In this document: piece after piece, positions 1 to 64,000 of the stretch | Layout: every line of letters starts with the position of its first letter | Position numbering within the stretch: position 1 is the stretch's first letter | Source: Dethiobacter alkaliphilus AHT 1 | GTDB taxonomy: Bacteria > Bacillota > Dethiobacteria > Dethiobacterales > Dethiobacteraceae | Reading direction: 5' to 3' | Assembly: GCF_000174415.1 (NCBI RefSeq) | Contig: NZ_ACJM01000001.1 | Location: forward strand, 248,001 to 312,000 | Length of the DNA: 64,000 bases | Translations under genes and position numbers: made by a program | The notes under the pieces: model-generated | Database searches by the model: none | What the model was told of the DNA's origin: nothing | Seen by the model: the letters and a program-made list of their open reading frames with translations, nothing else

Positions 1-90
1 TTCAATTCCGTGACCGTCTACGCTGAGATCCAGGGGATTAAACTTTTTCCCGTCGATGGTCAGGCCGCCTTTGTTAAACCCGATTTTCAA
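1..90 (-). CDS. Small protein of unknown function, 3' part cut by window edge
   Basis: The minus-strand frame opens with a TTG at 90, eight bases behind a clear GAAAGGAG ribosome site, and runs off the left edge of the window. The visible N-terminus reads MKIGFNKGGLTIDGKKFNPL (TTG read as Met) and continues LDLSVDGHGIE, with no signal peptide. It lies 24 bases downstream of two related small genes on the same strand and is probably cotranscribed with them. I do not recognise the family. The strong ribosome site and the tight spacing are the main support for its being real. Confidence 0.6.
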   Translation of the reverse strand, partial: MKIGFNKGGLTIDGKKFNPLDLSVDGHGIE

Positions 91-114
91 GGTACATGCT
101 CCTTTCTCATAGAT

Positions 115-339
115 TTACGTGCCGACTATATCTGAATCATCGTTGGTTGCAAAGCCAAACTGGGCCTCCATAATGTTAGATAACTGAGCGGCAACGATGG
201 TCAGGACCTGCTGAGCGTTTTGGTTAACTGCTTTCTGGTTAATCACATAGGCCTGAAATACATCGGCATTTGCAGGTATGATATGGTGGGCGTGTCTGGG
301 TTTTTTGCCGTACTGATGTTGAAACGCGAAACTCCTCAT
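115..339 (-). CDS. Small protein A of a tandem paralogous pair, unknown function
   Basis: 74 residues. The ATG at 339 follows AAGGAG by nine bases; longer in-frame starts upstream lack a ribosome site. The C-terminal 40 residues, from VINQKAVNQNAQQVL to the end motif EAQFGFATNDDSDI, match the neighbouring gene at 36 of 40 positions although many codons differ at the third base, which argues for purifying selection on the protein. The N-terminal 34 residues (MRSFAFQHQYGKK, rich in H, K, R) are unrelated to the neighbour. There is no signal peptide or membrane segment; the core is Gln/Asn/Ala-rich and probably one amphipathic helix. Function unknown. A spore-coat or other structural role would be only a guess, from size, composition and the sporulating host. 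Confidence 0.75.
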   Translation of the reverse strand: MRSFAFQHQYGKKPRHAHHIIPANADVFQAYVINQKAVNQNAQQVLTIVAAQLSNIMEAQFGFATNDDSDIVGT

Positions 340-394
340 GCATATAGCTCCTTTCTTAGGTTGTGACAGCGAAAACTTATTTGTGGCTATTAAG

Positions 395-574
395 CTACGT
401 ATTAATGATATCGCTGTCGTCGTTGGTAGCAAAACCAAACTGAGCCTCAATGATGTTGGACACCTGTGCTGCAACTAATACAAGTACTTGCTGGGCGTTT
501 TGGTTTACCGCCTTTTGATTAATTACGCTTGCCAAAAAAAGATCGCCGGGGATTTGTTGTCTTTGGTTGGACAT
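395..574 (-). CDS. Small protein B of a tandem paralogous pair, unknown function
   Basis: 59 residues, starting MSNQRQQIPGDLFLAS, with an ATG behind a perfect AGGAGGT. It shares the Gln/Asn-rich core (NQKAVNQNAQQVL) and the C-terminus EAQFGFATNDDSDI with the next gene downstream; only the first 16 residues or so and the last three differ. It is the first gene of the three-gene minus-strand cassette, so a promoter should lie just upstream. Cysteines and a membrane segment are absent. No family is recognised by reading. Tandem duplication with protein-level conservation but strong synonymous divergence suggests an old pair kept for a dosage or assembly reason. Confidence 0.75.
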   Translation of the reverse strand: MSNQRQQIPGDLFLASVINQKAVNQNAQQVLVLVAAQVSNIIEAQFGFATNDDSDIINT

Positions 575-595
575 TTGTTCACCTCCTGATTAATG

Positions 596-604
596 TATAA
601 TATG
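596..604 (-). promoter_or_regulatory. Possible sporulation-type -10 element for the small-protein cassette
   Basis: On the minus strand the sequence CATATTATA lies about 20 bases before the first ribosome site of the cassette. It fits the mother-cell sigma-E/sigma-K -10 form CATANNNTA. I cannot see a convincing matching -35, and the AT-rich setting makes chance matches likely, so this is weak. Confidence 0.2.
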
Positions 605-760
605 ACAACGGGTATAGATTCTGTGATATAATCAGTTGCTGTTTAATGTCTGTGCCTAGGTCATGATTAGGCGATATCATAGTATGCTAATAGAAGATAA
701 ATTGTTAATAGTTTAATGTTCTGCATGCTGATTTTTTATTAAATAAGGCATAAATTAATC

Positions 761-877
761 ATGCCCGGCCTTACAGATTGCAAAGCAAAAGCAGTACGCT
801 TTTCCACGTTGGAGGCATTATGTCGCGAACTTAATTGTCAGCCCGGTGATTTGCTTGAATATCAGCCGGATGAGTAA
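761..877 (+). pseudogene. C-terminal remnant of a YozG/HTH_26-type Cro/C1 regulator
   Basis: A 38-codon frame reads into RFSTLEALCRELNCQPGDLL and then EYQPDE. That is the characteristic last third of small XRE regulators in which LCxxLNCQPGDLLEYxPDE closes the domain. The recognition helix and everything before it are missing: the same frame is closed by a TAA about 30 bases upstream, and no ribosome site precedes the ATG. I read it as the 3' end of a deleted regulator gene. Expression as a short peptide is possible but unsupported. Confidence 0.7.
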
Positions 878-946
878 AGGATATCAACACTCTATTGGCG
901 AAGAACCCAACAGGTGGTTTATCCTGTACTGTGAGGAGTGAGAGTT

Positions 947-1075
947 ATGGAATCTCTTAGTTTTCTGGCGCCCATTGCTTTTATTTTTGGTTTAGCCGGC
1001 TTTGCGGAAGCATCCCGGCTGAAAAAGGACGTGGCGGAGCTAAAAGCTGAAGTTGAGAAATTAAAAAACAAATAA
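947..1075 (+). CDS. 42-residue protein: membrane helix plus coiled coil
   Basis: The ATG follows GTGAGGAGTGAGAGTT, a good ribosome site. Residues 4-22 (LSFLAPIAFIFGLAGFAEA) form one hydrophobic helix. Residues 24-42 (RLKKDVAELKAEVEKLKNK) have heptad-like spacing and high charge, as in a short coiled coil. A strong intrinsic terminator begins 17 bases after the stop, so the gene appears to be its own transcription unit. Small membrane-anchored coiled-coil proteins of this shape are common in Firmicutes; the partner and role are unknown. Confidence 0.65.
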   Translation: MESLSFLAPIAFIFGLAGFAEASRLKKDVAELKAEVEKLKNK

Positions 1076-1092
1076 CCTGGGATAACAAATAT

Positions 1093-1135
1093 CGGTCCCG
1101 GGACGGAGAAAAGTCCGTTCCCGGGACCGTTTTTG
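1093..1135 (+). terminator. Rho-independent terminator
   Basis: A hairpin with arms CGGTCCCGGGACGGA and TCCGTTCCCGGGACCG (one bulged base) is followed by TTTTTG. It closes the 42-residue gene. Confidence 0.9.
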
Positions 1136-1246
1136 TTTAATGGTTATGGATGTAAACTATAAGCAGAAGTCTACAACTACGGTGGTTTTGATAACAGTGA
1201 AAAGACTGTTATAATAGCCATAACAAGTCTTAAGGAGTTGATGTTC

Positions 1247-1630
1247 TTGCAGCCAATTTTTGAAGTTGTCACCAATAAGTCTTTTGGCGAAGCGGTGGAT
1301 GCTGTCATTGAAAGAACCAAGGCAAACGGTTTCAGGGTGCTTCATGTTCATGATGTACAGGCTACGTTGGCAGAAAAGAACTTTGAGCAGGAACCGCTTA
1401 AGATTATAGAGGTCTGCAATGCAAAATATGCTCATACGGCGCTGCAAATCGAAGTGACCGTCAGCCTGCTGATGCCCTGTCGGATTAATGTGTATGTAAC
1501 GGAAGGCAAAACAGTCATCAGCACAGTTAAACCCCGTTCTCTGGCAGGAATATTTAATAAGCCGGAGCTGCAAAGTTTCGCGGAGGATGTTGAGGAAGTT
1601 TTGCTCAGGATTATTGATGAAAGTAAATAG
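1247..1630 (+). CDS. DUF302 domain protein
   Basis: About 127 residues of the DUF302 fold (compact alpha/beta, often linked to metal or redox stress; biochemical role not settled). Family features are visible: an N-terminal FEVVTNKSFGEAVDAV strand-helix, GFRVLHVHDVQATL, the central EPLKIIEVCNAKYAHTAL with its Cys, and LMPCRINVYVTEGKTVIS. TTG at 1247 is chosen because AAGGAG sits nine bases before it; the ATG at 1241 is only three bases from that site. The next small gene starts 12 bases downstream, so the two form an operon ending at a terminator. Confidence 0.8.
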   Translation: MQPIFEVVTNKSFGEAVDAVIERTKANGFRVLHVHDVQATLAEKNFEQEPLKIIEVCNAKYAHTALQIEVTVSLLMPCRINVYVTEGKTVISTVKPRSLAGIFNKPELQSFAEDVEEVLLRIIDESK

Positions 1631-1642
1631 GAGCTGTATGTT

Positions 1643-1783
1643 GTGGCTAAAGAAGAACTGGCAGAGATTAAAGAGCGAATACAGGATTTGAAAAAAAGAA
1701 TGCCCAAGCACTCTGTAAAACCGGCCATGCTGCAGGAGTTGGAGGAATTGGAGGAAAGGCTGGCTGAGTTGGAACGAGATTAA
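1643..1783 (+). CDS. 46-residue charged coiled-coil protein
   Basis: The GTG start lies seven bases after GGAGCT. The product is almost wholly helical and charged: VAKEELAEIKERIQDLKKRM, a short PKHSVKP hinge, then MLQELEELEERLAELERD, which together look like a helical hairpin. It lies 12 bases after the DUF302 gene and ends just before a terminator. There is no membrane segment or Cys. Function unknown; an adaptor or stabiliser of its neighbour would be a guess. Confidence 0.6.
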   Translation: MAKEELAEIKERIQDLKKRMPKHSVKPAMLQELEELEERLAELERD

Positions 1784-1786
1784 TTA

Positions 1787-1815
1787 GGCCGTGGACTAAG
1801 CGCCATGGCTTTTTT
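1787..1815 (+). terminator. Rho-independent terminator
   Basis: GGCCGTGG and CCATGGCT pair through G-C, A-U and G-U across an eight-base loop, followed by TTTTTT. It ends the DUF302 operon. Confidence 0.8.
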
Positions 1816-1839
1816 AATATCTGGCCCTACATAAATCGG

Positions 1840-1877
1840 CCTGGGTTTGAATAAAGGTTACTATATTCAAACCCGGG
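1840..1877 (+). promoter_or_regulatory. Inverted repeat directly before the CPBP protease gene
   Basis: CCTGGGTTTGAATA (1840-1853) and TATTCAAACCCGGG (1864-1877) are inverted copies with 13 of 14 positions matching, around a ten-base spacer. The right arm runs into the GGGGG that serves as ribosome site for the ATG at 1885. Either it is a dyad operator, or an mRNA hairpin that hides the ribosome site. Confidence 0.6.
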
Positions 1878-1884
1878 GGTGCTT

Positions 1885-2754
1885 ATGAAGATTTTAGTGA
1901 TTACAGGTAAAATTGTGCTGACTGTGGTTGTTGTCTTCGTCCTGACCTTTGTCGCTGTAATGGTGCTGGGCTTATTGGGTTCGGTGCTGTCCGGTCAGAT
2001 GGATCCTGCACAATTTGTGCAGCTGCCGCTGGTTAACAGGCTGCTGCTGATTATTTCCACTGCTGTGAATATTGGGGCCGTACTTATTATGTATTACTTA
2101 TTTGAACGAAAACGGGGCTGGTCATTGGGATGGCGGCAAAGAGAACGTTGGCGGCTGGGAAAGGAAGGCGCAATTTGGGGTATAGGAATCATGACGGCGG
2201 CTTTTATGGTTATCTGGGCCCTCGGTGGGCTGCAGGTAACCGGCTTTACACTGGAATCAGGTGTAATTGATGCGCTGTTGTTCTCTGTGGTTTTGTTTGC
2301 AGTTGTGGCTGTAGGTGAGGAACTGTTGTGCCGCGGGTACTGGTATGGATTGATTAAAAATGATTTTGGATCGCAGGCGGCTATTGTTGGTACCTCTGTT
2401 GTGTTTGCGGCGCTTCATTTGATGAACAGCAACGTGCTGCAAAGCCCGGTGCCCTTTATTAATTTGCTTTTGGCTGGGGTGCTCTTGGGTGTGGCCAGGG
2501 AAGTGACCGGTGGTTTATGGGTGCCCATGGGTATCCATTTTACCTGGAACCTTTTTCAGGGAAATATCTTTGGCTTTGCCGTTTCCGGTTTGCAGATTGA
2601 GCATTCAGTAATCCAGATTGAAACCGCAGGTTCTCAGCTTCTTTCCGGCGGTGGGTTCGGCGCTGAAGGGAGCCTGGTTACCACTGCCATATTGGTGGCC
2701 TTTACCTTGGTGATTGCCCGTAAGTATCAAAATGACGTGATTTATAAAAGATGA
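1885..2754 (+). CDS. CPBP family intramembrane (CAAX-like) protease
   Basis: About 289 residues, largely hydrophobic, with seven or eight membrane segments. The three CPBP motifs are present: EELLCRGYW (EExxxR), a mid-membrane His in FAALHLMN, and HFTWN (HxxxN), the glutamates and histidines that form the glutamic protease site of Rce1/CPBP proteins. In bacteria such proteins serve bacteriocin self-immunity, signalling or membrane protein processing; here the substrate is unknown. ATG 1885 is preferred to the GTG two codons upstream because that GTG lies in the ribosome site. A near-perfect inverted repeat immediately precedes the gene. The following gap holds a reversed copy of the window's dispersed repeat. 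Confidence 0.88.
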   Translation: MKILVITGKIVLTVVVVFVLTFVAVMVLGLLGSVLSGQMDPAQFVQLPLVNRLLLIISTAVNIGAVLIMYYLFERKRGWSLGWRQRERWRLGKEGAIWGIGIMTAAFMVIWALGGLQVTGFTLESGVIDALLFSVVLFAVVAVGEELLCRGYWYGLIKNDFGSQAAIVGTSVVFAALHLMNSNVLQSPVPFINLLLAGVLLGVAREVTGGLWVPMGIHFTWNLFQGNIFGFAVSGLQIEHSVIQIETAGSQLLSGGGFGAEGSLVTTAILVAFTLVIARKYQNDVIYKR

Positions 2755-2810
2755 TAATATCAAAAGGAAATATTAACGAAAATAAGGAAGCATATAGGTT
2801 ATGATAATAG

Positions 2811-2910
2811 GAAAGCACGCTTATTCAGTTACCTTAGGCGCGTGCTTTTCGATACCGGTTTCCTTAGCAGCTTCGCAAACTGCGAAGCGTTATAATTTAC
2901 TACCGGTATT
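2811..2910 (-). repeat. Dispersed two-hairpin element, copy A (inverted)
   Basis: Read on the minus strand it has outer arms ATACCGGT / ACCGGTAT enclosing GCTTCGC-AGTTT-GCGAAGC, then a second hairpin with arms AAAGCACGC / GCGTGCTTT and loop core AAGGTAACTGAA. In its own orientation it starts directly after a hairpin and eight Ts (the features at 2911-2945). It is the only one of the five copies pointing against the local genes, which suggests mobility rather than leader function. Confidence 0.85.
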
Positions 2911-2945
2911 AAAAAAAACAGACAAGGGAACCGTCCTTGTGTCTG
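2911..2945 (-). terminator. Hairpin plus T8 (minus-strand terminator-like)
   Basis: On the minus strand CAGACACAAGG and CCTTGTCTG pair around ACGGTTC, then eight Ts. The internal GGACGGTTCCC resembles short RAYT/REP-type repeat cores seen in many Firmicute genomes. No minus-strand gene ends here, so it may be a repeat remnant that doubles as a terminator. Confidence 0.55.
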
Positions 2946-2961
2946 GTGAAAGGAGTAGGCC

Positions 2962-3474
2962 GTGGATACAATTTTAAGAAGACGCAGTATTCGCAAATAT
3001 AAGGACAAGCCGGTGCCGGAGCAGGTGGTGTATGAACTGCTCAGGGCAGGCATGAATGCGCCGTCGGCAGGAAATGCACAACCCTGGCATTTTGTGGTGA
3101 TCAGGGACCGTAAGATTTTAGATGCCGTCCCCGAATTTCACCCCTATTCCGGGATGATCAGGGAAGCGCCCATGGCCATTTTGGTCTGCGGCGATTTGCG
3201 GGAGGAAAAGTATCCGGGATATTGGGTACAGGATTGTTCAGCAGCGACCCAGAATATTTTGCTGGCGGCTCAGGATCGTGGGTTGGGTACGGTTTGGTTG
3301 GGAATGTACCCGCGGGAGGAGCGGGTATTGGCAATGCGCAAACTTCTGGGCATGCCCGAAGAGGTGATACCCCTTTCCCTTATTCCTGTGGGGTATCCTG
3401 CGGAAAAGAAAGGACCGGCAGACCGGTTTTTACCGGAGCGGGTCCATTATGACGGGTGGAATAAATCCGGTTAA
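2962..3474 (+). CDS. Nitroreductase family FMN protein
   Basis: 170 residues, short single-domain form. FMN-binding features: the N-terminal RRRSIRKYKDKPVP (the phosphate-binding Arg cluster), NAPSAGNAQPWHFVVI (the usual APSxxNxQPW loop), AAQDRGLGTVWLGMYP, and the closing IPVGYPAEKKGPADRF. Such enzymes reduce nitro groups, quinones or flavins using NAD(P)H, and anaerobes carry many; the substrate cannot be read from sequence. The GTG start lies eight bases after AAAGGAG. It is transcribed alone: a repeat lies upstream and a hairpin follows. Confidence 0.88.
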   Translation: MDTILRRRSIRKYKDKPVPEQVVYELLRAGMNAPSAGNAQPWHFVVIRDRKILDAVPEFHPYSGMIREAPMAILVCGDLREEKYPGYWVQDCSAATQNILLAAQDRGLGTVWLGMYPREERVLAMRKLLGMPEEVIPLSLIPVGYPAEKKGPADRFLPERVHYDGWNKSG

Positions 3475-3501
3475 TCGATTTGATAATGTAAACAGTACAG
3501 C

Positions 3502-3525
3502 AAAGGCGCCGGTTGAAGCGCCTTT
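3502..3525 (+). terminator. Hairpin between nitroreductase and EamA genes
   Basis: AAAGGCGC and GCGCCTTT form a perfect eight-base stem around an eight-base loop. Only a short TTT ends the stem and CCC follows, so termination may be weak. Confidence 0.5.
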
Positions 3526-3542
3526 CCCTATGGAGAGATGAG

Positions 3543-4421
3543 ATGACTGACAGAAATAAAGGTATTTTACTTATGATTGCTTCATCTGTTTTTTTTGCCC
3601 TGATGGCCACTCTGGTGCGGCTTTCCGGAGATTTACCCACCATGGAAAAAGTGTTTTTTCGTAATGTGGTGGGTTTTGCCGTCTCCGCATTTTTGATCTT
3701 GAGAAGCAGGGGGAGTTTTTGGGGCGTGGATAAAAGAGCTTTGTTTATCCGGGCTTTCTTTGGCTTTGTGGCCTTGGTTTTTTATTTTTATGCCATTGAC
3801 AACCTGCCTTTGGCAAACGCGGTAATCCTAAATCAGACCAGTCCGTTTTTTGTCCTGATTCTGGCCTTTCTCTGGTTGAGGGAAAAAATACGCAAACCCC
3901 AGTGGGTGGCCATAATTTTTGCCCTCTTTGGTGTGTCGCTGATTGTGCAGCCGGGATTGGACTATGAGCTGTTTCCCGCCATTATCGGTCTTTTGTCGGC
4001 GGTGCTGGCGGCGGCGGCCTATGCCGCAGTGAGGCATTTGCGCCTGACAGATCAGCCTCAGACCATAGTTTTTTATTTTACCGGCTTTACTACCCTGGCC
4101 ACATTGCCCTTTTTAATTTTCGGTGAATTTGTTATGCCTGATTTGTTTCAGTTTCTGGCCCTTTTGGGGGTGGGAATAACTGCCACCATTGCGCAATTTT
4201 TGATGACCTATGCGTACCGCTATTGTGAGGCAGGGGAATTGTCCATTTATGCCTACGGCAATACCATTACCGCCATGTTTTTGGGTTTGCTGATCTTCGG
4301 GGAGCTTCCCGACATTGTCAGCCTGCTGGGAGTCACCTTTGTGCTGTTTGGCGCTTATCTCAATTACTACTCCAAACAGAGCCAAATTGTCCCTGAAAGC
4401 GGGGAGCGGGACTGCAGCTAA
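3543..4421 (+). CDS. EamA/DMT family transporter
   Basis: 292 residues with ten predicted membrane helices in two EamA repeats of five. Each repeat opens with a typical first helix (IASSVFFALMATLVRLSGD and GLLSAVLAAAAYAAVRHL), with PMEKVFFRN-like and FYFYAIDNLPLANA segments as in RhaT/YdcZ-type exporters. DMT proteins export amino acids or metabolites by proton antiport; the substrate is unknown. ATG 3543 is chosen because GGAGAGATGAG precedes it; an upstream in-frame TTG has no such site. The gene stands alone. Confidence 0.85.
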   Translation: MTDRNKGILLMIASSVFFALMATLVRLSGDLPTMEKVFFRNVVGFAVSAFLILRSRGSFWGVDKRALFIRAFFGFVALVFYFYAIDNLPLANAVILNQTSPFFVLILAFLWLREKIRKPQWVAIIFALFGVSLIVQPGLDYELFPAIIGLLSAVLAAAAYAAVRHLRLTDQPQTIVFYFTGFTTLATLPFLIFGEFVMPDLFQFLALLGVGITATIAQFLMTYAYRYCEAGELSIYAYGNTITAMFLGLLIFGELPDIVSLLGVTFVLFGAYLNYYSKQSQIVPESGERDCS

Positions 4422-4434
4422 AAAGAAGAGACGG

Positions 4435-4502
4435 TTTCATAACAGCAACGTTTCAGTTATAATAGAGGCAGACAAAGTTTGGCGTTGGTACATCAAACTT
4501 TG
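4435..4502 (+). promoter_or_regulatory. Promoter and dyad operator for the RdhA-like gene
   Basis: A perfect TATAAT (4458-4463) has a weak TTTCAT 17 bases upstream (4435-4440). Just after the expected start point comes CAAAGTTTG (4473-4481), with a perfect inverted copy CAAACTTTG (4494-4502) 12 bases later, next to the ribosome site GGGAGGGAG. The layout fits repression by a regulator bound between promoter and gene. Confidence 0.55.
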
Positions 4503-4514
4503 GGAGGGAGAGCT

Positions 4515-5738
4515 TTGATTCCTCGTAAGCAATATGTTGTTGAGCGTCCCGGATACGAAGTAAATGAAGAAGAGTACCGCCGTTTTCCTGTGCATAGGCA
4601 GGCTTTTGTTACGGTGAGCGAAGAAGACACCGGAGAAAAGGTTTACATGGGATGGATTGAAAAGATGCAGGCCAGTGCGCAAAAGAATATGATGCGCAAT
4701 CTGTCCGGCAGAACTGTGGTGGATTACGCTGTTAACTTTGGCGCCAATACCGTTAACCTTATTTTAGGGGAATACGGATTTCCCAACAGTCACTTTCTTA
4801 AATGGGATCCGCTTTATATTCCGGAGCCCATGACAGAGCATCCGGTGGAGATGGAACCGGAAAAGCTGACAAAGCTGGTTAAGGAAACATCAGAACTATA
4901 TGGCGCAGATTTAGTGGGCGTGACTGAATTAGACGAGAAGTGGGTCTATTCTGAAGACCATCTCTCCAAACCGTTTGTCTTTGCCGATACCCCAAGGCCC
5001 CGGGAAACAGAAGAAGCTTTTGAGATCCCCAAATCAGTTAACCGTGCCATTGTCATAGCTGTGGCCATGGATGCAAAGATGATTGAAACATCGCCGGAAG
5101 TAACTGCAAGCACCTCAGTTGCTGTGGGCTATTCCAGGATGGGGATTACCGCTGTTTCTTTGGCTGAATTCATTCGTTCTCTGGGCTATGTTGCCATTCC
5201 CTGCATGAATGACACCACCATGAGTATACCGCTGGCCATTGATGCTGGCTTGGGAGAAGTGGGCCGGCATGGCCTTTTGATAACTCCGGAATTTGGCTCT
5301 AATGTGCGTTTGTGTAAGGTACTTACCAATATGCCGCTAATCCCGGATCAGCCCATTAATATGGGCCTTACTGAGTTTTGCCATCAGTGCATGCTTTGTG
5401 CGGTTCACTGCCCGGCAAATGCCATCACCAAAGAAAATCCCTCCTTTAGCGGGGTTTGCGAGAACAACAATTCTGGTGTGAAAAAGTGGCAGGTCCGTTC
5501 CAGCGACTGTCTGCGTTTCTGGCAGCAAAACGGTGCCGATTGCATAAACTGCATCGCAGTATGTCCGTTTACCTACGGCTATGAATGGTCACAATGCATG
5601 GAGTGTGTCCGTTGTGATACAACCCACGGCTGTGCATTGCACATTACCACCCATTTGCGGGAGAAGCACGGTTATGTCAAAGATGCATACTGGTGGGAGC
5701 GACCCACAATAAACCCCTTGACAAGAAAAGGATTATAA
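4515..5738 (+). CDS. Reductive dehalogenase-like (RdhA-type) corrinoid/Fe-S protein, cytoplasmic
   Basis: 407 residues. The middle and C-terminus read like the RdhA core: SIPLAIDAGLGEVGRHGLLI, TPEFGSNVRL and KVLTNMPL, then a full ferredoxin set CHQCMLCAVHCP and a second cluster CINCIAVCPF, with more Cys in QCMECVRCDTTHGC. Respiratory RdhA enzymes carry a Tat signal (RRxFxK) and a neighbouring rdhB anchor; neither is present, so this should be cytosolic. The same fold serves epoxyqueuosine reductase QueG, but the AGLGEVGRHGLLITPEFG stretch is closer to RdhA. Start TTG 4515 follows GGGAGGGAG. Promoter and dyad lie upstream, a terminator downstream. Substrate unknown. Confidence 0.75.
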   Translation: MIPRKQYVVERPGYEVNEEEYRRFPVHRQAFVTVSEEDTGEKVYMGWIEKMQASAQKNMMRNLSGRTVVDYAVNFGANTVNLILGEYGFPNSHFLKWDPLYIPEPMTEHPVEMEPEKLTKLVKETSELYGADLVGVTELDEKWVYSEDHLSKPFVFADTPRPRETEEAFEIPKSVNRAIVIAVAMDAKMIETSPEVTASTSVAVGYSRMGITAVSLAEFIRSLGYVAIPCMNDTTMSIPLAIDAGLGEVGRHGLLITPEFGSNVRLCKVLTNMPLIPDQPINMGLTEFCHQCMLCAVHCPANAITKENPSFSGVCENNNSGVKKWQVRSSDCLRFWQQNGADCINCIAVCPFTYGYEWSQCMECVRCDTTHGCALHITTHLREKHGYVKDAYWWERPTINPLTRKGL

Positions 5739-5743
5739 TGACG

Positions 5744-5769
5744 GGCCGGTTATTCCGGCCTTGTTTTTT
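5744..5769 (+). terminator. Rho-independent terminator
   Basis: GGCCGG-TTATT-CCGGCC followed by TTGTTTTTTTT, closing the RdhA-like gene. Confidence 0.9.
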
Positions 5770-5819
5770 TTGTCCGGAAAAAGACCATACTATGGGCAAA
5801 GGGTAAAGGGAGTTGAAAT

Positions 5820-6743
5820 ATGGTGCGCAAAATAATTGCTTTGATATTTGTTCTGGCCCTGGTGGCAGTGGGCTGTCCGCAGCAGGCGGAGCCGGAACCC
5901 GAAGCTGTAACGGAAAACGTTACGCTATATTACGGTAGCGAGGGTAATGAAGAACTGGTCACCGAAGAGCGGGAAATATCTTACCGTGAGGGTGAGGACC
6001 GCTACCAGGTTGTGTTGGAAGAGTTAATTGCCGGCCCGGAGACTGAGGGCTATACCGCAAATATCCCAGAGGAAACAGAGGTTTACGGTACTATTTTGCA
6101 AAATGATTCATTGCTGGTTAACTTCAGCGAAGAATTTACGAACTTTGGCGGCAGTGTGGCGGAAGTGGTGGCCATTGCTTCTGTGGTCAACACGCTGACT
6201 CAGTTTGAAGAAATAGAACGGGTGAAAATCCTTGCTGAGGGGGAAGAACTAATTGCTCCCAGCGGTGAGCGGCGCGGGTTCATGGAGCCCTTTGCCACAG
6301 AAATAACTCCGCCGGCAGTTCAGCAAACGGTGATACTGTATTTTGCCCGTCCTGATGCCACCGCCGTTGTGCCGGAGGAGCGGGAAATATCATTGCCGCA
6401 GGAAGCGGAATTTGCACAGCAGCTTGAACTTGTGCTGGAAGAATTGATTGCCGGCCCCCAGCGTGAAGATTTAAGCCCAACCATCCCTGCTGAGGTCAGT
6501 GTGCTGAACGTGGACGTGGCGGAAAATACCGCCACAGTGAATTTCTCAGAGGAAATGCACACCGAACATACCGGAGGTGCTGCGGGAGAAACAATGACCA
6601 TCCTTTCCATTGTTAATACCCTCACCGAATTTCCGGAAGTTGAAGATGTGCTGATGCAGGTGGAGGGCGAACCGATGAATATCGAGCACGTAATACTGGA
6701 TGCACCGGTACAGCGCAATGAAGAACTTATTGAGGAAGAATAA
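5820..6743 (+). CDS. Lipoprotein with two GerMN domains (GerM-like)
   Basis: 307 residues, strongly acidic. The signal sequence ends LALVAVGCPQQ, with lipobox Cys at residue 19. Two GerMN (sporulation/spore germination) repeats follow at about 33-150 and 170-290; each shows VTLYYG or VILYFA, YQVVLEELIAGP / LELVLEELIAGP, a LLVNFSEEF / ATVNFSEEM strand and a SVVNTLTxF helix. In B. subtilis GerM the same twin domain helps the SpoIIQ-SpoIIIAH channel complex across the septum. Length and domain count agree with GerM, but the acidic tail and isolated position leave a vegetative envelope role possible. ATG 5820 follows AAGGGAG. Confidence 0.85.
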   Translation: MVRKIIALIFVLALVAVGCPQQAEPEPEAVTENVTLYYGSEGNEELVTEEREISYREGEDRYQVVLEELIAGPETEGYTANIPEETEVYGTILQNDSLLVNFSEEFTNFGGSVAEVVAIASVVNTLTQFEEIERVKILAEGEELIAPSGERRGFMEPFATEITPPAVQQTVILYFARPDATAVVPEEREISLPQEAEFAQQLELVLEELIAGPQREDLSPTIPAEVSVLNVDVAENTATVNFSEEMHTEHTGGAAGETMTILSIVNTLTEFPEVEDVLMQVEGEPMNIEHVILDAPVQRNEELIEEE

Positions 6744-6744
6744 T

Positions 6745-6776
6745 AACAGTCCGGGCCAACTTTGGTCCGGACTGTT
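6745..6776 (+). terminator. Strong hairpin after the GerM-like gene
   Basis: AACAGTCCGGGCCAA and TTGGTCCGGACTGTT form a 15-base stem with one G-U pair. Only AACATTTCT follows, so it lacks a proper T-run. Confidence 0.65.
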
Positions 6777-6874
6777 AACATTTCTGTGGCATATTTTAGC
6801 AGAAAATTGTTTATACTAAAGATGAATGAGAAAAATATCCATCTATATGATATCAGAACTATGGGGTTGATTGA

Positions 6875-7441
6875 ATGCAAAAAAGCGGAATTTTAGTGGG
6901 AATATTGTTGGTTGTTCTGCTGCTGTTTATGGTGGCAGGGTGCCGCAATGGAGTAGATGAAACAGTTGTGGAGGAGCCTGTCTCATCCGGTGAATCCGGC
7001 ACCGCTGAAGAGAGAAGTGTTAGAAACGGACAAAAGGAAGCATCTGTGCCCGACCAGCCGGATGATGAAGTAGTGGTGGAGATGGTGATTCAGGCACATG
7101 CTGTGGCATTGGATATCTTTTTTTCCGCCTTTGAAGACGGCTTCTTAGGTGTTGAGCCCACCCCTTTTGATGAGGTACGGCCTACCCTTATTGAGCACTA
7201 TTCGGAGCGTCTGGTGGACAAGGAGTTTAAGCAGTTTTATGAAGAGTCACTGTGGGCCTGGGGATACGAGATGCACTTTGCTTTTCCCTTTTTTGACCGG
7301 GAAAATATCATTGATTTGGATGTAAAAAAACGTGAGGACACCAGAATTGTTGTCCGCGGCACCGCTTATGTCAATTATGAAGAGCATGACACCATCACAC
7401 AACATCTGATTTACGAAAACAGCCGCTGGGTCTTGGACTAA
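6875..7441 (+). CDS. Lipoprotein of unknown function
   Basis: 188 residues. A signal peptide (GILVGILLVVLLLFMVAGCR) ends in a lipobox with Cys at about residue 23, followed by an acidic, low-complexity linker of about 45 residues (VVEEPVSSGESGTAEE and on). The folded part (about 65-188) begins VVEMVIQAHAVALDIFFSAF and ends in alternating strands (RIVVRGTAYVNYEEHDTITQ), a shape seen in NTF2-like and IseA-like extracytoplasmic domains. I do not recognise the family. A terminator follows. It shares lipoprotein character and direction with the GerM-like gene but is separated from it by a hairpin. Confidence 0.75.
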   Translation: MQKSGILVGILLVVLLLFMVAGCRNGVDETVVEEPVSSGESGTAEERSVRNGQKEASVPDQPDDEVVVEMVIQAHAVALDIFFSAFEDGFLGVEPTPFDEVRPTLIEHYSERLVDKEFKQFYEESLWAWGYEMHFAFPFFDRENIIDLDVKKREDTRIVVRGTAYVNYEEHDTITQHLIYENSRWVLD

Positions 7442-7467
7442 TGTGGGGCCCGAAAGCTAACAAGTAT

Positions 7468-7505
7468 TGCAACACTGGGAACAGTTCCCGGTGTTGCATT
7501 TTTCT
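7468..7505 (+). terminator. Rho-independent terminator
   Basis: TGCAACAC-T-GGGAA-CAG-TTCCC-G-GTGTTGCA then TTTTTC. The dispersed element copy B begins straight after it. Confidence 0.9.
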
Positions 7506-7506
7506 T

Positions 7507-7570
7507 ATACTGTGTTATAACGCTTCGCAGTTAGCCAAGCTGCAAAGGTAACAAAATAAGCGTGCCTTTT
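7507..7570 (+). repeat. Dispersed two-hairpin element, copy B (internally deleted)
   Basis: It keeps the 5' part (TATAACGCTTCGCAGTTAGC) and the 3' end (AATAAGCGTGCC, then TTTT), but the middle is lost. The join lies at AAAGGTAAC, a motif that occurs both after hairpin I and in the loop of hairpin II of full copies, so recombination or slippage between the two could have made the deletion. Confidence 0.7.
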
Positions 7571-7672
7571 ATATAGAGGAAAAAATATACTATATTTAAG
7601 CAGGAAACAATGGCTTAAGAACTAAATAGTATATATGACAGATAAATTTTTCACTTCAGTGGGGGGAAACTA

Positions 7673-8002
7673 ATGTACCGGTTGCGTGTTTTGGATGCTA
7701 AGGCGGTGCACACAGAGGGACTAATGGAGATGATCGTTGAGCTGGATAAATATAGTGACCAGCCGTTCACAAGACAGATTTCGCAAACTCCTGTATCTGC
7801 AGATGAAGTATACATTTTGGTTCTGACAGAAGATGACCGGTTGGCCGGTTATCTGCAGTGTGGCCCGCTTGGAAAAGACAGCGAGCATTGTGGTTCATCT
7901 ATGAAAATCGACAGGCGGCAGGGTCAAAGTATTCTGATTTCGCAGCTCTTGCTGCGTGCCAAAAAAGACTTGCTGCGCTACGGTTACTCATACGCTCATT
8001 AA
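7673..8002 (+). CDS. Short GNAT-like N-acetyltransferase domain protein
   Basis: 109 residues after a strong GGGGGGAAACTA ribosome site. Resemblance to GNAT: a central strand YILVLTEDDRLAGYLQCGPL, then a basic stretch KIDRRQGQSILISQLLLRAKKD that recalls the acetyl-CoA loop and helix (QxxGxG/A, then SxLLxxA), and the ending LRYGYSYAH. The pyrophosphate loop is imperfect and the last GNAT strands are missing, so it may be truncated, divergent, or a non-catalytic GNAT fold. Copy B of the dispersed element lies about 100 bases upstream. Substrate unknown. Confidence 0.55.
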   Translation: MYRLRVLDAKAVHTEGLMEMIVELDKYSDQPFTRQISQTPVSADEVYILVLTEDDRLAGYLQCGPLGKDSEHCGSSMKIDRRQGQSILISQLLLRAKKDLLRYGYSYAH

Positions 8003-8007
8003 GAAGA

Positions 8008-8034
8008 ACAGGGCCGGGATAATCCCGGCCCTGT
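8008..8034. terminator. Bidirectional hairpin between convergent genes
   Basis: ACAGGGCCGGGAT and ATCCCGGCCCTGT are perfect inverted repeats around a single base. It lies between the ends of two converging genes; the T-runs on both sides are poor. Confidence 0.6.
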
Positions 8035-8041
8035 ATATTGT

Positions 8042-8899
8042 TTATTTATTAATTTCCAGGTTGCCTGATACCGATCTGACCTGTACCCGGTTTTCCCCGC
8101 TTCCCACGGTGCCGGCAAAGTTGCGGTTGCCGGAGAGAGAGTCTACGGTTATGGGAAAATCACTGTTTGCTTTGCCGGAAACCGTTTGAAACTGTACGCT
8201 AAACTCGGCGTCTTCCGGAAGAATTAGCGTGGTGTTGCCTGAAGTGGTGCTTACGGTAATATTATTGGCAAACTCTTTGTAATCCAGCGTTACGTCCCCG
8301 GAGACGGTTTTAGACGTCAGTTCTCCGGCAAACCCGGAAATGCTCAGATTGCCGGATGTGGTGCTTAAGTCGGCCCATTCTGCATTAAAGTCGGTGGCCC
8401 GCAGTTTGCCGGAAACAGACTTGAAAGCCAGTGTTTGTAAAGACAGGTCGGAAGCCAGCAGGTCGCCTGAAACCGTCTGAGCCCGCAGTTTTTCAGTGTA
8501 TTCACCAGGTACATAGACATCCAGGGTGAGCCGCAGGATGGTATTGAAGTTTATTCCCGGCTGCTGTTTTGGCCGGACATCAACGGAAATTCTGTTGCCG
8601 CTTTGCCGGGCAAAGTCATAGGGGATTAAATTAGGAGTTGCTTCACCATACAGGTGTACTTTAACTGTACTTTCTTCTGTGGGAATTATGTTTATATCGG
8701 TGCTGATGGTTTCAATAATGATTTCCTGCACTTCTTCACTTTCAAATACATGGGTTTCGTCGATGGTCTCCAGGCTGCCGGGGACTATCGAAGCAGTCCA
8801 GGGTCCTGCACCTGCTCCTAAAATTCCGGCAAGGGCAAAAGAGACAACCATCAGTGATAAGAGAATCATAACAATTTTTTTCATATCCAGGTTAAGCAT
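8042..8899 (-). CDS. DUF4097 beta-strand repeat protein (putative adhesin/LiaG-like)
   Basis: 285 residues: one N-terminal membrane helix (KIVMILLSLMVVSFALAGIL), then an extracellular right-handed beta-helix-like domain made of DUF4097 repeats. TVSGDL, SVSGKL, TTSGNL, TVSGDV, TTSGNT and SVSGNL recur about every 20 residues. LiaG and related proteins of cell-envelope stress operons share this domain. Its start overlaps the stop of the upstream gene (TAATG), so translation is probably coupled. It is the last gene of a padR-HAAS-DUF4097 operon, a common module in Firmicutes; the envelope signal it serves is unknown. Confidence 0.88.
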   Translation of the reverse strand: MLNLDMKKIVMILLSLMVVSFALAGILGAGAGPWTASIVPGSLETIDETHVFESEEVQEIIIETISTDINIIPTEESTVKVHLYGEATPNLIPYDFARQSGNRISVDVRPKQQPGINFNTILRLTLDVYVPGEYTEKLRAQTVSGDLLASDLSLQTLAFKSVSGKLRATDFNAEWADLSTTSGNLSISGFAGELTSKTVSGDVTLDYKEFANNITVSTTSGNTTLILPEDAEFSVQFQTVSGKANSDFPITVDSLSGNRNFAGTVGSGENRVQVRSVSGNLEINK

Positions 8900-9474
8900 T
8901 ACGAAACCCCCTTAATAATCTTGAGATTAAACTGCAGATATTTTACTGTTCCGATAAAGAAGAATTTAGTCAGGTATACGTTGCCGATGATAAATAGTAA
9001 GCCCAGGCAAATCAGTCCGATGGAAGCAAAAAACTGTGCTGCGGGTTGGACTAATGATGCATTGGTGACCGGCAAAATGGGCCCGGCCACGGTGGTAATG
9101 AAAACTACCACACCGGAAAAAATTATTGCCGAACCTGCCACATAGAAGGCAAATAGTACCGCCAGCATAGCAATGAAAGGACCCAAAACAATTACAAGAT
9201 TAAAAAAACCCAGACCCAGTGTGGCCAGCACAGCCCGGAAGATGTTACTAACAGAAGCATCGGTTTCTGCCTGATGAACGTGGTAGTCCGCATTAAACTG
9301 CCGGGCAATGGCGCGGGGATCTCCCAGGGATGCGGCGATTTCTTCCTCAGTTTTCCCGTCGGAGAGGCCGATGCGGAAGTGTTCTTCATAATCAAAAATT
9401 ATTTCATCACGGTCTTGCGTTGCTATGCCCGCCAGGGCCTTATTTAATGTGGTCATAAATTCATGTTTATTCAT
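8899..9474 (-). CDS. HAAS-domain (DUF1700-type) membrane protein
   Basis: 191 residues. The N-terminus ([14 protein letters not shown], then [33 protein letters not shown]) is the HAAS/DUF1700 helical domain found beside PadR regulators. About four membrane helices follow, ending in [11 protein letters not shown]. The start at 9474 is set by GGGGGAATACAG and overlaps the padR stop by eight bases. HAAS proteins act with a PadR repressor and a DUF4097 partner in membrane or envelope stress sensing; direct sensing is an inference from that conserved context. Confidence 0.85.
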
Positions 9475-9787
9475 CTGTATTCCCCCTGATAATTCGGTTA
9501 ACTCCTTCCACAAATGAAAACCATTCACTGCTTAATGATTCTTTGGTTTCCCGCCCCAATTCGGTTAACTGATAGTATTTACGCGGCGGCCCCTCTTGAG
9601 ATTCCTGGATGTAGGTGGTAAAAAAACCGCCATCCTTTAGCCGTTTCAGCAAAGGGTAGATTGTTCCTTCAGAAATGGCAATGTTTTTGGAAATCTCGTT
9701 AACCAGTTCGTATCCATAGCGGTCTTTTTGTGCCAGCAGCGCTAAAACACAAAGCTCCAGCACACCCTTTTTAAATTGTATATTCAT
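9467..9787 (-). CDS. PadR family transcriptional repressor
   Basis: 106 residues, the short (PadR-s) class without the long C-terminal helical dimer region. The winged helix is clear: [49 protein letters not shown] (recognition helix) and [14 protein letters not shown] (wing). The C-terminal helix ends [12 protein letters not shown]. It is first in its operon. A promoter and a 20-base palindrome overlapping the -35 lie just upstream, which points to autorepression. Confidence 0.92.
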
Positions 9788-9828
9788 AACAACATCCTTT
9801 CACCCGGAAATGTTTCCCTCCTGAATAC

Positions 9829-9870
9829 AAGATAACACAAGCTACCTCACAATGCAAGGTACCTAGCATT
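9829..9870 (-). promoter_or_regulatory. Promoter and palindromic operator of the padR operon
   Basis: On the minus strand TTGCAT (9852-9857) and TATCTT (9829-9834) are 17 bases apart. AATGCAAGGT-ACCTAGCATT (9851-9870) is a 20-base palindrome with one mismatched pair and it covers the -35, a natural place for PadR to block RNA polymerase. Confidence 0.7.
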
Positions 9871-9904
9871 ATTTAGTCAGCCAGCTTTTAACTTTTAGAA
9901 CACC

Positions 9905-9990
9905 GGGGGTCAGGTTTAATCTTATTAATCATTTGCAAAAAGGCACTGCCAGGCTGAAAGGTGGAAAATTGGGAACTGGCCCCTATTATT
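9905..9990 (+). repeat. RAYT/REP-type repeat remnant
   Basis: GGGGGTCAGGTTTAAT followed by CTTATTAATCATTT recurs at 54510-54539 with one mismatch. About 50 bases further, GGGAACTGGCCCCTATT resembles an inverted partner (reversed it reads GGGGCCAGTTCCC). GGGGTCAGGTTT-type ends commonly flank solo remnants of Y1-transposase-linked (RAYT) elements. No transposase is present. Confidence 0.55.
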
Positions 9991-10074
9991 TCTAATAGAA
10001 TGGTTTAAAATAAGAGGAGACGGAGAAAATGTGTGGAAAAATGTCAATTAAACCATTTATTTCAGGAGATGACT

Positions 10075-11223
10075 ATGGCAAAATTAGAATTGATAGCTAC
10101 CGCTGCTTTCGGCTTGGAAGCGGTGGTGGCCAAAGAGTTAAAAGAGTTGGGTTATGCAGATCAGATGGTGGAAAATGGACGGGTAACTTTTGCCGGAGAT
10201 GAGGAGGCCATCTGTCGCACCAATCTGTGGTTGCGTTCGGCAGATCGGGTTTTGGTTAAGGTGGGAGAGTTTGCAGCTACTACTTTTGATGAGTTGTTTG
10301 AACAGACAAAAGCGCTGCCCTGGCCCGACTGGCTTCCGGCGGATGCAGAATTTCCGGTGGACGGTAAATCGGTTAAATCTAAGCTCTTTAGTGTTTCCGA
10401 TTGTCAGGCCATTGTTAAAAAAGCTATTGTGGAGAAGATGAAGGAAAAGTACGGTAAGGATTGGTTTGAAGAAACGGGCGGCCGCTATAAAATTGAAGTG
10501 GGTCTGCTAAAAGACAGGGCTACCCTCACCATTGATACCAGCGGCGCCGGATTGCACAAGCGGGGCTATCGTGAGCTGACTGCCAAAGCACCGCTGAGGG
10601 AAACCCTGGCCGCCGCCATGGTGCGGCTAAGTAACTGGCCCGCCGACCGGGTGCTGGCCGATCCCTTTTGTGGTTCGGGGACCATTCCGGTGGAGGCGGC
10701 GCTTCTTGCTCTAAATATTGCCCCGGGGCTGAAACGGCGTTTTGCCGCAGAAAAATGGCCTGTTATTTCTGAGCGCCTGTGGCGAAATGCCCGGGAGGAG
10801 GCCAAAAGCGCCATTGTTCAGGATCGTCAACTGCGGATTATCGGCACGGATATCGATGAGAAGGTGCTGAGCCTGGCGCGTCACCATGCCAGAAAAGCGG
10901 GAGTAGACAAGCATATCCATTTTCAGCAGATGCCCTTTACCAAGCTGCGTTCCCGGTACGAATACGGATTTATTATTTGCAATCCTCCCTACGGTGAACG
11001 GCTGGGAGATGTGCGGCAGGCTGAAGCCATTTATAAAGACATGCGCAGCGTATTTGACGGTTTGCCCACCTGGTCGTTCTTTGTCCTTTCATCCCATCTG
11101 GGGTTTGAGAAAATCTTGGGCCGGCCGGCAGATAAGAAAAGGAAACTGTATAATGGCCGCCTGCAGTGTAATTATTACATGTACCGCGGACCACAGCCAC
11201 AGCCCAAAAAAGAAAGCCAATAG
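10075..11223 (+). CDS. THUMP-domain class I RNA methyltransferase (YpsC/RlmL-N type)
   Basis: 382 residues. The N-terminal ferredoxin-like plus THUMP region (about 1-165) includes TAAFGLEAVVAKELKELGY, VSDCQAIVKKAIVEKM and the Thr-rich LTIDTSGAGLHKRGYR that ends THUMP. A UPF0020 methyltransferase follows: LADPFCGSGTIPVEAALLAL (SAM motif I), IIGTDIDEKVLSLARHHA, and the catalytic ICNPPYGERLG (NPPY, typical of N-methylation of a base amino group). B. subtilis YpsC and the N-terminal half of E. coli RlmL (23S G2445) are the nearest kinds, so rRNA is the likely target. ATG 10075 lies eight bases after GGAG; an earlier ATG overlaps that site. Confidence 0.9.
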   Translation: MAKLELIATAAFGLEAVVAKELKELGYADQMVENGRVTFAGDEEAICRTNLWLRSADRVLVKVGEFAATTFDELFEQTKALPWPDWLPADAEFPVDGKSVKSKLFSVSDCQAIVKKAIVEKMKEKYGKDWFEETGGRYKIEVGLLKDRATLTIDTSGAGLHKRGYRELTAKAPLRETLAAAMVRLSNWPADRVLADPFCGSGTIPVEAALLALNIAPGLKRRFAAEKWPVISERLWRNAREEAKSAIVQDRQLRIIGTDIDEKVLSLARHHARKAGVDKHIHFQQMPFTKLRSRYEYGFIICNPPYGERLGDVRQAEAIYKDMRSVFDGLPTWSFFVLSSHLGFEKILGRPADKKRKLYNGRLQCNYYMYRGPQPQPKKESQ

Positions 11224-11237
11224 ATTGGGAGGACGCA

Positions 11238-11885
11238 ATGTTTAAACATATCCTGTTTGATTTGGACGGTACCCTAACAGACCCGGTGGAGGGGATTTTG
11301 CGTTCCCTGCGCCATACGCTGGAGCATTTTGGTTTAGAGCAAGAGGATGAAAATCAGCTTAAAGCCTTTATCGGCCCGCCTTTGGCCGATTCTTTCCGCA
11401 GCTTGTACGGCTTCAATGAAGAACAGGTGGCGGAGGCAATCTGCTTGTACCGTGCCCACTATGCAGAGGATGGTATTTTTGGCAATAAGGTTATGCCCGG
11501 TATGGTGGAGCTTTTGACCCTCCTGCAAAGCGAAGGGAAAAAGATGTATGTGGCCACCACTAAAATGACTGCCTTTGCCCAGCAAGTATTGGAGATTTTT
11601 AAGCTGGACGGTTTTTTCTCGCTGGTCATCGGCGGAAATCCAGATGGTACCCGTACCGCAAAGCGGGAAATTATAGCAGAAATACTGGAGGTGATTCCTC
11701 CCCGGGAGCAAAAGCAGGCAGTGATGATCGGCGACAGAAAGTATGATATCATCGGGGCCAAGGCACACGGTATGGCTTCTATCGCTGTTACTTTTGGTTA
11801 CGGTTCTGAAGCAGAGCTCAGAAATGAAGAACCCGATTATCTTGTTTCATCGGTGGCGGAACTGGCAAGGCTGCTCTGCCAATAA
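11238..11885 (+). CDS. HAD family hydrolase, phosphoglycolate phosphatase-like
   Basis: 215 residues. HAD motif I is FDLDGTLTDP (nucleophile and acid Asp), motif II VATTKMT (Thr), motif III the Lys in TAKREII, motif IV MIGDRKYDIIGA. A helical cap sits between I and II, so this is the subfamily IA fold of PGP/YjjG/PpaX enzymes. PpaX-type proteins hydrolyse pyrophosphate from HPr kinase; Gph types remove phosphate from phosphoglycolate; which applies cannot be told. It is 14 bases behind the methyltransferase gene, behind GGGAGGACGCA, and is probably cotranscribed. Confidence 0.88.
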   Translation: MFKHILFDLDGTLTDPVEGILRSLRHTLEHFGLEQEDENQLKAFIGPPLADSFRSLYGFNEEQVAEAICLYRAHYAEDGIFGNKVMPGMVELLTLLQSEGKKMYVATTKMTAFAQQVLEIFKLDGFFSLVIGGNPDGTRTAKREIIAEILEVIPPREQKQAVMIGDRKYDIIGAKAHGMASIAVTFGYGSEAELRNEEPDYLVSSVAELARLLCQ

Positions 11886-12030
11886 GCGGTACTTGGTTTG
11901 CCGGTTAATGTATATTGGTGGGATGTTTTAAAAAAACTTAACGAATTAGGGCGTCGATGTAAAAAAACAGTAACATTAGCGGGTACAGCATCTGTTATGA
12001 TAGTAAGGAGATGCTGGGAAGGGGAATTCT

Positions 12031-13005
12031 ATGATTAAAAATGCGTTTCCGCTATTGATACTGTTACTTATGCTTACCGGCTGTGCTTCCTCTTCTTCCC
12101 CAAACGAAAAGGAATTTGTCCAGCTGGACATGTCTGCTGATGTGGGCGACCAAATCATCAGCCTGGCCGATGTTAACTTTAAAGTTGTCCCGGAACAAAC
12201 TTATTATATCCTGCTGGATGAGAGCCTAAGTGATGACGGCTCTAAGTTTGTGCGTAAATTTATAAAATATGATGGTTCTGATGGCGCTGAAGGTGCTGTG
12301 GAAGAGCTGGAAAATGAAGTAGAACTTCCTTATTCATTTAAATCGGCGGATGATGCGAGAAACTGGCTGCGGGAATTTGCTCCGGAGGAACTTGCGCTTT
12401 ATCCAAAGACCTACTTAAGTGACAGTGTGCTGTCTCATTGGGAGCAGGAAGGCTATGATTACAGTGTGGAAGCAAAAAATGTTGCCCCGCTGGAGAGCTT
12501 CAAGAGAATGGGCGCAGTCACCCGCATCAGTGATCCGTTACTGATTGAGCACGATGCCCAGGAGTTAATAAAAAAGATTGAGCGGATTGAGAAGGATTAC
12601 CTGCCTGATCACGCCAATATTGATGTAACCCGTGACCTGGAAGCGCTTTCTCAGTCTTTTAACTACCGGACTCAGGTTCGTTTGTTTAATGAGCCGGGTC
12701 GCTCTCAGTTGGTGTCGCTGTTGGATATTGAGCTGACCTATCGTGTGGATGAACTTGGCCACCCACTGGAATTAACGCTGGAGGCATCCTTTGAAAACCG
12801 CGAAGAGCATATAACCGGACGGTTGCTGCCGGTGATTGATGATTTGGCTACCTTTGCCTGGATGATGCGCGATGGCCTTGTGGAGGAGTTTGGAATTTAC
12901 GGTGTGGGCAATAACAACTCTGAGCTGAATTACGCCAATATCAGTTTATATTATGAGGGCGAGGAAACAGGTGCCCACTACAGAGAAAACTTCTCTGTTC
13001 GTTGA
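12031..13005 (+). CDS. Lipoprotein of unknown function
   Basis: 324 residues. The signal peptide ends LLLMLTGCASSSS (lipobox Cys about 14). The mature part is acidic, with no recognised domain and no further membrane helix. It contains a helix-rich middle (HDAQELIKKIERIEKDYL) and late alternating strands (VSLLDIELTYRVDELGHPLE), where a beta-sandwich may end. ATG follows GAAGGGGAATTCT. A terminator-like hairpin starts about 40 bases after the stop and overlaps the next gene's ribosome site. Extracytoplasmic location is seen; function is unknown. Confidence 0.75.
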   Translation: MIKNAFPLLILLLMLTGCASSSSPNEKEFVQLDMSADVGDQIISLADVNFKVVPEQTYYILLDESLSDDGSKFVRKFIKYDGSDGAEGAVEELENEVELPYSFKSADDARNWLREFAPEELALYPKTYLSDSVLSHWEQEGYDYSVEAKNVAPLESFKRMGAVTRISDPLLIEHDAQELIKKIERIEKDYLPDHANIDVTRDLEALSQSFNYRTQVRLFNEPGRSQLVSLLDIELTYRVDELGHPLELTLEASFENREEHITGRLLPVIDDLATFAWMMRDGLVEEFGIYGVGNNNSELNYANISLYYEGEETGAHYRENFSVR

Positions 13006-13044
13006 CATCAGAGAGAATGTAATACTTTGTTAATAAAGGGTTTG

Positions 13045-13101
13045 AACCACTTTTGTCGAATAGTGCTCTGTATGCCGCAAATTCGACAGAGGTGGTTTTT
13101 T
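13045..13101 (+). promoter_or_regulatory. Leader hairpin with T-run and inverted Spo0A-box-like arms that holds the kinase RBS
   Basis: AACCACTTTTGTCGAAT (13045-13061) and ATTCGACAGAGGTGGTT (13081-13097) pair at 15 of 17 positions and are followed by six Ts up to the ATG. The arms carry TTGTCGAA (13053-13060) and its inverse TTCGACAG (13082-13089), the Spo0A-box form. The ribosome site GAGGTGG is inside the right arm. It can be a terminator for the upstream gene, an RBS-hiding structure, a Spo0A operator, or several of these. Confidence 0.6.
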
Positions 13102-14778
13102 ATGTATCTCCCACGGCGCAACTCTCTGGGATGGCGATACTTTTGGGTGCTAAGTACAGTGATTGCTGTGCTGGTAATTATTAACTTTATCTGGAGTACC
13201 CTTTCTTTTCGGGAAAGTGAATATAACCGTGTTCGGGAAAAGGCTTCGATAATAACGGAGCAGTTTATTGCCACCCGTTCTTTTATAGCTAAGAATCAGG
13301 ACCGCATTAATAACGATTCGCAGGGCAATTTTGAATTTAAGCATTTGAATCCGGCGGCGGTGGGCAGGGGGGTAGGCGATCTGCTGGCGGAGCGTACAGA
13401 TTATGCCATTAAACAGGTCCGGGTAAATCCGCGCAATCCCCAAAACGAGCCGGATGCTTTTGAGCGGGAAGCATTGGAGCGCTTCTCTCAGGACAGCAGC
13501 TTGGAGGAAATCTATCAGGAAGCTGATATGGATGGGCAGAGCGTGTTCCGCTATATTGTGCCTCTCTACATAGAGGAGTCCTGTCTTGACTGTCACGGCG
13601 GAGAGGCAGGTACCATCGATGTAGCCGGTTTTGCCAGCGAGGGCCTGCAGGAGGGTGATCTGGGCGGTGCCATAAGTGTTGTGGTTCCCACTGATTTAAC
13701 TCAGGCTGCGTTAGGTAGTTTCCGTAACCGCCTTTTTGTATTCAGCGCTATATTGCTTGTTGTAACCCTTTCCGTCATCATGTTTGTCACCAGCCGTTTG
13801 GTGGCCCGGCCCCTCCAGGAGTTGACAAACCGGGTACTGGAGGTAGGTAAGGGAAATCTGAATGCCGATTTCGGCGATATCCATGCTTATGGGGAAGTTG
13901 CTACCCTTTCCCGGGAGTTTTCCGACATGGTCGCCAAAATAAAAGACCTCTATGATAATATGGAGCGGAAGGTCAAGTCCCGTACCAGGGAATTGGAAGC
14001 GGCCAATCTGCGGCTGACGGAAGGAAAAAAATCTCTGGCCGTGCTTAACCAAAAGCTCAGCGAAAACAGCCGCTTAAAGAGTGAGTTTATGGCCACCATG
14101 ACTCATGAGCTGCGGACACCGCTAACTTCCATTGTGGCTTTCTGTGAGCTACTTCTCGATGAAATACCCGGACCCATTAATGAAGAGCAGCAAGAAAACC
14201 TGATGGATATTAAAACCAGTGCCCAGCAGCTGATGCTGTTGATTAATGATATTTTGGATATGGCCAAGTTTGAAGCAGGTCATTTGCGCCTGGATAAAGA
14301 AAATGTAGACTTAAATGATGTCTTTCGTGCCGTTCGCCGCACCATGTCTTCCATTGCCTATCAAAACGGTGTGCGCCTGGATGTAAGCGCAGTTGATTTG
14401 CCGCTGGTTTACGGTGATCCGGAACGGTTACGGCAAATGCTCAGTAACCTTATTGCCAATGCTGTTAAACACAGTAAGGAAGGCGGCTATGTTCACATCT
14501 ACGCCAAAGCAGACAATGAGTTTGCCGCCATTTCCGTGGAAGATAACGGGGACGGCATTCCTCCGGAATTGATGCCGCATATCTTTGAGAAATTCCGGCA
14601 GGGGGAAGATTCACTAAAACGCCGTCGCAACGGCACAGGCCTGGGCCTGGCGTTGGTGAAAACGCTTGCAGAATTACAGGATGGCAATATCTCAGTTAAC
14701 AGTGAAGTCGGAGAAGGAACCACATTTACAATCCACATTCCCTTTGCCAAGCAAGAAGGAGGATTAAATGATGAGTAA
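13102..14778 (+). CDS. Sensor histidine kinase with Tll0287-like (DUF3365) haem-type sensor domain
   Basis: 558 residues. Order: membrane helix (about 12-32); extracytoplasmic DUF3365/Tll0287-like domain with CLDCH at 161-165, the CxxCH pattern for covalent c-type haem; second membrane helix (about 211-230); HAMP (about 233-290); short coiled coil; HisKA with phospho-acceptor His335 in FMATMTHELRTP; HATPase with NLIANAVKHS (N box), VEDNGDGIPP (G1) and GTGLGLALVK (G2). In the family this sensor domain is thought to bind haem and sense redox or gas ligands; binding here is inferred from CxxCH only. ATG 13102 lies six bases after GAGGTGG. It overlaps the response regulator gene by 11 bases, its obvious partner. 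Confidence 0.9.
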   Translation: MYLPRRNSLGWRYFWVLSTVIAVLVIINFIWSTLSFRESEYNRVREKASIITEQFIATRSFIAKNQDRINNDSQGNFEFKHLNPAAVGRGVGDLLAERTDYAIKQVRVNPRNPQNEPDAFEREALERFSQDSSLEEIYQEADMDGQSVFRYIVPLYIEESCLDCHGGEAGTIDVAGFASEGLQEGDLGGAISVVVPTDLTQAALGSFRNRLFVFSAILLVVTLSVIMFVTSRLVARPLQELTNRVLEVGKGNLNADFGDIHAYGEVATLSREFSDMVAKIKDLYDNMERKVKSRTRELEAANLRLTEGKKSLAVLNQKLSENSRLKSEFMATMTHELRTPLTSIVAFCELLLDEIPGPINEEQQENLMDIKTSAQQLMLLINDILDMAKFEAGHLRLDKENVDLNDVFRAVRRTMSSIAYQNGVRLDVSAVDLPLVYGDPERLRQMLSNLIANAVKHSKEGGYVHIYAKADNEFAAISVEDNGDGIPPELMPHIFEKFRQGEDSLKRRRNGTGLGLALVKTLAELQDGNISVNSEVGEGTTFTIHIPFAKQEGGLNDE

Positions 14779-15481
14779 AACAACAAAGATTCTCGTAGTA
14801 GATGATGAGCCGAAAATCAGGCGCATTGTGGAGCAAAGTCTGCGCAAGGATGCCTACCGTGTTGTGCATGCCTGTGACGGATTAGAGGCTCTGCAGAAGC
14901 TGGAGACAGAGCATCCCGATTTGCTGGTTCTGGATTTAATGATGCCGGAGATGGATGGCTTTGAGGTTTGCAAAGCAATGCGCAACCGTGGTGATAACAC
15001 GCCGGTTATTATCCTCACTGCTAAGGATGAGCTGGAAGACAAAGCGTTTGGCTTTAATCTGGGAGTTGATGATTATGTCACCAAACCCTTTAGCCCCTCG
15101 GAACTGGCGCTCCGTGTTAAGGCAGTGCTGCGCCGGGTCAGCGGTGAAGAGCTGGCCCCTCGCCTTAAAGAAGGCACCTTCGATGACGGCCGTTTATATA
15201 TTAACAGCAAAACCCGGGAAGTCCGTTTAAACGGGGAAGATGTCTATCTGACAGCCAAAGAGTTTGACCTGTTATGGGTTTTGGCCAATAATCCCGGCGT
15301 TGTGTACAGCCGCGACCAGCTTTTGGATATGGTATGGGGCAATGAATATTTTGGAGATGCGGGCACAGTAACCGTGTTAATTCGCCGCATCCGGGAAAAA
15401 ATAGAAAAAGATCCTGCCAACCCTACCTATCTGCGTACCGTTTGGGGGATTGGATATAAGTTTGAAGCGGTCTCTATTTAA
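14768..15481 (+). CDS. OmpR/PhoB family response regulator
   Basis: 237 residues. The receiver (1-120) has the acidic pair in VVDDEPK, the phospho-acceptor Asp in LLVLDLMMPEMDG, Thr in IILTAKDE and Lys in YVTKPFSP. The C-terminal winged helix (about 140-234) has TAKEFDLLWVLANNPG, SRDQLLDMVWG and the recognition helix VTVLIRRIREKIEKDP, then the wing RTVWGIGYKF. It overlaps the kinase gene with its own GGAGG, so the pair is translated together. Targets are unknown; no clear direct-repeat operator is seen upstream of its own operon. Confidence 0.95.
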   Translation: MMSKTTKILVVDDEPKIRRIVEQSLRKDAYRVVHACDGLEALQKLETEHPDLLVLDLMMPEMDGFEVCKAMRNRGDNTPVIILTAKDELEDKAFGFNLGVDDYVTKPFSPSELALRVKAVLRRVSGEELAPRLKEGTFDDGRLYINSKTREVRLNGEDVYLTAKEFDLLWVLANNPGVVYSRDQLLDMVWGNEYFGDAGTVTVLIRRIREKIEKDPANPTYLRTVWGIGYKFEAVSI

Positions 15482-15528
15482 TTTCTAATTTATTTTTACT
15501 TGGGCATAATGATAGTGAGGGATGCTTT

Positions 15529-15909
15529 TTGCGATGCGGCGTTGACATTATTGAAATATCCAGGATTGCCCGCGCCTATCGCCGGCGCCCACAGCTATTT
15601 ATGAAACGTTTCTTTACCGCAGAGGAACAAGCTCAGCTGGCCGGACGTAAACATGTGGAAAAGCATCTGGCGGCCCGCTTTGCCGGAAAAGAGGCGGTAG
15701 CTAAGCTTTTGGGGACAGGTATTGGCTCTATTGGCTGGAGAGAGGTGGAGATTCTCACTCTTGCCGGCGGACAGCCTGTGGTTAATCTGCACGGCAGGGC
15801 AGCGAGCCGTGCCAAAGAGCTGTGCCTGGGTCAAATTTCCATATCCCTTAGTCACGCCCGGGAATATGCCGTGGCGCAGGCAGTGGCAGCCATTCTTACA
15901 GAATTATAA
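15529..15909 (+). CDS. acpS: Holo-[acyl-carrier-protein] synthase
   Basis: 126 residues, the normal AcpS size. It moves the 4'-phosphopantetheine of CoA onto the acyl carrier protein serine, starting fatty acid synthesis. Mg/CoA motifs: GVDIIEISRI (metal Asp), FAGKEAVAKLLGTGI (the F-[AS]-[GA]-KEA motif with its metal Glu) and the closing ISLSHAREYAVA. The TTG start is forced: it gives the canonical start RCGVDIIEI and lies seven bases after GAGG. It is the last gene before iscR; an inverted repeat and promoter lie between them. Confidence 0.93.
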   Translation: MRCGVDIIEISRIARAYRRRPQLFMKRFFTAEEQAQLAGRKHVEKHLAARFAGKEAVAKLLGTGIGSIGWREVEILTLAGGQPVVNLHGRAASRAKELCLGQISISLSHAREYAVAQAVAAILTEL

Positions 15910-15935
15910 AACTATATATAAATGTTAAAATACAC

Positions 15936-15964
15936 TTGACGGCAGAAATGCCGTCTGATACTCT
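15936..15964 (+). promoter_or_regulatory. Candidate promoter and dyad upstream of iscR
   Basis: TTGACG (15936-15941) is 17 bases before TACTCT (15959-15964, poor -10). A perfect dyad GACGGC-AGAAAT-GCCGTC (15938-15955) overlaps the -35 and spacer. A second short dyad, CCGA-N9-TCGG, lies at about 15974-15990. One of these could bind IscR for autoregulation; I cannot match either to a known site with confidence. Confidence 0.45.
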
Positions 15965-16013
15965 AATGTAAAGCCGAGTAAATTTATCGGGATTTGATGG
16001 GCAGGTAATGTGT

Positions 16014-16436
16014 ATGAAGGTTTCTGCAAAAGGAGAATACGGTGTACGTGCCATGGCAATTCTGGCGCTGGAATTTCGGGCCGGGCCCATTCCCCTGCGC
16101 GAAATTGCCAAGCGTGAAGGGATTTCCTATCAGTTTCTGGAGCAGATTTTTCTGCCGCTCAGGCGTGCCGGTCTGATTGATTCGGTGCGGGGAGCCAAGG
16201 GAGGTTATGTGCTGGCCCGTCCACCGGATGAAATTAAGGTTGGCGATATCCTGCGCGCTCTGGAAGGCCCCATAGCTCCGGTGGAATGTGTGGGGGAAGG
16301 AAATACGGATGCCTGCGGGCGCAGTGCCGCATGCCTCACGCGCGGAATATGGGAAAAGCTGCGGGATACAATGTCTGAAGTTTTAAATGATATTACACTG
16401 GCCGATGTAATAAAGATGTCGGCCGATTCGACATAG
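16014..16436 (+). CDS. iscR: Rrf2 family Fe-S regulator, IscR-like
   Basis: 140 residues. The winged helix begins MKVSAKGEYGVRAMAILAL, with ISYQFLEQIFLPLRRAGLID (recognition region) and SVRGAKGGYVLARPP (wing). The three Cys of the [2Fe-2S] loop are visible in ECVGEGNTDACGRSAAC, spaced as in IscR/CymR-type sensors. ATG 16014 is favoured over 16008 because AGG lies eight bases before it and the protein then starts canonically. It heads iscR-iscS-iscU-ylbF, so it probably senses Fe-S status and represses the operon. The CymR (cysteine) alternative is less likely with three Cys present. Confidence 0.9.
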   Translation: MKVSAKGEYGVRAMAILALEFRAGPIPLREIAKREGISYQFLEQIFLPLRRAGLIDSVRGAKGGYVLARPPDEIKVGDILRALEGPIAPVECVGEGNTDACGRSAACLTRGIWEKLRDTMSEVLNDITLADVIKMSADST

Positions 16437-16447
16437 GAGGGCTGTCC

Positions 16448-17617
16448 ATGAAAAAAATATATTTGGACCACGGCGCAACAACTAAGATGAACCCGGAAGT
16501 CCTGGAGACTATGATGCCTTATATGACAGAAATTTACGGCAATCCGTCCAGTATTCACTTCTTCGGACGTGAGGTGCGTAAAGCTGTGGAGGAGGCCAGG
16601 GAAAAGGTGGCCGCCGCCATTGGTGCGCAGCCACGGGAAATCATTTTCACCTCCGGAGGCACCGAATCCGATAATTTAGCCATTCGTGGTGTGGCCAGGG
16701 CACTGCGGAAAAAAGGCAACCATATCATCACCAGTGCGGTGGAGCACCATGCGGTGATTGATACCTGCAATGCCCTAAAAGACGAGGGCTTTGAAGTTAC
16801 CGCCGTCCCTGTGGATGAGCATGGCATGGTGAATGTAAAGGATGTGGAGGCGGCCATCACCGACCAAACCATCCTGATTACTATCATGATGGCCAATAAC
16901 GAAGTGGGAACCATCATGCCTGTAGCGGAAATTGGCAAACTGGCCAAGGAGCGCGGCATTACTTTTCATACCGATGCGGTGCAGGCCATCGGCAGCCTGC
17001 CCGTTAATGTGGAAGAGATAAACTGTGATTTACTATCCATGTCCGCCCATAAATTTTATGGCCCCAAAGGGGTGGGCGCTCTTTATGTCCGTAAAGGAAC
17101 GAAACTGAAGGTTTATAACTTTGGCGGTGCCCAGGAGCGCAAAATGCGCCCCGGCACGGAAAATGTTCCCGGTATTATTGGGATGGGCAAAGCCATAGAG
17201 CTGGCGGTCACCGACCTGGAACAGAAAACAGAACAGGTGAGAAAACTGCGGGATAAGCTAATTGACGGACTGATGCAGATTGAAGATACCAAGCTAAACG
17301 GGCATCCCCAAGAGCGTTTGCCCGGCAGTGTTAACGTTTCCATTCAGTATGTAGAGGGGGAATCCCTGATTCTCAGCCTGGACTTAAAAGGCATTGCGGC
17401 TTCCAGCGGCTCTGCCTGCACCTCAGGTTCTTTGGATCCCTCACATGTGCTGATGGCCATGGGCCTTGACCATCAGACTGCTCACGGCTCTTTGCGTCTC
17501 ACGCTGGGCCGCGACAATACAGAAGAAGAAATTGATTATGTACTTGAAGTTATACCGGAAGTTGTGGAGCGCCTGCGTTCCATGTCTCCTGTGTATGCCT
17601 GTAAATCTGAAAACTAG
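16448..17617 (+). CDS. iscS: Cysteine desulfurase (NifS/IscS, group II-free loop type)
   Basis: 389 residues, PLP fold type I. It takes sulfur from cysteine to give a persulfide for Fe-S cluster and thio-cofactor assembly. Seen: start KKIYLDHGATTKMNP, TSGGTESDNLAIRG (PLP phosphate), VEHHAVI, the Schiff-base Lys in SAHKFYGPKG, RPGTENVPGIIG, and the active-site Cys in ASSGSACTSGSLDPS on the long loop of NifS/IscS-class enzymes. It starts 11 bases after iscR and is followed 11 bases later by the scaffold gene, so it works in housekeeping Fe-S assembly. Confidence 0.96.
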   Translation: MKKIYLDHGATTKMNPEVLETMMPYMTEIYGNPSSIHFFGREVRKAVEEAREKVAAAIGAQPREIIFTSGGTESDNLAIRGVARALRKKGNHIITSAVEHHAVIDTCNALKDEGFEVTAVPVDEHGMVNVKDVEAAITDQTILITIMMANNEVGTIMPVAEIGKLAKERGITFHTDAVQAIGSLPVNVEEINCDLLSMSAHKFYGPKGVGALYVRKGTKLKVYNFGGAQERKMRPGTENVPGIIGMGKAIELAVTDLEQKTEQVRKLRDKLIDGLMQIEDTKLNGHPQERLPGSVNVSIQYVEGESLILSLDLKGIAASSGSACTSGSLDPSHVLMAMGLDHQTAHGSLRLTLGRDNTEEEIDYVLEVIPEVVERLRSMSPVYACKSEN

Positions 17618-17628
17618 GGGGTGGAGTG

Positions 17629-18006
17629 ATGTACACGGAAAAAGTAATGGAGCATTTTACCAATCCACGCAATGTCGGGGAAATTGACAATGCAGATGGC
17701 GTGGGCGAAGTGGGGAACATGAAGTGTGGCGACATCATGCGGATATACATTAAGGTGAATGATGAGAATGTTATAGAAGATGTTAAATTCCGCACCTTTG
17801 GCTGCGGTGCCGCCATCGCCACCAGCAGTGTGGTGACCGAGATGGTAAAGGGAAAAACCATCGATGAAGCATTGGAAATTACCAACAAGAAGGTGGCAGA
17901 AGAGCTGGGCGGTCTGCCGGAAAACAAAATGCACTGTTCTAATCTGGCCGCCGATGCTCTGCACAAAGCCATTGAGGATTTAAAGAACAAACGCAATGAC
18001 GAATAA
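17629..18006 (+). CDS. iscU: Fe-S cluster scaffold, NifU N-terminal/IscU type
   Basis: 125 residues. All three cluster-binding Cys are present, in GNMKCGDIMRIY, TFGCGAAIATSS and KMHCSNLAADAL, with the Asp after the first. TEKVMEHFTNPRNVGE is the typical N-terminus of clostridial NifU-N proteins. ATG 17629 is chosen, GGAGTG lying just upstream; a GTG is one codon earlier. The desulfurase upstream donates sulfur and the cluster is built on this protein. SufB/C/D, HscA and HscB are not in the window. Confidence 0.95.
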   Translation: MYTEKVMEHFTNPRNVGEIDNADGVGEVGNMKCGDIMRIYIKVNDENVIEDVKFRTFGCGAAIATSSVVTEMVKGKTIDEALEITNKKVAEELGGLPENKMHCSNLAADALHKAIEDLKNKRNDE

Positions 18007-18023
18007 ATATCAGGAGGGAAAAT

Positions 18024-18416
18024 ATGAAGCCTTTGGAGTTAGCTGAACAGCTGGGTGAGGCCATTTTGGACTCCGATGAATACAAAGATTTTACCCGGGC
18101 CAAGGAAGCCATGGAAGCCAGTGATGAAGCACAGGATTTGGTAAACACTTTCTCCGATAAGCAGCAGGCCTTACGCGATACCCAACTGGGTGGAAAAAAA
18201 GTCTCTCAGGAGCAAGTTGACGAGCTTCGTGAACATCAGCGCACCATGCTGGAAAATCCTGAAATTAAGGCCTACCTGGAAGCAAAGAAAGAAGTGGAAG
18301 GCCTGTTGGCAGCCGTAAACGGAACCATCTCCCGTGTGACCGGAATGGAAGCCGGAGGCCATAGCCATAGCCATGGTGGCGGTGGTGGCGGCGGCTGTTC
18401 AGGTGGTTGCTGCTAG
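18024..18416 (+). CDS. YlbF/YmcA-like (Ric complex) protein with His/Gly/Cys metal-binding tail
   Basis: 130 residues. Residues 1-108 are the all-helical YlbF/YmcA fold (ELAEQLGEAILDSDEYKDF, QDLVNTFSDKQQALRD, NPEIKAYLEAKKEVEGLL). In B. subtilis, YlbF, YmcA and YaaT form the Ric complex that carries [4Fe-4S] clusters and affects RNase Y, sporulation and competence. Here a flexible tail is added: HSHSH (113-117), seven glycines, then CSGGCC (Cys125, 129, 130), a likely metal or cluster site. It is the fourth gene of the isc operon, 17 bases behind iscU, and is closed by a terminator. A cluster-related role is an inference from tail and context. Confidence 0.85.
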   Translation: MKPLELAEQLGEAILDSDEYKDFTRAKEAMEASDEAQDLVNTFSDKQQALRDTQLGGKKVSQEQVDELREHQRTMLENPEIKAYLEAKKEVEGLLAAVNGTISRVTGMEAGGHSHSHGGGGGGGCSGGCC

Positions 18417-18437
18417 AAAAAGAGGTGTTAGTCAAGT

Positions 18438-18464
18438 AAAGGCGCAATTATTGCGCCTTTTTTT
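18438..18464 (+). terminator. Rho-independent terminator of the isc operon
   Basis: AAAGGCGCAAT and ATTGCGCCTTT pair around one base and run into TTTTTTT. Confidence 0.92.
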
Positions 18465-18502
18465 CCCTCTACTGTGTAGAAACCGTCAGGGGGTGTAAAT
18501 CT

Positions 18503-20041
18503 ATGGATATTGTTACTGCAGCCCAGATGCAGGAGATTGACCGCCGGGCCATTGAGGAATACAAAATACCCGGCGTTGTGCTGATGGAGAATGCGGGGCT
18601 GCGCTTGGTGGAGGCCATTAATCGCCTGGGTTGCGGACCCAGGATAGTGGTGGTGGCCGGTAAAGGAAACAACGGCGGTGATGGTTTTGTGGTGGCCCGG
18701 CATCTGTCTCCACACAAAAACCTGACCGTGTGGACCACAGCGGACACATCAGAATATCGGGGCGACGCACTGATAAATCTTAATATCCTGCATAAACTGG
18801 AAATACCGTGTACTAATCTGCGGCAAGACCATGCTTTGGCGGCGCTGGAAGCTGAATTGGCTGCGGCAGACCTGGTGGTGGATGCTCTTTTGGGTACCGG
18901 TGTAACCCGGGAAGTGGATTCCTTTTATGCAGATATTATCCGCCTCATTAATAAAGCGCCGGCACCGGTATTGGCGGTGGACATCCCCTCCGGAATCAGT
19001 GCCGACACCGGCCAAGTGCTGGGAGAAGCGGTGCAGGCCGATTTTACCGTCACCTTTGCCCTTCCCAAGCGCGGATTACTTCTTTTTCCCGGAGCAGGAC
19101 ATGCCGGGCGGCTGGAAATTGCCGATATCGGCATTCCACGGCCGCTTTTGACAGGACACGGCCTGGCAATGTTGACAAAGGAGCAGGTGGCCTCTGCACT
19201 GCCGGGGCGGCCCGCTAATACCCATAAAGGTACTTTTGGTTCGGCGCTTTTATTAGCCGGCTCCCGGGGCATGTCCGGTGCAGCCACCCTTTCTGCCCGT
19301 GCAGCGCTGCGCGGCGGATGCGGCCTGGTATTTGCCGCCACGCCGCAGAGTGTGCAGCCCATGGTGGCAAGCCAGGTGGCCGAAGCTATCACAATGCCGC
19401 TGCCGGAAAATGAGGCTGGGCGGCTGCATGCATCGGCTCTGCCGCTGTTAAGAGAGAGATGGCAAAGCTGCCGGTCGTTGGCCGTTGGGCCGGGACTGGC
19501 GGAGGATGAAGAAACCCTGTGGCTTTTGGCTGGGATTATGGCTGAATGTCAGCTGCCGGTGGTGCTGGATGCCGGCGCCTTAAATCTGCTGGCCAAAAAA
19601 CCACAGCTTATGGACGGGCGCAAGGCTCCTGTCATCCTTACTCCTCACCCCGGAGAGGCGGCCCGACTGCTTGACACAACCGTTTCCCAGGTTGAGTCCC
19701 ACCGTTTGCAGGCAGCCCGTGAGCTTTGCACCGCTTACCGAAGCACCGTTGTTCTCAAAGGAGCCCACACGTTGGTTGCCACCGAAGATGAGGTTTTCCT
19801 TAATGTGACCGGCAACAGCGGTATGGCCTCTGCAGGCAGCGGTGATGTATTAACCGGGCTGCTGGTGTCACTTTTGGCCCAGGGGATGAGTACGCATAAA
19901 GCAGCCTGTGCTGCAGTTTATCTGCATGGCCTGGCAGCTGATTTGGCTGTGGAAAATATCAGTAAGGCGGCACTGGTTGCAGGTGACATCATTGACCATA
20001 TTTCCCTGGCATATCTGCAAACAGAAAAAATACATATGTAG
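18503..20041 (+). CDS. nnr: Bifunctional NAD(P)H-hydrate epimerase / ADP-dependent dehydratase
   Basis: 512 residues, both halves of the nicotinamide nucleotide repair system in one chain. The YjeF-N epimerase (about 1-215) has GKGNNGGDGFVVARHL, DALLGTG and DIPSGISADTG. The YjeF-C/ribokinase-like dehydratase (about 225-505) has THKGTFGSALLLAGSRGMSG, LTPHPGEAARLL and the nucleotide-binding NSGMASAGSGDVLTG. It turns damaged hydrated NADH/NADPH back to the normal form. ATG lies shortly after AGGGGGTG. In many Firmicutes this gene lies next to acpS; here the isc operon separates them. Confidence 0.95.
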   Translation: MDIVTAAQMQEIDRRAIEEYKIPGVVLMENAGLRLVEAINRLGCGPRIVVVAGKGNNGGDGFVVARHLSPHKNLTVWTTADTSEYRGDALINLNILHKLEIPCTNLRQDHALAALEAELAAADLVVDALLGTGVTREVDSFYADIIRLINKAPAPVLAVDIPSGISADTGQVLGEAVQADFTVTFALPKRGLLLFPGAGHAGRLEIADIGIPRPLLTGHGLAMLTKEQVASALPGRPANTHKGTFGSALLLAGSRGMSGAATLSARAALRGGCGLVFAATPQSVQPMVASQVAEAITMPLPENEAGRLHASALPLLRERWQSCRSLAVGPGLAEDEETLWLLAGIMAECQLPVVLDAGALNLLAKKPQLMDGRKAPVILTPHPGEAARLLDTTVSQVESHRLQAARELCTAYRSTVVLKGAHTLVATEDEVFLNVTGNSGMASAGSGDVLTGLLVSLLAQGMSTHKAACAAVYLHGLAADLAVENISKAALVAGDIIDHISLAYLQTEKIHM

Positions 20042-20053
20042 GAGGAGTACGCA

Positions 20054-20500
20054 ATGTTAGCAAAAGAAATTATGACCACAAATGTTATCTCTGTAAGTCA
20101 GGAGGCCACCATCAACGACGTGGCAGCGATTTTGGTTGAACACAGAATCAGCGGTGTTCCGGTGGTGGATAAAGAGCAGCGCGTGGTGGGCATGGTGACC
20201 GAAGGAGACCTGATTCATCAGGACAAAAAGCTGCATACTCCCGCATTTCTGGAAATTCTTGGCGGTGTGATATATCTGGAAAACCCGCAACGGGTGGCCA
20301 AAGATCTGGAAAAAATGACGGCCACAAAAGTGGTGGAGATTATGACCCGTAAAGTATTTACCGTTAAAGAAGATACGCCCATTGAAGATATTGCAACCAT
20401 GATGGTGGAAAGACAGGTTAATCGTGTTCCGGTGGTGGATGCCGCAGGGAAACTGACGGGAATTGTCAGCAGGCAGGACCTGGTCAAAGCCATGGTTTAG
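20054..20500 (+). CDS. CBS domain pair protein
   Basis: 148 residues, a stand-alone Bateman module. CBS1: EIMTTNVISVSQEATINDVA, RISGVPVVDKEQRVVGMVTE. CBS2 after a helical insert of about 50 residues: EIMTRKVFTVKEDTPIED, QVNRVPVVDAAGKLTGIVSR. Such proteins bind adenosine nucleotides and act as energy sensors or regulators of partner enzymes; the ligand is unknown. Behind AGGAGGAG, 12 bases after nnr, and therefore in its operon. Confidence 0.92.
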   Translation: MLAKEIMTTNVISVSQEATINDVAAILVEHRISGVPVVDKEQRVVGMVTEGDLIHQDKKLHTPAFLEILGGVIYLENPQRVAKDLEKMTATKVVEIMTRKVFTVKEDTPIEDIATMMVERQVNRVPVVDAAGKLTGIVSRQDLVKAMV

Positions 20501-20590
20501 CCGGCTTTGACCGTATTGCTGTCAATGCTGTTTTCCCCGCTCTTCCACCAGTAGGCAATATTTACAGGTGGAGAAAGGGGAGAGGCTGTT

Positions 20591-21601
20591 GTGGCCAGGG
20601 CACTGACAGCATTATTGGTGTTGCTACTTTTTATAAGTGGGTGTTCCATGACTGCAGAGCGCCTGCCTGAGCAGGTGGAAGAGGCCTTAGGCAAAGCAGA
20701 AAGTTATTACGCCGAGCTGGAGGCCACGGTGTACAGCACCGAAGGTGAACAGTATTACCGGATAAAGCAGTGGATGGAGGCTCCGGCAAACTGGCGTGTG
20801 GAGGTAACTTCAACAACGGGAACCCAGGTGTTTATCTGCGACGGTACACAAATTTATGTCTATCAGCCCGGTATTGAAGACCATTACCGCCTGGATGCCG
20901 ACTTGGCCGCCGAAGTATCTCCACCTTTCTTTCTGGCCGGCTATTTGAACCGACTGCTGGAGGCAGAGGAATACTCCTTTGAAGGACAGCAGGAAAAGGA
21001 CGGTCAAAAATATTATGTGGCGTCTTTTAAAGGAGACCGGGATGATGAACTGGTGCGGCTCTGGTTAGACCGGCGAAGCCGGTTCCCCGTAATAGTGGAG
21101 ACATTTATTAATGACCAATTATTAAGCAGGGTTAAATGTACAACTTTGCAGTTAAATGACAAAATCTCACCGGATTTATTTCAGTTTAGTGCGCAAGACC
21201 AGTGGGAATTGGAATCACATTGTCTGGTAGAGCCTATGTCGCTGGATGAGGCGCAGGACTCATGGCCTTATCCTGTGTATACTCCGGGTTATGTACCTGA
21301 GGGCAGTTTTCTGTTTCTGATTTCCCAGAGCGAAGAAAACCAGATACCGCAATTGCTGTTTATTTATAAAGGTGATTATCATTTTACGGTGGTGCAGTCT
21401 CCTTCCACAGAAAAACAGCCGCACCTCTCGGAAGCTACACAGGAAGTTGTAATTAACGGAATCACCGGCTATTATCATCCCAATACTTCCGATGAACTGG
21501 CTACTCTTTGGTGGTCCAATGAAACCATAAGTTTTGTGCTTTCCGGAAGCCTGCCGCAGGAAGAAATGCTTCAGGTGGCAGAATCAATGCAGACCGACTA
21601 A
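20591..21601 (+). CDS. Lipoprotein with LolA-like fold, GerS-like, plus DUF4367-type C-terminus
   Basis: 336 residues. The signal peptide ends LLLFISGCSMT (lipobox Cys about 18). Residues 25-215 look like the LolA/LppX-type beta sheet used by clostridial GerS and sporulation lipoproteins: AESYYAELEATVYSTEGEQY, WRVEVTSTTGTQVFICDG, YQPGIEDHY, VRLWLDRRSRFPV. Residues 225-336 (YPVYTPGYVPEGSFLF ... ITGYYHPNTSDELATLWWSN) match the DUF4367 pattern. GerS proteins act in spore cortex hydrolysis, so a germination role is plausible, but LolA-like lipoproteins are diverse. The GTG start follows GGGGAGAGG. A terminator follows the stop. Confidence 0.7.
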   Translation: MARALTALLVLLLFISGCSMTAERLPEQVEEALGKAESYYAELEATVYSTEGEQYYRIKQWMEAPANWRVEVTSTTGTQVFICDGTQIYVYQPGIEDHYRLDADLAAEVSPPFFLAGYLNRLLEAEEYSFEGQQEKDGQKYYVASFKGDRDDELVRLWLDRRSRFPVIVETFINDQLLSRVKCTTLQLNDKISPDLFQFSAQDQWELESHCLVEPMSLDEAQDSWPYPVYTPGYVPEGSFLFLISQSEENQIPQLLFIYKGDYHFTVVQSPSTEKQPHLSEATQEVVINGITGYYHPNTSDELATLWWSNETISFVLSGSLPQEEMLQVAESMQTD

Positions 21602-21630
21602 GACAACGGAGTTCCCGTTGTCTTATTTTT
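21600..21630 (+). terminator. Rho-independent terminator
   Basis: AAGACAACGG-AGTT-CCCGTTGTCTT followed by ATTTTTG. Confidence 0.88.
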
Positions 21631-21657
21631 GCATAGGATAAAAAAAGGAGTGATTTA

Positions 21658-21873
21658 ATGGGTCTTGATAAGCACCCTCCGGTTATTCCGCCATGTCCGA
21701 CGGGTCTGTTTCTGGAAATTGCCCCGGGAGATACCCTGTATAAAATTGCCAAGGAGCAGGGGGTTACTGTGGAAGCTATCTTGGCGCTAAACCCGGGATT
21801 GGATCCGAAAAACCTGCAGATTGGTACATTTATTTGCCTGCCACTGCCCAAAGAACCGAGCCGAAAAACTTGA
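21658..21873 (+). CDS. Small LysM-domain protein
   Basis: 71 residues, nearly all one LysM domain: LEIAPGDTLYKIAKEQGVTV, then EAILALNPGLDPKNLQIG and TFICLPLP. LysM domains bind N-acetylglucosamine in peptidoglycan or spore cortex. There is no signal peptide; in Bacilli and Clostridia such leaderless LysM proteins (SafA, YhdB-like) are often put into the spore coat or cortex by the mother cell. AAAGGAG lies seven bases before the ATG. Terminators lie before and after, so it is monocistronic. Confidence 0.88.
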   Translation: MGLDKHPPVIPPCPTGLFLEIAPGDTLYKIAKEQGVTVEAILALNPGLDPKNLQIGTFICLPLPKEPSRKT

Positions 21874-21880
21874 TTATTTT

Positions 21881-21907
21881 AACTGCTGGAGTCAGCAGTT
21901 TTTTTTT
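21881..21907 (+). terminator. Rho-independent terminator
   Basis: AACTGCTG-GAGT-CAGCAGTT then TTTTTTT. Confidence 0.92.
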
Positions 21908-21919
21908 GCTAAAAAACTG

Positions 21920-21948
21920 TTGCAGGAAAGCAGAGGCGGTGCTATAAT
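21920..21948 (+). promoter_or_regulatory. Vegetative promoter of the ACT-hom-thrB-lysC operon
   Basis: TTGCAG (21920-21925) and a perfect TATAAT (21943-21948) are exactly 17 bases apart. A short leader with GCATACG / CGTGTGC arms precedes the first ribosome site. Confidence 0.75.
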
Positions 21949-21998
21949 GTTTAGCATACGTGAATCATTGTACGTGTGCAGTAGACAGGAGGCTGGCG

Positions 21999-22445
21999 AT
22001 GAAAGACACGGAGCATAAATTCTATCTTGTTAGGGAGAACGTGCTGCCACAGGTCCTGAAAAAGACGGCAGAGGCCAAAGAAATGCTGAAAAAAGGCCAG
22101 GCAAAGACGGCCAATGATGCTATTTCCGCAGTGGGTATCAGCCGCGCCGCTTTTTATAAGTACCGGGACTATATTTTTCCCTTTCGGGAAGCCAGTCACG
22201 GTAAGATTCTCACCATTTCACTGATACTTGAACACACCGCCGGTGTGCTCTCTGAAGTATTGAAAACCATTGCCCTGGCCCACGGTAATGTACTGACCAT
22301 TAATCAGGGAATCCCGCTGCAGGGCGTTGCCAATGCCTCCATTTCTTTTGAAACAGCGGAGTTAAAAGATGATGTCGATCAATTGCTGGCAGACCTGTCC
22401 CGCATTCCCGGCGTGCAAAAGCTGGAACTAATCGGACAGAACTAA
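21999..22445 (+). CDS. ACT-domain protein, UPF0735 (PheB-like)
   Basis: 148 residues. An N-terminal helical part (KFYLVRENVLPQVLKKTAEA, NDAISAVGISRAAFYKYRDY, like a small HTH) is followed by one ACT domain (LTISLILEHTAGVLSEVLKT and GNVLTINQGIPLQGVANASI). UPF0735 proteins head hom-thr operons in many Firmicutes and are thought to sense an amino acid; B. subtilis PheB is the best-known relative. Start 21999 is set by AGGAGG. It is first of four genes for threonine and lysine synthesis, so an allosteric or regulatory role in that path is likely. Confidence 0.9.
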   Translation: MKDTEHKFYLVRENVLPQVLKKTAEAKEMLKKGQAKTANDAISAVGISRAAFYKYRDYIFPFREASHGKILTISLILEHTAGVLSEVLKTIALAHGNVLTINQGIPLQGVANASISFETAELKDDVDQLLADLSRIPGVQKLELIGQN

Positions 22446-22475
22446 ACCAGACACTGAAATACAGGAGTGAGCTAA

Positions 22476-23768
22476 GTGACGAAAAAAGACGTACTGCAAA
22501 TTGGTATGATTGGGTTAGGAACTGTAGGAACCGGAGTCCTGCGCATTCTGGAAAAGAACGGCGAGGAAATTCGGCACAAGCTGGGCGTAGGCCTGGAAGT
22601 AAAGCGGATTGCGGTGCGCGACCCGCATAAACCCCGTGAGATAGAGGTTGATCCTTCCCTGATTGTAGATCATCCCGACCATGTGGTAAATGACCCGGAC
22701 ATTGATATTGTGGTGGAAGTGATGGGAGGCGTGGACCTGGCCCGTCAGGCCATTGCCCGGGCTTTGGAAAACGGCAAATTTGTGGTAACCGCCAATAAAG
22801 ATCTGATGGCGCAACACGGTTTGGAACTGCTGGCCATTGCCAAAAACCAGAACCGAAATATCTTTTATGAGGCCAGCGTGGCCGGGGGTATCCCTTTAAT
22901 CCGGCCGCTGAAAAACTCCCTGGCTGCCAACCATATTGAGAAGGTAATGGGGATTGTTAACGGGACAACCAATTATATTCTGACGCAAATGTCCTGCGAA
23001 GGGAAGGAGTTTTCGGAAGCGTTGGCTGAAGCACAGGAAAAAGGCTTTGCCGAGGCTGATCCTGCTTCCGACATTGAAGGGCTGGATGCTTCCTATAAAC
23101 TGGCCATTATTGCGGCCCTGTCCTTCTCCAGTAAAATTGATATGAAAGACATTTTTGTTGAGGGTATCACCAACGTTAAGCTGCGGGATATCCGTTATGC
23201 CCAGGAGCTGGGCTATGCCATTAAGCTTCTGGCCATCGGGGAAGAGACGGAGGAAGGGCTGCAGCTGCGTGTCCATCCCACCCTGATTCCTGCCGACCAT
23301 CCGTTGGCGGCGGTGGCCAATGAATTTAACGCCATTTTCCTGGAAGGGGATGCGGTGGGCGAAGTTATGTTTTATGGGCCCGGTGCCGGTTCCCTGCCCA
23401 CCGGCAGCGCCGTCTGTGCCGATATTATGGATGCGGCCCGTTGTCTGCAACACGAAGTGGAAAACGGCATTGTGGAGGCCACCTTCGGCACAAAGAAAGT
23501 GGTACCCATGGAGAAGCAGCAGTCACGGTTTTATCTGCGCCTGAAGGCCAAGGATGAACCCGGCGTCTTTGCCAGCCTGGCCACAGCCTTTGGCGAAACA
23601 AAGGTGAGCTTGGATATGATTATTCAAAAACGCAGTGACGCAGAAACGGCAGAAATTGTGTTGGTGACCCACGGGGTGTCCGAAGGCAATTTCCAAAAAG
23701 CACTGGATACAATAGAGGCTATGCCGGCGATTCGCAGCATAAACGCTATTTTGCGGGTAATAGAGTAG
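22476..23768 (+). CDS. hom: Homoserine dehydrogenase
   Basis: 430 residues, full length with the C-terminal ACT domain. It reduces aspartate semialdehyde to homoserine with NAD(P)H. Motifs: GMIGLGTVGTGVLRIL (Rossmann), VTANKDLMA, the family signature VMGIVNGTTNYILTQM, AEADPASDIEGLDASYKLAI (with catalytic Asp/Lys), and ACT (FYLRLKAKDEPGVFASLATA) that usually gives threonine feedback. GTG start behind GGAGTGAGCTAA. It lies between the ACT protein and thrB genes, 27-30 bases apart. Confidence 0.96.
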   Translation: MTKKDVLQIGMIGLGTVGTGVLRILEKNGEEIRHKLGVGLEVKRIAVRDPHKPREIEVDPSLIVDHPDHVVNDPDIDIVVEVMGGVDLARQAIARALENGKFVVTANKDLMAQHGLELLAIAKNQNRNIFYEASVAGGIPLIRPLKNSLAANHIEKVMGIVNGTTNYILTQMSCEGKEFSEALAEAQEKGFAEADPASDIEGLDASYKLAIIAALSFSSKIDMKDIFVEGITNVKLRDIRYAQELGYAIKLLAIGEETEEGLQLRVHPTLIPADHPLAAVANEFNAIFLEGDAVGEVMFYGPGAGSLPTGSAVCADIMDAARCLQHEVENGIVEATFGTKKVVPMEKQQSRFYLRLKAKDEPGVFASLATAFGETKVSLDMIIQKRSDAETAEIVLVTHGVSEGNFQKALDTIEAMPAIRSINAILRVIE

Positions 23769-23795
23769 CACAAATTCTGTGGCGGGGGAGATAGA

Positions 23796-24719
23796 ATGCT
23801 GGCTACGTCGGTAAAAGTTAAGGTGCCTGCCACTTCGGCAAACCTGGGTCCCGGTTTCGACGTTTTGGGGATGGCGCTGGATATTTATAATACGGTGGAA
23901 ATGTCGGTGGAGCCTTCAGGGACAATGATGGTGGAATCCATTGGGGAAGGTTCCCGCTTCCTGGCCAAAAACGGTTCAAAAATGCTGGTGGATGCGGTGC
24001 AAAAAGTATTTGACACCGCATCCTTTGACCCCGGGGGGTTGCGGATCCGTCAGCATAACCGTATTCCTCTTTTTCGGGGTATGGGCAGCTCCGCCGCCGC
24101 CATTGCCGGCGGCATGGTTGCTGCCAATCTGCTTTTGCCTAATCCTCTGACAGCAGAGGAATTGCTGATGCTGGCGGCGAAAATGGAAGGGCATCCTGAC
24201 AATGTGGCTCCCGCCCTCTTTGGTGGTTTTGTCATTGCTTCGCAGAATGGCGACGATGTCAGGTATACACGTATTGAACCGCCGCCAAGTCTGAAGGTGG
24301 TGGTGGCGGTGCCGGCTTTTACCCTGCCCACTAAAAAATCGCGCACCGTGATTCCTGCCCGGGTCCCGCTAAAAGATGCGGTGTTTAATATGGGACGGGT
24401 GGGCCTTTTGGTATCGGCTCTGGCCGCAGGAGATCTGGAAATGCTGCGCCATGCCATGGAGGACCGGTTGCATCAGCAGTACCGCATGCCTCTCATTCCC
24501 GGTTTGGATGAAGTGTTTGCTGCGGCGTGTAATGCCGGTGCCCTGGCTTCCACGTTAAGCGGAGCAGGCCCGGCGGTGATATCTTTTGTAACAGAAAATT
24601 CTGAAGCGGTGGGAGAAATGATGCGTCGGGCGTTTGGCCGCCACGGCATCGACTGCCGTATTATTGAAACAGCGGTGGGACGGCGGGGAGCCTTGAATTC
24701 CACGGTTTCACTACGTTAA
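23796..24719 (+). CDS. thrB: Homoserine kinase
   Basis: 307 residues, GHMP kinase fold. It phosphorylates homoserine with ATP on the way to threonine. Seen: the N-terminal VPATSANLGPGFDVLGMALD, the ATP loop PLFRGMGSSAAAIAGGMVAA (PxxxGxGSSAA), GHPDNVAPALFGGF and the C-terminal STLSGAGPAVISF. Threonine synthase (thrC) is not next to it, unlike in many Firmicutes. Placed between hom and lysC in one direction with short gaps. Confidence 0.96.
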   Translation: MLATSVKVKVPATSANLGPGFDVLGMALDIYNTVEMSVEPSGTMMVESIGEGSRFLAKNGSKMLVDAVQKVFDTASFDPGGLRIRQHNRIPLFRGMGSSAAAIAGGMVAANLLLPNPLTAEELLMLAAKMEGHPDNVAPALFGGFVIASQNGDDVRYTRIEPPPSLKVVVAVPAFTLPTKKSRTVIPARVPLKDAVFNMGRVGLLVSALAAGDLEMLRHAMEDRLHQQYRMPLIPGLDEVFAAACNAGALASTLSGAGPAVISFVTENSEAVGEMMRRAFGRHGIDCRIIETAVGRRGALNSTVSLR

Positions 24720-24741
24720 TCTAGCAGATGGGAGAAGAAAG

Positions 24742-26025
24742 ATGGCAATTATTGTGCAAAAATACGGGGGCACTTCTGTGGGGAGTGTGGAAAGAATTTA
24801 TAATGTGGCCCGCCGGGTTATGGCCTCGGCTCAGGCCGGCCATCAGGTGGCTGTGGTTGTTTCGGCCATGGGGGACACCACCGATGAGCTGGTGAGTTTG
24901 GTTAAAAGCGTCTCCCAGAATCCGTCGGAGCGGGAAATGGCTATGGTGCTTTCCACGGGAGAGCAAATCAGCATTGCTTTATTAGCCACCGCACTGCAGG
25001 AGCTGGGTTGTCCTGCCATGTCCTTTACCGGTGCTCAGGCGGGGGTTGTAACCGAAGGCAGTCCTTTAAGCTCCAGAATCATTGAATTTAACGCCGGTCG
25101 GGTAAAAGATGCGCTGCAAAATGGCAAGGTGGCCATTGTTGCCGGTTTTCAGGGCGCAGACAGTAACGGTGAAATCAATACCCTGGGACGGGGTGGCTCA
25201 GATACCACCGCCGTGGCTTTGGCTGCCGCCCTGGGTGCCGACACCTGTGAGATATATACCGATGTGGACGGTGTGTATACCATTGATCCGCGTATTGTAC
25301 CGGAAGCTGCTAAATTAACGGAAATTACTTATGATGAAATGTTGGAGCTGGCCAGCATGGGTGCCAAAGTACTGCACCCCCGTGCTGTGGAATGCGGTAA
25401 GCTGCATTGTGTAACCATCCATGTTCGTTCCAGCTTCCACGGCGAAGAGGGAACTTTGGTGAAGGGGGAGAGCAACTTGGAAAGAGGAACGGTAATAAGT
25501 GGTATAGCCTGCGATGAAAATCAGGTAAAAATTGCTGTTGTGGGTGTGCCGGACAAGCCCGGTATGGCAGCTCGCATCTTTGCTGCTTTGGGTGAGGCGC
25601 AGATTAATGTGGATTTAATTGTGCAAAGTATTCGCCGCGAAGGCGAAAATGATATCCTCTTTACTGTTCCTGACGATGATCTGGCTAAAGCCAGGGCCAC
25701 GCTGGAGCCAATTGTGGCCGAAATCGGTGCCACCGAATTATGTATTCAGAGTGATGTGGCAAAAATTTCTGTGGTAGGTGCCGGTATGGTACAGCACAGC
25801 GGTGTGGCCGCAGGTATGTTTCAGGCTTTGGCTGCAGAAAATATTAATATTGAAATTATCTCCACCTCAGAAATTCGTATTTCCTGCCTGATTGCCCAAA
25901 GTCGCCTACAGGATGCGGCACGGGCCATCCATCAATTTTTTCAGATGGATAAGCATCCAGAAAAAAGCAATATAGCATCGTGCCATACCGGCAGGAATAA
26001 TCAAGTGTGTCGTGGAATACAATAG
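24742..26025 (+). CDS. lysC: Aspartate kinase
   Basis: 427 residues, monofunctional class. It makes beta-aspartyl phosphate, the first step toward lysine, threonine and methionine. Kinase motifs: IVQKYGGTSVGS, VVSAMGDTTDEL, NTLGRGGSDTTAVALAAALG and EIYTDVDGVYTIDPRIV. Two C-terminal ACT domains (KIAVVGVPDKPGMAARIFAA; SVVGAGMVQHSGVAAGMFQA) give feedback control. The tail after FFQMD (KHPEKSNIASCHTGRNNQVC) is some 20 residues longer than usual and runs close to the alr start; it may be a read-through extension without function. Confidence 0.95.
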   Translation: MAIIVQKYGGTSVGSVERIYNVARRVMASAQAGHQVAVVVSAMGDTTDELVSLVKSVSQNPSEREMAMVLSTGEQISIALLATALQELGCPAMSFTGAQAGVVTEGSPLSSRIIEFNAGRVKDALQNGKVAIVAGFQGADSNGEINTLGRGGSDTTAVALAAALGADTCEIYTDVDGVYTIDPRIVPEAAKLTEITYDEMLELASMGAKVLHPRAVECGKLHCVTIHVRSSFHGEEGTLVKGESNLERGTVISGIACDENQVKIAVVGVPDKPGMAARIFAALGEAQINVDLIVQSIRREGENDILFTVPDDDLAKARATLEPIVAEIGATELCIQSDVAKISVVGAGMVQHSGVAAGMFQALAAENINIEIISTSEIRISCLIAQSRLQDAARAIHQFFQMDKHPEKSNIASCHTGRNNQVCRGIQ

Positions 26026-26053
26026 GTACTGTAAAGATAGGTGGTGCAATCAC

Positions 26054-27193
26054 TTGCGCGGGTTCCCGCAGCGACCGGCATGGGCTGAAATCGATTTAGG
26101 CGCCATAGGTCATAATATCAGGCAATTTAAACAGCATGTTTCTTCTCAAACCCGGTTAATGGCCATTGTCAAAGCCGACGGGTACGGCCACGGGGCTGTA
26201 GAAGTGGCCCGGGAGGCTGTGGCCGCCGGTGTTTCATTTCTTGGCGTAGGTATGGTGGAAGAAGCACTGGAGCTGCGTGAAAACGGAATAGACACACCAA
26301 TTCTGATTCTCGGTTTCACACCAAAAGCGTATGCCCCTTATCTTTGTCAGTATAATCTGACGCCCACTGTTTTTACACCGGAGGAAGCAGATGCCTTTGC
26401 GGAAGCTGCTCTTCGTGCGGGAAATGATCTGGCCGTGCATGTCAAAGTAGACACGGGCATGGGCCGGGTAGGTTGTTTCCCCTGTGAAGATGCCGATGGG
26501 TTTATTTCGCATGTTGCCTCTCTTCCTGGATTGTCTCTTACAGGGCTCTACACCCACTTTGCAGCTGCAGATGACCCGGATGCCACCTATACCCGGTGGC
26601 AGCTGGAGCGCTTTTTAAAGCTTATTGCCCGTTTGGAAGCACGCGGCATCCACATCCCGGTAAAGCATGCGGCCAACAGTGCCGGTGCCATCAGTCATCC
26701 GGAAACTCATCTGGATATGGTCCGTTTGGGAATCAGTGTCTACGGCCTGTATCCCGCAGATGAGGTCTGCCGCCGGGAAGTTAAGCTGCGTCCGGCCATG
26801 TCCTTAAAAGCTAAAGTCATCTTTGTTAAAGATGTGCCGGCCGGTACGAAAGTATCATATGGTTGCACGTACGTCACAGAGCGCGCCGCCCGGATTGCGA
26901 CCCTGCCTTTAGGCTATGGAGATGGCTATCCGCGCCATCTTTCCAATTGTGGCCAGGTGCTGATTCACGGCCGGCGGGCACCGGTGGTGGGCCGCGTCTG
27001 CATGGATTTGACCATGATTGATGTGCAGGATATTGCAGAGGTAAGTGCGGGAGATGAAGTGGTGCTCTTTGGCCGGCAGGGTGATGCTTTCCTGTCGGTG
27101 GACGAAGTGGCGCGTTGGATAGATACCATCAACTATGAAGTGGTCACCCGGATAAGCCGGCGAATACCCAGAGTTTATCTACGTGGAGACTAG
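26054..27193 (+). CDS. alr: Alanine racemase
   Basis: 379 residues. It makes D-alanine for peptidoglycan. Seen: AWAEIDLGAIGHNIRQF, the PLP Lys in LMAIVKADGYGHG, KVDTGMGRVGC, HAANSAGAI, VRLGISVYGLYP, the second catalytic Tyr in VSYGCTYV, and LPLGYGDGYPRHLSN. TTG 26054 is preferred because AGGTGG is suitably placed and it gives the usual short N-terminus; a GTG further up would overlap lysC without a ribosome site. It is directly followed by ndoAI-ndoA, the order known from B. subtilis. Confidence 0.95.
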   Translation: MRGFPQRPAWAEIDLGAIGHNIRQFKQHVSSQTRLMAIVKADGYGHGAVEVAREAVAAGVSFLGVGMVEEALELRENGIDTPILILGFTPKAYAPYLCQYNLTPTVFTPEEADAFAEAALRAGNDLAVHVKVDTGMGRVGCFPCEDADGFISHVASLPGLSLTGLYTHFAAADDPDATYTRWQLERFLKLIARLEARGIHIPVKHAANSAGAISHPETHLDMVRLGISVYGLYPADEVCRREVKLRPAMSLKAKVIFVKDVPAGTKVSYGCTYVTERAARIATLPLGYGDGYPRHLSNCGQVLIHGRRAPVVGRVCMDLTMIDVQDIAEVSAGDEVVLFGRQGDAFLSVDEVARWIDTINYEVVTRISRRIPRVYLRGD

Positions 27194-27210
27194 TTTAGGG
27201 GGTGCCTGCC

Positions 27211-27483
27211 TTGGCAGAAACGAAAAGAATTATGATTAGTCTGCCGCATCATTTACTGGAAGAGGTGGACGGAATCGTGGCTTCGGAAAAGAGAAGCCGT
27301 TCTGACTTTATCCGCGAAGCAATGCGTCTTTATCTGGAAGAGCGGGAAAAGCAGGAAATCAGGGAGAGAATGCAAAAGGGGTATATGGAAATGGCCAAAC
27401 TGAACCTGCGACTGGCAAATGAAGCCCTGGAAGTTGAAAACGAGGCCAATGTTATCGCTGAATTGTTGGTGGGTAAAAAGTGA
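27211..27483 (+). CDS. ndoAI: Ribbon-helix-helix antitoxin, EndoAI/NdoAI type
   Basis: 90 residues. RHH fold: [20 protein letters not shown] (beta strand and helix 1), [19 protein letters not shown] (helix 2 and turn). The C-terminal helix and tail ([20 protein letters not shown]) is where such antitoxins wrap the MazF toxin. TTG 27211 is chosen, as AGGGGGTG lies six bases before it. Its stop overlaps the toxin start (GTGA), giving coupled translation. Behind alr as in B. subtilis. Confidence 0.9.
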
Positions 27484-27839
27484 ATAAGGTAGAAGTAAAG
27501 CGGGGGTATATCTTTTTTGCCGATTTGAGCCCTGTTGTCGGTTCGGAGCAGGGCGGAGTGCGCCCTGTACTGGTCATACAAAACGATGTGGGCAATAAAT
27601 ACAGCCCAACTGTGATTGTTGCCGCCATTACTTCTCAGATTGAAAAAGCCAAACTGCCTACTCATGTGGAAGTACAGGCCAAAGACTACGGCCTGGAAAA
27701 AGACTCTGTTATTTTACTGGAGCAGATTCGCACCATTGACAAACAACGCCTGGAAGACAAGGTAACGGAGCTGGATGACCGGGTTATGCAAAAGGTCAAT
27801 CAGGCACTGAAGATTTCTCTTGGATTAATTGACTTTTAA
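27480..27839 (+). CDS. ndoA: MazF-type mRNA interferase toxin, EndoA/NdoA
   Basis: 119 residues, close in size and sequence to B. subtilis EndoA (UACAU-specific endoribonuclease). Seen: [33 protein letters not shown] (catalytic Arg region), [20 protein letters not shown] (catalytic Thr/Ser), [20 protein letters not shown]. Reading begins at GTG within the antitoxin stop. A terminator follows. It stops growth by cutting mRNA when the labile antitoxin is lost. Confidence 0.94.
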
Positions 27840-27866
27840 CATTTTAAAAAAATAATAAAAGGTTTG

Positions 27867-27900
27867 ATACGTAACCACCGGTTGCGTATTTTGCTTTTTA
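27867..27900 (+). terminator. Rho-independent terminator
   Basis: ATACGTAACC-ACC-GGTTGCGTAT (one G-U) then TTTGCTTTTT, after ndoA. Confidence 0.8.
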
Positions 27901-27915
27901 GGGAGGGTTGTCCGT

Positions 27916-28614
27916 TTGCCGCGAATCGGTATCACCTGCAATATTCGTGACGGAGAAAACACTCTGTCGCTGGCTTATTCCCAGGCTGTGGCCCGCAGCG
28001 GGGCAATTCCGCTGCTCTTGCCTGTGTGTGCGGGAAAACATCTGTGGCAGCAAATGCTGGCAAATGTGGACGGCCTGCTTTTAAGCGGCGGTGGAGATCC
28101 GGACGCCGTGCATTTCGGTGAGGAAGCCACACCGGCCCAGGGCCAGGTACAGCCAGAGCGGGACCAAATGGAGCTGTTTATGGCCCAAAGGGCTTTAAGC
28201 TGCGGCCTGCCGCTGTTGGGGATTTGCCGCGGAGCACAGGTCATGGCCATTGCCGCCGGCGGCACGCTGCATCAGGACATTGCACATATTGCCGGTGTGC
28301 AGCATGACCAACGGGCACCAAAAAACTATCTCATTCATGGTGTACGTATTATAGAGAAGTCACTGCTGCACCGCATTGTGGGGGGAAATACCCTGCGGGT
28401 TAACAGCATGCACCATCAGGCAGTTAAAACGCCGGGGAAATTGCAGATCAGCGCGAAAGCTTTTGACGGAATTATTGAAGCTGTGGAAGCTGTGCAACAT
28501 CCCTTTGCGCTGGGGGTGCAGTGGCATCCTGAATGGATGACAAAATACCTGCAGGGGCGGGCGCTTTTTCACGCCCTGAAGCAGGCAGCACTGGCCTATG
28601 GCAGACGGCAATAA
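27916..28614 (+). CDS. Class I glutamine amidotransferase-like hydrolase, peptidase C26 (PuuD-like)
   Basis: 232 residues. Gamma-glutamyl hydrolase-type fold with the catalytic Cys in LLGICRGAQVMA, the His-Glu pair in LGVQWHPEWM, and the family motifs GLLLSGGGDPDA and VNSMHHQAV. PuuD relatives cleave gamma-glutamyl-GABA or related gamma-glutamyl amides; the substrate here is not known. The TTG start follows AGGGAGGGTTGTCCG. Terminator upstream; the gene stands alone before the serA leader. Confidence 0.88.
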   Translation: MPRIGITCNIRDGENTLSLAYSQAVARSGAIPLLLPVCAGKHLWQQMLANVDGLLLSGGGDPDAVHFGEEATPAQGQVQPERDQMELFMAQRALSCGLPLLGICRGAQVMAIAAGGTLHQDIAHIAGVQHDQRAPKNYLIHGVRIIEKSLLHRIVGGNTLRVNSMHHQAVKTPGKLQISAKAFDGIIEAVEAVQHPFALGVQWHPEWMTKYLQGRALFHALKQAALAYGRRQ

Positions 28615-28686
28615 TGCCTGTCCTGCCACTGTGGCAAATTAGTAATACAATCTGGAAATAATCCCGATAAAATTTGTAAGAAATGC

Positions 28687-28759
28687 TTGCACAAATTTTA
28701 TACCTTATGGTATCATATGAATATCCCTACAGGAGACCCTCTAGGACAGGGGTTTTTTT
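28687..28759 (+). promoter_or_regulatory. serA promoter and short terminator-like leader
   Basis: TTGCAC (28687-28692) and TATCAT (28711-28716) are 18 bases apart. About 10 bases on, CCCTACAGGAGACCCTCTAGG and ACAGGGG can fold (28725-28752) and run into seven Ts (28753-28759). A transcript would end after about 40 bases unless the hairpin is overridden; this looks like an attenuator, but the stem is weak. No T-box sequence is visible. Confidence 0.5.
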
Positions 28760-28760
28760 G

Positions 28761-28857
28761 TACTGGCATGAAATAACGCTTCGCAGTTTGCGAAGCGGCT
28801 AATGTAGCCAGTACTGAAAAGTGCGCTTTAAGGAAACTTAAATAGGCGCACATTTCT
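28761..28857 (+). repeat. Dispersed two-hairpin element, copy C (full)
   Basis: Starts at the base after the leader T-run. Hairpin I: TACTGGC (28761-28767) / GCCAGTA (28807-28813) enclosing GCTTCGC-AGTTT-GCGAAGC. Hairpin II: AAAGTGCGC / GCGCACATTT with loop core AAGGAAACTTAA. Ends TTTCTTGT. It lies between the serA leader hairpin and the serA ribosome site, so it must be in the serA mRNA leader. Confidence 0.88.
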
Positions 28858-28927
28858 TGTTATATAGTGAGCATGTGATAAAAAACACATGTGAATTTAT
28901 TCGCAATAATCGGAGGAGGAAGGAATC

Positions 28928-30505
28928 ATGAAAGTACTAGTCAGTGACCAGATCTCAGATTTGGGTGTGGCCAAACTCAGAGAAAGCGTAGCGGTGGATG
29001 TTAAGACAGACCTGACACCGGAAGAGCTGGAGCAGGTTATCGGGGAATATGATGCTCTGGTGGTGCGCAGCTCCACAAAGGTGACCCGCAAAGTGCTGGA
29101 GAATGCCGGGCGCTTAAAGGTTGTGGGCCGCGCCGGTGTGGGCGTGGACAATATTGATGTGGAGGCGGCCACCGAGCGGGGGGTTATTGTTATTAATGCT
29201 CCTGAGGGCAACACCATTTCCGCTGCAGAGCATGCCATTGCCATGATGACGTCACTGGCCAGAAATATTCCCAATGCTTCTGCCTCCATGAAGGCGGGTG
29301 AGTGGAAGCGCAGTAAATTTATGGGTGTGGAACTTTACAATAAGACGCTGGGTGTGGTAGGCATGGGCCGTATAGGCAGCGAGGTTATCAAGCGTGCCCA
29401 GGCCATGGGTATGGATATCCTGGCCTATGACCCCTACATTTCCGCAGAACGGGCGGAAAAAATGGGTGTGACGCTGACCAGTACCGAAGAAATCTACCGT
29501 AAGGCAGATTTTATCACCATGCATACCCCGCTGACCAAAGCCACCAAACATATGATCAGCCATGATGAACTGGCGATAATGAAAGACGGCGTGCGCATCA
29601 TTAACTGTGCCCGCGGTGGCCTGATAGATGAAGAAGCCCTTTATGAAGCACTGAAATCCGGCAAAGTTGCCGGAGCAGCCCTGGATGTGTTTGAGGAAGA
29701 ACCGGTGACCTGCAATCCGCTGTGTGAGCTGTCCAATGTGATTGTAACTCCGCACTTAGGCGCTTCCACCGAGGAAGCGCAGGTAAACGTGGCGGTACAG
29801 GTGGCGGAGCAGGTAGTCAATGCTCTGCAGGGAGAGCCGCTTGTCAGCGCGGTAAACGTTTCGGTGATTCCGCCGGAAACACTGGCCGATGTGAAGCCCT
29901 TTATTCCGCTGATGAAGAAGCTGGGTTCCTTTTATACCCAGGTCTTTAACGGTCAGGTGGAATCGGTGGAGATTCTCTACAGCGGCGAGATTGCCAATTA
30001 CCCCACCACACCGCTGACCAATTCCTTTTTAATCGGCCTGTTGTCCGTTATTTTGCAGGAGACGGTAAACTATGTTAATGCACCGGTCATTGCCAAGCAG
30101 CGCGGTATTAAAGTGCGGGAAGTGGCCAGCAAGACGGTGGAAAACTTCACAAACCTGATTACGGTGACCATTAAAACGGCAGAGGGCACCCGCACCATTG
30201 CCGGCACCCTCTTTAACAAAGACGATATTCGCATTGTCAAAATTGATAAGTACAACATTGAAGTGGTTCCGTCCCGTTATATGTTGGTAACAAAATACAT
30301 GGATATGCCCGGCGTTATTGGTCGCTTTGGCATTACCCTGGGTGAAAGCAACATTAATATTGCCGGCATGCAGGTGGGCCGTCAGTCCATCGGCGGAGAA
30401 GCCGTTATGGCTCTGCAGGTAGACTGTCCGGTGCCCGAAGATGTGATCAAGAAACTGGAGAAGCTGGATGCCATTGTTTCCATCCGCTTTGTAAAACTGG
30501 ATTAG
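28928..30505 (+). CDS. serA: D-3-phosphoglycerate dehydrogenase
   Basis: 525 residues, the long class with the extra intervening domain and a C-terminal ACT. It oxidises 3-phosphoglycerate, the first step of serine synthesis. Seen: VVRSSTKVTRKVLENAGRLK, VVGRAGVGVDNIDVEAA, the NAD loop LGVVGMGRIGSEV, catalytic Arg in INCARGGLIDEEAL, Glu in VFEEEPV, His in VTPHLGASTEEAQ. ASB-like domain at about 320-440 and ACT (MLVTKYMDMPGVIGRFGITL) at the end, where serine may inhibit. A GGAGGAGG ribosome site precedes the ATG. serC and serB are not nearby. Confidence 0.96.
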   Translation: MKVLVSDQISDLGVAKLRESVAVDVKTDLTPEELEQVIGEYDALVVRSSTKVTRKVLENAGRLKVVGRAGVGVDNIDVEAATERGVIVINAPEGNTISAAEHAIAMMTSLARNIPNASASMKAGEWKRSKFMGVELYNKTLGVVGMGRIGSEVIKRAQAMGMDILAYDPYISAERAEKMGVTLTSTEEIYRKADFITMHTPLTKATKHMISHDELAIMKDGVRIINCARGGLIDEEALYEALKSGKVAGAALDVFEEEPVTCNPLCELSNVIVTPHLGASTEEAQVNVAVQVAEQVVNALQGEPLVSAVNVSVIPPETLADVKPFIPLMKKLGSFYTQVFNGQVESVEILYSGEIANYPTTPLTNSFLIGLLSVILQETVNYVNAPVIAKQRGIKVREVASKTVENFTNLITVTIKTAEGTRTIAGTLFNKDDIRIVKIDKYNIEVVPSRYMLVTKYMDMPGVIGRFGITLGESNINIAGMQVGRQSIGGEAVMALQVDCPVPEDVIKKLEKLDAIVSIRFVKLD

Positions 30506-30509
30506 CCGG

Positions 30510-30938
30510 TTAATAAATAACCTGATTAATGCCTCTTAACTTCCTGCCGTCGTTCTCAAACAATCCGAAATGGAGAGAGCGGCGGGGGAAGTATTTCTTC
30601 GTAATGGCAAAAACATGGGCACTGCCCAGCTGTTCTTCTCCGATTATTTTACAGGTCAGATAACGAAACAGGACCAGCTCCGTCTGAAAATTAAGACACA
30701 ATACATACAGATCACCGTCGGGCGGAGTTTTTTGCAGCTGAATCTGAAAGCGGTTTAAAGCGCTTCTCAGGGCATCTTCATCCTGAAAGAGAAACAGCTG
30801 CGGGCTGGGCTGGTTAAAGGGGTTAGCCCAGTGGTCGTTTTGTGCCAGAGTATTAATGGAGATAGGGATATACTGTAAAATGGGATAAGATAGAAACTGG
30901 CCTGCATTTTTCATCATTTGAACAATACTGCGAAACAT
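30510..30938 (-). CDS. Conserved-looking protein of unknown function
   Basis: 142 residues, start MFRSIVQMMKNAGQFLSYPI chosen because AAGGGGGGTTAAC precedes the ATG. It goes on with SINTLAQNDHWANPFNQP, a charged helix (QDEDALRSALNRFQIQL), then strands DLYVLCLNFQTELVLFRYL and HVFAITKKYFPRRSLHFGLF. No signal peptide or recognised motif. It converges on serA with only four bases between the stops, and is divergent from the FAH-family gene with 51 bases between starts, so the two may share control. Function unknown. Confidence 0.65.
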   Translation of the reverse strand: MFRSIVQMMKNAGQFLSYPILQYIPISINTLAQNDHWANPFNQPSPQLFLFQDEDALRSALNRFQIQLQKTPPDGDLYVLCLNFQTELVLFRYLTCKIIGEEQLGSAHVFAITKKYFPRRSLHFGLFENDGRKLRGINQVIY

Positions 30939-30989
30939 GTTAACCCCCCTTGCATTTGAATTAACCAGGTAAAACAGGAGGCGATTTTT

Positions 30990-31748
30990 ATGAAATGGGC
31001 CCGTTTTAGTTTTCAGGGCAAAGAATGTACCGGCTTTCTCAGAGAAAACATTTTGCATGTAATAAAGGGAGATTACTTTAAGGGCAACTGGCAGGAGACC
31101 GGCGAAACCGTTGCTTTGGATGAGGCCAAGCTCTATGCGCCGTGCCGGCCGTCAAAAATTATCTGTGTGGGCTTAAACTACCGGGACCATGCGGCGGAAA
31201 TGAAAATGGAACTGCCCGCCGAACCCATCATGTTTATGAAACCGCCTTCAGCCGTTATCGGCCCCGGCGAAGCCATTGTTCTCCCCCATTGGATCGGCCG
31301 CACCGATTATGAAGCGGAACTGGCGGTGGTTATGGGAAAAACCGCAAAAAATGTGTCTGCCCAACAGGCCGGGGATTATATCTTTGGCTATACCTGCGGC
31401 AACGACGTCACCGGGCGCCGGTTACAAAAAACAGACGGCCAGTGGACAAGAGCCAAATCTTTTGACACATTCTGCCCCCTGGGGCCCTGGATTGCCACCG
31501 AAATCGACGCCGCCGATTTGGAAATTTCCCTGGAGCTAAATGGTGAAATCCGGCAGCAATCCAGTACCGCTCAACTGGTTTTCGGTCCCCATAAGCTAAT
31601 CGAGCTGATTTCCCGGGTAATGACCCTGGAGCCGGGAGATGTGATTATGACTGGAACACCTTCCGGAGTAGGACCCCTTACAGAAGGTGACCGGGTTACG
31701 GTAAATATTGACCAGATCGGTGCTTTAAGTAATTCGGTTACTGGCTAA
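30990..31748 (+). CDS. Fumarylacetoacetate hydrolase family protein
   Basis: 252 residues, single FAH domain with a short N-terminal part. Metal site and fold: CVGLNYRDHAAEMKM (H and E), TDYEAELAVVMGKTAKN (E-x-E), GYTCGNDVTGRR (D), KSFDTFCPLGPW, and the closing VIMTGTPSGVGPL. Members are hydrolases, isomerases or decarboxylases of small keto acids, including oxaloacetate decarboxylase and HHDD isomerase; which one is unclear. AGGAGGCG lies seven bases before the ATG. It meets the ZIP transporter gene tail to tail with four bases of overlap. Confidence 0.92.
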   Translation: MKWARFSFQGKECTGFLRENILHVIKGDYFKGNWQETGETVALDEAKLYAPCRPSKIICVGLNYRDHAAEMKMELPAEPIMFMKPPSAVIGPGEAIVLPHWIGRTDYEAELAVVMGKTAKNVSAQQAGDYIFGYTCGNDVTGRRLQKTDGQWTRAKSFDTFCPLGPWIATEIDAADLEISLELNGEIRQQSSTAQLVFGPHKLIELISRVMTLEPGDVIMTGTPSGVGPLTEGDRVTVNIDQIGALSNSVTG

Positions 31749-32485
31749 ATTATTTCTCCGAAAACCAGAATCAGTGTAATTAAAAAACCAAGGGTCATAC
31801 CATAAATTGCATATTGGGCGTGCTGCCGCTGTGATTCGGGAATTAACTCTTTACATACCACATACATTATGGCTCCGCCGCCAAAGGCCAAAGAGAGAGA
31901 AACAAAAGCGGCAGAGAGCCTCATCAGCAGCATGCCGATAAATGTTCCCAGCGGCGTGGCCAGGCCGGCCAGGCAGGTAATCAACACAATTCGCTTATTA
32001 TCCATTCCCCCCATCTTAAGGGGTGCCGCGGCACCCATTCCTTCAGGAATGTTGTGGAGACCAATGGCCAACGCAATAATGGCACCCAGGCTGTGGGTGG
32101 CTTCAAAGCCGGCACCGATGGCTAAGCCTTCCGGCAGATTATGCACAGCCAATGCCACGGCAATTAGAATGCCTGCACGGATAAGGCGGGCTGAATCCAG
32201 GCCGATCCTATCGCCGTTTAGCAAGTTGACATTGGGAATGGCCCGGTCAATCAGCGACATTATAGCGATGCCAAAGACAAAACCGGCGGACATTAAAAAA
32301 AGGTTGCCGTGTTCAACCGCCGCCGGCAGCAGCTCCACCGTGGCGATTACAATATTAATTCCTGCTGCAATACCCAAAATCAGTGAGAGGACTTTAACCG
32401 ATGGCTTGCCGAAGCAAACTACAATTAAGCCGCCTAAACCTGTTGCCAGGCCGGCCATGGCACTGATCAACAACGTCTCATACAT
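31745..32485 (-). CDS. ZIP family divalent metal transporter (ZupT/GufA-like)
   Basis: 246 residues, about eight membrane helices. Metal-path motifs on helices 4 and 5: HNLPEGLAIGAGFEATHSLG and LHNIPEGMGAAAPLK. There is no long His loop, as in bacterial GufA/ZupT. It should bring in zinc or other divalent cations down a gradient. ATG follows GGAGGATCTCG. The upstream gap (32486-32826) holds two large inverted repeats. Zur or Fur sites are not evident. Confidence 0.92.
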   Translation of the reverse strand: MYETLLISAMAGLATGLGGLIVVCFGKPSVKVLSLILGIAAGINIVIATVELLPAAVEHGNLFLMSAGFVFGIAIMSLIDRAIPNVNLLNGDRIGLDSARLIRAGILIAVALAVHNLPEGLAIGAGFEATHSLGAIIALAIGLHNIPEGMGAAAPLKMGGMDNKRIVLITCLAGLATPLGTFIGMLLMRLSAAFVSLSLAFGGGAIMYVVCKELIPESQRQHAQYAIYGMTLGFLITLILVFGEII

Positions 32486-32571
32486 CGAGATCCTCCTTTG
32501 TGTAAGATGTGCCGTAGATTATGCAGTACAGTATATTGATAACAAAAGAATTGTGTGCGAGGATAACAAGA

Positions 32572-32613
32572 AAAGACCCACTGTTTGCTCAAGTATGAAA
32601 ACAGTGGGTCTTT
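32572..32613. repeat. Perfect long inverted repeat, terminator-like on both strands
   Basis: AAAGACCCACTGTTT (32572-32586) and AAACAGTGGGTCTTT (32599-32613) are exact inverted copies of 15 bases around a 12-base loop. On the minus strand it lies between any upstream promoter and the ZIP gene and is followed by TTTTCTTGTT; on the plus strand no gene ends near it. Confidence 0.8.
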
Positions 32614-32671
32614 CTGTCAGTAAACGTAATTCCTACTAAAGATACAGAATATTTCGAATCGAAAAAAGAGG

Positions 32672-32739
32672 AAAAATAGGCACGAATCTTGAATACTTAT
32701 ATTTATGTATTTTAAAAGAATTTAAAGCTGCCTATTTTT
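32672..32739 (+). repeat. Inverted repeat with large loop upstream of the amino-acid ABC operon
   Basis: AAAAATAGGCA (32672-32682) and TGCCTATTTTT (32729-32739) are exact inverted copies of 11 bases; more Ts follow. The 46-base loop is very AT-rich and holds TTGAAT and TATGTATTTT, so the promoter for the ABC genes may be inside. It may be a terminator-like leader or a small element. Confidence 0.6.
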
Positions 32740-32826
32740 TTACTTTACAGGTAAGGGGGTGTAAAACCGGAAAACCGGAGAAACCGGAAACCTGAAAAGC
32801 TAAATTATTAGGGGGTTCTAGAGAAG

Positions 32827-33585
32827 ATGAAGACAAAGTGGAAACTGTTTTTAATTGTTTTAACCGTGAGTATGTTGGTATTGGCAGGCTGTGGCGGTGG
32901 TGACAGCGAGCAGCTTACAATTGGTGTAGATACCATGTTTGTGCCGTTTGAATTTGAACAGGACGGCGAAATGGTGGGTTTTGATATTGACATCTTAGAA
33001 GAGCTGTCCGAACGGATGGGCTTTGAGTATGAAATTCAGACCATGGAATTCCGCGGTTTGATTCCGGCGCTAACCAGTAACAGCATCGACATGGCTTTTG
33101 CCGGTATGACCATCACCGAAGAACGGCAGGAAACCATTGATTTTTCCATCCCGTACTATGATGCCGGACTGTTAATCATGGTGCTTGAAGACAACGATGA
33201 CATTAACGGCATTGAAGATCTGGCAGGCAGAAGAGTGGCTACTCGTACTGGTACTTCCAGCTACGACTATCTGATGTCTCTGGATTTCATTAATGAAAAT
33301 GATGTTATCGCTTTTGACAACATGGATGCCGCTTATTTTGAATTACTGACAGAAGGCGTGGATGCCACTCTGTGGGATTCCCCGGCTCAGCAGTACTATG
33401 TTCAGACTGAGGGCGAGGGACAGGTAAAGCTGGTAGGCGAATTGCTTGAGGGGCAGCAGTATGGTATTGGTCTTCCCAAAGGCAGTGAACTCAAAGAAGA
33501 TGTAGACGCAGCATTGGAAGCAATGATGGAAGACGGCACATACGAAGAGCTCTATGTTAAGTGGTTTGGAGAAATGCCTCAGTAG
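32827..33585 (+). CDS. Polar amino-acid ABC transporter, substrate-binding lipoprotein
   Basis: 252 residues. The signal peptide ends TVSMLVLAGCGGG (lipobox Cys about 22). SBP family 3: LTIGVDTMFVPFEFEQDGEM, VGFDIDILEELSERMG, MEFRGLIPALTSNSIDMAFA, GMTITEERQETIDFSIPYYD, then the DLAGRRVATRTGTSSYDYL hinge and TLWDSPAQQYY. It resembles GlnH and ArtJ-type proteins; the ligand is probably glutamine, glutamate or arginine. It heads a three-gene operon with permease and ATPase. Confidence 0.94.
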   Translation: MKTKWKLFLIVLTVSMLVLAGCGGGDSEQLTIGVDTMFVPFEFEQDGEMVGFDIDILEELSERMGFEYEIQTMEFRGLIPALTSNSIDMAFAGMTITEERQETIDFSIPYYDAGLLIMVLEDNDDINGIEDLAGRRVATRTGTSSYDYLMSLDFINENDVIAFDNMDAAYFELLTEGVDATLWDSPAQQYYVQTEGEGQVKLVGELLEGQQYGIGLPKGSELKEDVDAALEAMMEDGTYEELYVKWFGEMPQ

Positions 33586-33651
33586 GAGATTAGGGCGTGG
33601 CATATGTCACGCCCTTTTTTAAACAAGATGTGTTGAAAGGAGCTAGTTGTT

Positions 33652-34311
33652 TTGAATTGGGAATTTAGACCAGAAGTTATTGTAGCGGCTATGCCTGCAC
33701 TACTCCAGGGTATGTGGATGACTATCATGATTACTGTAGGCGGTGTTGCCCTTGGTTTTGTATTAGGAATATTGTTTGGCCTGGGCCGCATCTCCAAAAA
33801 CAAAATTATTTTTGCCTTATCCACCACTTATGTGGAAATTATCAGAGGGACACCGATTCTGGTGCAGATCTTTTTTATTTATTTTGCCATGCCTATTCTG
33901 TTGGGATCAAGAATCTCCAACATTACCGCCGCCATCGCCGCCATTGCCATTAACTCCGGCGCTTACCTGGCGGAGATTGTCAGAGGTGGGATTCAGTCCA
34001 TTGACAAAGGACAGACTGAAGCGGGCAGAACCATTGGTATGACTCCGTTTCAGACCATGCGCTATATTATCTGGCCTCAGGCCTTTAAAAGGATTATTCC
34101 TCCCATGGGGAACCAGTTTATTATCAGCTTGAAAGATACTTCTCTTCTTTCCGTTATCGCTGTGGCGGATTTGACACGTCGGGGGCAGACCATTATTGCC
34201 GTTAATTACCGTTCCGTTGAAATTTGGGGAACAGTGGCTCTCCTTTATCTGACCATGACACTGACAATTTCATTTGTGCTGAGACGTATGGAAAGAAGGT
34301 TGGATGTTTAA
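33652..34311 (+). CDS. Amino-acid ABC transporter permease (HisM/GlnP type)
   Basis: 219 residues, five membrane helices. Family features: [38 protein letters not shown]-like start ([16 protein letters not shown]), the EAA loop [20 protein letters not shown] with [15 protein letters not shown], and [15 protein letters not shown]. The TTG start lies behind AAAGGAGC. Its stop overlaps the ATPase start (TAATG). Two copies pair with the ATPase to form the importer. Confidence 0.95.
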
Positions 34312-35033
34312 TGATTACAGTTGAAGGATTATATAAAAACTTTGGATCGTTGGAAGTGTTAAAGGGAATTGATTGTAAAGTAGACCCCCAGGAGGTTGTC
34401 TGTGTTATCGGGCCCAGCGGATCCGGTAAGACAACGCTGCTTCGTTGTCTGAATTTGCTGGAAGTGCCCACTGAGGGTAAAATTGTGGTGGACGATATTG
34501 AGGTGACGGCACCTGATGTCAACATCAATAAAGTACGACAAAACATGGGGATGGTGTTTCAGCGGTTTAACCTCTTTCCCCATTTAACGGCTCTGCAGAA
34601 CGTAACTTTGGGGCCCATTAAAGTTAAAAAGATGGAAGCAAAGGCTGTAAACCAGCTGGGGCATGAACTTCTGGAAAAGGTAGGCCTGGGTGATAAAGCA
34701 GATGTATATCCGGAGCGTCTCTCCGGCGGACAGATGCAGCGTGTGGCCATCGCCAGGGCACTGGCCATGCAGCCCAAGGTAATGCTCTTTGATGAACCCA
34801 CCTCCGCATTAGATCCGGAGCTTGTGGGTGAAGTGCTGGAAGTTATGAAGGATTTGGCCAAAGAAGGTATGACCATGGTGGTTGTTACTCATGAAATGGG
34901 TTTTGCCAAAGAGGTGGCAGACCGGGTAATTTTAATGGATGAAGGGGTTATTGTGGAGGAAGGTACCCCGCATGATATCTTTACCTCACCCAAATCCCCC
35001 AGATGCCAGGCCTTTTTGCGTAAGGTGCTATAA
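34311..35033 (+). CDS. Amino-acid ABC transporter ATP-binding protein (GlnQ type)
   Basis: 240 residues. Walker [16 protein letters not shown]-loop in [12 protein letters not shown], signature [16 protein letters not shown], Walker [14 protein letters not shown], and H-loop [13 protein letters not shown]. The nearest matches in mind are GlnQ/HisP/ArtM. ATG starts inside the permease stop; longer in-frame upstream starts would run through the permease gene and are rejected. It powers uptake through the adjacent permease. Confidence 0.96.
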
Positions 35034-35036
35034 TAA

Positions 35037-35375
35037 ATGAATGTCCAGATTTTTGGCACTAACAAATGCTTTGACACAAAAAAAGCCCAGCGCTACTTTA
35101 AGGAACGTCGGATTAACTACCAGTTCATTGATTTGTCGCAAAAGAACCTAAGCAAGGGTGAACTGGAAAGCGTGAAAAAAGCTGTAGGGCTAAATAACTT
35201 GTTTAACAGCAGTTCCAAAGAGTATGCAAAGTTAAACCTGAACCGGATTGTCAGTGCACAAATGCGGGAAGAACTGTTGCTTAAGCATCCAAAGCTATAT
35301 CAGACACCAATAGTACGCAACGGCCGGCAGGCCACCGTTGGCTACCAACCTGATGTTTGGGATAGCTGGGAATAG
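35037..35375 (+). CDS. ArsC/Spx family thioredoxin-fold protein
   Basis: 112 residues. Starts VQIFGTNKCFDTKKAQRYF: a single Cys followed by FDT, where Spx has CxxC and ArsC-type reductases have CxxxR/K; so this is the one-Cys YffB/ArsC-like class. PIVRNGRQATVGYQPDVW is the C-terminal strand pair with the expected Pro. True arsenate reductases carry RExL and three Arg; those are unclear here, so arsenate reduction is not asserted. The ATG is three bases after glnQ, with a weak AAGGTG site in its end. A terminator follows. Confidence 0.82.
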   Translation: MNVQIFGTNKCFDTKKAQRYFKERRINYQFIDLSQKNLSKGELESVKKAVGLNNLFNSSSKEYAKLNLNRIVSAQMREELLLKHPKLYQTPIVRNGRQATVGYQPDVWDSWE

Positions 35376-35380
35376 AATAA

Positions 35381-35418
35381 AAAGATGCAGACATAATTTG
35401 TCTGCATCTTTTTTTTTT
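35381..35418 (+). terminator. Rho-independent terminator
   Basis: AAAGATGCAGACA-TAATT-TGTCTGCATCTTT followed by T9. Copy D of the dispersed element begins two bases later. Confidence 0.94.
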
Positions 35419-35419
35419 C

Positions 35420-35515
35420 ACTGGTATTAATTATAACGCTTCACAGTTTGTGAAGCTGCTAAGGTAACCAGTATTGAACGGCACGCGCAGAGGAAATCGA
35501 ATATGCGTGCCTTTC
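35420..35515 (+). repeat. Dispersed two-hairpin element, copy D (full)
   Basis: Hairpin I: ACTGGT / ACCAGT enclosing GCTTCAC-AGTTT-GTGAAGC; the G-to-A and C-to-T changes against copy C keep the pair. Hairpin II: GGCACGC / GCGTGCC with loop core AGGAAATCGAA. Ends CTTTCGG. It lies 68 bases before the DUF1614 gene. Confidence 0.88.
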
Positions 35516-35582
35516 GGATGTTTTTTTCTGCCTGATGCGGGAAAGATAAAAAGGCAAATTAGGGCACAGAGGATGTGAGTTG

Positions 35583-36212
35583 ATGTATATTACCAATTTT
35601 AGCATGCTTAGCTTACTTGTTGTTACTGCACTTCTCTATCTGGGATTTCTGCACCGCGTGCTGGATCGGATGCGTCTGACCAAAACAGAAGCGCTGGTGA
35701 TACTTGTGGCCATGCTGGTGGCAGGATTTATGCCGGATATCCCCATTTACCGGGGGCTGGCCGTTAATGTGGGGGGAGCATTAATTCCGGTGGGGGTGGC
35801 TCTTTATCTGGTTATTACCGCCGATGAGGCACAGGAAAAAAGGCGGGCACTTCTGACTGCCGCTGTGGTGGCCGTATTAGTATATGCCACCGATAAATTA
35901 TTGCCCCTGGAGCCCGGAGCCACAGGATTTGATATTGATCCGCTGTATGTTCCCGCCATTATTGCTGCAGTTACAGCTTATCTTTTGGGAAGATCCAGGC
36001 GTGCGGCCTTTGTTGGCGGAGTGCTTGGTGTAATCATCACAGATTTGGTGGCCTGGATTGAAAACATTGTTTATTTGCAGTTTGATGTGCCTATTGTGTT
36101 GGGTTCTGCCGGCGTGTTTGGTGCCGCGGTTATCGGTGGTATGGGTGCTGTATTATTGGCAGAGCTTGTAGGAGAAATTCTGGAACGACTGCAAGGAGGG
36201 CCGCGAGCATGA
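35583..36212 (+). CDS. DUF1614 family membrane protein
   Basis: 209 residues, six or seven membrane helices. Features of the family: MLVAGFMPDIPIYRGLAVNV, VGGALIPVGVALYLVI, a basic DEAQEKRRAL loop, TDKLLPLEPG, and the C-terminal GSAGVFGAAVIGGMGAVLLA. No enzymatic function is known. It overlaps spoIIP by ATGA, and DUF1614 genes are found beside sporulation genes in Firmicutes, so a mother-cell membrane role in engulfment is possible (inference). ATG 35583 follows AGAGGATGTGAGTTG. Confidence 0.85.
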   Translation: MYITNFSMLSLLVVTALLYLGFLHRVLDRMRLTKTEALVILVAMLVAGFMPDIPIYRGLAVNVGGALIPVGVALYLVITADEAQEKRRALLTAAVVAVLVYATDKLLPLEPGATGFDIDPLYVPAIIAAVTAYLLGRSRRAAFVGGVLGVIITDLVAWIENIVYLQFDVPIVLGSAGVFGAAVIGGMGAVLLAELVGEILERLQGGPRA

Positions 36213-37717
36213 GACGGTTTGCTTTTTTAGCGATTTTTTTACTGTCGATTTTGATAGCCATGTCAGCCACCTCACCGCGGGACACGTTAACCGCCCGCTC
36301 CCTGCTGGATTACTTTGATAACCGGGAAACCGGGGAGATATCAAGGGAAGATTTGCTGGCAGAGCGTTACTATACCATGGTGGACGAAAAGGGCAAAGAG
36401 ATTTTGGTAACCGGGCGGATCATTCATGTGGGCGATGAATATATCACCTCAGACAACAGGCTGTACCGCGTCTACAGGGTGGGAGGCCGGACAGCCTATG
36501 CCCGTTTTATCCGGGAGGTGGGCGCTTTTTTTGAGGAAGACCCCTCCGATATTCTTGTGATGCTGCGGGAGCGTCTGGGTGGTTGGGGGGCAGTTCCGGT
36601 ACAAACAGAGGAGCAGGAAGAAGAAGGAGATAACCTGGAGCCTGAGGCGGAACCGCAGAGAATAATCGGGATATATCACACCCATAACGCTGAATCCTTC
36701 ATTCCGTCCGATGGTACCGACAGTATCTACGGTGAAGGAGGTATCCATGATGTGGGGGAATCCTTCAGGCAGGCACTGGAAGAAAAAAATATCCGTGTAA
36801 TGCATGATGAAACGTTGCATTTGCCCCATGACCGCGGTGCATACCGCCGCTCCCGTGTCACCGCTGAGCAGCTGCTGGAGGAGGGGCCGGATGTCATGTT
36901 TGATATCCACCGGGATGGTGCGCCGGCGGCGGCTTACGCTACCGAGATTGAAGGCGAATCGGTAACTCAAGTCCAGTTTGTGGTGGGGCGTCAAAATGCT
37001 AACATGAATGTGACCCGACAGTTTGCCCTGGATTTAAAAAACACCGCCGATGAAATTCATCCCGGACTGGTAAAGGGAATTTTTATGGCCCGGGGAAACT
37101 ATAATCAGGACCTGACGCCCATGAACCTCTTATTGGAGGTGGGAGCGCATCAGAATTCACGGGAAGATGCAGAAGACGGGGCGGCTCTGTTTGCCGATGT
37201 GGTATCGTATTATTTTTACGGAGATGTGGATAATGCTCTGGAAGAAGAAGAGGAGGCCGCACCTGCCCCGGCTACCCAACCGCCGCCGGATCAGCCCGGC
37301 CCCGGGGATGCCCCCACTCCTCCGGGAACTCAGGGGGTTGAGGATGCAGCAAGTCAGCAAATCTTCAGATTGTTGGGGATAACTTTGGCTATCATTGTAG
37401 GCTTTATGCTCCTCAATGCCGGCAGTATAGAAGACATACACGTTAAACTGGTACCGTACATGGAAAAGCTGCAACCCTATACCCAACAGGGGGATCGTTT
37501 TCTGGCTGGGCTGCAGGAAAAAATTCATGCTCTGGCCCTGAGAGCTAAAATCCCTGAGGCCGCCACTGCGCTGGGGGCTGCGCTCCAGGCAACCGGCCGA
37601 GAGGGAGACCGTATACTGGTTTACTGGCAGGAAAGAATCCACGAAGCAGCCCTGACCATCAAAGAGAGGGCTATAATACTCTATAATCAGTTGACCAACC
37701 GTAATAAGCTGCGTTAG
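36209..37717 (+). CDS. spoIIP: Stage II sporulation protein P, peptidoglycan hydrolase
   Basis: 502 residues. N-terminal membrane helix (FAFLAIFLLSILIAMSATS). The SpoIIP amidase domain (about 150-345) has YHTHNAESFIP, the zinc/catalytic region DIHRDGAPAAAYAT, KGIFMARGNYNQDLTP and LLEVGAHQNSREDAE. After a Pro-rich linker (PAPATQPPPDQPGPGDAP) comes a second hydrophobic helix (LLGITLAIIVGFMLLNAG) and a helical tail of about 100 residues, not part of B. subtilis SpoIIP (about 400 residues). With SpoIID and SpoIIM it dissolves septal wall during engulfment. Coupled to DUF1614 by ATGA overlap. Confidence 0.93.
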   Translation: MRRFAFLAIFLLSILIAMSATSPRDTLTARSLLDYFDNRETGEISREDLLAERYYTMVDEKGKEILVTGRIIHVGDEYITSDNRLYRVYRVGGRTAYARFIREVGAFFEEDPSDILVMLRERLGGWGAVPVQTEEQEEEGDNLEPEAEPQRIIGIYHTHNAESFIPSDGTDSIYGEGGIHDVGESFRQALEEKNIRVMHDETLHLPHDRGAYRRSRVTAEQLLEEGPDVMFDIHRDGAPAAAYATEIEGESVTQVQFVVGRQNANMNVTRQFALDLKNTADEIHPGLVKGIFMARGNYNQDLTPMNLLLEVGAHQNSREDAEDGAALFADVVSYYFYGDVDNALEEEEEAAPAPATQPPPDQPGPGDAPTPPGTQGVEDAASQQIFRLLGITLAIIVGFMLLNAGSIEDIHVKLVPYMEKLQPYTQQGDRFLAGLQEKIHALALRAKIPEAATALGAALQATGREGDRILVYWQERIHEAALTIKERAIILYNQLTNRNKLR

Positions 37718-37745
37718 AAAAACCACCCTTCAGGGGTGGTTTTTC
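37718..37745. terminator. Bidirectional terminator
   Basis: AAAAACCACCC-TTCA-GGGGTGGTTTTT lies between the convergent spoIIP and pdaB genes; A-run and T-run on the two sides serve both directions. Confidence 0.93.
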
Positions 37746-37752
37746 GCTGTTA

Positions 37753-38526
37753 TCACTGATTTTTCTTTTGTGCTCCGTCGCTGGAGTCAATGTAGTAATC
37801 TTCCTTATATAACAACTCTGAGATGGGGATGATTTCATAATCGTTTTCCTGGGCAAATTTAATTATGTTCGGCAGGGCATCGGCGGTATAGCGGCCGTTA
37901 TTGTGGAAGAGAATGATGGCGCCGGGATGGAACTTTTCTGTGACCCGCTGGGTAATGGTTGTGGCACCTAAGTCTTTCCAGTCCAGTGAATCGATGCTCC
38001 ACTGTATAGTTTTGTAACCCAGTTCATCGGCTACTTCAATTACTTTGTCACTGTATTCACCAAAAGGAGGGCGGAAGAGGTAGGGCTCTTTGCCACCCAG
38101 GTCGGTGAGGGCGGCGTGCACACGCTGCAGCTCTTTTTTGATGGATTCTTTATCAAGGGTATTCAGGTGGGGATGAGTCCAGGTGTGGTTGCCCAGTTCA
38201 TGGCCTTCGGCCACTATTTTTTTTACCAATTCCGGGTATTTCTCTATCCAGAACCCGGTGAGGAAAAAAGTGGTCTTAATATCATTTTCCTTCAAAATGC
38301 CTAAGATGGTTTCGGTGTACTCGGCACCCCAGGATGCATCAAAAGAAATGGCCACTTTCTTTTCTTCGGTATCCACATAGTAGATGGGCAGCAGTCGCTT
38401 CTGGCCCACTGTGGGGTCGGCCCGTTCACCGCCAAAAAGCCAAAAGAGGGACAGAACAAAAAGAGCTGTCGCCAGAAACATCAGCACAAACCGGCTTCTT
38501 TTTGTAATCACCACACTTTTAATCAT
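37753..38526 (-). CDS. pdaB: PdaB-type polysaccharide deacetylase (sporulation)
   Basis: 257 residues. Membrane anchor (RFVLMFLATALFVLSLFWLF), then a CE4 NodB domain: VAISFDASWGAEYT (catalytic Asp; metal Asp replaced by Ala/Ser as in PdaB-like proteins), GHELGNHTWTHPHLN (metal His pair), LFRPPFGEYSDKV, and IILFHNNGRYT (catalytic His). PdaB is needed to keep the spore cortex in B. subtilis. Start ATG 38526 follows GAGGAGG. It converges with spoIIP. Other peptidoglycan N-deacetylases look alike, so the exact role is likely rather than certain. Confidence 0.88.
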   Translation of the reverse strand: MIKSVVITKRSRFVLMFLATALFVLSLFWLFGGERADPTVGQKRLLPIYYVDTEEKKVAISFDASWGAEYTETILGILKENDIKTTFFLTGFWIEKYPELVKKIVAEGHELGNHTWTHPHLNTLDKESIKKELQRVHAALTDLGGKEPYLFRPPFGEYSDKVIEVADELGYKTIQWSIDSLDWKDLGATTITQRVTEKFHPGAIILFHNNGRYTADALPNIIKFAQENDYEIIPISELLYKEDYYIDSSDGAQKKNQ

Positions 38527-38591
38527 CACAGACCTCCTCGAGAGATTGTCGGTATAAGTCTTTATATGGGTATTCCAAACAGGAGAAGGTT

Positions 38592-38684
38592 ATGACAGCG
38601 GGGGAGTGGTTGACGGATTTTTCAGGGAATTTGCCTTTGTGGCAGGAGATTGGCAGGGTCCTGTCGAAAACCTCACCTTTATAA
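38592..38684 (+). CDS. 30-residue small ORF before paaK
   Basis: The ATG lies directly after AGGAGAAGGTT, a strong ribosome site. The product [20 protein letters not shown] then [10 protein letters not shown] has two Trp and looks amphipathic. It ends 37 bases before the paaK start. CTGTCGAA, a Spo0A-box-like octamer, falls in its codons (38661-38668). No homologue is recognised. It may be a leader peptide, a small protein, or a chance frame behind a real ribosome site. Confidence 0.4.
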
Positions 38685-38721
38685 CCTAAACCATGTATGT
38701 AGTATTGAGGGGGGCTTGACC

Positions 38722-40020
38722 TTGTATTGGAATCGCGAAGCGGAATGCATGTCGAGGGACAGGCTGCAGGAAGTGCAGCTTAAGCGCTTGAAAAAGACGG
38801 TAGAACGGGTATACAACAGCGTTCCCCATTATCGTCGCGTTTTTCAGGCCGAAGGAATCGAGCCGGGTGATATTCAAAGCCTGGACGATCTGTCCAGATT
38901 ACCGTTTACAGTAAAACAGGATTTCCGGGACAATTACCCGTTTGGCCTGTTTTCGGTACCGCAAAATGAAATTGTACGCTATCACTCTTCTTCAGGAACC
39001 ACCGGGAAACCCACCGTTGTGGGCTATACCAGAAATGATTTGGCCACCTGGTCTGAGCTGATGGCCCGTTCTTTGGTAAGTGCCGGCGCCACCCGTAATT
39101 CTGTGGTGCAAAACGCCTACGGTTACGGCCTGTTTACCGGGGGCCTGGGCGTTCATTACGGCGCGGAGCTTTTGGGTGCAGCTGTTATTCCCATTTCCGG
39201 CGGAAACACCCAGCGTCAGGTAATGGTGATGAAGGACTTTGGCACTAACGTTTTAACCTGCACGCCCAGTTATGCGCTGTTTATCGCCGAAGTAATTGAA
39301 GAGATGGGATTATCATTGGATGAATTTAAGCTGCATGCTGGAATTTTCGGCGCCGAACCCTGGTCTGAGAATATGCGCCAGGAAATTGAGCGGCGTTTGG
39401 GTATCCGTGCCACCGATATTTACGGACTCAGTGAAATTATCGGGCCCGGTGTGGCCATTGAATGTGAAGAGAAGTGTGGCCTGCATATCTTCGAGGACCA
39501 CTTTATTCCCGAAATCATTGACCCGGCCACCGGCGAAGTGTTGCCTTACGGTGAAAAAGGCGAGCTGGCCATCACCACTGTCACCAAAGAAGCACTGCCC
39601 ATTATCCGCTACCGGACCCGGGATATTACCACATTGACTGTGGAGCCCTGCCTCTGTGGACGCACCCATGTGCGCATGGCTAAGGTCACCGGACGCAGTG
39701 ATGATATGATTATTGTCCGCGGCGTTAACGTTTTCCCCACCCAGGTGGAAAGTGTCTTGCTGGAAATCGGTGAAACAGAACCGCACTACCAGCTGGTGGT
39801 AACCCGCAAGGGCAGCTTGGATATGCTGGAAATTCAGGTGGAAGTTTCAGAGCGCATGTTCTCTGATAAGATTAAGCGTTTAGAAGAGCTGGAGAAAAAG
39901 ATTCACTCGCAAATAGATTCCATTTTGGGCATCAGCGCAAAAATCCGCCTGGTGGAGCCCAAGACTATTCCGCGCAGTGAAGGGAAAGCTAAACGTGTCA
40001 TCGATAAACGTGAGTTATAG
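38722..40020 (+). CDS. paaK: Phenylacetate-CoA ligase family AMP-forming enzyme
   Basis: 432 residues, the usual PaaK length. It activates an aryl or other carboxylic acid to the CoA ester via an adenylate. Start [20 protein letters not shown] is canonical, and TTG 38722 lies seven bases after GAGGGGGG. Seen: P-loop [34 protein letters not shown], the hinge [18 protein letters not shown], and catalytic Lys in [14 protein letters not shown]. In anaerobes a lone paaK often feeds arylacetate use with indolepyruvate oxidoreductase (ior), but no ior genes are visible here. The hisC gene follows nine bases later. Confidence 0.9.
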
Positions 40021-40029
40021 GAGGCGGCC

Positions 40030-41139
40030 ATGGTAAAACAATTACACAGACAACAAATTATGGAAATTAAGCCCTACGTGCCGGGTAAGCCGGTGGAAGA
40101 AGTGGAGCGGGAGTTAGGCATCTCTGATGTGATCAAGTTGGCATCCAACGAAAACCCGCTGGGACCGGCACCGGCCTCATTGAAAGTGATGCAGGAGCTA
40201 ATCAACAAAGTTGCCACCTATCCAGACGGCAACTGCTACTATCTGAAAAATTCCCTGGCGGAAAAGTTAAACCTGACTTTTTCCCATTTAGTTGTGGGCA
40301 ACGGGTCCGATGAAGTAATTAAACTGATTGCCGAAGCGTTTCTGGATGAAGGGGACGAAATTATTATGGCTAACCCTTCATTTTCCGAATATGATTTTGC
40401 GGCAAAAATCATGGGGGCACGTACCGTGATGGTGCCCACCAAAGACCTTACCCACGACCTGGAGGCTATGGCGGCGGCGGTGACAGAGAATACCAAGCTG
40501 GTTTTTGTCTGTAACCCCAATAACCCCACCGGTACCATGGTAGGTAAGAAAGAAGTAGAAGCCTTTTTGGATAAACTGCCCCAAGGGGTAATAACCATTT
40601 TTGACGAAGCATATTTCGAATACGTTCTGGCTGAGGATTACCCCGATACCCTGGAGTTTGTCCGTCAGGAGCGGGACGTTATTGTCCTGCGTACTTTCTC
40701 CAAGATTTACGGTTTGGCGGGCCTGCGCATCGGCTATGGCGTAGCCAAGCCAGAGCTTATCGGCCTGATTAGCCGGGTTAAAGAACCCTTTAACGTAAAC
40801 TTGATTGCCCAGGGCGCAGCCCTGGCCGCTTTGGAAGACGTGGATCATGTCAAAAACAGCGTGGCCATGAATGAGGAAGGCAAAAAGTATCTCTACGAAG
40901 AGTTTGAGCGGATGAACCTTCCTTACCAGCCCACCCATGCCAACTTTATCTGGGTTCAGATAAAAGCCGACTGTCAAAAAGCATTTGCCAAGCTGATGCG
41001 CCTGGGTGTCATTGTGCGCACCGGCGACATTTTCGGCGCACCGGATGTGGTCCGGGTGACCGTTGGTACTTCCGAGCAAAATAAACGGTTTATCGAAGCG
41101 CTGGAGAAAGTCTTGACAGAAGAAGGCGTCTTTAGCTAA
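40030..41139 (+). CDS. hisC: Histidinol-phosphate aminotransferase
   Basis: 369 residues, fold type I PLP. Seen: KLASNENPLGPAPASLKVMQ, TYPDGNCYYLKN, GNGSDEVIKLIAEAFLDEGD, FVCNPNNPTGTMV, FDEAYFEYV, the PLP Lys in RTFSKIYGLAGLRIGYGVA, and the C-terminal RTGDIFGAPDVVRVTVGT. Many clostridial HisC enzymes also transaminate aromatic amino acids; next to paaK that wider role (phenylalanine to phenylpyruvate) is worth noting but is inference. No other his genes are near. AGGAGG lies close to the ATG. Confidence 0.92.
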   Translation: MVKQLHRQQIMEIKPYVPGKPVEEVERELGISDVIKLASNENPLGPAPASLKVMQELINKVATYPDGNCYYLKNSLAEKLNLTFSHLVVGNGSDEVIKLIAEAFLDEGDEIIMANPSFSEYDFAAKIMGARTVMVPTKDLTHDLEAMAAAVTENTKLVFVCNPNNPTGTMVGKKEVEAFLDKLPQGVITIFDEAYFEYVLAEDYPDTLEFVRQERDVIVLRTFSKIYGLAGLRIGYGVAKPELIGLISRVKEPFNVNLIAQGAALAALEDVDHVKNSVAMNEEGKKYLYEEFERMNLPYQPTHANFIWVQIKADCQKAFAKLMRLGVIVRTGDIFGAPDVVRVTVGTSEQNKRFIEALEKVLTEEGVFS

Positions 41140-41164
41140 AATAGGATAAACACAACTGCATATC

Positions 41165-41262
41165 TTTCCTGGGGGTGCCCACCAGTGTGGGCTGAGAGGC
41201 AGGGGCGACAAACCCGGCCAACCCTTCGAACCTGAGATGGATTATACCAGCGTAGGGAAGGA
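41165..41262 (+). ncRNA. TPP riboswitch (THI element)
   Basis: The aptamer core is clear: GGGGGTGCCC, then GGGCTGAGAGGC, a P3 extension with GGGGCGACAAACCC, then ACCCTTCGAACCTGA, GATGGATTATACCAGCGTA and GGGAAGGA closing P1. It lies before a terminator and thiM-thiW-thiC, so thiamine pyrophosphate should switch off transcription of the thiazole salvage, thiazole transport and HMP genes. Confidence 0.96.
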
Positions 41263-41299
41263 CCGCAAAAGTGGCAGCGCAACAGAAGTAACAGAAGCA

Positions 41300-41336
41300 A
41301 AGCCGCGGACTAAACCGGTCCGCGGCTTATTTTTGT
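41300..41336 (+). terminator. Riboswitch-controlled terminator
   Basis: AAGCCGCGGAC-TAAACCG-GTCCGCGGCTT then ATTTTTG. It lies 37 bases after the TPP aptamer, the expected expression platform. Confidence 0.92.
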
Positions 41337-41337
41337 T

Positions 41338-41435
41338 TACTGCTAGCATTATAACGCTTCGCAGATAGCGAAGCTGCTAGTGTAAGCAGTACTGAAAGGC
41401 GCGCGCTGAGGAAACCGAAAGAGCGCGCCTTTCTT
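41338..41435 (+). repeat. Dispersed two-hairpin element, copy E (full)
   Basis: Hairpin I: TACTGCT (41338-41344) / AGCAGTA (41385-41391), a compensated change against TACTGGC / GCCAGTA of copy C, enclosing GCTTCGC-AGATA-GCGAAGC. Hairpin II: AAAGGCGCGC / GCGCGCCTTT with loop core AGGAAACCGAA. Ends TTTCTTGT. It stands between the riboswitch terminator and thiM. Confidence 0.9.
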
Positions 41436-41502
41436 GTGCAGGATTTTGCATGGTTTTTGCGAAAAAAGGTCCGTCCCCATTTTGTGTGAGGAGGTTTTGG
41501 TT

Positions 41503-42306
41503 TTGGAGATTGGTGGGTTGTTGGAGAAGTTGAGAGAGGAAAAGCCTTTGGTGCATCATATTACCAATATGGTGACCATGAGTGAGTGTGCCAATGTGAC
41601 GCTGGTGGCAGGAGGGCTACCCATTATGGCCCATGCGCCCCAAGAGGTGGCGGAGATGGTGAGTCATGCCGGGGCTTTGGTATTAAATATCGGGACGCTG
41701 ACGCCGGCGCAGGTGGATGCCATGGTGCTGGCGGGCCGGCGGGCCAATGAGCTGGGCCTGCCTGTGGTGCTGGATCCGGTGGGAGCCGGAGCCACTTCCC
41801 TGCGCTTAGAGGCAGCCAAGCGTCTATTAAAAGAAATTAAAATCAGCATCATTAAGGGGAATGAAGCAGAAGTTGCCATAATGGCCGGAGGTGCCGCCGA
41901 GATTAAGGGAGTGGAGTCCATTAACGTCAGCGGTGATGTGGTGGAGCTGGCCGCTTCCCTGGCCCGGGATACCAATGCTGTGGTGGCGGTAACCGGTGCG
42001 GTGGACCGGGTCACCGACGGAGAGAGAATGGTGGAGGTTACAAACGGTAATGCCCTCATGGCTACGGTGGTAGGAACAGGCTGTATGACAGCCTCTGTGA
42101 TGGGCTGCTTTGCTGCGGTGGAAAAAGATACCCTTAAGGCTGCGGTGGCAGCACTTGTGACCTTTAATGTGGCGGCGGAGCTGGCGGCACGCAATTCTGA
42201 TGCACCGGCTTCTTTTAAGTCTCAGCTTTTTGATGAACTGTATCGGTTAGATGAGCAAACAATTAAAACCAGACAAAATATCAAAGAAAGGATGATAAAC
42301 CAGTGA
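41503..42306 (+). CDS. thiM: Hydroxyethylthiazole kinase
   Basis: 267 residues. It phosphorylates the salvaged thiazole alcohol for thiamine synthesis. Seen: KPLVHHITNMVTMSECANVT (substrate end), GGLPIMAHAPQEVAEM, VVLDPVGAGATSLR, IIKGNEAEVAIMAGG, AVTGAVDRVTDGERM and the anion hole VGTGCMTASVMGCF with catalytic Cys/Ser region. Start TTG 41503, eight bases after GAGGAGG. Its stop overlaps the GTG of thiW. Controlled by the upstream TPP riboswitch. thiE and thiD are not in the window. Confidence 0.94.
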   Translation: MEIGGLLEKLREEKPLVHHITNMVTMSECANVTLVAGGLPIMAHAPQEVAEMVSHAGALVLNIGTLTPAQVDAMVLAGRRANELGLPVVLDPVGAGATSLRLEAAKRLLKEIKISIIKGNEAEVAIMAGGAAEIKGVESINVSGDVVELAASLARDTNAVVAVTGAVDRVTDGERMVEVTNGNALMATVVGTGCMTASVMGCFAAVEKDTLKAAVAALVTFNVAAELAARNSDAPASFKSQLFDELYRLDEQTIKTRQNIKERMINQ

Positions 42307-42797
42307 GTGTAAAAAGATTAGTGGCAATGGGCCTGTTAACTGCAATTGGGACCTTAGCCGGCGTTTTTTCCATTCCTGTGGCAGGAGCCATGATTTTTCC
42401 GGTTCAGCATGCCATTAATGTGCTGGCGGCAGTATTATTGGGTCCCGGGCCCGCGGTGCTGGTGGCTTTTGCCGTGGCGCTGCTGCGTAACCTGTTGGGG
42501 ACCGGAACGGTTTTGGCTTTTCCCGGCGGTATGATTGGTGCCTTTGTGGCCGGTTATGCTTTTAGGTTCTTTAAGCGGGATTATGCTGCGGCTGTGGGCG
42601 AAGTTTTCGGCACCGGTATCCTGGGAGCCCTGGCGGCAGTCCCGTTGGCACGCTTGGTACTAGGAAGTGAGGCCATTGCTTTTGTTTTTGTGATACCCTT
42701 TGCCACCAGCAGCCTGGCCGGTGCGGTATTAGGACTTGTAGTATTAAAAGGCGTGGCGGTTGCCGCGCCAAAACAACTGGGAGAAGAGGGGAAATAA
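42303..42797 (+). CDS. thiW: Thiazole-specific ECF transporter S component ThiW
   Basis: 164 residues, five or six membrane helices. The family marks are visible: LVAMGLLTAIGTLAGVFSIP, GAMIFPVQHAINVLAAVLLG (substrate loop), RNLLGTGTVLAFPGGMIGA and LARLVLGSEAIAFVFVIPF. ThiW is the substrate-binding unit of an energy-coupling-factor importer for hydroxyethylthiazole; the shared EcfA/A'/T module is encoded elsewhere. Lying between thiM and thiC under a TPP riboswitch is the known context. Confidence 0.93.
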   Translation: MSVKRLVAMGLLTAIGTLAGVFSIPVAGAMIFPVQHAINVLAAVLLGPGPAVLVAFAVALLRNLLGTGTVLAFPGGMIGAFVAGYAFRFFKRDYAAAVGEVFGTGILGALAAVPLARLVLGSEAIAFVFVIPFATSSLAGAVLGLVVLKGVAVAAPKQLGEEGK

Positions 42798-44096
42798 GTG
42801 ACACAACTGATTAAAGCAAGAGAGGGAATTATCACTCAGGAAATGATTGCTGCTGCCAAAAAGGAAAATGTAGAACCGGAGCTGATCCGGCAGGGTTTGG
42901 TTGACGGCACGTTGGTGGTGCCGGCCAATGTTAATCATAAGTCGCTGGAGCCATGCGCCATTGGCAAAGGCACCAAGACAAAGGTTAATGCCAATATCGG
43001 TACATCCACCGATTTCCCCGATCCTGAGGCGGAACTGGAGAAGCTGCGACAGGTTGTGGATGCCGGCGCCGATGCGGTGATGGATTTATCCACCGGCCCC
43101 AATATTACCGATACCAGGCGGCGCATGCTGGGCGCCTCGCCCCTGCCGGTGGGGACGGTCCCCGTTTATCAGGCCACCGCAGAAGCCAATGTGCGCTACG
43201 GTGCCATGATGAAGCTGACCGCCGACGACCTTTTTGACGTGGTGGAGGAGCAGTGTAAAGACGGGGTGGACTTTATTACCGTCCACTGCGGGATTACCCG
43301 CCAGGTCATTGACGTCTTGAAAAAACGCCGGCGCGTGGCCGATATTGTCAGCCGCGGCGGCGCCTTTCTTACCGGTTGGATGCTGCACCATGACCGGGAA
43401 AATCCGCTTTATGAACGCTACGATGAGCTATTGGAAATTGCTGCCCGCTATGATGTGACCCTTAGCCTGGGTGACGGGCTGCGACCCGGTTGCCTGGCTG
43501 ATGCCACCGACGGCCCGCAGATTCAGGAGCTGCTTGTTTTGGGCGAACTGGTGGAGCGGGCCTGGGAGAAGGGCGTGCAGGTGATGGTGGAAGGCCCGGG
43601 CCATGTGCCGCTGGATCAGGTGCGCTCCAATGTTGACCTGCAGAAATCGCTGTGTAAAGGGGCACCGTTTTATGTGCTGGGGCCGCTGGTCACCGATGTG
43701 GCGCCGGGTTATGACCATATTACTTCCGCCATCGGCGGAGCACTGGCTGCCTGGGCCGGTGCGGATTTCCTCTGCTATGTAACTCCGGCAGAACATTTGG
43801 GCCTGCCCGATGCCAAAGATGTGCGTGACGGCATAATGGCCAGCCGCATTGCCGCCCATGCCGCCGATATTGCCAAAGGTCTTCCCGGAGCAGCGGAGTG
43901 GGATTTGTCCATGGCCAAAGCGCGCAAGGCACTGGACTGGGAGAAGCAGATCGAGCTTTCCATCGACCCCGGTCATGCTGCGGCGGTGCGCAAAAAGAAA
44001 AACCCCGAACACAGAGAGGAATGCTCCATGTGCGGGGAGTTTTGTGCCATGAAAGTTGTGGCGGAAGCACTGGGCACCGAAGCCGAGTGCTGCTAA
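42798..44096 (+). CDS. thiC: Phosphomethylpyrimidine synthase
   Basis: 432 residues, the short ThiC form of anaerobes. A radical SAM enzyme that turns aminoimidazole ribotide into HMP-phosphate. Seen: [102 protein letters not shown], and the unusual C-terminal cluster [11 protein letters not shown] (CxxCxxxxC). The GTG directly follows the thiW stop. Its stop codon overlaps that of the convergent PRC-barrel gene. Confidence 0.97.
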
Positions 44097-45241
44097 TCTC
44101 CTAAGACATCTTTAATTTGTTTTTTAATGGGGTCAAGAGCCAGTTGTACATCGCCTGCTGCCGCTGACAAAAACAGCTGCGGCAGGCGTTCTGCATTTTC
44201 TGCCGCCTCACGCATCTCGGCGGTTACCTGATCACCCCGGCCTCCCAGCAGGATGCCGTTTTTATCATAGACCGGATGTGCCAGCTTTTTACCCAGCACA
44301 TATTGGCGAATCTTGGTCCGGGTTTCATCTTCCAGTTCACGGCCGCCCTGAGCCAGGCGCCCCTGCAGCTGAAACCAGAGTTCCCGCAGCTCGGAAGTGG
44401 GACCCGGTCTGTCATCTTCCAGTCTGCGGACCAGCCATTCATGGGAGCGGTCCCGCAGGCTCTGCCAGCTTTCCAAAAGCTTTTTGCTGCCGGTGTCCAG
44501 CTTTTCCCTGGTAAAGTCCAGACCCTCCAGCAATTCACTGACGCCGGCGGCAATCAATACCTGTGTAAGGCGGTTTTTCTCCCGGGCATGGCTGATGACG
44601 TCAATGGTTACCGTTTCTCCTTTGCGAATAATAAAGTTGCCGTCGTCATCGGTCACATCCTGACCGGCTTCCCTTTCCAGCACAAATTCGATCGCTTTGG
44701 CTTCCAGGGAGTGGGGAATCTGACGACCCATCCGGTCTGTGGTGTCCACTGCTTCCGCTTCGCGGGCCTGCACCAGATAATCTGCATTAACGATAATAAA
44801 ATCACGGCCAAAGTTTTCCACCACCGCCACCGGCAGGGCCAGGTGCTCACGGGTTTTGTCTACCAGCAAAAATATTTCCGTTAAGGCGCCATCCTCTGCG
44901 GTAAAGGACAGCTCCTCCACTGTGCCGGCCAGCGACCCGTCCACCGTAACAACCTTGGTGCCTATTATTTTTCGGTCCATAAGGGCAGCTAATTCCGGCT
45001 GTTCATCCGCCTGCTGTACCGCATCATGGCTCTGCAGCGTGACGGCGTCACCACCGATGCTGCGAATTGAGGCAAAGGGAATTAACTCGGTTTTTGTTTT
45101 CAGGAGTGAGCGTTCGCCCACCTCCAGTGCAGCCACGCTGCGGGTGGCAGGATTGATCACCAAACTGTGAATCCGCCCCAGCAGCTTTCCTTCGCTAAGC
45201 TCAATAACAGGCAGGCCCACAACATCTCGCGACTTTTTCAT
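44093..45241 (-). CDS. PRC-barrel domain protein, two barrels plus long helical tail
   Basis: 382 residues. PRC-barrel 1 (about 4-78): [41 protein letters not shown]-barrel 2 (about 90-165): [41 protein letters not shown] mainly helical part follows (165-382) with [20 protein letters not shown] and a third short barrel-like strand, [19 protein letters not shown], near residue 330. YlmC/YlmH-type barrels act in sporulation, RNA processing or photosynthesis; the role here is unknown. Start 45241 follows GGGGTGAAACCA. Stops overlap with thiC. Confidence 0.82.
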
Positions 45242-45362
45242 TGGTTTCACCCCGATTCTCTGAATTACTGCGATATTTCCAGTATACCCTAATTCTGACG
45301 GCCATACAAACAACCATGCCAGGTTTTTATCAACCTGTAACAATTTTTAATAGCGCTGTACA

Positions 45363-45391
45363 TTGTTTTTTGGGCAAAAGAGCGCTATAAT
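45363..45391 (+). promoter_or_regulatory. Promoter of the thiL-tsaE-tsaB-rimI-tsaD operon
   Basis: A perfect TATAAT (45386-45391) has TTGTTT (45363-45368) 17 bases upstream. AGCGCT occurs just before TATAAT and again about 30 bases upstream. Confidence 0.6.
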
Positions 45392-45411
45392 CAGAAAATA
45401 GGTGGTAATGC

Positions 45412-46419
45412 ATGAAAATAAAGGATTTGGGCGAACGTGCCCTGATAAAACAGATCACCGAAGTGCTTGGGGAAAGCGCCTCGGCCAACGGGTTTGTGGG
45501 AATAGGCGATGATGCGGCTCTGACAACCTGTAATAAAGAAGCGTGGCTTGTTACCAGCAAAGATATGCTGGTGGAGGGCGTTCATTTTTTGCTGCCTGCC
45601 ATGACTCCTGCGGATTTGGGCTACAAAGCTCTGGCGGTAAATATCAGCGATATTGCCGCCATGGGTGGCGTGCCGCGCCACGCGTATGTGGCGCTGGCTT
45701 TGCCCAAAGAAACAGGGGTGGAATTTATTCTGGAGTTTTACCGTGGCATGGGTCCGCTGGCCGCAGAATTGGGCACCACCATCAGCGGTGGCGATACCGT
45801 TTCTTCACCCGGCCCTCTGATGATCAGTATCACGGTGCAGGGGGAAGTTGACCGGCAAAAAGCACTTTTGCGCAGCGGTGCCTCTCCCGGAGATATACTT
45901 TGTACCACCGGGCCCCTTGGCGCTTCTGCCGCCGGCCTGGCTCTGCTTTTAAACAGGGAGCTGGACTGCCCGGAAAAGCTGCGTTCTCAGGCTCTGAATG
46001 CCCACTTCCGTCCCGTCCCCCGGGTACGGGAAGCTGATTTTCTGGCCCACAGCGGTGCAGTTACCGCAGCCATGGACATTTCAGACGGTCTTTTGGAGGA
46101 CTTGGGTGAAATAAGCCAGGCCAGCGGCTGCGGAGTGCTGTTGGAGGAAGATAAAATCCCGGTCCACCCTGCTGCCCAACAGATTGCTCCTCTGGCGCAA
46201 AGTTTGGCGGCGGAATGGGCCTTAAACGGCGGCGAAGATTATGAGCTACTTTTGGCTGTGCAAAGCCGGCGATTTGCGTCCCTGTCCCGGGAGTATGAAA
46301 GTCGCTTTGGAGTGCCGCTTATGCCAATCGGTAAAGTGGTGGGGGAAAAGGGCCTGTGGATGGTTACAAAAGAGGGAAAACGGGTAAAACTAACGATTAA
46401 GGGTTTTCAGCATTTTTAA
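45412..46419 (+). CDS. thiL: Thiamine-monophosphate kinase
   Basis: 335 residues, PurM-like fold. It makes thiamine pyrophosphate from the monophosphate. Seen: GIGDDAALTTC (Mg/ATP Asp pair), TSKDMLVEGVHFLLPAMTPA, DLGYKALAVNISDIAAMGG, TISGGDTVSSPGPLMISITV, AMDISDGLLEDLGEI and LNGGEDYELLLAV. ATG behind GGTGG. It heads the ydiA-ydiE-like operon with the t6A genes, as in B. subtilis, and is apart from the riboswitch operon. Confidence 0.96.
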   Translation: MKIKDLGERALIKQITEVLGESASANGFVGIGDDAALTTCNKEAWLVTSKDMLVEGVHFLLPAMTPADLGYKALAVNISDIAAMGGVPRHAYVALALPKETGVEFILEFYRGMGPLAAELGTTISGGDTVSSPGPLMISITVQGEVDRQKALLRSGASPGDILCTTGPLGASAAGLALLLNRELDCPEKLRSQALNAHFRPVPRVREADFLAHSGAVTAAMDISDGLLEDLGEISQASGCGVLLEEDKIPVHPAAQQIAPLAQSLAAEWALNGGEDYELLLAVQSRRFASLSREYESRFGVPLMPIGKVVGEKGLWMVTKEGKRVKLTIKGFQHF

Positions 46420-46431
46420 GGTGGTTGAACA

Positions 46432-46905
46432 TTGGAACATGTAATTTATACCCATAGTGAAGAGGAGACGGAGCAGGTAGCGGCGGAGCTGGGAAAAAGT
46501 TTGTTTCCCGGGGCGGTGGTGCTTTTACAGGGTGATTTAGGAGCGGGCAAGACCGTATTTGCCCGCGGGGTGGGTCAGGGGCTCGGTGTGGCCACCCACA
46601 TCCAAAGCCCCACCTTTACCTTGATGAATGCCCATCAGGGACGCATTCCTTTTTATCATTTTGACCTGTACCGTCTGGAATCGGAAGAGGAGCTTTTTGA
46701 ATTGGGCATGGAGGAATATTTAGACGGCGACGGCGTCAGCCTGTTGGAGTGGGCGGAAAAGTTCCCGGAGTATTTTACTCTGCCTGTACTGCAGGTAACC
46801 ATAGAAGTACTAAGCGCCACTAAAAGGCGACTGGTGCTGAGGGCAGAGGCCGGGCCCTATGAACAGGTAATCACTGCCTTGGCTGCGGGGGGTACAAAAC
46901 GTTGA
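46432..46905 (+). CDS. tsaE: tRNA t6A modification ATPase TsaE
   Basis: 157 residues. P-loop GDLGAGKTVFARGVGQGLGV, QSPTFTLMNAH, FYHFDLYRLESEEELFELGM (with Asp/Arg conserved) and LLEWAEKFPEYF. It binds the TsaB-TsaD pair and drives cycles of threonylcarbamoyladenosine formation at A37 of ANN-decoding tRNAs. TTG start behind AAGGTGG; the 3' end overlaps tsaB by four bases. Confidence 0.96.
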   Translation: MEHVIYTHSEEETEQVAAELGKSLFPGAVVLLQGDLGAGKTVFARGVGQGLGVATHIQSPTFTLMNAHQGRIPFYHFDLYRLESEEELFELGMEEYLDGDGVSLLEWAEKFPEYFTLPVLQVTIEVLSATKRRLVLRAEAGPYEQVITALAAGGTKR

Positions 46906-47630
46906 GGGTACTGGGAATCGACAGCGCTACGCTGGTCTGTAGTGTGGCACTGGTGTCGGAAGAAAAAACACTGGCAGAATACAACCTGCAGGTTAAAAAA
47001 ACACATTCGGAACGTCTGCTGCCTTTGATTGCAGCCATGCTTCGTGATACAGGCCTAAAACCCGCCGATCTGGACGGTGTGGCGGTAGCTGCAGGTCCCG
47101 GCTCCTTTACCGGAGTGCGTATCGGTATGGTAACGGCCAAATCGCTTGGCCAGGCCCTGGCTGTTCCCCTGGCGGGAGTCTCCACCCTCCAGGCCTTGGC
47201 CGCACAGCACCCCCATTTCCCCGGAGTAGTCTGTCCCATTCTTGATGCTCGGCGCGACCAGGTATACAACGCCGTATTTCTGCCGGGAGAGCTGCCTGAG
47301 CATATCCAAAAGGAACGGGCTCTGGCCTTGGGTGAACTGTTGGCTGAGCTCAAAGACGGGGAAAAGGATGTGCTGTTTGTGGGAGATGCGGTACCCCTTC
47401 ATCGGGAGACAATAGCTGATGCTCTGGGCCGGCGGGCCTGCTTTATGCCTCCGGAGAGCTCTGTCTGCCGCGCAGCGGCGGTAGCCCGACTGGGCCTAAA
47501 AGAGCTGCAGGCCGGTGGCGGCCGGACATGGCGGGATTTGGAGCCCCAATATGTACGCCGTTCCGAGGCGGAAGTGAAATATTTGGCCCGCAAAAAGCAA
47601 GGAGGCACTGGGCTTGACTGTGACAATTGA
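46902..47630 (+). CDS. tsaB: tRNA t6A modification subunit TsaB
   Basis: 242 residues, ASKHA fold. Seen: VLGIDSATLVCSVALVSEEK, HSERLLPLIAAMLRDTG, VAAGPGSFTGVRIGMVTAKS (the family signature) and PILDARRDQVYNAVFLPG. It is a catalytically dead partner that dimerises with TsaD. TTG start inside the tsaE stop (GTTGA). Its 3' end overlaps the rimI start by 17 bases. Confidence 0.96.
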   Translation: MRVLGIDSATLVCSVALVSEEKTLAEYNLQVKKTHSERLLPLIAAMLRDTGLKPADLDGVAVAAGPGSFTGVRIGMVTAKSLGQALAVPLAGVSTLQALAAQHPHFPGVVCPILDARRDQVYNAVFLPGELPEHIQKERALALGELLAELKDGEKDVLFVGDAVPLHRETIADALGRRACFMPPESSVCRAAAVARLGLKELQAGGGRTWRDLEPQYVRRSEAEVKYLARKKQGGTGLDCDN

Positions 47631-48093
47631 ACCGATGAAATTTTCTCACGTTGACCGGGTAGCCCAGATTGAAAAAATGGTGTACCGTTACCCCTGGACC
47701 AGGCATGCCTTTGCCGGAGAAGTGGTGGATAATAGTTTTGCTTCGTATTATGTGGCAGTGGAAGATGATGAAGTGGTGGGATATGCCGGTATTTGGATAA
47801 TCCTTGATGAAGCCCATGTCACTAACCTTGCAGTGTGCCCCACCAGGCAAAATCGCGGTGTGGGCCAAATGCTTTTGTATCACCTGATTAAGGTAGCAAG
47901 AGAAAAAGGTGCCCTGCGAATGACGCTGGAAGTGCGGTTTTCCAATCGAAAGGCTCAGGATTTATATAAAAAATTTGGCTTTGTTTCCTGTGGCGTCCGG
48001 CCCAATTATTATCGGGATGAAGATGCAATGATTATGTGGCTGGAGGATTTGCAGCGCGGCCACGGGTTTGAAGGCGCAGAGGGACAGCCCTAA
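47614..48093 (+). CDS. rimI: Ribosomal-protein-alanine N-acetyltransferase RimI
   Basis: 159 residues, GNAT fold. Seen: IEPMKFSHVDRVAQIEKMVY, the WTRHAFAGEV segment, GYAGIWIILDEAHVTNLAVC, the acetyl-CoA loop RQNRGVGQMLLYHLIKVA (QxxGxG), LEVRFSNRKAQDLYKKFGF and the late YYRDEDAMIMWLE. It acetylates the N-terminus of S18. TTG 47614 lies eight bases after AAGGAGG inside tsaB. Operon place as in B. subtilis ydiD. Confidence 0.94.
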   Translation: MTVTIEPMKFSHVDRVAQIEKMVYRYPWTRHAFAGEVVDNSFASYYVAVEDDEVVGYAGIWIILDEAHVTNLAVCPTRQNRGVGQMLLYHLIKVAREKGALRMTLEVRFSNRKAQDLYKKFGFVSCGVRPNYYRDEDAMIMWLEDLQRGHGFEGAEGQP

Positions 48094-48106
48094 CCGGAGG
48101 AGAATA

Positions 48107-48709
48107 ATGTTTGAAAAATTTTGTAAGCGGCTTTGCCTGCACACTAAAGCAGCACGCATCGCTTTTTTCAGCTCACTGATTTTTATTCTGTCCATCACCG
48201 TAATAGCAATTGTTTATCTCAGTGAAACGCCGGCCATTCCCACTCCCCCTGTGGTGGAGGCCTTTGAACCCACCGAGCTGGAAGCACGGTTTGTCTCTGA
48301 GTTTGGAGAGGAACAAGGCAGGCAGCTTTTTGGCCTGGTGCAGGAATCGGCGGCGGAAGGTGATTATGTACTGCAGAGTTATCATCTTTTGCGCGGAGAG
48401 ACCGCTCTTACTGCAGGTCAGGCCAGAGAGCGGCTGGTTGATTTACAAAGAAACTGGGATGAAACTGCCGGCCCGTTACTTGCAGCGGAGGATGCTTTCA
48501 TCCTGGCTGTAAGCGAAGATGTAGAGGAAGCAATATCACTGGCAAGGCGTGGATTAGAAAGGGGAATTCCCTTTATTAACAGAGCGCTGTCCAGAGCCAG
48601 AGGGAAGTTTTATGATCTAAATAACGTTTTGCTCACAGAAGATAAAAGTGAGAATTATTATGGAGAGACCAGGTTGGGGCAGCTTGTGGAAACGGAAGCC
48701 CTGCGCTGA
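48107..48709 (+). CDS. Membrane-anchored protein of unknown function within the t6A operon
   Basis: 200 residues. A basic N-terminus (FEKFCKRLCLHTKAARIAFF) is followed by one membrane helix (SSLIFILSITVIAIVYLS). The rest is outside or periplasm-facing and mostly helical: FVSEFGEEQGRQLFGLVQES, GQARERLVDLQRNWDETAGP, EDVEEAISLARRGLERGIPF. No domain is recognised. It sits between rimI and tsaD, where most Firmicutes have no gene. CCGGAGGAGAATA is a strong ribosome site. Whether it bears on t6A synthesis is unknown; an insertion into the operon is the simplest reading. Confidence 0.75.
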   Translation: MFEKFCKRLCLHTKAARIAFFSSLIFILSITVIAIVYLSETPAIPTPPVVEAFEPTELEARFVSEFGEEQGRQLFGLVQESAAEGDYVLQSYHLLRGETALTAGQARERLVDLQRNWDETAGPLLAAEDAFILAVSEDVEEAISLARRGLERGIPFINRALSRARGKFYDLNNVLLTEDKSENYYGETRLGQLVETEALR

Positions 48710-48725
48710 ACGGATGTGAAGAAAA

Positions 48726-49754
48726 ATGTCGGAAACACTGATTTTGGGAATTGAAACCTCCTGTGATGAAACCGCCGCTGCCGTGGTGGCAGACGGCAAT
48801 AAAATGCACAGCAATATCATCGCTTCCCAGATTGAAGATCATTGCAAATTTGGCGGTGTGGTGCCGGAAATTGCCTCCCGTAAACACCTGGAGATTATCA
48901 ATGACGTGGTGGCCCAGGCACTTGCTGAGGCAGGCGTAACATTTGCTGATTTGTCGGCTATTGCCGTTACCCACGGACCAGGCCTGGTGGGAGCTCTTTT
49001 GGTGGGGGTAAATGCCGCCAAAACCCTGGCCTACGCCCTGGATAAACCCCTGGTGGCGGTAAACCATATTTTTTCCCACGTAGCCGCCAATTTTCTCGTG
49101 CACCACATCGAATTCCCCGCTGTTTGTCTGGTGGTTTCCGGGGGGCACACCAGCCTTTTGTATATGACGTCACGCTTTGATGCGGTTCTGTTAGGCGCCA
49201 CCCGCGATGATGCAGCGGGAGAAGCCTTTGATAAAGTGGCCCGCGTTTTAGGCCTTGGTTATCCCGGCGGCCCGGCGGTGGATCGTGCTGCCCGTAACGG
49301 CGATTCCTCAGCTTTTGTTTTCCCCCGTGCCTTTTCCGGGCAGGACGAAGTTTTTAATTTTTCCTTTTCAGGCCTAAAGTCTGCTGTTATCAATACACTG
49401 CATAATTTGCGGCAGAAAAACGAGGTTGTTAACACTGCCGATGTGGCCGCCAGCTTTCAGCATGCGGTGGTGGAGATATTGGTGGAAAAAACCCGGGCGG
49501 CGGCACGGTCCAAACAAGCCCAAACCGTATTACTGGCCGGGGGAGTAGCGGCCAACAGCCTGTTACGCCGGCGACTGGCCCAGGCTTTGGAACAAGACGG
49601 CCGCCGGCTGCTCTATCCGCCCATGGAATTATGCACCGACAACGCTGCCATGGTGGCCGCCGCCGGGTATGATTTATTTAAGAGGCAAAAATTCGCAGGA
49701 CTCGACTTAAATGCCACGCCCGTTTTAGACATAAACTGGCATTTACACTACTAA
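48726..49754 (+). CDS. tsaD: tRNA threonylcarbamoyladenosine transferase TsaD (Kae1/YgjD)
   Basis: 342 residues, ASKHA fold. It transfers the threonylcarbamoyl group to A37 of tRNA. Seen: LGIETSCDETAAAVV, FGGVVPEIASRKHLE, THGPGLVGALLVGVNAAKTL, the metal pair in VNHIFSHVAANFL (HxxxH; the common EG between is IFS here), CLVVSGGHTSLLYM, GATRDDAAGEAFDKVARVLG, FSFSGLKSAV, LLAGGVAANSLLRR and the third metal Asp in CTDNAAMVAAAG. Full length. It ends the thiL-tsaE-tsaB-rimI operon. Confidence 0.96.
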   Translation: MSETLILGIETSCDETAAAVVADGNKMHSNIIASQIEDHCKFGGVVPEIASRKHLEIINDVVAQALAEAGVTFADLSAIAVTHGPGLVGALLVGVNAAKTLAYALDKPLVAVNHIFSHVAANFLVHHIEFPAVCLVVSGGHTSLLYMTSRFDAVLLGATRDDAAGEAFDKVARVLGLGYPGGPAVDRAARNGDSSAFVFPRAFSGQDEVFNFSFSGLKSAVINTLHNLRQKNEVVNTADVAASFQHAVVEILVEKTRAAARSKQAQTVLLAGGVAANSLLRRRLAQALEQDGRRLLYPPMELCTDNAAMVAAAGYDLFKRQKFAGLDLNATPVLDINWHLHY

Positions 49755-49795
49755 TGTTACGACCATAACAAGGCCTGTGGTTTATGTTAACCACC

Positions 49796-49877
49796 TGTGG
49801 ATAATGTGGATAAAAATTAATGTTCCCGTAATAATTGGGGTGTTTTCTGTGGATAAGCCTGTGGATTCTGTGGATTA
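49796..49877 (+). promoter_or_regulatory. Cluster of five DnaA-box-like sites
   Basis: TGTGGATAA (inverse of TTATCCACA, the consensus DnaA box) occurs exactly at 49796-49804, 49805-49813 and 49848-49856; TGTGGATTC at 49860-49868 and TGTGGATTA at 49869-49877 are one or two bases off. All point the same way, and two pairs abut at nine-base spacing. An AT-rich stretch (about 49905-49985) follows. Confidence 0.7.
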
Positions 49878-49983
49878 TTATGTAACTTCCGTGTGCTAAA
49901 CATCAACAAATTGTTTAAAATCCGCAGATTTCGCATGCAGCATCTATTTACATAATAATATTTCATAAGTAAATCCGCTTTAA

Positions 49984-50026
49984 TTCGACAACTAAGCTTC
50001 GACACAAGCGGGCTGTGGTTCGACAC
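49984..50026 (+). promoter_or_regulatory. Three Spo0A-box-like sites
   Basis: TTCGACAA (49984-49991; inverse of the perfect 0A box TTGTCGAA), TTCGACAC (49998-50005) and TTCGACAC (50019-50026) share one direction. The last two extend to the same 11 bases TTCGACACAAG, 21 bases apart. They lie about 130 bases before the murC start. The rest of this 400-base gap shows no gene, terminator or clear promoter. Confidence 0.55.
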
Positions 50027-50157
50027 AAGTTGTTGGCGAATGCCGGGGCAGCTTGGTGTAAAACCCTGTTTCACTAACAAATGTGTGCTAATAGGTTCAG
50101 AATAATGGTCTTGTGAATACACTAAAAAGCGAGACTATGGGAAAGAGGGGTCAGCTT

Positions 50158-51543
50158 TTGCTGAAGAACATTAAAAGGATTCATTTTATTGGTATTGGTG
50201 GATACGGAATGAGTGCTTTGGCGCGGGTTCTGTTGGATATGGGATACAGCGTCAGTGGTTCCGACCAAAAGCAGAGTAAAATTACGGAGAAGTTGGCCCG
50301 GGAAGGTGCGGAGGTTCACCAGGGTCACGACAAGAGCTATGTTGACGGGGCGGAACTGGTTATTTACTCCACGGCCATCCCCCGGCACAACCCGGAGTAT
50401 GCGGCGGCGGTGCAGGCCGGGTTGCCTATCTGGCACCGTTCTAAGCTGTTGGCCCATTTTTTAAACGGTCGTTTTGGCATTGCCATCGCCGGCACCCATG
50501 GCAAAACCACCACCACATCCATGGTGGCTAAAGTATTGACCAGCGGAGGCCTGGATCCCACTGCCTTTATCGGCGGTGTGCTAAACGATTTTGGCGGCAA
50601 CGCGCGTATCGGTCGCTCGCAATATGTGGTGGCGGAAGCCGATGAAAGCGATAATTCGTTTCTGCGCTATAATGCCAGCCTGGCGGTGGTAACCAATATC
50701 GAAGCAGACCACATGGAACATTATGAAGGTGACTTCGACCTGCTTTTAAGCGGCTACCGGCAGTTTTTAAAGAATATCAAGCCTGAAGGCACAGCCATCC
50801 TTTATGCAGAGGATCAGTACCTGGGAGATATGGTGCCGGATCATTTGTCGAAAATCATTACTTACGGCCGGGATAAAGGCGACTATCGTGCCACCGACCT
50901 GCGCCCACAGGGATGGGGTACCCGCTTTACCGTCCGGCGCGGCGAAGCGGAGCTGGGAGAAATTTTTCTGCACGTTCCGGGAAGCCATAATGTTCTAAAC
51001 GCTCTGGCAGCAGTGGTGGTGGGTTTGGAGCTGGGAGTTTCCTTTGCCGATATCCAAAAAGGACTGGGCGAATTTCGCGGTGCCGACCGACGGTTCCAGT
51101 TCCTGTACCAAAAAAACGACCTGCTGGTGATAGATGATTACGCCCATCATCCCACCGAGGTACAGGTAACGCTGCAGGCGGCCAGATCCAATAAACCCCG
51201 ACGGGTAATTGCGGTTTTCCAGCCGCATCGCTATTCACGCACCCAGTATTTTATGGACGATTTTGCCCGCTCTTTCGGCCAGGCCGATAAAGTGTTTTTG
51301 CACCGCATCTATGCCGCCAGTGAAGAGCCGCTGGAAGGAGTTTCATCCTCTGTACTGGCGGAGAGAATCCGTGCCCAAGGTGTAGATGTGGAACAAATAG
51401 ACGATGAAAATGAAATTGTGGAAAAAGTATTGGCCATGCTGCAGGCCGGTGATATGGTTCTCACCATGGGGGCCGGCGATGTGACGGAGTTGGGCCATAC
51501 CATTGCGGAGCGTTTGCATGAAAAAGACAACGGACCGGCCTGA
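50158..51543 (+). CDS. murC: UDP-N-acetylmuramate--L-alanine ligase
   Basis: 461 residues. It adds L-Ala to UDP-MurNAc, the first amino acid of the peptidoglycan stem. Seen: RIHFIGIGGYGMSALARVLL (Rossmann), GADESDNSF-type motif as VAEADESDNSFLRYN, the ATP loop IAIAGTHGKTTTTSMVAKVL, VTNIEADHMEHYEGDF, HVPGSHNVLNALAAVVVG, DDYAHHPTEV and FQPHRYSRTQYF. TTG 50158 is chosen (GAGGGG seven bases upstream); ATG 50137 is possible. The other mur genes are absent. The 3' end overlaps the next gene by 26 bases. DnaA-like and Spo0A-like sites lie upstream. Confidence 0.95.
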   Translation: MLKNIKRIHFIGIGGYGMSALARVLLDMGYSVSGSDQKQSKITEKLAREGAEVHQGHDKSYVDGAELVIYSTAIPRHNPEYAAAVQAGLPIWHRSKLLAHFLNGRFGIAIAGTHGKTTTTSMVAKVLTSGGLDPTAFIGGVLNDFGGNARIGRSQYVVAEADESDNSFLRYNASLAVVTNIEADHMEHYEGDFDLLLSGYRQFLKNIKPEGTAILYAEDQYLGDMVPDHLSKIITYGRDKGDYRATDLRPQGWGTRFTVRRGEAELGEIFLHVPGSHNVLNALAAVVVGLELGVSFADIQKGLGEFRGADRRFQFLYQKNDLLVIDDYAHHPTEVQVTLQAARSNKPRRVIAVFQPHRYSRTQYFMDDFARSFGQADKVFLHRIYAASEEPLEGVSSSVLAERIRAQGVDVEQIDDENEIVEKVLAMLQAGDMVLTMGAGDVTELGHTIAERLHEKDNGPA

Positions 51544-52867
51544 TCTGTACCCTTACTTGTTAACCGCAGTATCGCAGGACAATGTGCTGCCCCTTACCTC
51601 GGTATGTAACCTGGGCTGCATCTTTTGCAGCCACCGGCAGAACCCGCCGGAGGTGAACACCTTCAGGCTGCCGCCCCTTTCTGTGGATCAGATATTGGAG
51701 TTGGCGCAGTTTCTGGACCCGAATCAGAAAGTGATTATCGGAGAATCGGCTACCCGCCTGGATGAAGGAGAGCCTTTCACCCATCCGCAGATTATTACCG
51801 TTTTGGAAAAGCTGCGCAGCTTATTGCCGGATACGGTATTTGCCCTGACCACAAACGGCACGCTTTTAACAGCCCAAACCATCGGTAAGCTAAAAGCACT
51901 GGCGCCGCTGGAAATAACTCTGTCTTTAAACAGTGTGACGCCGGCCGGGCGCCAACTTTTATTAGGCGACAAAAATGCTGCCCGGGCAGCAGAGGCGGTA
52001 CGCTCTCTGAAATTAGCCGGCGTCCCTTTCCATGGCAGTTTGCTGGCCATGCCCCATTTGACCGGTTGGCCGGACATGGAGGAAACGGTGGATTTTCTGG
52101 CGGCAGAAAATGCCCGCACTGTCCGTGTTTTTCTGCCCGGCTACACCGCCCGGGCACCGCAGAACCTGCGCTTTCCACTGTCGCTCTGGCCTGAAATCAT
52201 TACCTGGGCCAAAAAGAAAACTGATCAGTTGGGCGTGCCCGTTATACCGGAACCGGCCTGCCCTGACAACTTACTCCCACAAATATACGGAATCATGCCC
52301 GCCTCGCCGGCAGCCGGGGCCGGACTGCAAAGCGGCGACATCATCCGGGCCGTGGACGACAAAGCGGTCCGTACCCGGGTGGAAGCCTATCAGGCTGCCC
52401 GACAGGCCGCTAATCCCCGGTTGAAGGTGGAAAGAAGCGGGGACACCTTTACCGCTTCTATGACAAAGGAAAGGGGACAGGCTCCCGGTTTTGTAATTCA
52501 TTACGATTTCGCCACCGGGCGCATGGACGAAGTGGCCGCCGAAATCCGCCGCCACCGTGCAAAAGCTCCGCTTTTGCTGGCCTCTGAGTTTGCCGGACCA
52601 TTGCTAAAAGAAGTGGCGGCGTTGCTGTCACTGCCTGCAAATTCGGTGTGGGAGGTCAAGAACCGCTTTTTTGGCGGCTCCATCCGGGCTGCCGGCCTGC
52701 TTACCGCACAGGATTTTCTTGCCGCCGCCCGGGAGGCCATGGCCCATCAGCACTGTGATTTACTCCTTGTTCCCCGGGAGGCCTTTGACCACCGCGGAGT
52801 GGATTTGTGCGGAGAAGATATCAGCACGCTAACTGCAGCCCTTAATATTCCCGTTTGTGCAGTGTAG
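51518..52867 (+). CDS. Radical SAM-PDZ-DUF512 protein
   Basis: 449 residues. Radical SAM part (about 20-230): TSVCNLGCIFCSHRQNPPEV with the CxxxCxxC cluster at Cys30, 34, 37, VIIGESATRLDEGEPFTHPQ and LTTNGTLLTAQTIGKL. PDZ (about 250-320): YGIMPASPAAGAGLQSGDII, RAVDDKAVRTRVEAYQAA. DUF512-like C-terminus (about 325-449): VKNRFFGGSIRAAGLLTAQD, DLLLVPREAFDHRGVDLCGE. Usual DUF512 proteins put PDZ first; here PDZ is between the other two. No function is known for the family. ATG 51518 lies inside murC behind GCGGAG, suggesting coupled translation. Confidence 0.82.
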   Translation: MKKTTDRPDLYPYLLTAVSQDNVLPLTSVCNLGCIFCSHRQNPPEVNTFRLPPLSVDQILELAQFLDPNQKVIIGESATRLDEGEPFTHPQIITVLEKLRSLLPDTVFALTTNGTLLTAQTIGKLKALAPLEITLSLNSVTPAGRQLLLGDKNAARAAEAVRSLKLAGVPFHGSLLAMPHLTGWPDMEETVDFLAAENARTVRVFLPGYTARAPQNLRFPLSLWPEIITWAKKKTDQLGVPVIPEPACPDNLLPQIYGIMPASPAAGAGLQSGDIIRAVDDKAVRTRVEAYQAARQAANPRLKVERSGDTFTASMTKERGQAPGFVIHYDFATGRMDEVAAEIRRHRAKAPLLLASEFAGPLLKEVAALLSLPANSVWEVKNRFFGGSIRAAGLLTAQDFLAAAREAMAHQHCDLLLVPREAFDHRGVDLCGEDISTLTAALNIPVCAV

Positions 52868-52888
52868 CAAATTGATACACTGTCGGCG

Positions 52889-52917
52889 TTGACAAGTAAC
52901 ACTGCGTTGTTTACACT
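52889..52917 (+). promoter_or_regulatory. Promoter of ppa
   Basis: A perfect TTGACA (52889-52894) and TACACT (52912-52917) are 17 bases apart, about 30 bases before the ppa start. Confidence 0.7.
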
Positions 52918-52947
52918 AATAAAAACAAGAGGCAAGGAGCAATGTGA

Positions 52948-53439
52948 ATGGATTATGTCAGAGTCTTTGTGGAGGTCCCCAAAGGATCTCGCAACAAGTA
53001 TGAGTTCAACAAGACCACAGGCCGGTTTCTTTTGGATCGGATGCTGTTTTCCGCCGTTCATTACCCGGCAGATTACGGTTTTATCCCGGAAACGCTGGCT
53101 GAGGACGGCGATGAGTTGGATGCGCTGGTGCTAGCCGGCGACCCCACTTTCCCCGGATGTGAAATCCGCGCAGTACCCGTGGCGGTTTTGGAAATGTGGG
53201 ACGAGAAGGGCAGAGACGAAAAAGTCATCTGTGTCTCCCTGGGAGATCCGCTGTGGGGATGGATTACCGGGTATGAGGACCTGCCCCCCAACCTGGTGCG
53301 GGAAATCTCCCACTTCTTTGAAATTTATAAAGACCTGGAAGAAAAGAAGGTAAAAGTGGGCGGCTGGGAAGGCAAAGCCAAAGCCTGGGAAGTGATTCGC
53401 GCCTCCCGGGAACGCTATGCCAACCGCACCGACGTCTAA
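52948..53439 (+). CDS. ppa: Inorganic pyrophosphatase, class I
   Basis: 163 residues. It hydrolyses pyrophosphate to phosphate in the cytosol. Seen: VEVPKGSRNKYEFNKTTGRF (the family E-x-P-K-x-S-xx-K-Y-E), the surrounding RMLFSAVHYPADYGFIPETL, and the metal triad in DGDELDALVLAG (DxDxxD). ISHFFEIYKDLEEKKVKVGG is the usual C-terminal helix. Firmicutes more often have the class II (PpaC) enzyme, so a class I gene is a small point of note. AAGGAG lies eight bases before the ATG. A terminator follows. Confidence 0.95.
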   Translation: MDYVRVFVEVPKGSRNKYEFNKTTGRFLLDRMLFSAVHYPADYGFIPETLAEDGDELDALVLAGDPTFPGCEIRAVPVAVLEMWDEKGRDEKVICVSLGDPLWGWITGYEDLPPNLVREISHFFEIYKDLEEKKVKVGGWEGKAKAWEVIRASRERYANRTDV

Positions 53440-53462
53440 ACCATAAAACTACCATAAAAGCC

Positions 53463-53503
53463 AAAGAGGTTGCTGACCAAAAAAGTCAGCAACCTCTTTC
53501 TCT
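53463..53503. terminator. Bidirectional terminator
   Basis: AAAGAGGTTGCTGAC-CAAAAAA-GTCAGCAACCTCTTT with CTCTTT after it, between the convergent ppa and DJ-1/rhodanese genes. Confidence 0.93.
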
Positions 53504-53521
53504 TTGGGGTCCTTGTTTTCC

Positions 53522-54493
53522 TTAAGGGCGCTCCACCGGCAGGCCTTCCTGCTGCCAACCCAGCATGCCGTACTCCAGGTTGTAGACATTGCGGTAGCCC
53601 AGGGCCCGCAAGTACAGGGCGGCATAGGCGGAGCGGGCACCGCTGCGGCAGACGGTGACAATTTCCCTTTCCCGGTCACCGGGCAGCCGCTTTGCTTCCT
53701 GGGGCAGGCTGCGCAGCGGAATGTGCATGGCTCCTTCGATATAGCCGCCCGGCAATTCTTCCTTTTCCCGCACGTCCAGCACCAGCGGCGGCTCTTTGGC
53801 CTGCAGCCGCTTATAAAGCTCACCGCTGTCCATTGTTCCCAGCTTGTGCGGCGACTGCTGGAGAAAATGTTCCAGGCCCAGGCACATCTGCCCCATCACC
53901 GACGAAACCTGTGGGACCGGCGATTGCACTTGTTCAGGAGCATACTCAATTTTTTCCGCAACCTGCCGGCCTAAGCCGGGCTTTATTTTATCACAGAGCT
54001 GCAGCGCCAGATCGATGCCGGCGGAAACTCCCGCCGCCATATACACATTGCCCTGCCGTTCCACGCGGTTGCCGGTCACATCAAGCTCCGGTTTAAGCTT
54101 TTGCAGCTCTTCCAGGGCCAGATGATAGGTGGTGGCCCGCCCTTTTTGCAGCAGGCCGGCGTTGGCCAGTATGAAGGCACCGGTACAGACAGAGGCCACA
54201 ATTTCCGCATGGTTGGCAGCCTGGCGGACAAAATCCAGCATGGCCGGATTATGCATTTCCCTGTGGCGCCCCTGGCCTCCGGGAATCACCAGCCAGTGGG
54301 CCTGGGGCGCATCAGCAAAGGAGTAATCCGGCTCCACCTTCAGCCCGTTGGCACAACGCACAGCTTTTCCGTCCTGGCTGACGGTATAGACAGAAACATC
54401 CTGCCCGACTTTGCTCAGAAAGGAAAACACTTCATAAGGCCCAACAAAATCCAGCTCTTCCACTTCAGGAAAAATAACAATCATTATCTTCAT
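53522..54493 (-). CDS. DJ-1/PfpI-rhodanese fusion protein
   Basis: 323 residues. DJ-1/PfpI domain (1-185): IMIVIFPEVEELDFVGPYEV, HWLVIPGGQGRHRE, the nucleophile elbow VASVCTGAFILANAGLL (Cys in the family place), and AAGVSAGIDLALQLCD, which is typical of the ThiJ/AraC-partner subgroup. After a linker, a rhodanese domain (about 220-323): PLVLDVREKEELPGGYIEGA, HIPLRSLPQE, and the active-site loop TVCRSGARSAYAALYL with Cys. The two are usually separate proteins. A sulfur-transfer or thiol-repair function is reasonable but not shown. ATG 54493 follows GGAGGAATTTG. Confidence 0.9.
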   Translation of the reverse strand: MKIMIVIFPEVEELDFVGPYEVFSFLSKVGQDVSVYTVSQDGKAVRCANGLKVEPDYSFADAPQAHWLVIPGGQGRHREMHNPAMLDFVRQAANHAEIVASVCTGAFILANAGLLQKGRATTYHLALEELQKLKPELDVTGNRVERQGNVYMAAGVSAGIDLALQLCDKIKPGLGRQVAEKIEYAPEQVQSPVPQVSSVMGQMCLGLEHFLQQSPHKLGTMDSGELYKRLQAKEPPLVLDVREKEELPGGYIEGAMHIPLRSLPQEAKRLPGDREREIVTVCRSGARSAYAALYLRALGYRNVYNLEYGMLGWQQEGLPVERP

Positions 54494-54509
54494 CAAATTC
54501 CTCCATCCT

Positions 54510-54539
54510 GGGGGTCAGGTTTAATGTTATTAATCATTT
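54510..54539 (+). repeat. Second copy of the GGGGGTCAGGTTTAAT repeat
   Basis: GGGGGTCAGGTTTAAT plus GTTATTAATCATTT matches 9905-9934 with a single mismatch. Here it lies directly upstream of the DJ-1/rhodanese gene. No inverted partner is seen. Confidence 0.6.
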
Positions 54540-54577
54540 TCATTTACTGAGTATACCGGTAAAGAGGTTTTACTGCA

Positions 54578-55069
54578 TTACAGATAGATTATTTCTGCTT
54601 CAATAGTTTTGCCAAGGGTGATGATGCCGCAGGAATGGCGAGGCTCGCGGCGGCGGTCGGTGGGGGAGCCGGGATTAAACAGCAGCACACCGTTTACCCG
54701 TTCATTATATGGCTGGTGGCTGTGTCCAAACACCACACAATCCACCGCCTCCCCGGCAAAAGCTTCCAGGGAGCGCTGCGGGGTTTTGCTGCGGTTGGAA
54801 CCGATGTTGCCGTGAATCAGCCCGATATTGTACCCGGCAAGCTGCAGTATTTTTTTCTCACCCAGACGTTCATGCACTTCAAAGGAGTCCATATTGCCTG
54901 CCACCGCCTCCACCGGAGCAATGGCTGTCAGATCATCCAATACCGATTCCTCCACCAGGTCACCGGCGTGGAGAATCAGATCCACCCCGTCAAAGAGGTC
55001 AAACAGAACGGGGGGCAAATGCTTTGCCCGGGCGGGTATATGAGTGTCGCTTAGAACACCGATGCGCAT
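54578..55069 (-). CDS. YfcE/MJ0936-type metallophosphoesterase
   Basis: 163 residues. The calcineurin-like metal motifs are complete: GVLSDTHIPA (DxH), LILHAGDLVE (GD), AVAGNMDSFE (GNxD), IGLIHGNIGS (H), VVFGHSHQPYNE (GHSH), and LLFNPGSPTDRRRE (NPGS). Small stand-alone members hydrolyse phosphodiesters in vitro; the natural substrate is unclear. Start 55069 follows GGAGGTTATCTTTT. It diverges from the ABC exporter genes, with 119 bases between starts. Confidence 0.93.
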   Translation of the reverse strand: MRIGVLSDTHIPARAKHLPPVLFDLFDGVDLILHAGDLVEESVLDDLTAIAPVEAVAGNMDSFEVHERLGEKKILQLAGYNIGLIHGNIGSNRSKTPQRSLEAFAGEAVDCVVFGHSHQPYNERVNGVLLFNPGSPTDRRREPRHSCGIITLGKTIEAEIIYL

Positions 55070-55188
55070 AAAAGATAACCTCCAATCTTTTCCTGCTACC
55101 ATTGTATTTACTAAAACTTTCTGCGGCAAGAGGGATATTGCAATTAGTGGCGAATTTTAGGCAAAAAGGCTTTAGGGGAGATGATTTT

Positions 55189-56121
55189 TTGCTGCTGGAA
55201 GCAACTGGATTAATAAAGAAATATAACGGTAAAACCGTGGTGGATAATATCAGCTTTTCCCTTAATGAGGGAGAAGCCTACGGATTGTTGGGCCCAAACG
55301 GTGCCGGTAAATCCACCACCATTGGCATGATTTTTGGACTGGTACGCCCTGACGGCGGAACGGTAATGGTGGAGGGACTTGATGCCTGGCAAAAACCACT
55401 GCAGGCCAAAAAGCTGTTGGGTTATGTGCCGCAGGAAATTGCTCTCTATGGTGATTTGTCGGCCAGGGAAAATCTGATGTTTTGGGGCCGGATGTATGAT
55501 TTGGGCGGCAGCCGCCTAAAAGACAGGGTGGCGCAGGTGCTGGACATTGTGGGGCTTTCCGAGCGGGGCGGTGACAAAGTGGAAACTTTCTCCGGTGGAA
55601 TGAAGCGGCGTATAAATATTGCCGCGGCTCTGTTGCATGAGCCTAAAGTTTTGATTATGGATGAACCCACGGTGGGTATTGATCCGCAATCCCGGACCTA
55701 TATTCTGGAGACGGTAAAGAACCTAAACGCACAGGGAACCACCGTTATTTATACCAGCCATTACATGGAAGAAGTGGAGTTTCTCTGCCACCGTATCGGA
55801 GTAATCGACCACGGCCGCCTGATTGCCCAGGGGACATTACATGAACTGCGCAGTCTTGTGGGTGAAGCTGGACAGGTTAGTTTTGTTCTGCGGGGCAGCA
55901 GAGACGGGTTTCTTGAGGCGGTGCAGTCGCTGCCCCAGGTAAAGCAGGCTACCCTGCAGGAGGACCGCCTGGTGGTGACCACCACTGAATCCGCCAATGC
56001 TCTGGCTGCGGTAGCCGCTACCCTGGCCGCCGCGGGAGTGGAGATGCAAAAGGTAGACATCCAGGAGCCGAACCTGGAAGCAGTTTTTTTACATTTAACG
56101 GGTCGGGCCCTGCGGGATTAG
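55189..56121 (+). CDS. ABC-2 exporter ATP-binding protein (CcmA/DrrA type)
   Basis: 310 residues. Walker A LLGPNGAGKSTTIGMIFGLV, signature ETFSGGMKRRINIAAALLHE, Walker B VLIMDEPTVGIDPQSR, H-loop IYTSHYMEEVEFL, and the C-terminal extension of DrrA-type proteins. TTG 55189 is chosen because GGGGAG lies nine bases upstream and the protein then starts LLLEATGLIKKYNGKTVVDN. The two permease genes follow closely. Substrate (drug, lipid or peptide) unknown. Confidence 0.93.
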   Translation: MLLEATGLIKKYNGKTVVDNISFSLNEGEAYGLLGPNGAGKSTTIGMIFGLVRPDGGTVMVEGLDAWQKPLQAKKLLGYVPQEIALYGDLSARENLMFWGRMYDLGGSRLKDRVAQVLDIVGLSERGGDKVETFSGGMKRRINIAAALLHEPKVLIMDEPTVGIDPQSRTYILETVKNLNAQGTTVIYTSHYMEEVEFLCHRIGVIDHGRLIAQGTLHELRSLVGEAGQVSFVLRGSRDGFLEAVQSLPQVKQATLQEDRLVVTTTESANALAAVAATLAAAGVEMQKVDIQEPNLEAVFLHLTGRALRD

Positions 56122-56131
56122 GGGGAGCACA

Positions 56132-57307
56132 ATGAAGACAGTTTGGATCTGCTTAAAAGACCTGCTGCAGGCCGTCCGTGACGGCAAAGGATTACTGCTG
56201 TTGATAGTGATGCCGCTTATCCTGATAGCCATCCTGGGCTCCGCTTTTGGCGGGCAGTTTGCACCGGCACAGGGTGTTATGACCTTTGATTTTGCGCTGG
56301 TGGATGAAGACGGCGGGGTGATGGGGGAGGCGGTCCGTTCCTTTTTATCCTCTGATGAATTTGGCGATATGTTTAGCGTGTTGGAGACCACGGCGGCGGA
56401 AGCAGAGAAGCATGTCAACGCAGGTAATCTGGCCGCCGCAGTTATTGTGCCTGCGGGCTTTAGCGAATTATTTATGGCCGGAGAACCGGTGGAGTTAACC
56501 TTGTTAACGGATCAAACGCGTTTTATTTCTCCCATGGTGGCAGAGTCTCTCCTGCAGAACTTTGCTGAGTCCCTGAGCGCCGGTCAGTTGGCGGTGGTGC
56601 AGGCAGTTTCCGGCGGCTATGCCGACGGACAGGAGTTGGCAAGCCTGGGTGAGGCGGTGGCCTTGGATCTGCAGGCAACTATGCCGCAGATTAAAGAAGA
56701 ATTGTCGCAGCGGGATGCTCTCATCACTTCTTTTCAGTATTATACAGCGGCCATGGCGGTTATGTTTATGCTTTTTGCCGGTATGAACGGCCTGCAGGCC
56801 ATTGTCGCTGAACGCCGTAACCATACTTTTCACCGGTTGGCAGCGTCACCGTTGTCCCGCAGCCAGTTTGTTTGGGGGAAATTTTTTGGCATCGTTGCGG
56901 TCTGTTTTGCTCAGTTTTTGGTACTAATGTTGGGGACCCGTTATCTTTACGGTGTTTCCTGGGGCAGCAGGCCTTGGGAAGCCGCTGTTGTAGCGCTCTC
57001 CTTCGGGGTGGCGGTAAGCGGCCTCTCGCTGATGTCTTCTGCTTTGGTGCAGAATGAAAAGACACTTATGGCCATTTGGCCCATCGGCATTCAAATCAGC
57101 TCGGCTTTAGGCGGTAGCATGGTACCGCTGGCAGCGTTTCCACCCACCATGCAGCTGGTAGCCCGGGTAACGCCAAATTTCTGGGGCCTGCAGGCTTTTA
57201 CCCAGGTGATGATGGGGCAGGCATTAAACTGGCTGCTGCTTTTGCCGCTTTTGGGCGTCGGCGTGGTTTCTCTCGGTGTGGCCACCGTGCGGATTACAAG
57301 GATATAG
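56132..57307 (+). CDS. ABC-2 type exporter permease
   Basis: 391 residues. N-terminal helix (GLLLLIVMPLILIAILGSAF), a long extracytoplasmic region (about 40-215) with FDFALVDEDGGVMGEAVRSF and VIVPAGFSELFMAGEPVELT, then five membrane helices. The Q-loop partner region is LAASPLSRSQFVWGKFFGIV, followed by LMAIWPIGIQISSALGGSMV and VTPNFWGLQAFTQVMMGQA: the YhaP/NatB/YadH-like ABC2_membrane_3 type. Starts ten bases behind the ATPase gene with GGGGGAG. It probably forms a heterodimer with the next gene product. Confidence 0.92.
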   Translation: MKTVWICLKDLLQAVRDGKGLLLLIVMPLILIAILGSAFGGQFAPAQGVMTFDFALVDEDGGVMGEAVRSFLSSDEFGDMFSVLETTAAEAEKHVNAGNLAAAVIVPAGFSELFMAGEPVELTLLTDQTRFISPMVAESLLQNFAESLSAGQLAVVQAVSGGYADGQELASLGEAVALDLQATMPQIKEELSQRDALITSFQYYTAAMAVMFMLFAGMNGLQAIVAERRNHTFHRLAASPLSRSQFVWGKFFGIVAVCFAQFLVLMLGTRYLYGVSWGSRPWEAAVVALSFGVAVSGLSLMSSALVQNEKTLMAIWPIGIQISSALGGSMVPLAAFPPTMQLVARVTPNFWGLQAFTQVMMGQALNWLLLLPLLGVGVVSLGVATVRITRI

Positions 57308-57310
57308 GGG

Positions 57311-58465
57311 GTGCTGATTATTAAAAGCTTATATATTGCCAGACGGGTTTTGTTTGCCAACATCCCCATGATGCTCATGATTATGGCCATGGCTTTGGCC
57401 TTTACCTTTATTTTCGGTAATCTGTTGGTGGCCGACGGCGGCGGCACCCCCACATATAACATTGCTTTGGTTATTCAGGATGAAGGCTCTCTGGCCGCTG
57501 ACTTTAGCCGTGACATTGCCCACAATCCCCGCCTGCAGGCGGCAAACGTTACAGAGGATGAGGCGCGACGGCTGGTAATGGGGCATAATGTGCTGCTGGC
57601 TGTGCTGGTGCCCCAGGGGTTTACCGAGGATTTGCTGGCGGGGCGTGGCCCCAAACTAACGTTTTTACGCGATGAGGAGAACAATCTTTTTATGGCGGCG
57701 CGACAGGAAATTGAGCGGGAGCTGACCCGCACCAGAGCGGCGGTGGCCACGGCCAACCGTCTGTCTGCCGATACAGAGCAGTGGGACACTGTTTATCACG
57801 ATACCCTGACAGCTTGGCAAACCCCGCCGGTAACGGTGCAGACCAGTGCCTTAGGTGAAGTGCAGGATAACGGCGAGCGGCAAATGGACCGCACCGGTAT
57901 GGGGATGACGGTGATGTTTGTGATGATTACGGTAATTTCCGCCTCCGGAGCCATTTTGGATGAGCGCAACCAGGGAACGTGGCAGCGCATGATTGCCGCT
58001 CCGGCGCCGCGCAGCACCATATTAGGCGGGTATTTACTGAGCTATTTTGCACTGGGTGTGTTGCAGTTTAGTATCCTTCTGATTATGAGCCGCTTTGTGA
58101 TGGGAGTTAGCTGGCCCAACCTCCTTGGGGTGGCTGTGGTGACGGTGGTTTTTTTATTATCCAGTATCTCCCTGGGCCTCTTTATTGCCGGAATGGTCCG
58201 CACCTTCCAGCAGCAGCAGGCAGTTTCTGCGCTGGTGGTCACCGCCACCAGTATGCTGGGCGGTCTTTTCTGGCCCATTGACATCGTTTCACCCCTAATG
58301 CAAACCATGGCCAGAATCACGCCCCAGTATTGGGCCATGCGGGGCTATGAACAGCTGTTGTTTGCCGGCCTGGACTGGTCTGCTCTGCAGCAACCGCTTC
58401 TTGTTCTACTGGGCTTTGCCGGCATCTTTTTTGCTCTTGGTATGAGCCGCATCAAATTTGCCTGA
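57311..58465 (+). CDS. ABC-2 type exporter permease, second subunit
   Basis: 384 residues, paralogue of the upstream permease: N-terminal helix (MMLMIMAMALAFTFIFGNLL), extracytoplasmic domain, then five helices with GTWQRMIAAPAPRSTILGGY, TSMLGGLFWPIDIVSPLMQT and ITPQYWAMRGYEQLLFAGLD. GTG start three bases after the previous stop, with AGGGG upstream. ATPase plus two different permeases makes a heteromeric exporter. It ends convergent with the EVE gene with no intervening base. Confidence 0.92.
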   Translation: MLIIKSLYIARRVLFANIPMMLMIMAMALAFTFIFGNLLVADGGGTPTYNIALVIQDEGSLAADFSRDIAHNPRLQAANVTEDEARRLVMGHNVLLAVLVPQGFTEDLLAGRGPKLTFLRDEENNLFMAARQEIERELTRTRAAVATANRLSADTEQWDTVYHDTLTAWQTPPVTVQTSALGEVQDNGERQMDRTGMGMTVMFVMITVISASGAILDERNQGTWQRMIAAPAPRSTILGGYLLSYFALGVLQFSILLIMSRFVMGVSWPNLLGVAVVTVVFLLSSISLGLFIAGMVRTFQQQQAVSALVVTATSMLGGLFWPIDIVSPLMQTMARITPQYWAMRGYEQLLFAGLDWSALQQPLLVLLGFAGIFFALGMSRIKFA

Positions 58466-58867
58466 TTATTCTTTAGATAACTCTATAACCTGCTGCCAAT
58501 GTTTTGCAGACACCGGCATCACAGACAGGCGGGGCTGGCGAACCAGAGCCCACTTTTCAAACTGTGGTGCCTCCTTTATTTCTTTTAATGTAACAGGGCG
58601 CGGCAGTGCATGTTGCGCACGGACATTTACCGCGTGAAACTGGTCATCTGTGGGGTCTGAAAAAGGGATGGAGACAATTTCTGCCACACCGACGATGGCT
58701 TTCTCGTTGCCGGTATGATAAATAAAGGCCTGGTCGCCGGGGCTCATGGCACGGATATTTTTTTGTGCCTGGCGGTTGCGCACCCCGTCCCAGACATCCA
58801 TACCGGCCTGTTTTAAATCCGCAAAACTGTAATCCTCAGGTTCTGTTTTTAACAGCCAATAATTCAT
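58466..58867 (-). CDS. EVE domain protein
   Basis: 133 residues, the whole chain being one EVE (PUA-like) domain: MNYWLLKTEPEDYSFADLKQ, WDGVRNRQAQKNIRAMSPGD, FIYHTGNEKAIVGVAEIVSI, and LSVMPVSAKHWQQVIEL. EVE proteins read modified bases in DNA or RNA (human THYN1 is a relative) and are also found near restriction and CRISPR genes; no such genes are here. GGAGGAGATTA precedes the ATG. It is divergent from the PAS kinase gene. Confidence 0.94.
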   Translation of the reverse strand: MNYWLLKTEPEDYSFADLKQAGMDVWDGVRNRQAQKNIRAMSPGDQAFIYHTGNEKAIVGVAEIVSIPFSDPTDDQFHAVNVRAQHALPRPVTLKEIKEAPQFEKWALVRQPRLSVMPVSAKHWQQVIELSKE

Positions 58868-58933
58868 AATTAATCTCCTCCAAAAATTTAGTTCGTTTTG
58901 GTCAAAAATGAGACAAATGTCCTAAAGAAATTG

Positions 58934-58941
58934 TTCGACAT
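58934..58941 (+). promoter_or_regulatory. Spo0A-box-like octamer before the PAS hybrid kinase
   Basis: TTCGACAT (inverse ATGTCGAA) lies 77 bases before the kinase start and about 70 before the divergent EVE start. A single seven-base match has a fair chance of being random. Confidence 0.3.
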
Positions 58942-59017
58942 ACTTATACAGATTTTGATGCAGGTAAAGGTAATAATGCGGAGAATCTTAATAAGCATTG
59001 AAGTGTGGGGGTTTTGC

Positions 59018-61345
59018 ATGTCAAAACAACAGGGGTTGCGACGGAATGTTGGGGATACCCAGTCATTTGTGGCAGATTGGGTAAATGATTCTTTGCAACA
59101 AAATTGTACATTTATCAGCACCGTATTAGATATTATGGATGCGCTGCTTGTTGTGCTGGACATAAACGGGCGCATTGTCCTTTTTAATCAGGCTTGTGAG
59201 AGGCTTACCGGTTATACCTTTGCCGAGGTTAAAGGCCGGGATGTTTTTAGTATGTTTCTCTTACCCGGGGAAAGAGAAGGAGTACAGCAGGTGGCGGACA
59301 AGCTGTTGTCGGGAGCAGTCAAGTTTCCTGTAACCCATCAGAATTTCTGGCTCACAAAGGATGGGGCAAAGCGCCTTGTTTCCTGGTCAAACTCTGTTCT
59401 CACCGACGATGAGGGCAACGTACAGTTTATAGTTTGCAGCGGTACGGATATCACCGAACAGGAGCAGGACCGTAAAGCACTGGAACACAGTGAAAGGTTA
59501 TTTTTTAATCTTTTCGAACGGGCAAACGATGCTATTTTTCTCAGTGAAGTGCTGCCCGACGGTTCTCTTAGTACCTACATTGAAGTAAATAACCTGGCCT
59601 GTGAGAAACTGGGCTATACCAGAGAGGAGTTCAAAAAGCTTTCTCCAACCACATTCCCAATTGTGGAAAGAAAGCAGCAGACCAAAGAAATAGAAAAGTG
59701 CATCCATTCCGGTTGTACCATCTGGGATGTTACCATGTTGGCCAAAGACGGCAGAGAGGTTCCTTTTGAGCTAAATGCCCATATCTTCCAGGCCAATGAC
59801 AAAACCTTCTGCCTGGCCATTTGCCGTGATATTACGGAGCGCAAGAAAGCAGAGGCGGTTCTTAAGGAAAGCGAGGAGCGCTACCGCAATCTGGTGGAGC
59901 TCTCTCCTGATGCCATTTTCGTCCACCAGGGCGGTCGCTTCATCTATGCCAATACCGCTTCAGCCAGACTTTTCCGAGCCAAAGACCCGGCCTGGCTGAT
60001 AGGCAAGCCCATTGAAGAATTGGTGCCTCCGGATCGCAAAGAAATATTCTTGAAGAACATGGCTACATTGAAGAGCGGTGAAAAAGAGCAGTGCATCGCC
60101 CAGGGTAAGGTGGTTTGCTACGACGGGACGGTGTTGGATGTGGATATTGCCTGCAGTATGCTGACCTACCATGGTGAGCCTGCCATCCAGGTGATAGTGC
60201 GGGATATTTCCGACCGCAAAAAGAGTGAGTATGAAATGCTTAAAGCCAGTAAACTGCAGTCCCTTGGAACTTTGGCGGGAAGCATCGCCCATGAATATAA
60301 CAATCTGTTAACGGTGATTCTTGGCAACCTGTCCATTGCCCGGATGTATGCTGACCATGACAGTAAAGCCACAGAAATCCTGCAGGAAGTGGAAGCTGCC
60401 GCCATCCAGGCCCGGGAACTGACACAGCGGTTGCGCACTTTTGCCCGGGGTGGAAGCCCGGTAAAAAAAGCATTGAATTTGCGCAACCTGCTGTTTAAAA
60501 CCGGCCTTGATTTACTGGATGACGGTCATATTAATTATAACCTGAAAATTCCGGGAGATCTGTTGCCGCTGGAGGCCGATGAGGCTCAGCTGTGCCAGGC
60601 GATGAATGATATTATGCTCAATGCCGTCCAGGCCATGCCCCAGGGCGGGGCCGTGGATATTGTGGCGGAAAACATCACCTCCGAGGGCGCTGCCCATCTT
60701 GACCTGGAAGAGGGTTTGTATGTGAAAATTTCCATCACCGATGAAGGACCCGGCATAGCCGAGGAAGAGCTGACCACCATTTTTGACCCGTTCTACACCA
60801 CAAAACCGGAAAGTGACGGCTTAGGGCTGTCCACCGCTTATTCCATTATCAATAAACACGGCGGCCATTTGACGGTGGAGTCGGTGCAGGGAGAAGGGGC
60901 CACCTTTATTATTTACCTGCCGGCCATGCATAGCATGGAACTTCCTCACTCAGAAGAGGAAAAGGAGTATAGCGGCACCGGCAAAATTCTCGTTATGGAA
61001 GACGAGCCGGCTATTCGTAAGACGGTGGAGGAAATGTTGTCCCTTTTGGGCTATGACGCAGTTACCGCAGCAGATGGAACAGAGGCCCTGAAACTGTACC
61101 AGGAGGCAAAAGAGCACGGAGAACCCTTTGAACGGGTAATTTTGGACCTGATGGTGGCAGAGGGGATGGGCGGCAAGGAAACCATAGAGAAACTACAGGA
61201 GCTGGATCCCCATGTCAAATCTTATGTATCCAGCGGATATTCCAACGATCCGGTCATTTCCCACTACAAAGAATATGGTTTCTGCGGCTGTATACCCAAA
61301 CCGTATACCATTGAACAATTAGGTGCGGCTTTAAGAAGAGCATAA
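59018..61345 (+). CDS. Three-PAS hybrid histidine kinase with C-terminal receiver
   Basis: 775 residues, cytosolic (no membrane helix). PAS1 (about 32-150): DALLVVLDINGRIVLFNQAC, LTGYTFAEVKGRDVF. PAS2 (about 165-285): KLGYTREEFKKLSPTTFPIV. PAS3 (about 290-410): NLVELSPDAIFVHQGGRFIY. HisKA with His in LAGSIAHEYNNLLTVILGN; HATPase with MLNAVQAMPQGG, ITDEGPGIAEEEL and SDGLGLSTAYSIINKHGG. Receiver (about 655-775): ILVMEDEPAIRK, the phospho-Asp in ERVILDLMVAEGMGG, SSGYSNDPVISHY and CIPKPYTIEQL. ATG 59018 (GGGGG upstream) is chosen; a longer start exists. Signal and target unknown; no separate regulator gene adjoins. Confidence 0.9.
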   Translation: MSKQQGLRRNVGDTQSFVADWVNDSLQQNCTFISTVLDIMDALLVVLDINGRIVLFNQACERLTGYTFAEVKGRDVFSMFLLPGEREGVQQVADKLLSGAVKFPVTHQNFWLTKDGAKRLVSWSNSVLTDDEGNVQFIVCSGTDITEQEQDRKALEHSERLFFNLFERANDAIFLSEVLPDGSLSTYIEVNNLACEKLGYTREEFKKLSPTTFPIVERKQQTKEIEKCIHSGCTIWDVTMLAKDGREVPFELNAHIFQANDKTFCLAICRDITERKKAEAVLKESEERYRNLVELSPDAIFVHQGGRFIYANTASARLFRAKDPAWLIGKPIEELVPPDRKEIFLKNMATLKSGEKEQCIAQGKVVCYDGTVLDVDIACSMLTYHGEPAIQVIVRDISDRKKSEYEMLKASKLQSLGTLAGSIAHEYNNLLTVILGNLSIARMYADHDSKATEILQEVEAAAIQARELTQRLRTFARGGSPVKKALNLRNLLFKTGLDLLDDGHINYNLKIPGDLLPLEADEAQLCQAMNDIMLNAVQAMPQGGAVDIVAENITSEGAAHLDLEEGLYVKISITDEGPGIAEEELTTIFDPFYTTKPESDGLGLSTAYSIINKHGGHLTVESVQGEGATFIIYLPAMHSMELPHSEEEKEYSGTGKILVMEDEPAIRKTVEEMLSLLGYDAVTAADGTEALKLYQEAKEHGEPFERVILDLMVAEGMGGKETIEKLQELDPHVKSYVSSGYSNDPVISHYKEYGFCGCIPKPYTIEQLGAALRRA

Positions 61346-61350
61346 TAACA

Positions 61351-61383
61351 AAAAAGGCAGGGAGCAAGTCCCTGCCTTTTTAT
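61351..61383. terminator. Bidirectional terminator
   Basis: AAAAAGGCAGGGA-GCAAG-TCCCTGCCTTTTT between the hybrid kinase and the convergent dnaK operon. Confidence 0.94.
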
Positions 61384-61392
61384 ATTGCCACA

Positions 61393-61683
61393 TTATTCTT
61401 CCTGAAGCTGGCGGACCTGTTCCTGTAAGGATTCCACTTTTTCCAGCAGATCAAGGATAATCACGGCTCCCGCCGTGTTAACGCCCAGGCTGCGCCGCAG
61501 GCAGAGTAATTTTTTCAGCCTGTTTATTTCCCGGGTATGGATGCGCTCGTGGCGGATTTCCACCACACCCAGCAGGGCCAACCGCTGCAGCAGTTCCGGA
61601 TGGTATTCCAGAGTGTGAATACTGACCCAGCCTTGCTTACTTAGTACATCCTCTTTGCAGGTCTGAATCCAGTACCGCTTCAT
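61393..61683 (-). CDS. cbpM: CbpM-like chaperone modulator (MerR-like)
   Basis: 96 residues. A MerR-type winged-helix core: WVSIHTLEYHPELLQRLALL, GVVEIRHERIHTREINRLKK, LLCLRRSLGVNTAGAVIILD, then a coiled-coil tail LLEKVESLQEQVRQLQEE. CbpM proteins bind the J-domain of CbpA and inhibit it; HspR-like repressors look alike but are longer. It starts at the cbpA stop (ATGA overlap), the usual context. DNA binding is not excluded. Confidence 0.85.
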   Translation of the reverse strand: MKRYWIQTCKEDVLSKQGWVSIHTLEYHPELLQRLALLGVVEIRHERIHTREINRLKKLLCLRRSLGVNTAGAVIILDLLEKVESLQEQVRQLQEE

Positions 61684-62684
61684 GCCGACACCTCCTGCTC
61701 TTTATGGACTGCTGCCAGCCGGCGGTAAAGCTCTGTTTCCTCTTCACTGAGGTTCTGGGGGATATCAATGACTACCCGCAGGTACAAATCCCCCTGACCG
61801 CCGGTCTTTTTACGCAGGCCCTTGCCCCGCAGGCGCAATTTTTTGCCCGTCCTGGTTCCCGGTGGGACGGTGACGGTAATGCGGCCATCTAATGTCTCCG
61901 CTGCCAATTTATCTCCCAGCACTGCCTGCCATGGTGAAATAGGCAGCTCTGCTTCCAGATCTTCACCCTTTACTTTATAGCGCTGATGGGGCAGGATGCG
62001 GACTTTGAGGTACAAATCCCCCCGCTGACCTTCGGGACCGTCGCCCTGGCCGCGGAGCCTTATTTTGCTGCCGTCCCGGGTCCCCGGAGGAACCTTTACC
62101 GTCAGTGTGCGCGGCGCCTGAGTCTGTCCCGTGCCGGCACAGCCCGGGCAGAAATTGTTACCACTAATGCCGCTGCCGCCGCAGTGGGGGCAGGCTTGCG
62201 GAGCGTTTAGCTGAATTGTTTTTTCCCCGCCATGATATGCTTCTTCCAGGGTCAGGGATAGCTCCGCCTCCACATCGGAGCCGCGGCGCTGCTGTTGCCG
62301 GCCGCTTCTTTGCCCGCCAAAAGCATCGTAGCCGGGCCGAAAGCCGCCAAAGATTGTTTCAAAAAAGTCGCTGAAGCCGCTGTCCTGGCCCGCCGAAGAA
62401 TAGAAATGCATATCATCCATGTCCGGGTGGGGGCGGAAGTCATCGCCGCTTTGCCAGTTTTGACCCAACCGGTCGTACTTGGCTCTTTTTTCCGGATCAC
62501 TTAGCACTTCATGTGCTTCGTTGATTTGCTTAAACTTTTCTTCCGCCGCCGCTTTTTCATCTCCGGAGTGCAGGTCGGGATGATATTTGCGGGCCAGCTT
62601 GCGATACGCTGCTTTGATGTCCTTTTCGCCGGCAACCCGGGGGATGCCCAGGACTTCATAATAATCCTGAAATTTTATACCCAT
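61680..62684 (-). CDS. cbpA: DnaJ-like co-chaperone CbpA with reduced zinc region
   Basis: 334 residues. J-domain (1-72) with the HPD motif in YRKLARKYHPDLHSGDEK, then the Gly/Phe region (FSDFFETIFGGFRPGYDAFG), a reduced zinc region with only two CxxCxGxG repeats (CPHCGGSG and CPGCAGTG, against four in DnaJ), and the C-terminal substrate domains (VKVPPGTRDGSKIRLRGQGD and VTVPPGTRTGKKLRLRGKG). So it lies between DnaJ and CbpA in build. Transcribed after dnaK and before cbpM. Confidence 0.9.
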   Translation of the reverse strand: MGIKFQDYYEVLGIPRVAGEKDIKAAYRKLARKYHPDLHSGDEKAAAEEKFKQINEAHEVLSDPEKRAKYDRLGQNWQSGDDFRPHPDMDDMHFYSSAGQDSGFSDFFETIFGGFRPGYDAFGGQRSGRQQQRRGSDVEAELSLTLEEAYHGGEKTIQLNAPQACPHCGGSGISGNNFCPGCAGTGQTQAPRTLTVKVPPGTRDGSKIRLRGQGDGPEGQRGDLYLKVRILPHQRYKVKGEDLEAELPISPWQAVLGDKLAAETLDGRITVTVPPGTRTGKKLRLRGKGLRKKTGGQGDLYLRVVIDIPQNLSEEETELYRRLAAVHKEQEVSA

Positions 62685-62705
62685 TTTTCATCCCGCCGTT
62701 TCTCC

Positions 62706-64000
62706 TTATTTTTCTTCAAACTCGGCATCCACCACATCATCATCGTTATCGTCCCGGCTTTGGCCGGTTGCCGCTTCTTCTGCCGCCGGCCCCGCCGCTG
62801 CCAGGGTGCTGAGTGCCTGTTGCAATTCGGAACTTAATGTTTGAATTTTACTGAGATCAGCCTGTTCTTCCAGAGCTTTGCGCAAATCGGCCACCAGGCT
62901 TTCCACCCGCTCTTTGTCGGCAGCCGGTACGTTTTCTCCCGCTTCCTTAAGCTGCCGTTCTGCGGCGTAGGCCAAAGCGTCTGCCTCATTTCTGGCATCC
63001 GCCTCTTCCTTGCGCTTGCGATCTTCCTCCGCATGCTTCTTGGCGTCATCCACCATGCGCTCTATTTCAGACTGTTCCAGATTGGTGGAGCCGCTGATGG
63101 TAATCTTCTGTTCTTTACCTGTGCCCTTATCCTTAGCGGAAACATTTAAAATGCCGTTGGCATCAATGTCAAAAGTCACTTCGACCTGGGGTACGCCCCG
63201 CGGAGCAGGGGGAATGCCGTCCAGTTTAAACTGGCCCAGGGTGCGGTTGTCTTTGGCCATTTCACGCTCACCCTGCAGGATGTGGATGTCTACCGCCGGC
63301 TGGTTGTCTTCCGCGGTGGAAAACACCTGAGTCTGCCGGGTGGGTATGGTGGTGTTTCGTTCAATGATTTTTGTCATCACACCGCCCATGGTCTCCAGAC
63401 CCAATGAAAGGGGAGTTACATCCAAAAGAACCACGTCTTTTAACTCACCGGTAAGCACGCCGGCCTGAATGGCAGCTCCCACCGCCACCACTTCATCCGG
63501 GTTCACACCCCTGTTTGGCTCGCGTCCTCCGGCCATCTCCTTCACAAGTTCCTGTACCGCCGGAATCCGGGTGGAACCTCCCACCAAAATCACCTGATCC
63601 ACATCATTTTCGGTAATTTTGGCATCGGTCAGTGCTGCTTTGATGGGGCCGCGGCAGCGCTCCACCAAATGCTGTGTCAGTTCGTTAAACTTGGAGCGGG
63701 TCAGTTTCATCTCCAAATGCTTGGGCCCCGACGCATCGGCGGTGATAAAGGGGAGGTTTACCTGGGTTTCGGTAACCGAGGACAGCTCAACCTTGGCCTT
63801 TTCCGCTGCTTCGGTAAGGCGTTGCAGGGCCTGTTTATCCTGGCGCAGGTCAATGCCGTAATCCTTTTTGAATTGATTGGCCAACCAGTCCACAATTTCC
63901 TTATCAAAGTTGTCGCCACCCAGGTGGGTATCACCGTTGGTGGAGCGAACCTCAAACACTCCGTCGCCCACATCCAGGATGGACACGTCAAAGGTGCCGC
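62706..64000 (-). CDS. dnaK: Molecular chaperone DnaK, C-terminal two-thirds (5' end outside window)
   Basis: About 431 codons are visible; the N-terminal ATPase part lies beyond the right edge. Seen: [39 protein letters not shown] (HLGGDNFD), [16 protein letters not shown], the linker [20 protein letters not shown], substrate domain [20 protein letters not shown] and [20 protein letters not shown], and the charged end [17 protein letters not shown] with the typical acidic motif. It heads dnaK-cbpA-cbpM; grpE and hrcA may lie outside, and no CIRCE element is visible in the window. Confidence 0.97.

Follow-up and report, generated by a model that had tools for sequence, protein, structure and literature searches.

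A tsaD-linked DnaA-box cluster upstream of murC in Dethiobacter alkaliphilus: a probable extra-origin DnaA-titration site conserved in most sampled Bacillota families

Introduction

In the 64,000-nucleotide stretch of the Dethiobacter alkaliphilus AHT 1 genome that we analyzed (hereafter the window), the intergenic region at 49755-50112, with tsaD (gcp) on one side and murC on the other, carries five DnaA boxes, an AT-rich stretch and three Spo0A boxes. What purpose would sites for a replication initiator and a sporulation regulator serve between these two genes? A sequence-only reading of the region had proposed a DnaA-titration or checkpoint site that ties murC or replication to sporulation or, with less confidence, a displaced origin. 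A region listed as 'downstream of gcp; downstream of ydiF' is among the top DnaA-binding regions of Bacillus subtilis in vitro (PMC4447404 Table 1, region 4), with an apparent Kd of 0.15 uM for ATP-DnaA and a DNA recovery about 16-fold greater with ATP-DnaA than with ADP-DnaA at 55 nM (PMC4447404). Removal of all six extra-origin clusters from B. subtilis results in early initiation (reviewed in PMC5295017 and PMC13220808), and the papers searched describe no conservation of any of these clusters outside B. subtilis. Here we examine what the cluster between tsaD and murC is, how far it is conserved, and what its association with murC and Spo0A may mean.

Results

Five same-strand DnaA boxes lie between tsaD and murC

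The features of the region are listed in Table 1. Three exact and two near DnaA boxes in one direction, with two abutting pairs, and three exact TTCGACA sites beyond the AT-rich stretch were located just as the sequence-only reading had described them. All five DnaA boxes are on one strand, and the members of pairs 1-2 and 4-5 are 9 bp apart. The gene just 5′ of the cluster, missing from that reading, was identified by profile match (TIGR03723) as tsaD. Between rimI and tsaD is a 213-aa ORF (48068-48709) whose N-terminus includes a hydrophobic stretch; it matched no NCBIfam or Pfam family. An RNA element at the locus was considered and rejected, as no Rfam match was found up to E = 1.

Table 1. 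Features of the tsaD-murC region, in window coordinates.
Feature	Coordinates	Strand	Remarks
tsaD (gcp)	48726..49754	+	TIGR03723, E = 5e-130; cluster directly 3′ of gene
Bracket motif TTATGTTAAC	49782..49791	+	14 bp 5′ of DnaA box 1
DnaA box 1	49796..49804	-	Exact TTATCCACA (TGTGGATAA as read on forward strand)
DnaA box 2	49805..49813	-	Exact; TGTGGATAA forward; abuts box 1
DnaA box 3	49848..49856	-	Exact; TGTGGATAA forward; box 2 + 43 bp
DnaA box 4	49860..49868	-	Degenerate, TGTGGATTC, 2 mismatches
DnaA box 5	49869..49877	-	TGTGGATTA, 1 mismatch; abuts box 4
AT-rich motif TTTACATAATAATATTTCATAA	49947..49968	+	~70 bp past box 5; inverted copy of upstream bracket motif
Predicted Spo0A box 1	49984..49990	-	TGTCGAA on - strand; TTCGAC in 18/18, TTCGACA in 17/18 family loci
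Predicted extra exact Spo0A box	49998..50004	-	None at this place in other family loci
Predicted Spo0A box at +35	50019..50025	-	+33 to +35 in family; about half of relatives have a degenerate box
murC	50113..51543	+	TIGR01082, E = 3e-155

The whole genome (3.11 Mb, 34 contigs) contains 46 exact TGTGGATAA boxes; were these scattered at random (Poisson), 1.8e-5 triples would be expected within 61 bp. Exact boxes are tightly clustered at just two places in the genome, the tsaD-murC site and one beside dnaA. Chance does not explain the cluster.

The replication origin is on another contig

The canonical oriC was located on contig 11, where a box cluster larger than that of the tsaD-murC site (C11:30725-30809) lies between rpmH and dnaA (TIGR00362, E = 5e-182), with dnaN (TIGR00663, E = 1e-79) adjoining. 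The earlier remark that dnaA and dnaN are not adjacent to the tsaD-murC cluster is thus borne out. Across the 64-kb window, GC skew does not change sign at the cluster and is positive on both sides (0.114 left, 0.032 right). In cluster-bearing complete genomes the median distance between tsaD and dnaA is 0.19 of the circumference, and in 17 of 21 tsaD falls within a quarter turn of dnaA (p = 0.004, kinship ignored and some lengths rounded); the difference in this distance between cluster-bearing and cluster-less genomes is not significant (p = 0.07, kinship ignored). Proximity of tsaD to dnaA is compatible with a DnaA sink duplicated soon after oriC, but is confounded by shared gene order.

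The cluster follows tsaD in most sampled families of Bacillota

We searched for the box 3-5 triple (TGTGGATAANNNTGTGNATNNTGTGGATTA, at most 1 mismatch) in 300 genomes sampled evenly across the phylum and obtained 29 matches, with 0 for the reversed control. Of these, 23 lie on the same strand as tsaD, 134-583 bp past the TsaD C-terminal motif (binomial P about 1e-85). A second sample of 89 loci from 69 families was picked by the presence of tsaD alone, disregarding DnaA boxes, and loci were scored as positive if a same-strand DnaA-box cluster occurred within 400 bp after tsaD. By this rule 53/89 loci and 43/69 families are positive, compared with 5/309 windows further downstream, 0/89 upstream windows and 0/1780 dinucleotide shuffles. 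Box orientation relative to tsaD is strongly biased (242:30), and box spacings peak at 9, 12, 21, 42-44, 51-54 and 63-65 bp, which appears roughly helically phased, as would be expected for cooperative DnaA binding. In 26/69 families no cluster was found within 400 bp of tsaD. Some of these (f13, f19, f56, f111) have it at a displaced position or in other members; three loci that fail the 400-bp rule (f13, f19, f56) carry one 0.8-2.4 kb farther along. One family (f98; L043-L045, L068-L069) has box triples far from tsaD besides its tsaD-linked cluster, most clearly in G236 and G260. The triple of L044 is between argH-like and nadE-like ORFs.

Outside the window's class different genes come after the cluster (radical SAM/DUF512, lgt, ABC-F and others), sometimes convergent ones, which argues that the ancestral association is with tsaD. 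A radical SAM + PDZ + DUF512 protein is encoded 3′ of murC in the window (51503-52867), and several other families have its homologues immediately 3′ of the tsaD cluster; the gene order tsaD-cluster-rSAM may be old. We found no earlier report of phylum-wide conservation of the cluster in the openly accessible literature searched.

The spacing matches that of the B. subtilis gcp cluster

Among named Bacillaceae loci, 27/29 have DnaA boxes after tsaD. Those of B. spizizenii are at +132, +141 and +184, and those of the window at +41, +50 and +93, so that both show 9 + 43 bp spacing; the next gene in B. spizizenii is the convergent ABC-F gene ydiF. Like the B. subtilis gcp/ydiF cluster, the window's cluster is directly 3′ of tsaD and has a same-strand 9-bp pair with a third box 43 bp on. 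Because position and the 9 + 43 spacing are shared with the B. subtilis group, it is, judged by its sequence, a member of this known kind of site. The two differ in that the next gene is ydiF there and murC here, that the B. subtilis cluster lacks Spo0A boxes and the box 3-5 triple, and that DnaA binding has been measured there and is predicted here. DnaA of B. subtilis also binds upstream of trmE (PMC4447404 region 5). In our set, a lone exact DnaA box occurs ~110 bp 5′ of trmE/mnmE, at about 13080 of L009 (G000:C11:33079-33087).

Family and class share a bracketed arrangement

All 18 loci of the window's family with enough downstream sequence, the window's included, have the cluster in the same place after tsaD. 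Their alignment reads TTATG(G/T)TAAC at 14 bp 5′ of box 1, abutting boxes 1 and 2, 42-43 bp and box 3, with box 4 at +12 from box 3 and box 5 at +9 from box 4, then ~70 bp past box 5 TTAACATAATAA-TTTGCATAA, followed by TTCGACA. Box 5 (TGTGGATTA) is invariant in the aligned loci, and box 4 reads TGTGGATAC in many family members. Across the class, the upstream bracket motif was matched in 30/33 loci (3% in shuffles) and the downstream one in 29/33 (5% in shuffles); in most members the upstream motif is at -14 from box 1, or at -22/-23 where box 1 is degenerate. Conservation of the DnaA-box cluster upstream of murC, on which the sequence-only reading depended, holds in these family loci, and the bracket motifs largely keep their distance across the class.

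The inverted bracket motifs TTATGTTAAC and TTAACATAA flank the DnaA boxes at nearly fixed distances across the class. As a genome-wide regulator site the motif TTATTATGTTAAC was rejected: 11 matches with one mismatch, compared with 6 in the reversed control, are uninformative. In three loci of family f5 (L039, L236, L244) the cluster after tsaD is inverted, with its boxes on the other strand, and murC is still next.

In the class, the cluster keeps its link to murC

Within the window's class the next gene after the cluster is murC. The window's copy is the only gene in the genome above the curated murC cut-off, and a second, sporulation-specific murC was rejected on this basis. In all four class genomes in which tsaD and murC are apart (G028, G055, G033 and G052), there is no tsaD-proximal cluster and a triple is found upstream of murC instead; these represent about three independent events, and in G052 contig ends interrupt the sequence. 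The bracket motif accompanies the murC-linked cluster in the three loci read (L047, L278, L279). In the joined arrangement the cluster is closer to tsaD than to murC, so neutral breaks would mostly leave it with tsaD, and its retention by murC suggests, from few independent events, that within the class it has become useful to murC. The tie to murC that had been proposed from the window is thus real at the level of the class.

Evidence from promoter sequences is less clear. TATAAT precedes murC in 1/16 loci of family f1 and in 7/9 of a first set of other-family loci, but in only 4/9 of an extended set of class loci, which makes the contrast weak. We rejected a sigma-A promoter before murC in the window's family, having found none that was convincing.

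Spo0A boxes were added in one family

The genome encodes Spo0A (PF08769, E = 1e-46), and multiple predicted Spo0A boxes of the region are conserved in relatives. TTCGAC keeps its position in 18/18 family loci, with poorly conserved flanks. A conserved Spo0A array beside the cluster is confined to the window's family, and none was found in the other families sampled. The genome has only 4 places with two TTCGACA sites in tandem within 34 bp, and the pattern is not above the reversed control (5 matches vs 5), so the weight of the Spo0A boxes rests on their conservation and not on their count.

One of the 4 tandem places, which serves as a positive control from within the genome, is a promoter in which TATAAT is followed by tandem Spo0A boxes (TGTCGAAATCATGTCGAA). 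The gene behind it lies between rsmI-like and metG-like ORFs, and we take it to be AbrB-like by sequence recognition, its nearest model being the related SpoVT. The arrangement is that of the textbook Spo0A-repressed promoter of B. subtilis. Locus L266 has a tandem exact Spo0A-box promoter before an AbrB-like gene at about 1500-1520, which is likely a conserved Spo0A target in the lineage. The murC region resembles a Spo0A-controlled abrB promoter in its tandem exact boxes and differs in their placement: at abrB they come just after TATAAT, whereas at murC they are about 90-130 bp 5′ of the start, where no promoter could be clearly placed. The likeliest role of the Spo0A-box part, as far as box sequences can indicate, would be Spo0A control of murC.

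The nearest Spo0A box starts 106 bp beyond the last DnaA box, without overlap, and no exact Spo0A box was found in the genome's own oriC region. Both B. subtilis oriC and the window have Spo0A and DnaA sites together in one short region, but in B. subtilis the sites overlap, and the window's region is not oriC. A B. subtilis oriC-type blockade of DnaA binding, which the sequence-only reading had drawn on as its model, is therefore not supported.

Discussion

We consider it probable, at roughly two chances in three, that the locus is an old, position-conserved, extra-origin DnaA-titration site after tsaD, which in the class became joined to the upstream region of murC and in the family acquired a Spo0A array. 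Phylum-wide position and spacing, together with its standing as the sole extra-origin cluster of exact boxes in the genome, point to the tsaD-linked cluster as the ancestral extra-origin cluster. An inherited DnaA-binding, or titration, function is most likely by analogy: the cluster is conserved outside the origin and its B. subtilis counterpart is a high-affinity DnaA region (PMC4447404), which makes titration the best functional guess, as the sequence-only reading had it. E. coli datA, DARS1 and DARS2 offer a functional analogy only; they too are groups of DnaA boxes outside the origin that hold conserved positions and tune DnaA activity, but they are located elsewhere and change the nucleotide state of DnaA, whereas the window's cluster is a set of predicted sites. 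Its bracket motifs recall their accessory-protein sites only superficially.

By extension from B. subtilis, DnaA, chiefly ATP-DnaA, would assemble cooperatively on the five phased same-strand boxes. The cluster would take up free DnaA, probably ATP-DnaA, and delay initiation at oriC; since its duplication closely follows that of oriC in each cycle, it would take up DnaA and so help to delay re-initiation. In the class, occupancy of the cluster by DnaA may in addition influence murC. In the family, the array between cluster and murC would have been added, most simply, for control of murC transcription by Spo0A~P, which may raise or lower murC expression at the onset of sporulation.

The strongest competitor is that the cluster is chiefly a DnaA-responsive murC promoter element, through which DnaA, and in the family Spo0A, couples wall precursors to replication and sporulation, with titration incidental. 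Retention upstream of murC in 4/4 class genomes with tsaD and murC apart, bracket motifs that move with the cluster at fixed distances, and the scarcity of TATAAT before murC in family f1 relative to the first set of other loci all favor it. The weak contrast in the extended set does not, and elsewhere in the phylum rSAM/DUF512, lgt, ABC-F or other genes come next, so the cluster cannot originally have been there for murC control. We regard this account as possible but rather unlikely. Far less credible is a sporulation checkpoint in which Spo0A~P acts on the DnaA complex at the locus, releasing or retaining DnaA. Such a device would fit the constant arrangement that DnaA boxes and Spo0A box keep in one family, but the 106-bp gap between them, the clusters of all other families tested, which have no conserved Spo0A array, and a layout like that of a Spo0A site upstream of the following gene argue against it.

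A displaced or secondary origin would explain why the boxes are accompanied by an AT-rich stretch, which might unwind. Since the only other tight cluster of exact boxes is the true oriC, between rpmH and dnaA on another contig, with more boxes, we reject this proposal of the sequence-only reading as highly improbable; the GC skew, unchanged in sign across the site, and the B. subtilis counterpart, which is not an origin, speak against it as well. Chance similarity or AT-rich background has nothing in its favor except the shortness of the motif, and genome-wide counts, phylum-wide co-location with tsaD, and fixed spacing and orientation contradict it; given the conservation of the cluster, we reject this explanation too, with hardly any doubt.

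Most sampled Bacillota families share the position and box spacing of the titration site that we favor, and DnaA titration as a general control of initiation in Gram-positive bacteria thereby becomes directly testable. The murC and Spo0A additions are a natural case of rewiring. We advance more tentatively, as an idea that is at present doubtful, that a DnaA sink at tsaD, ancestral and common to the phylum, is central to replication control in Bacillota and a counterpart of datA, merged with murC in the class and with Spo0A in the family. If this is true, one nucleoprotein site would tie replication initiation, wall-precursor synthesis and sporulation together.
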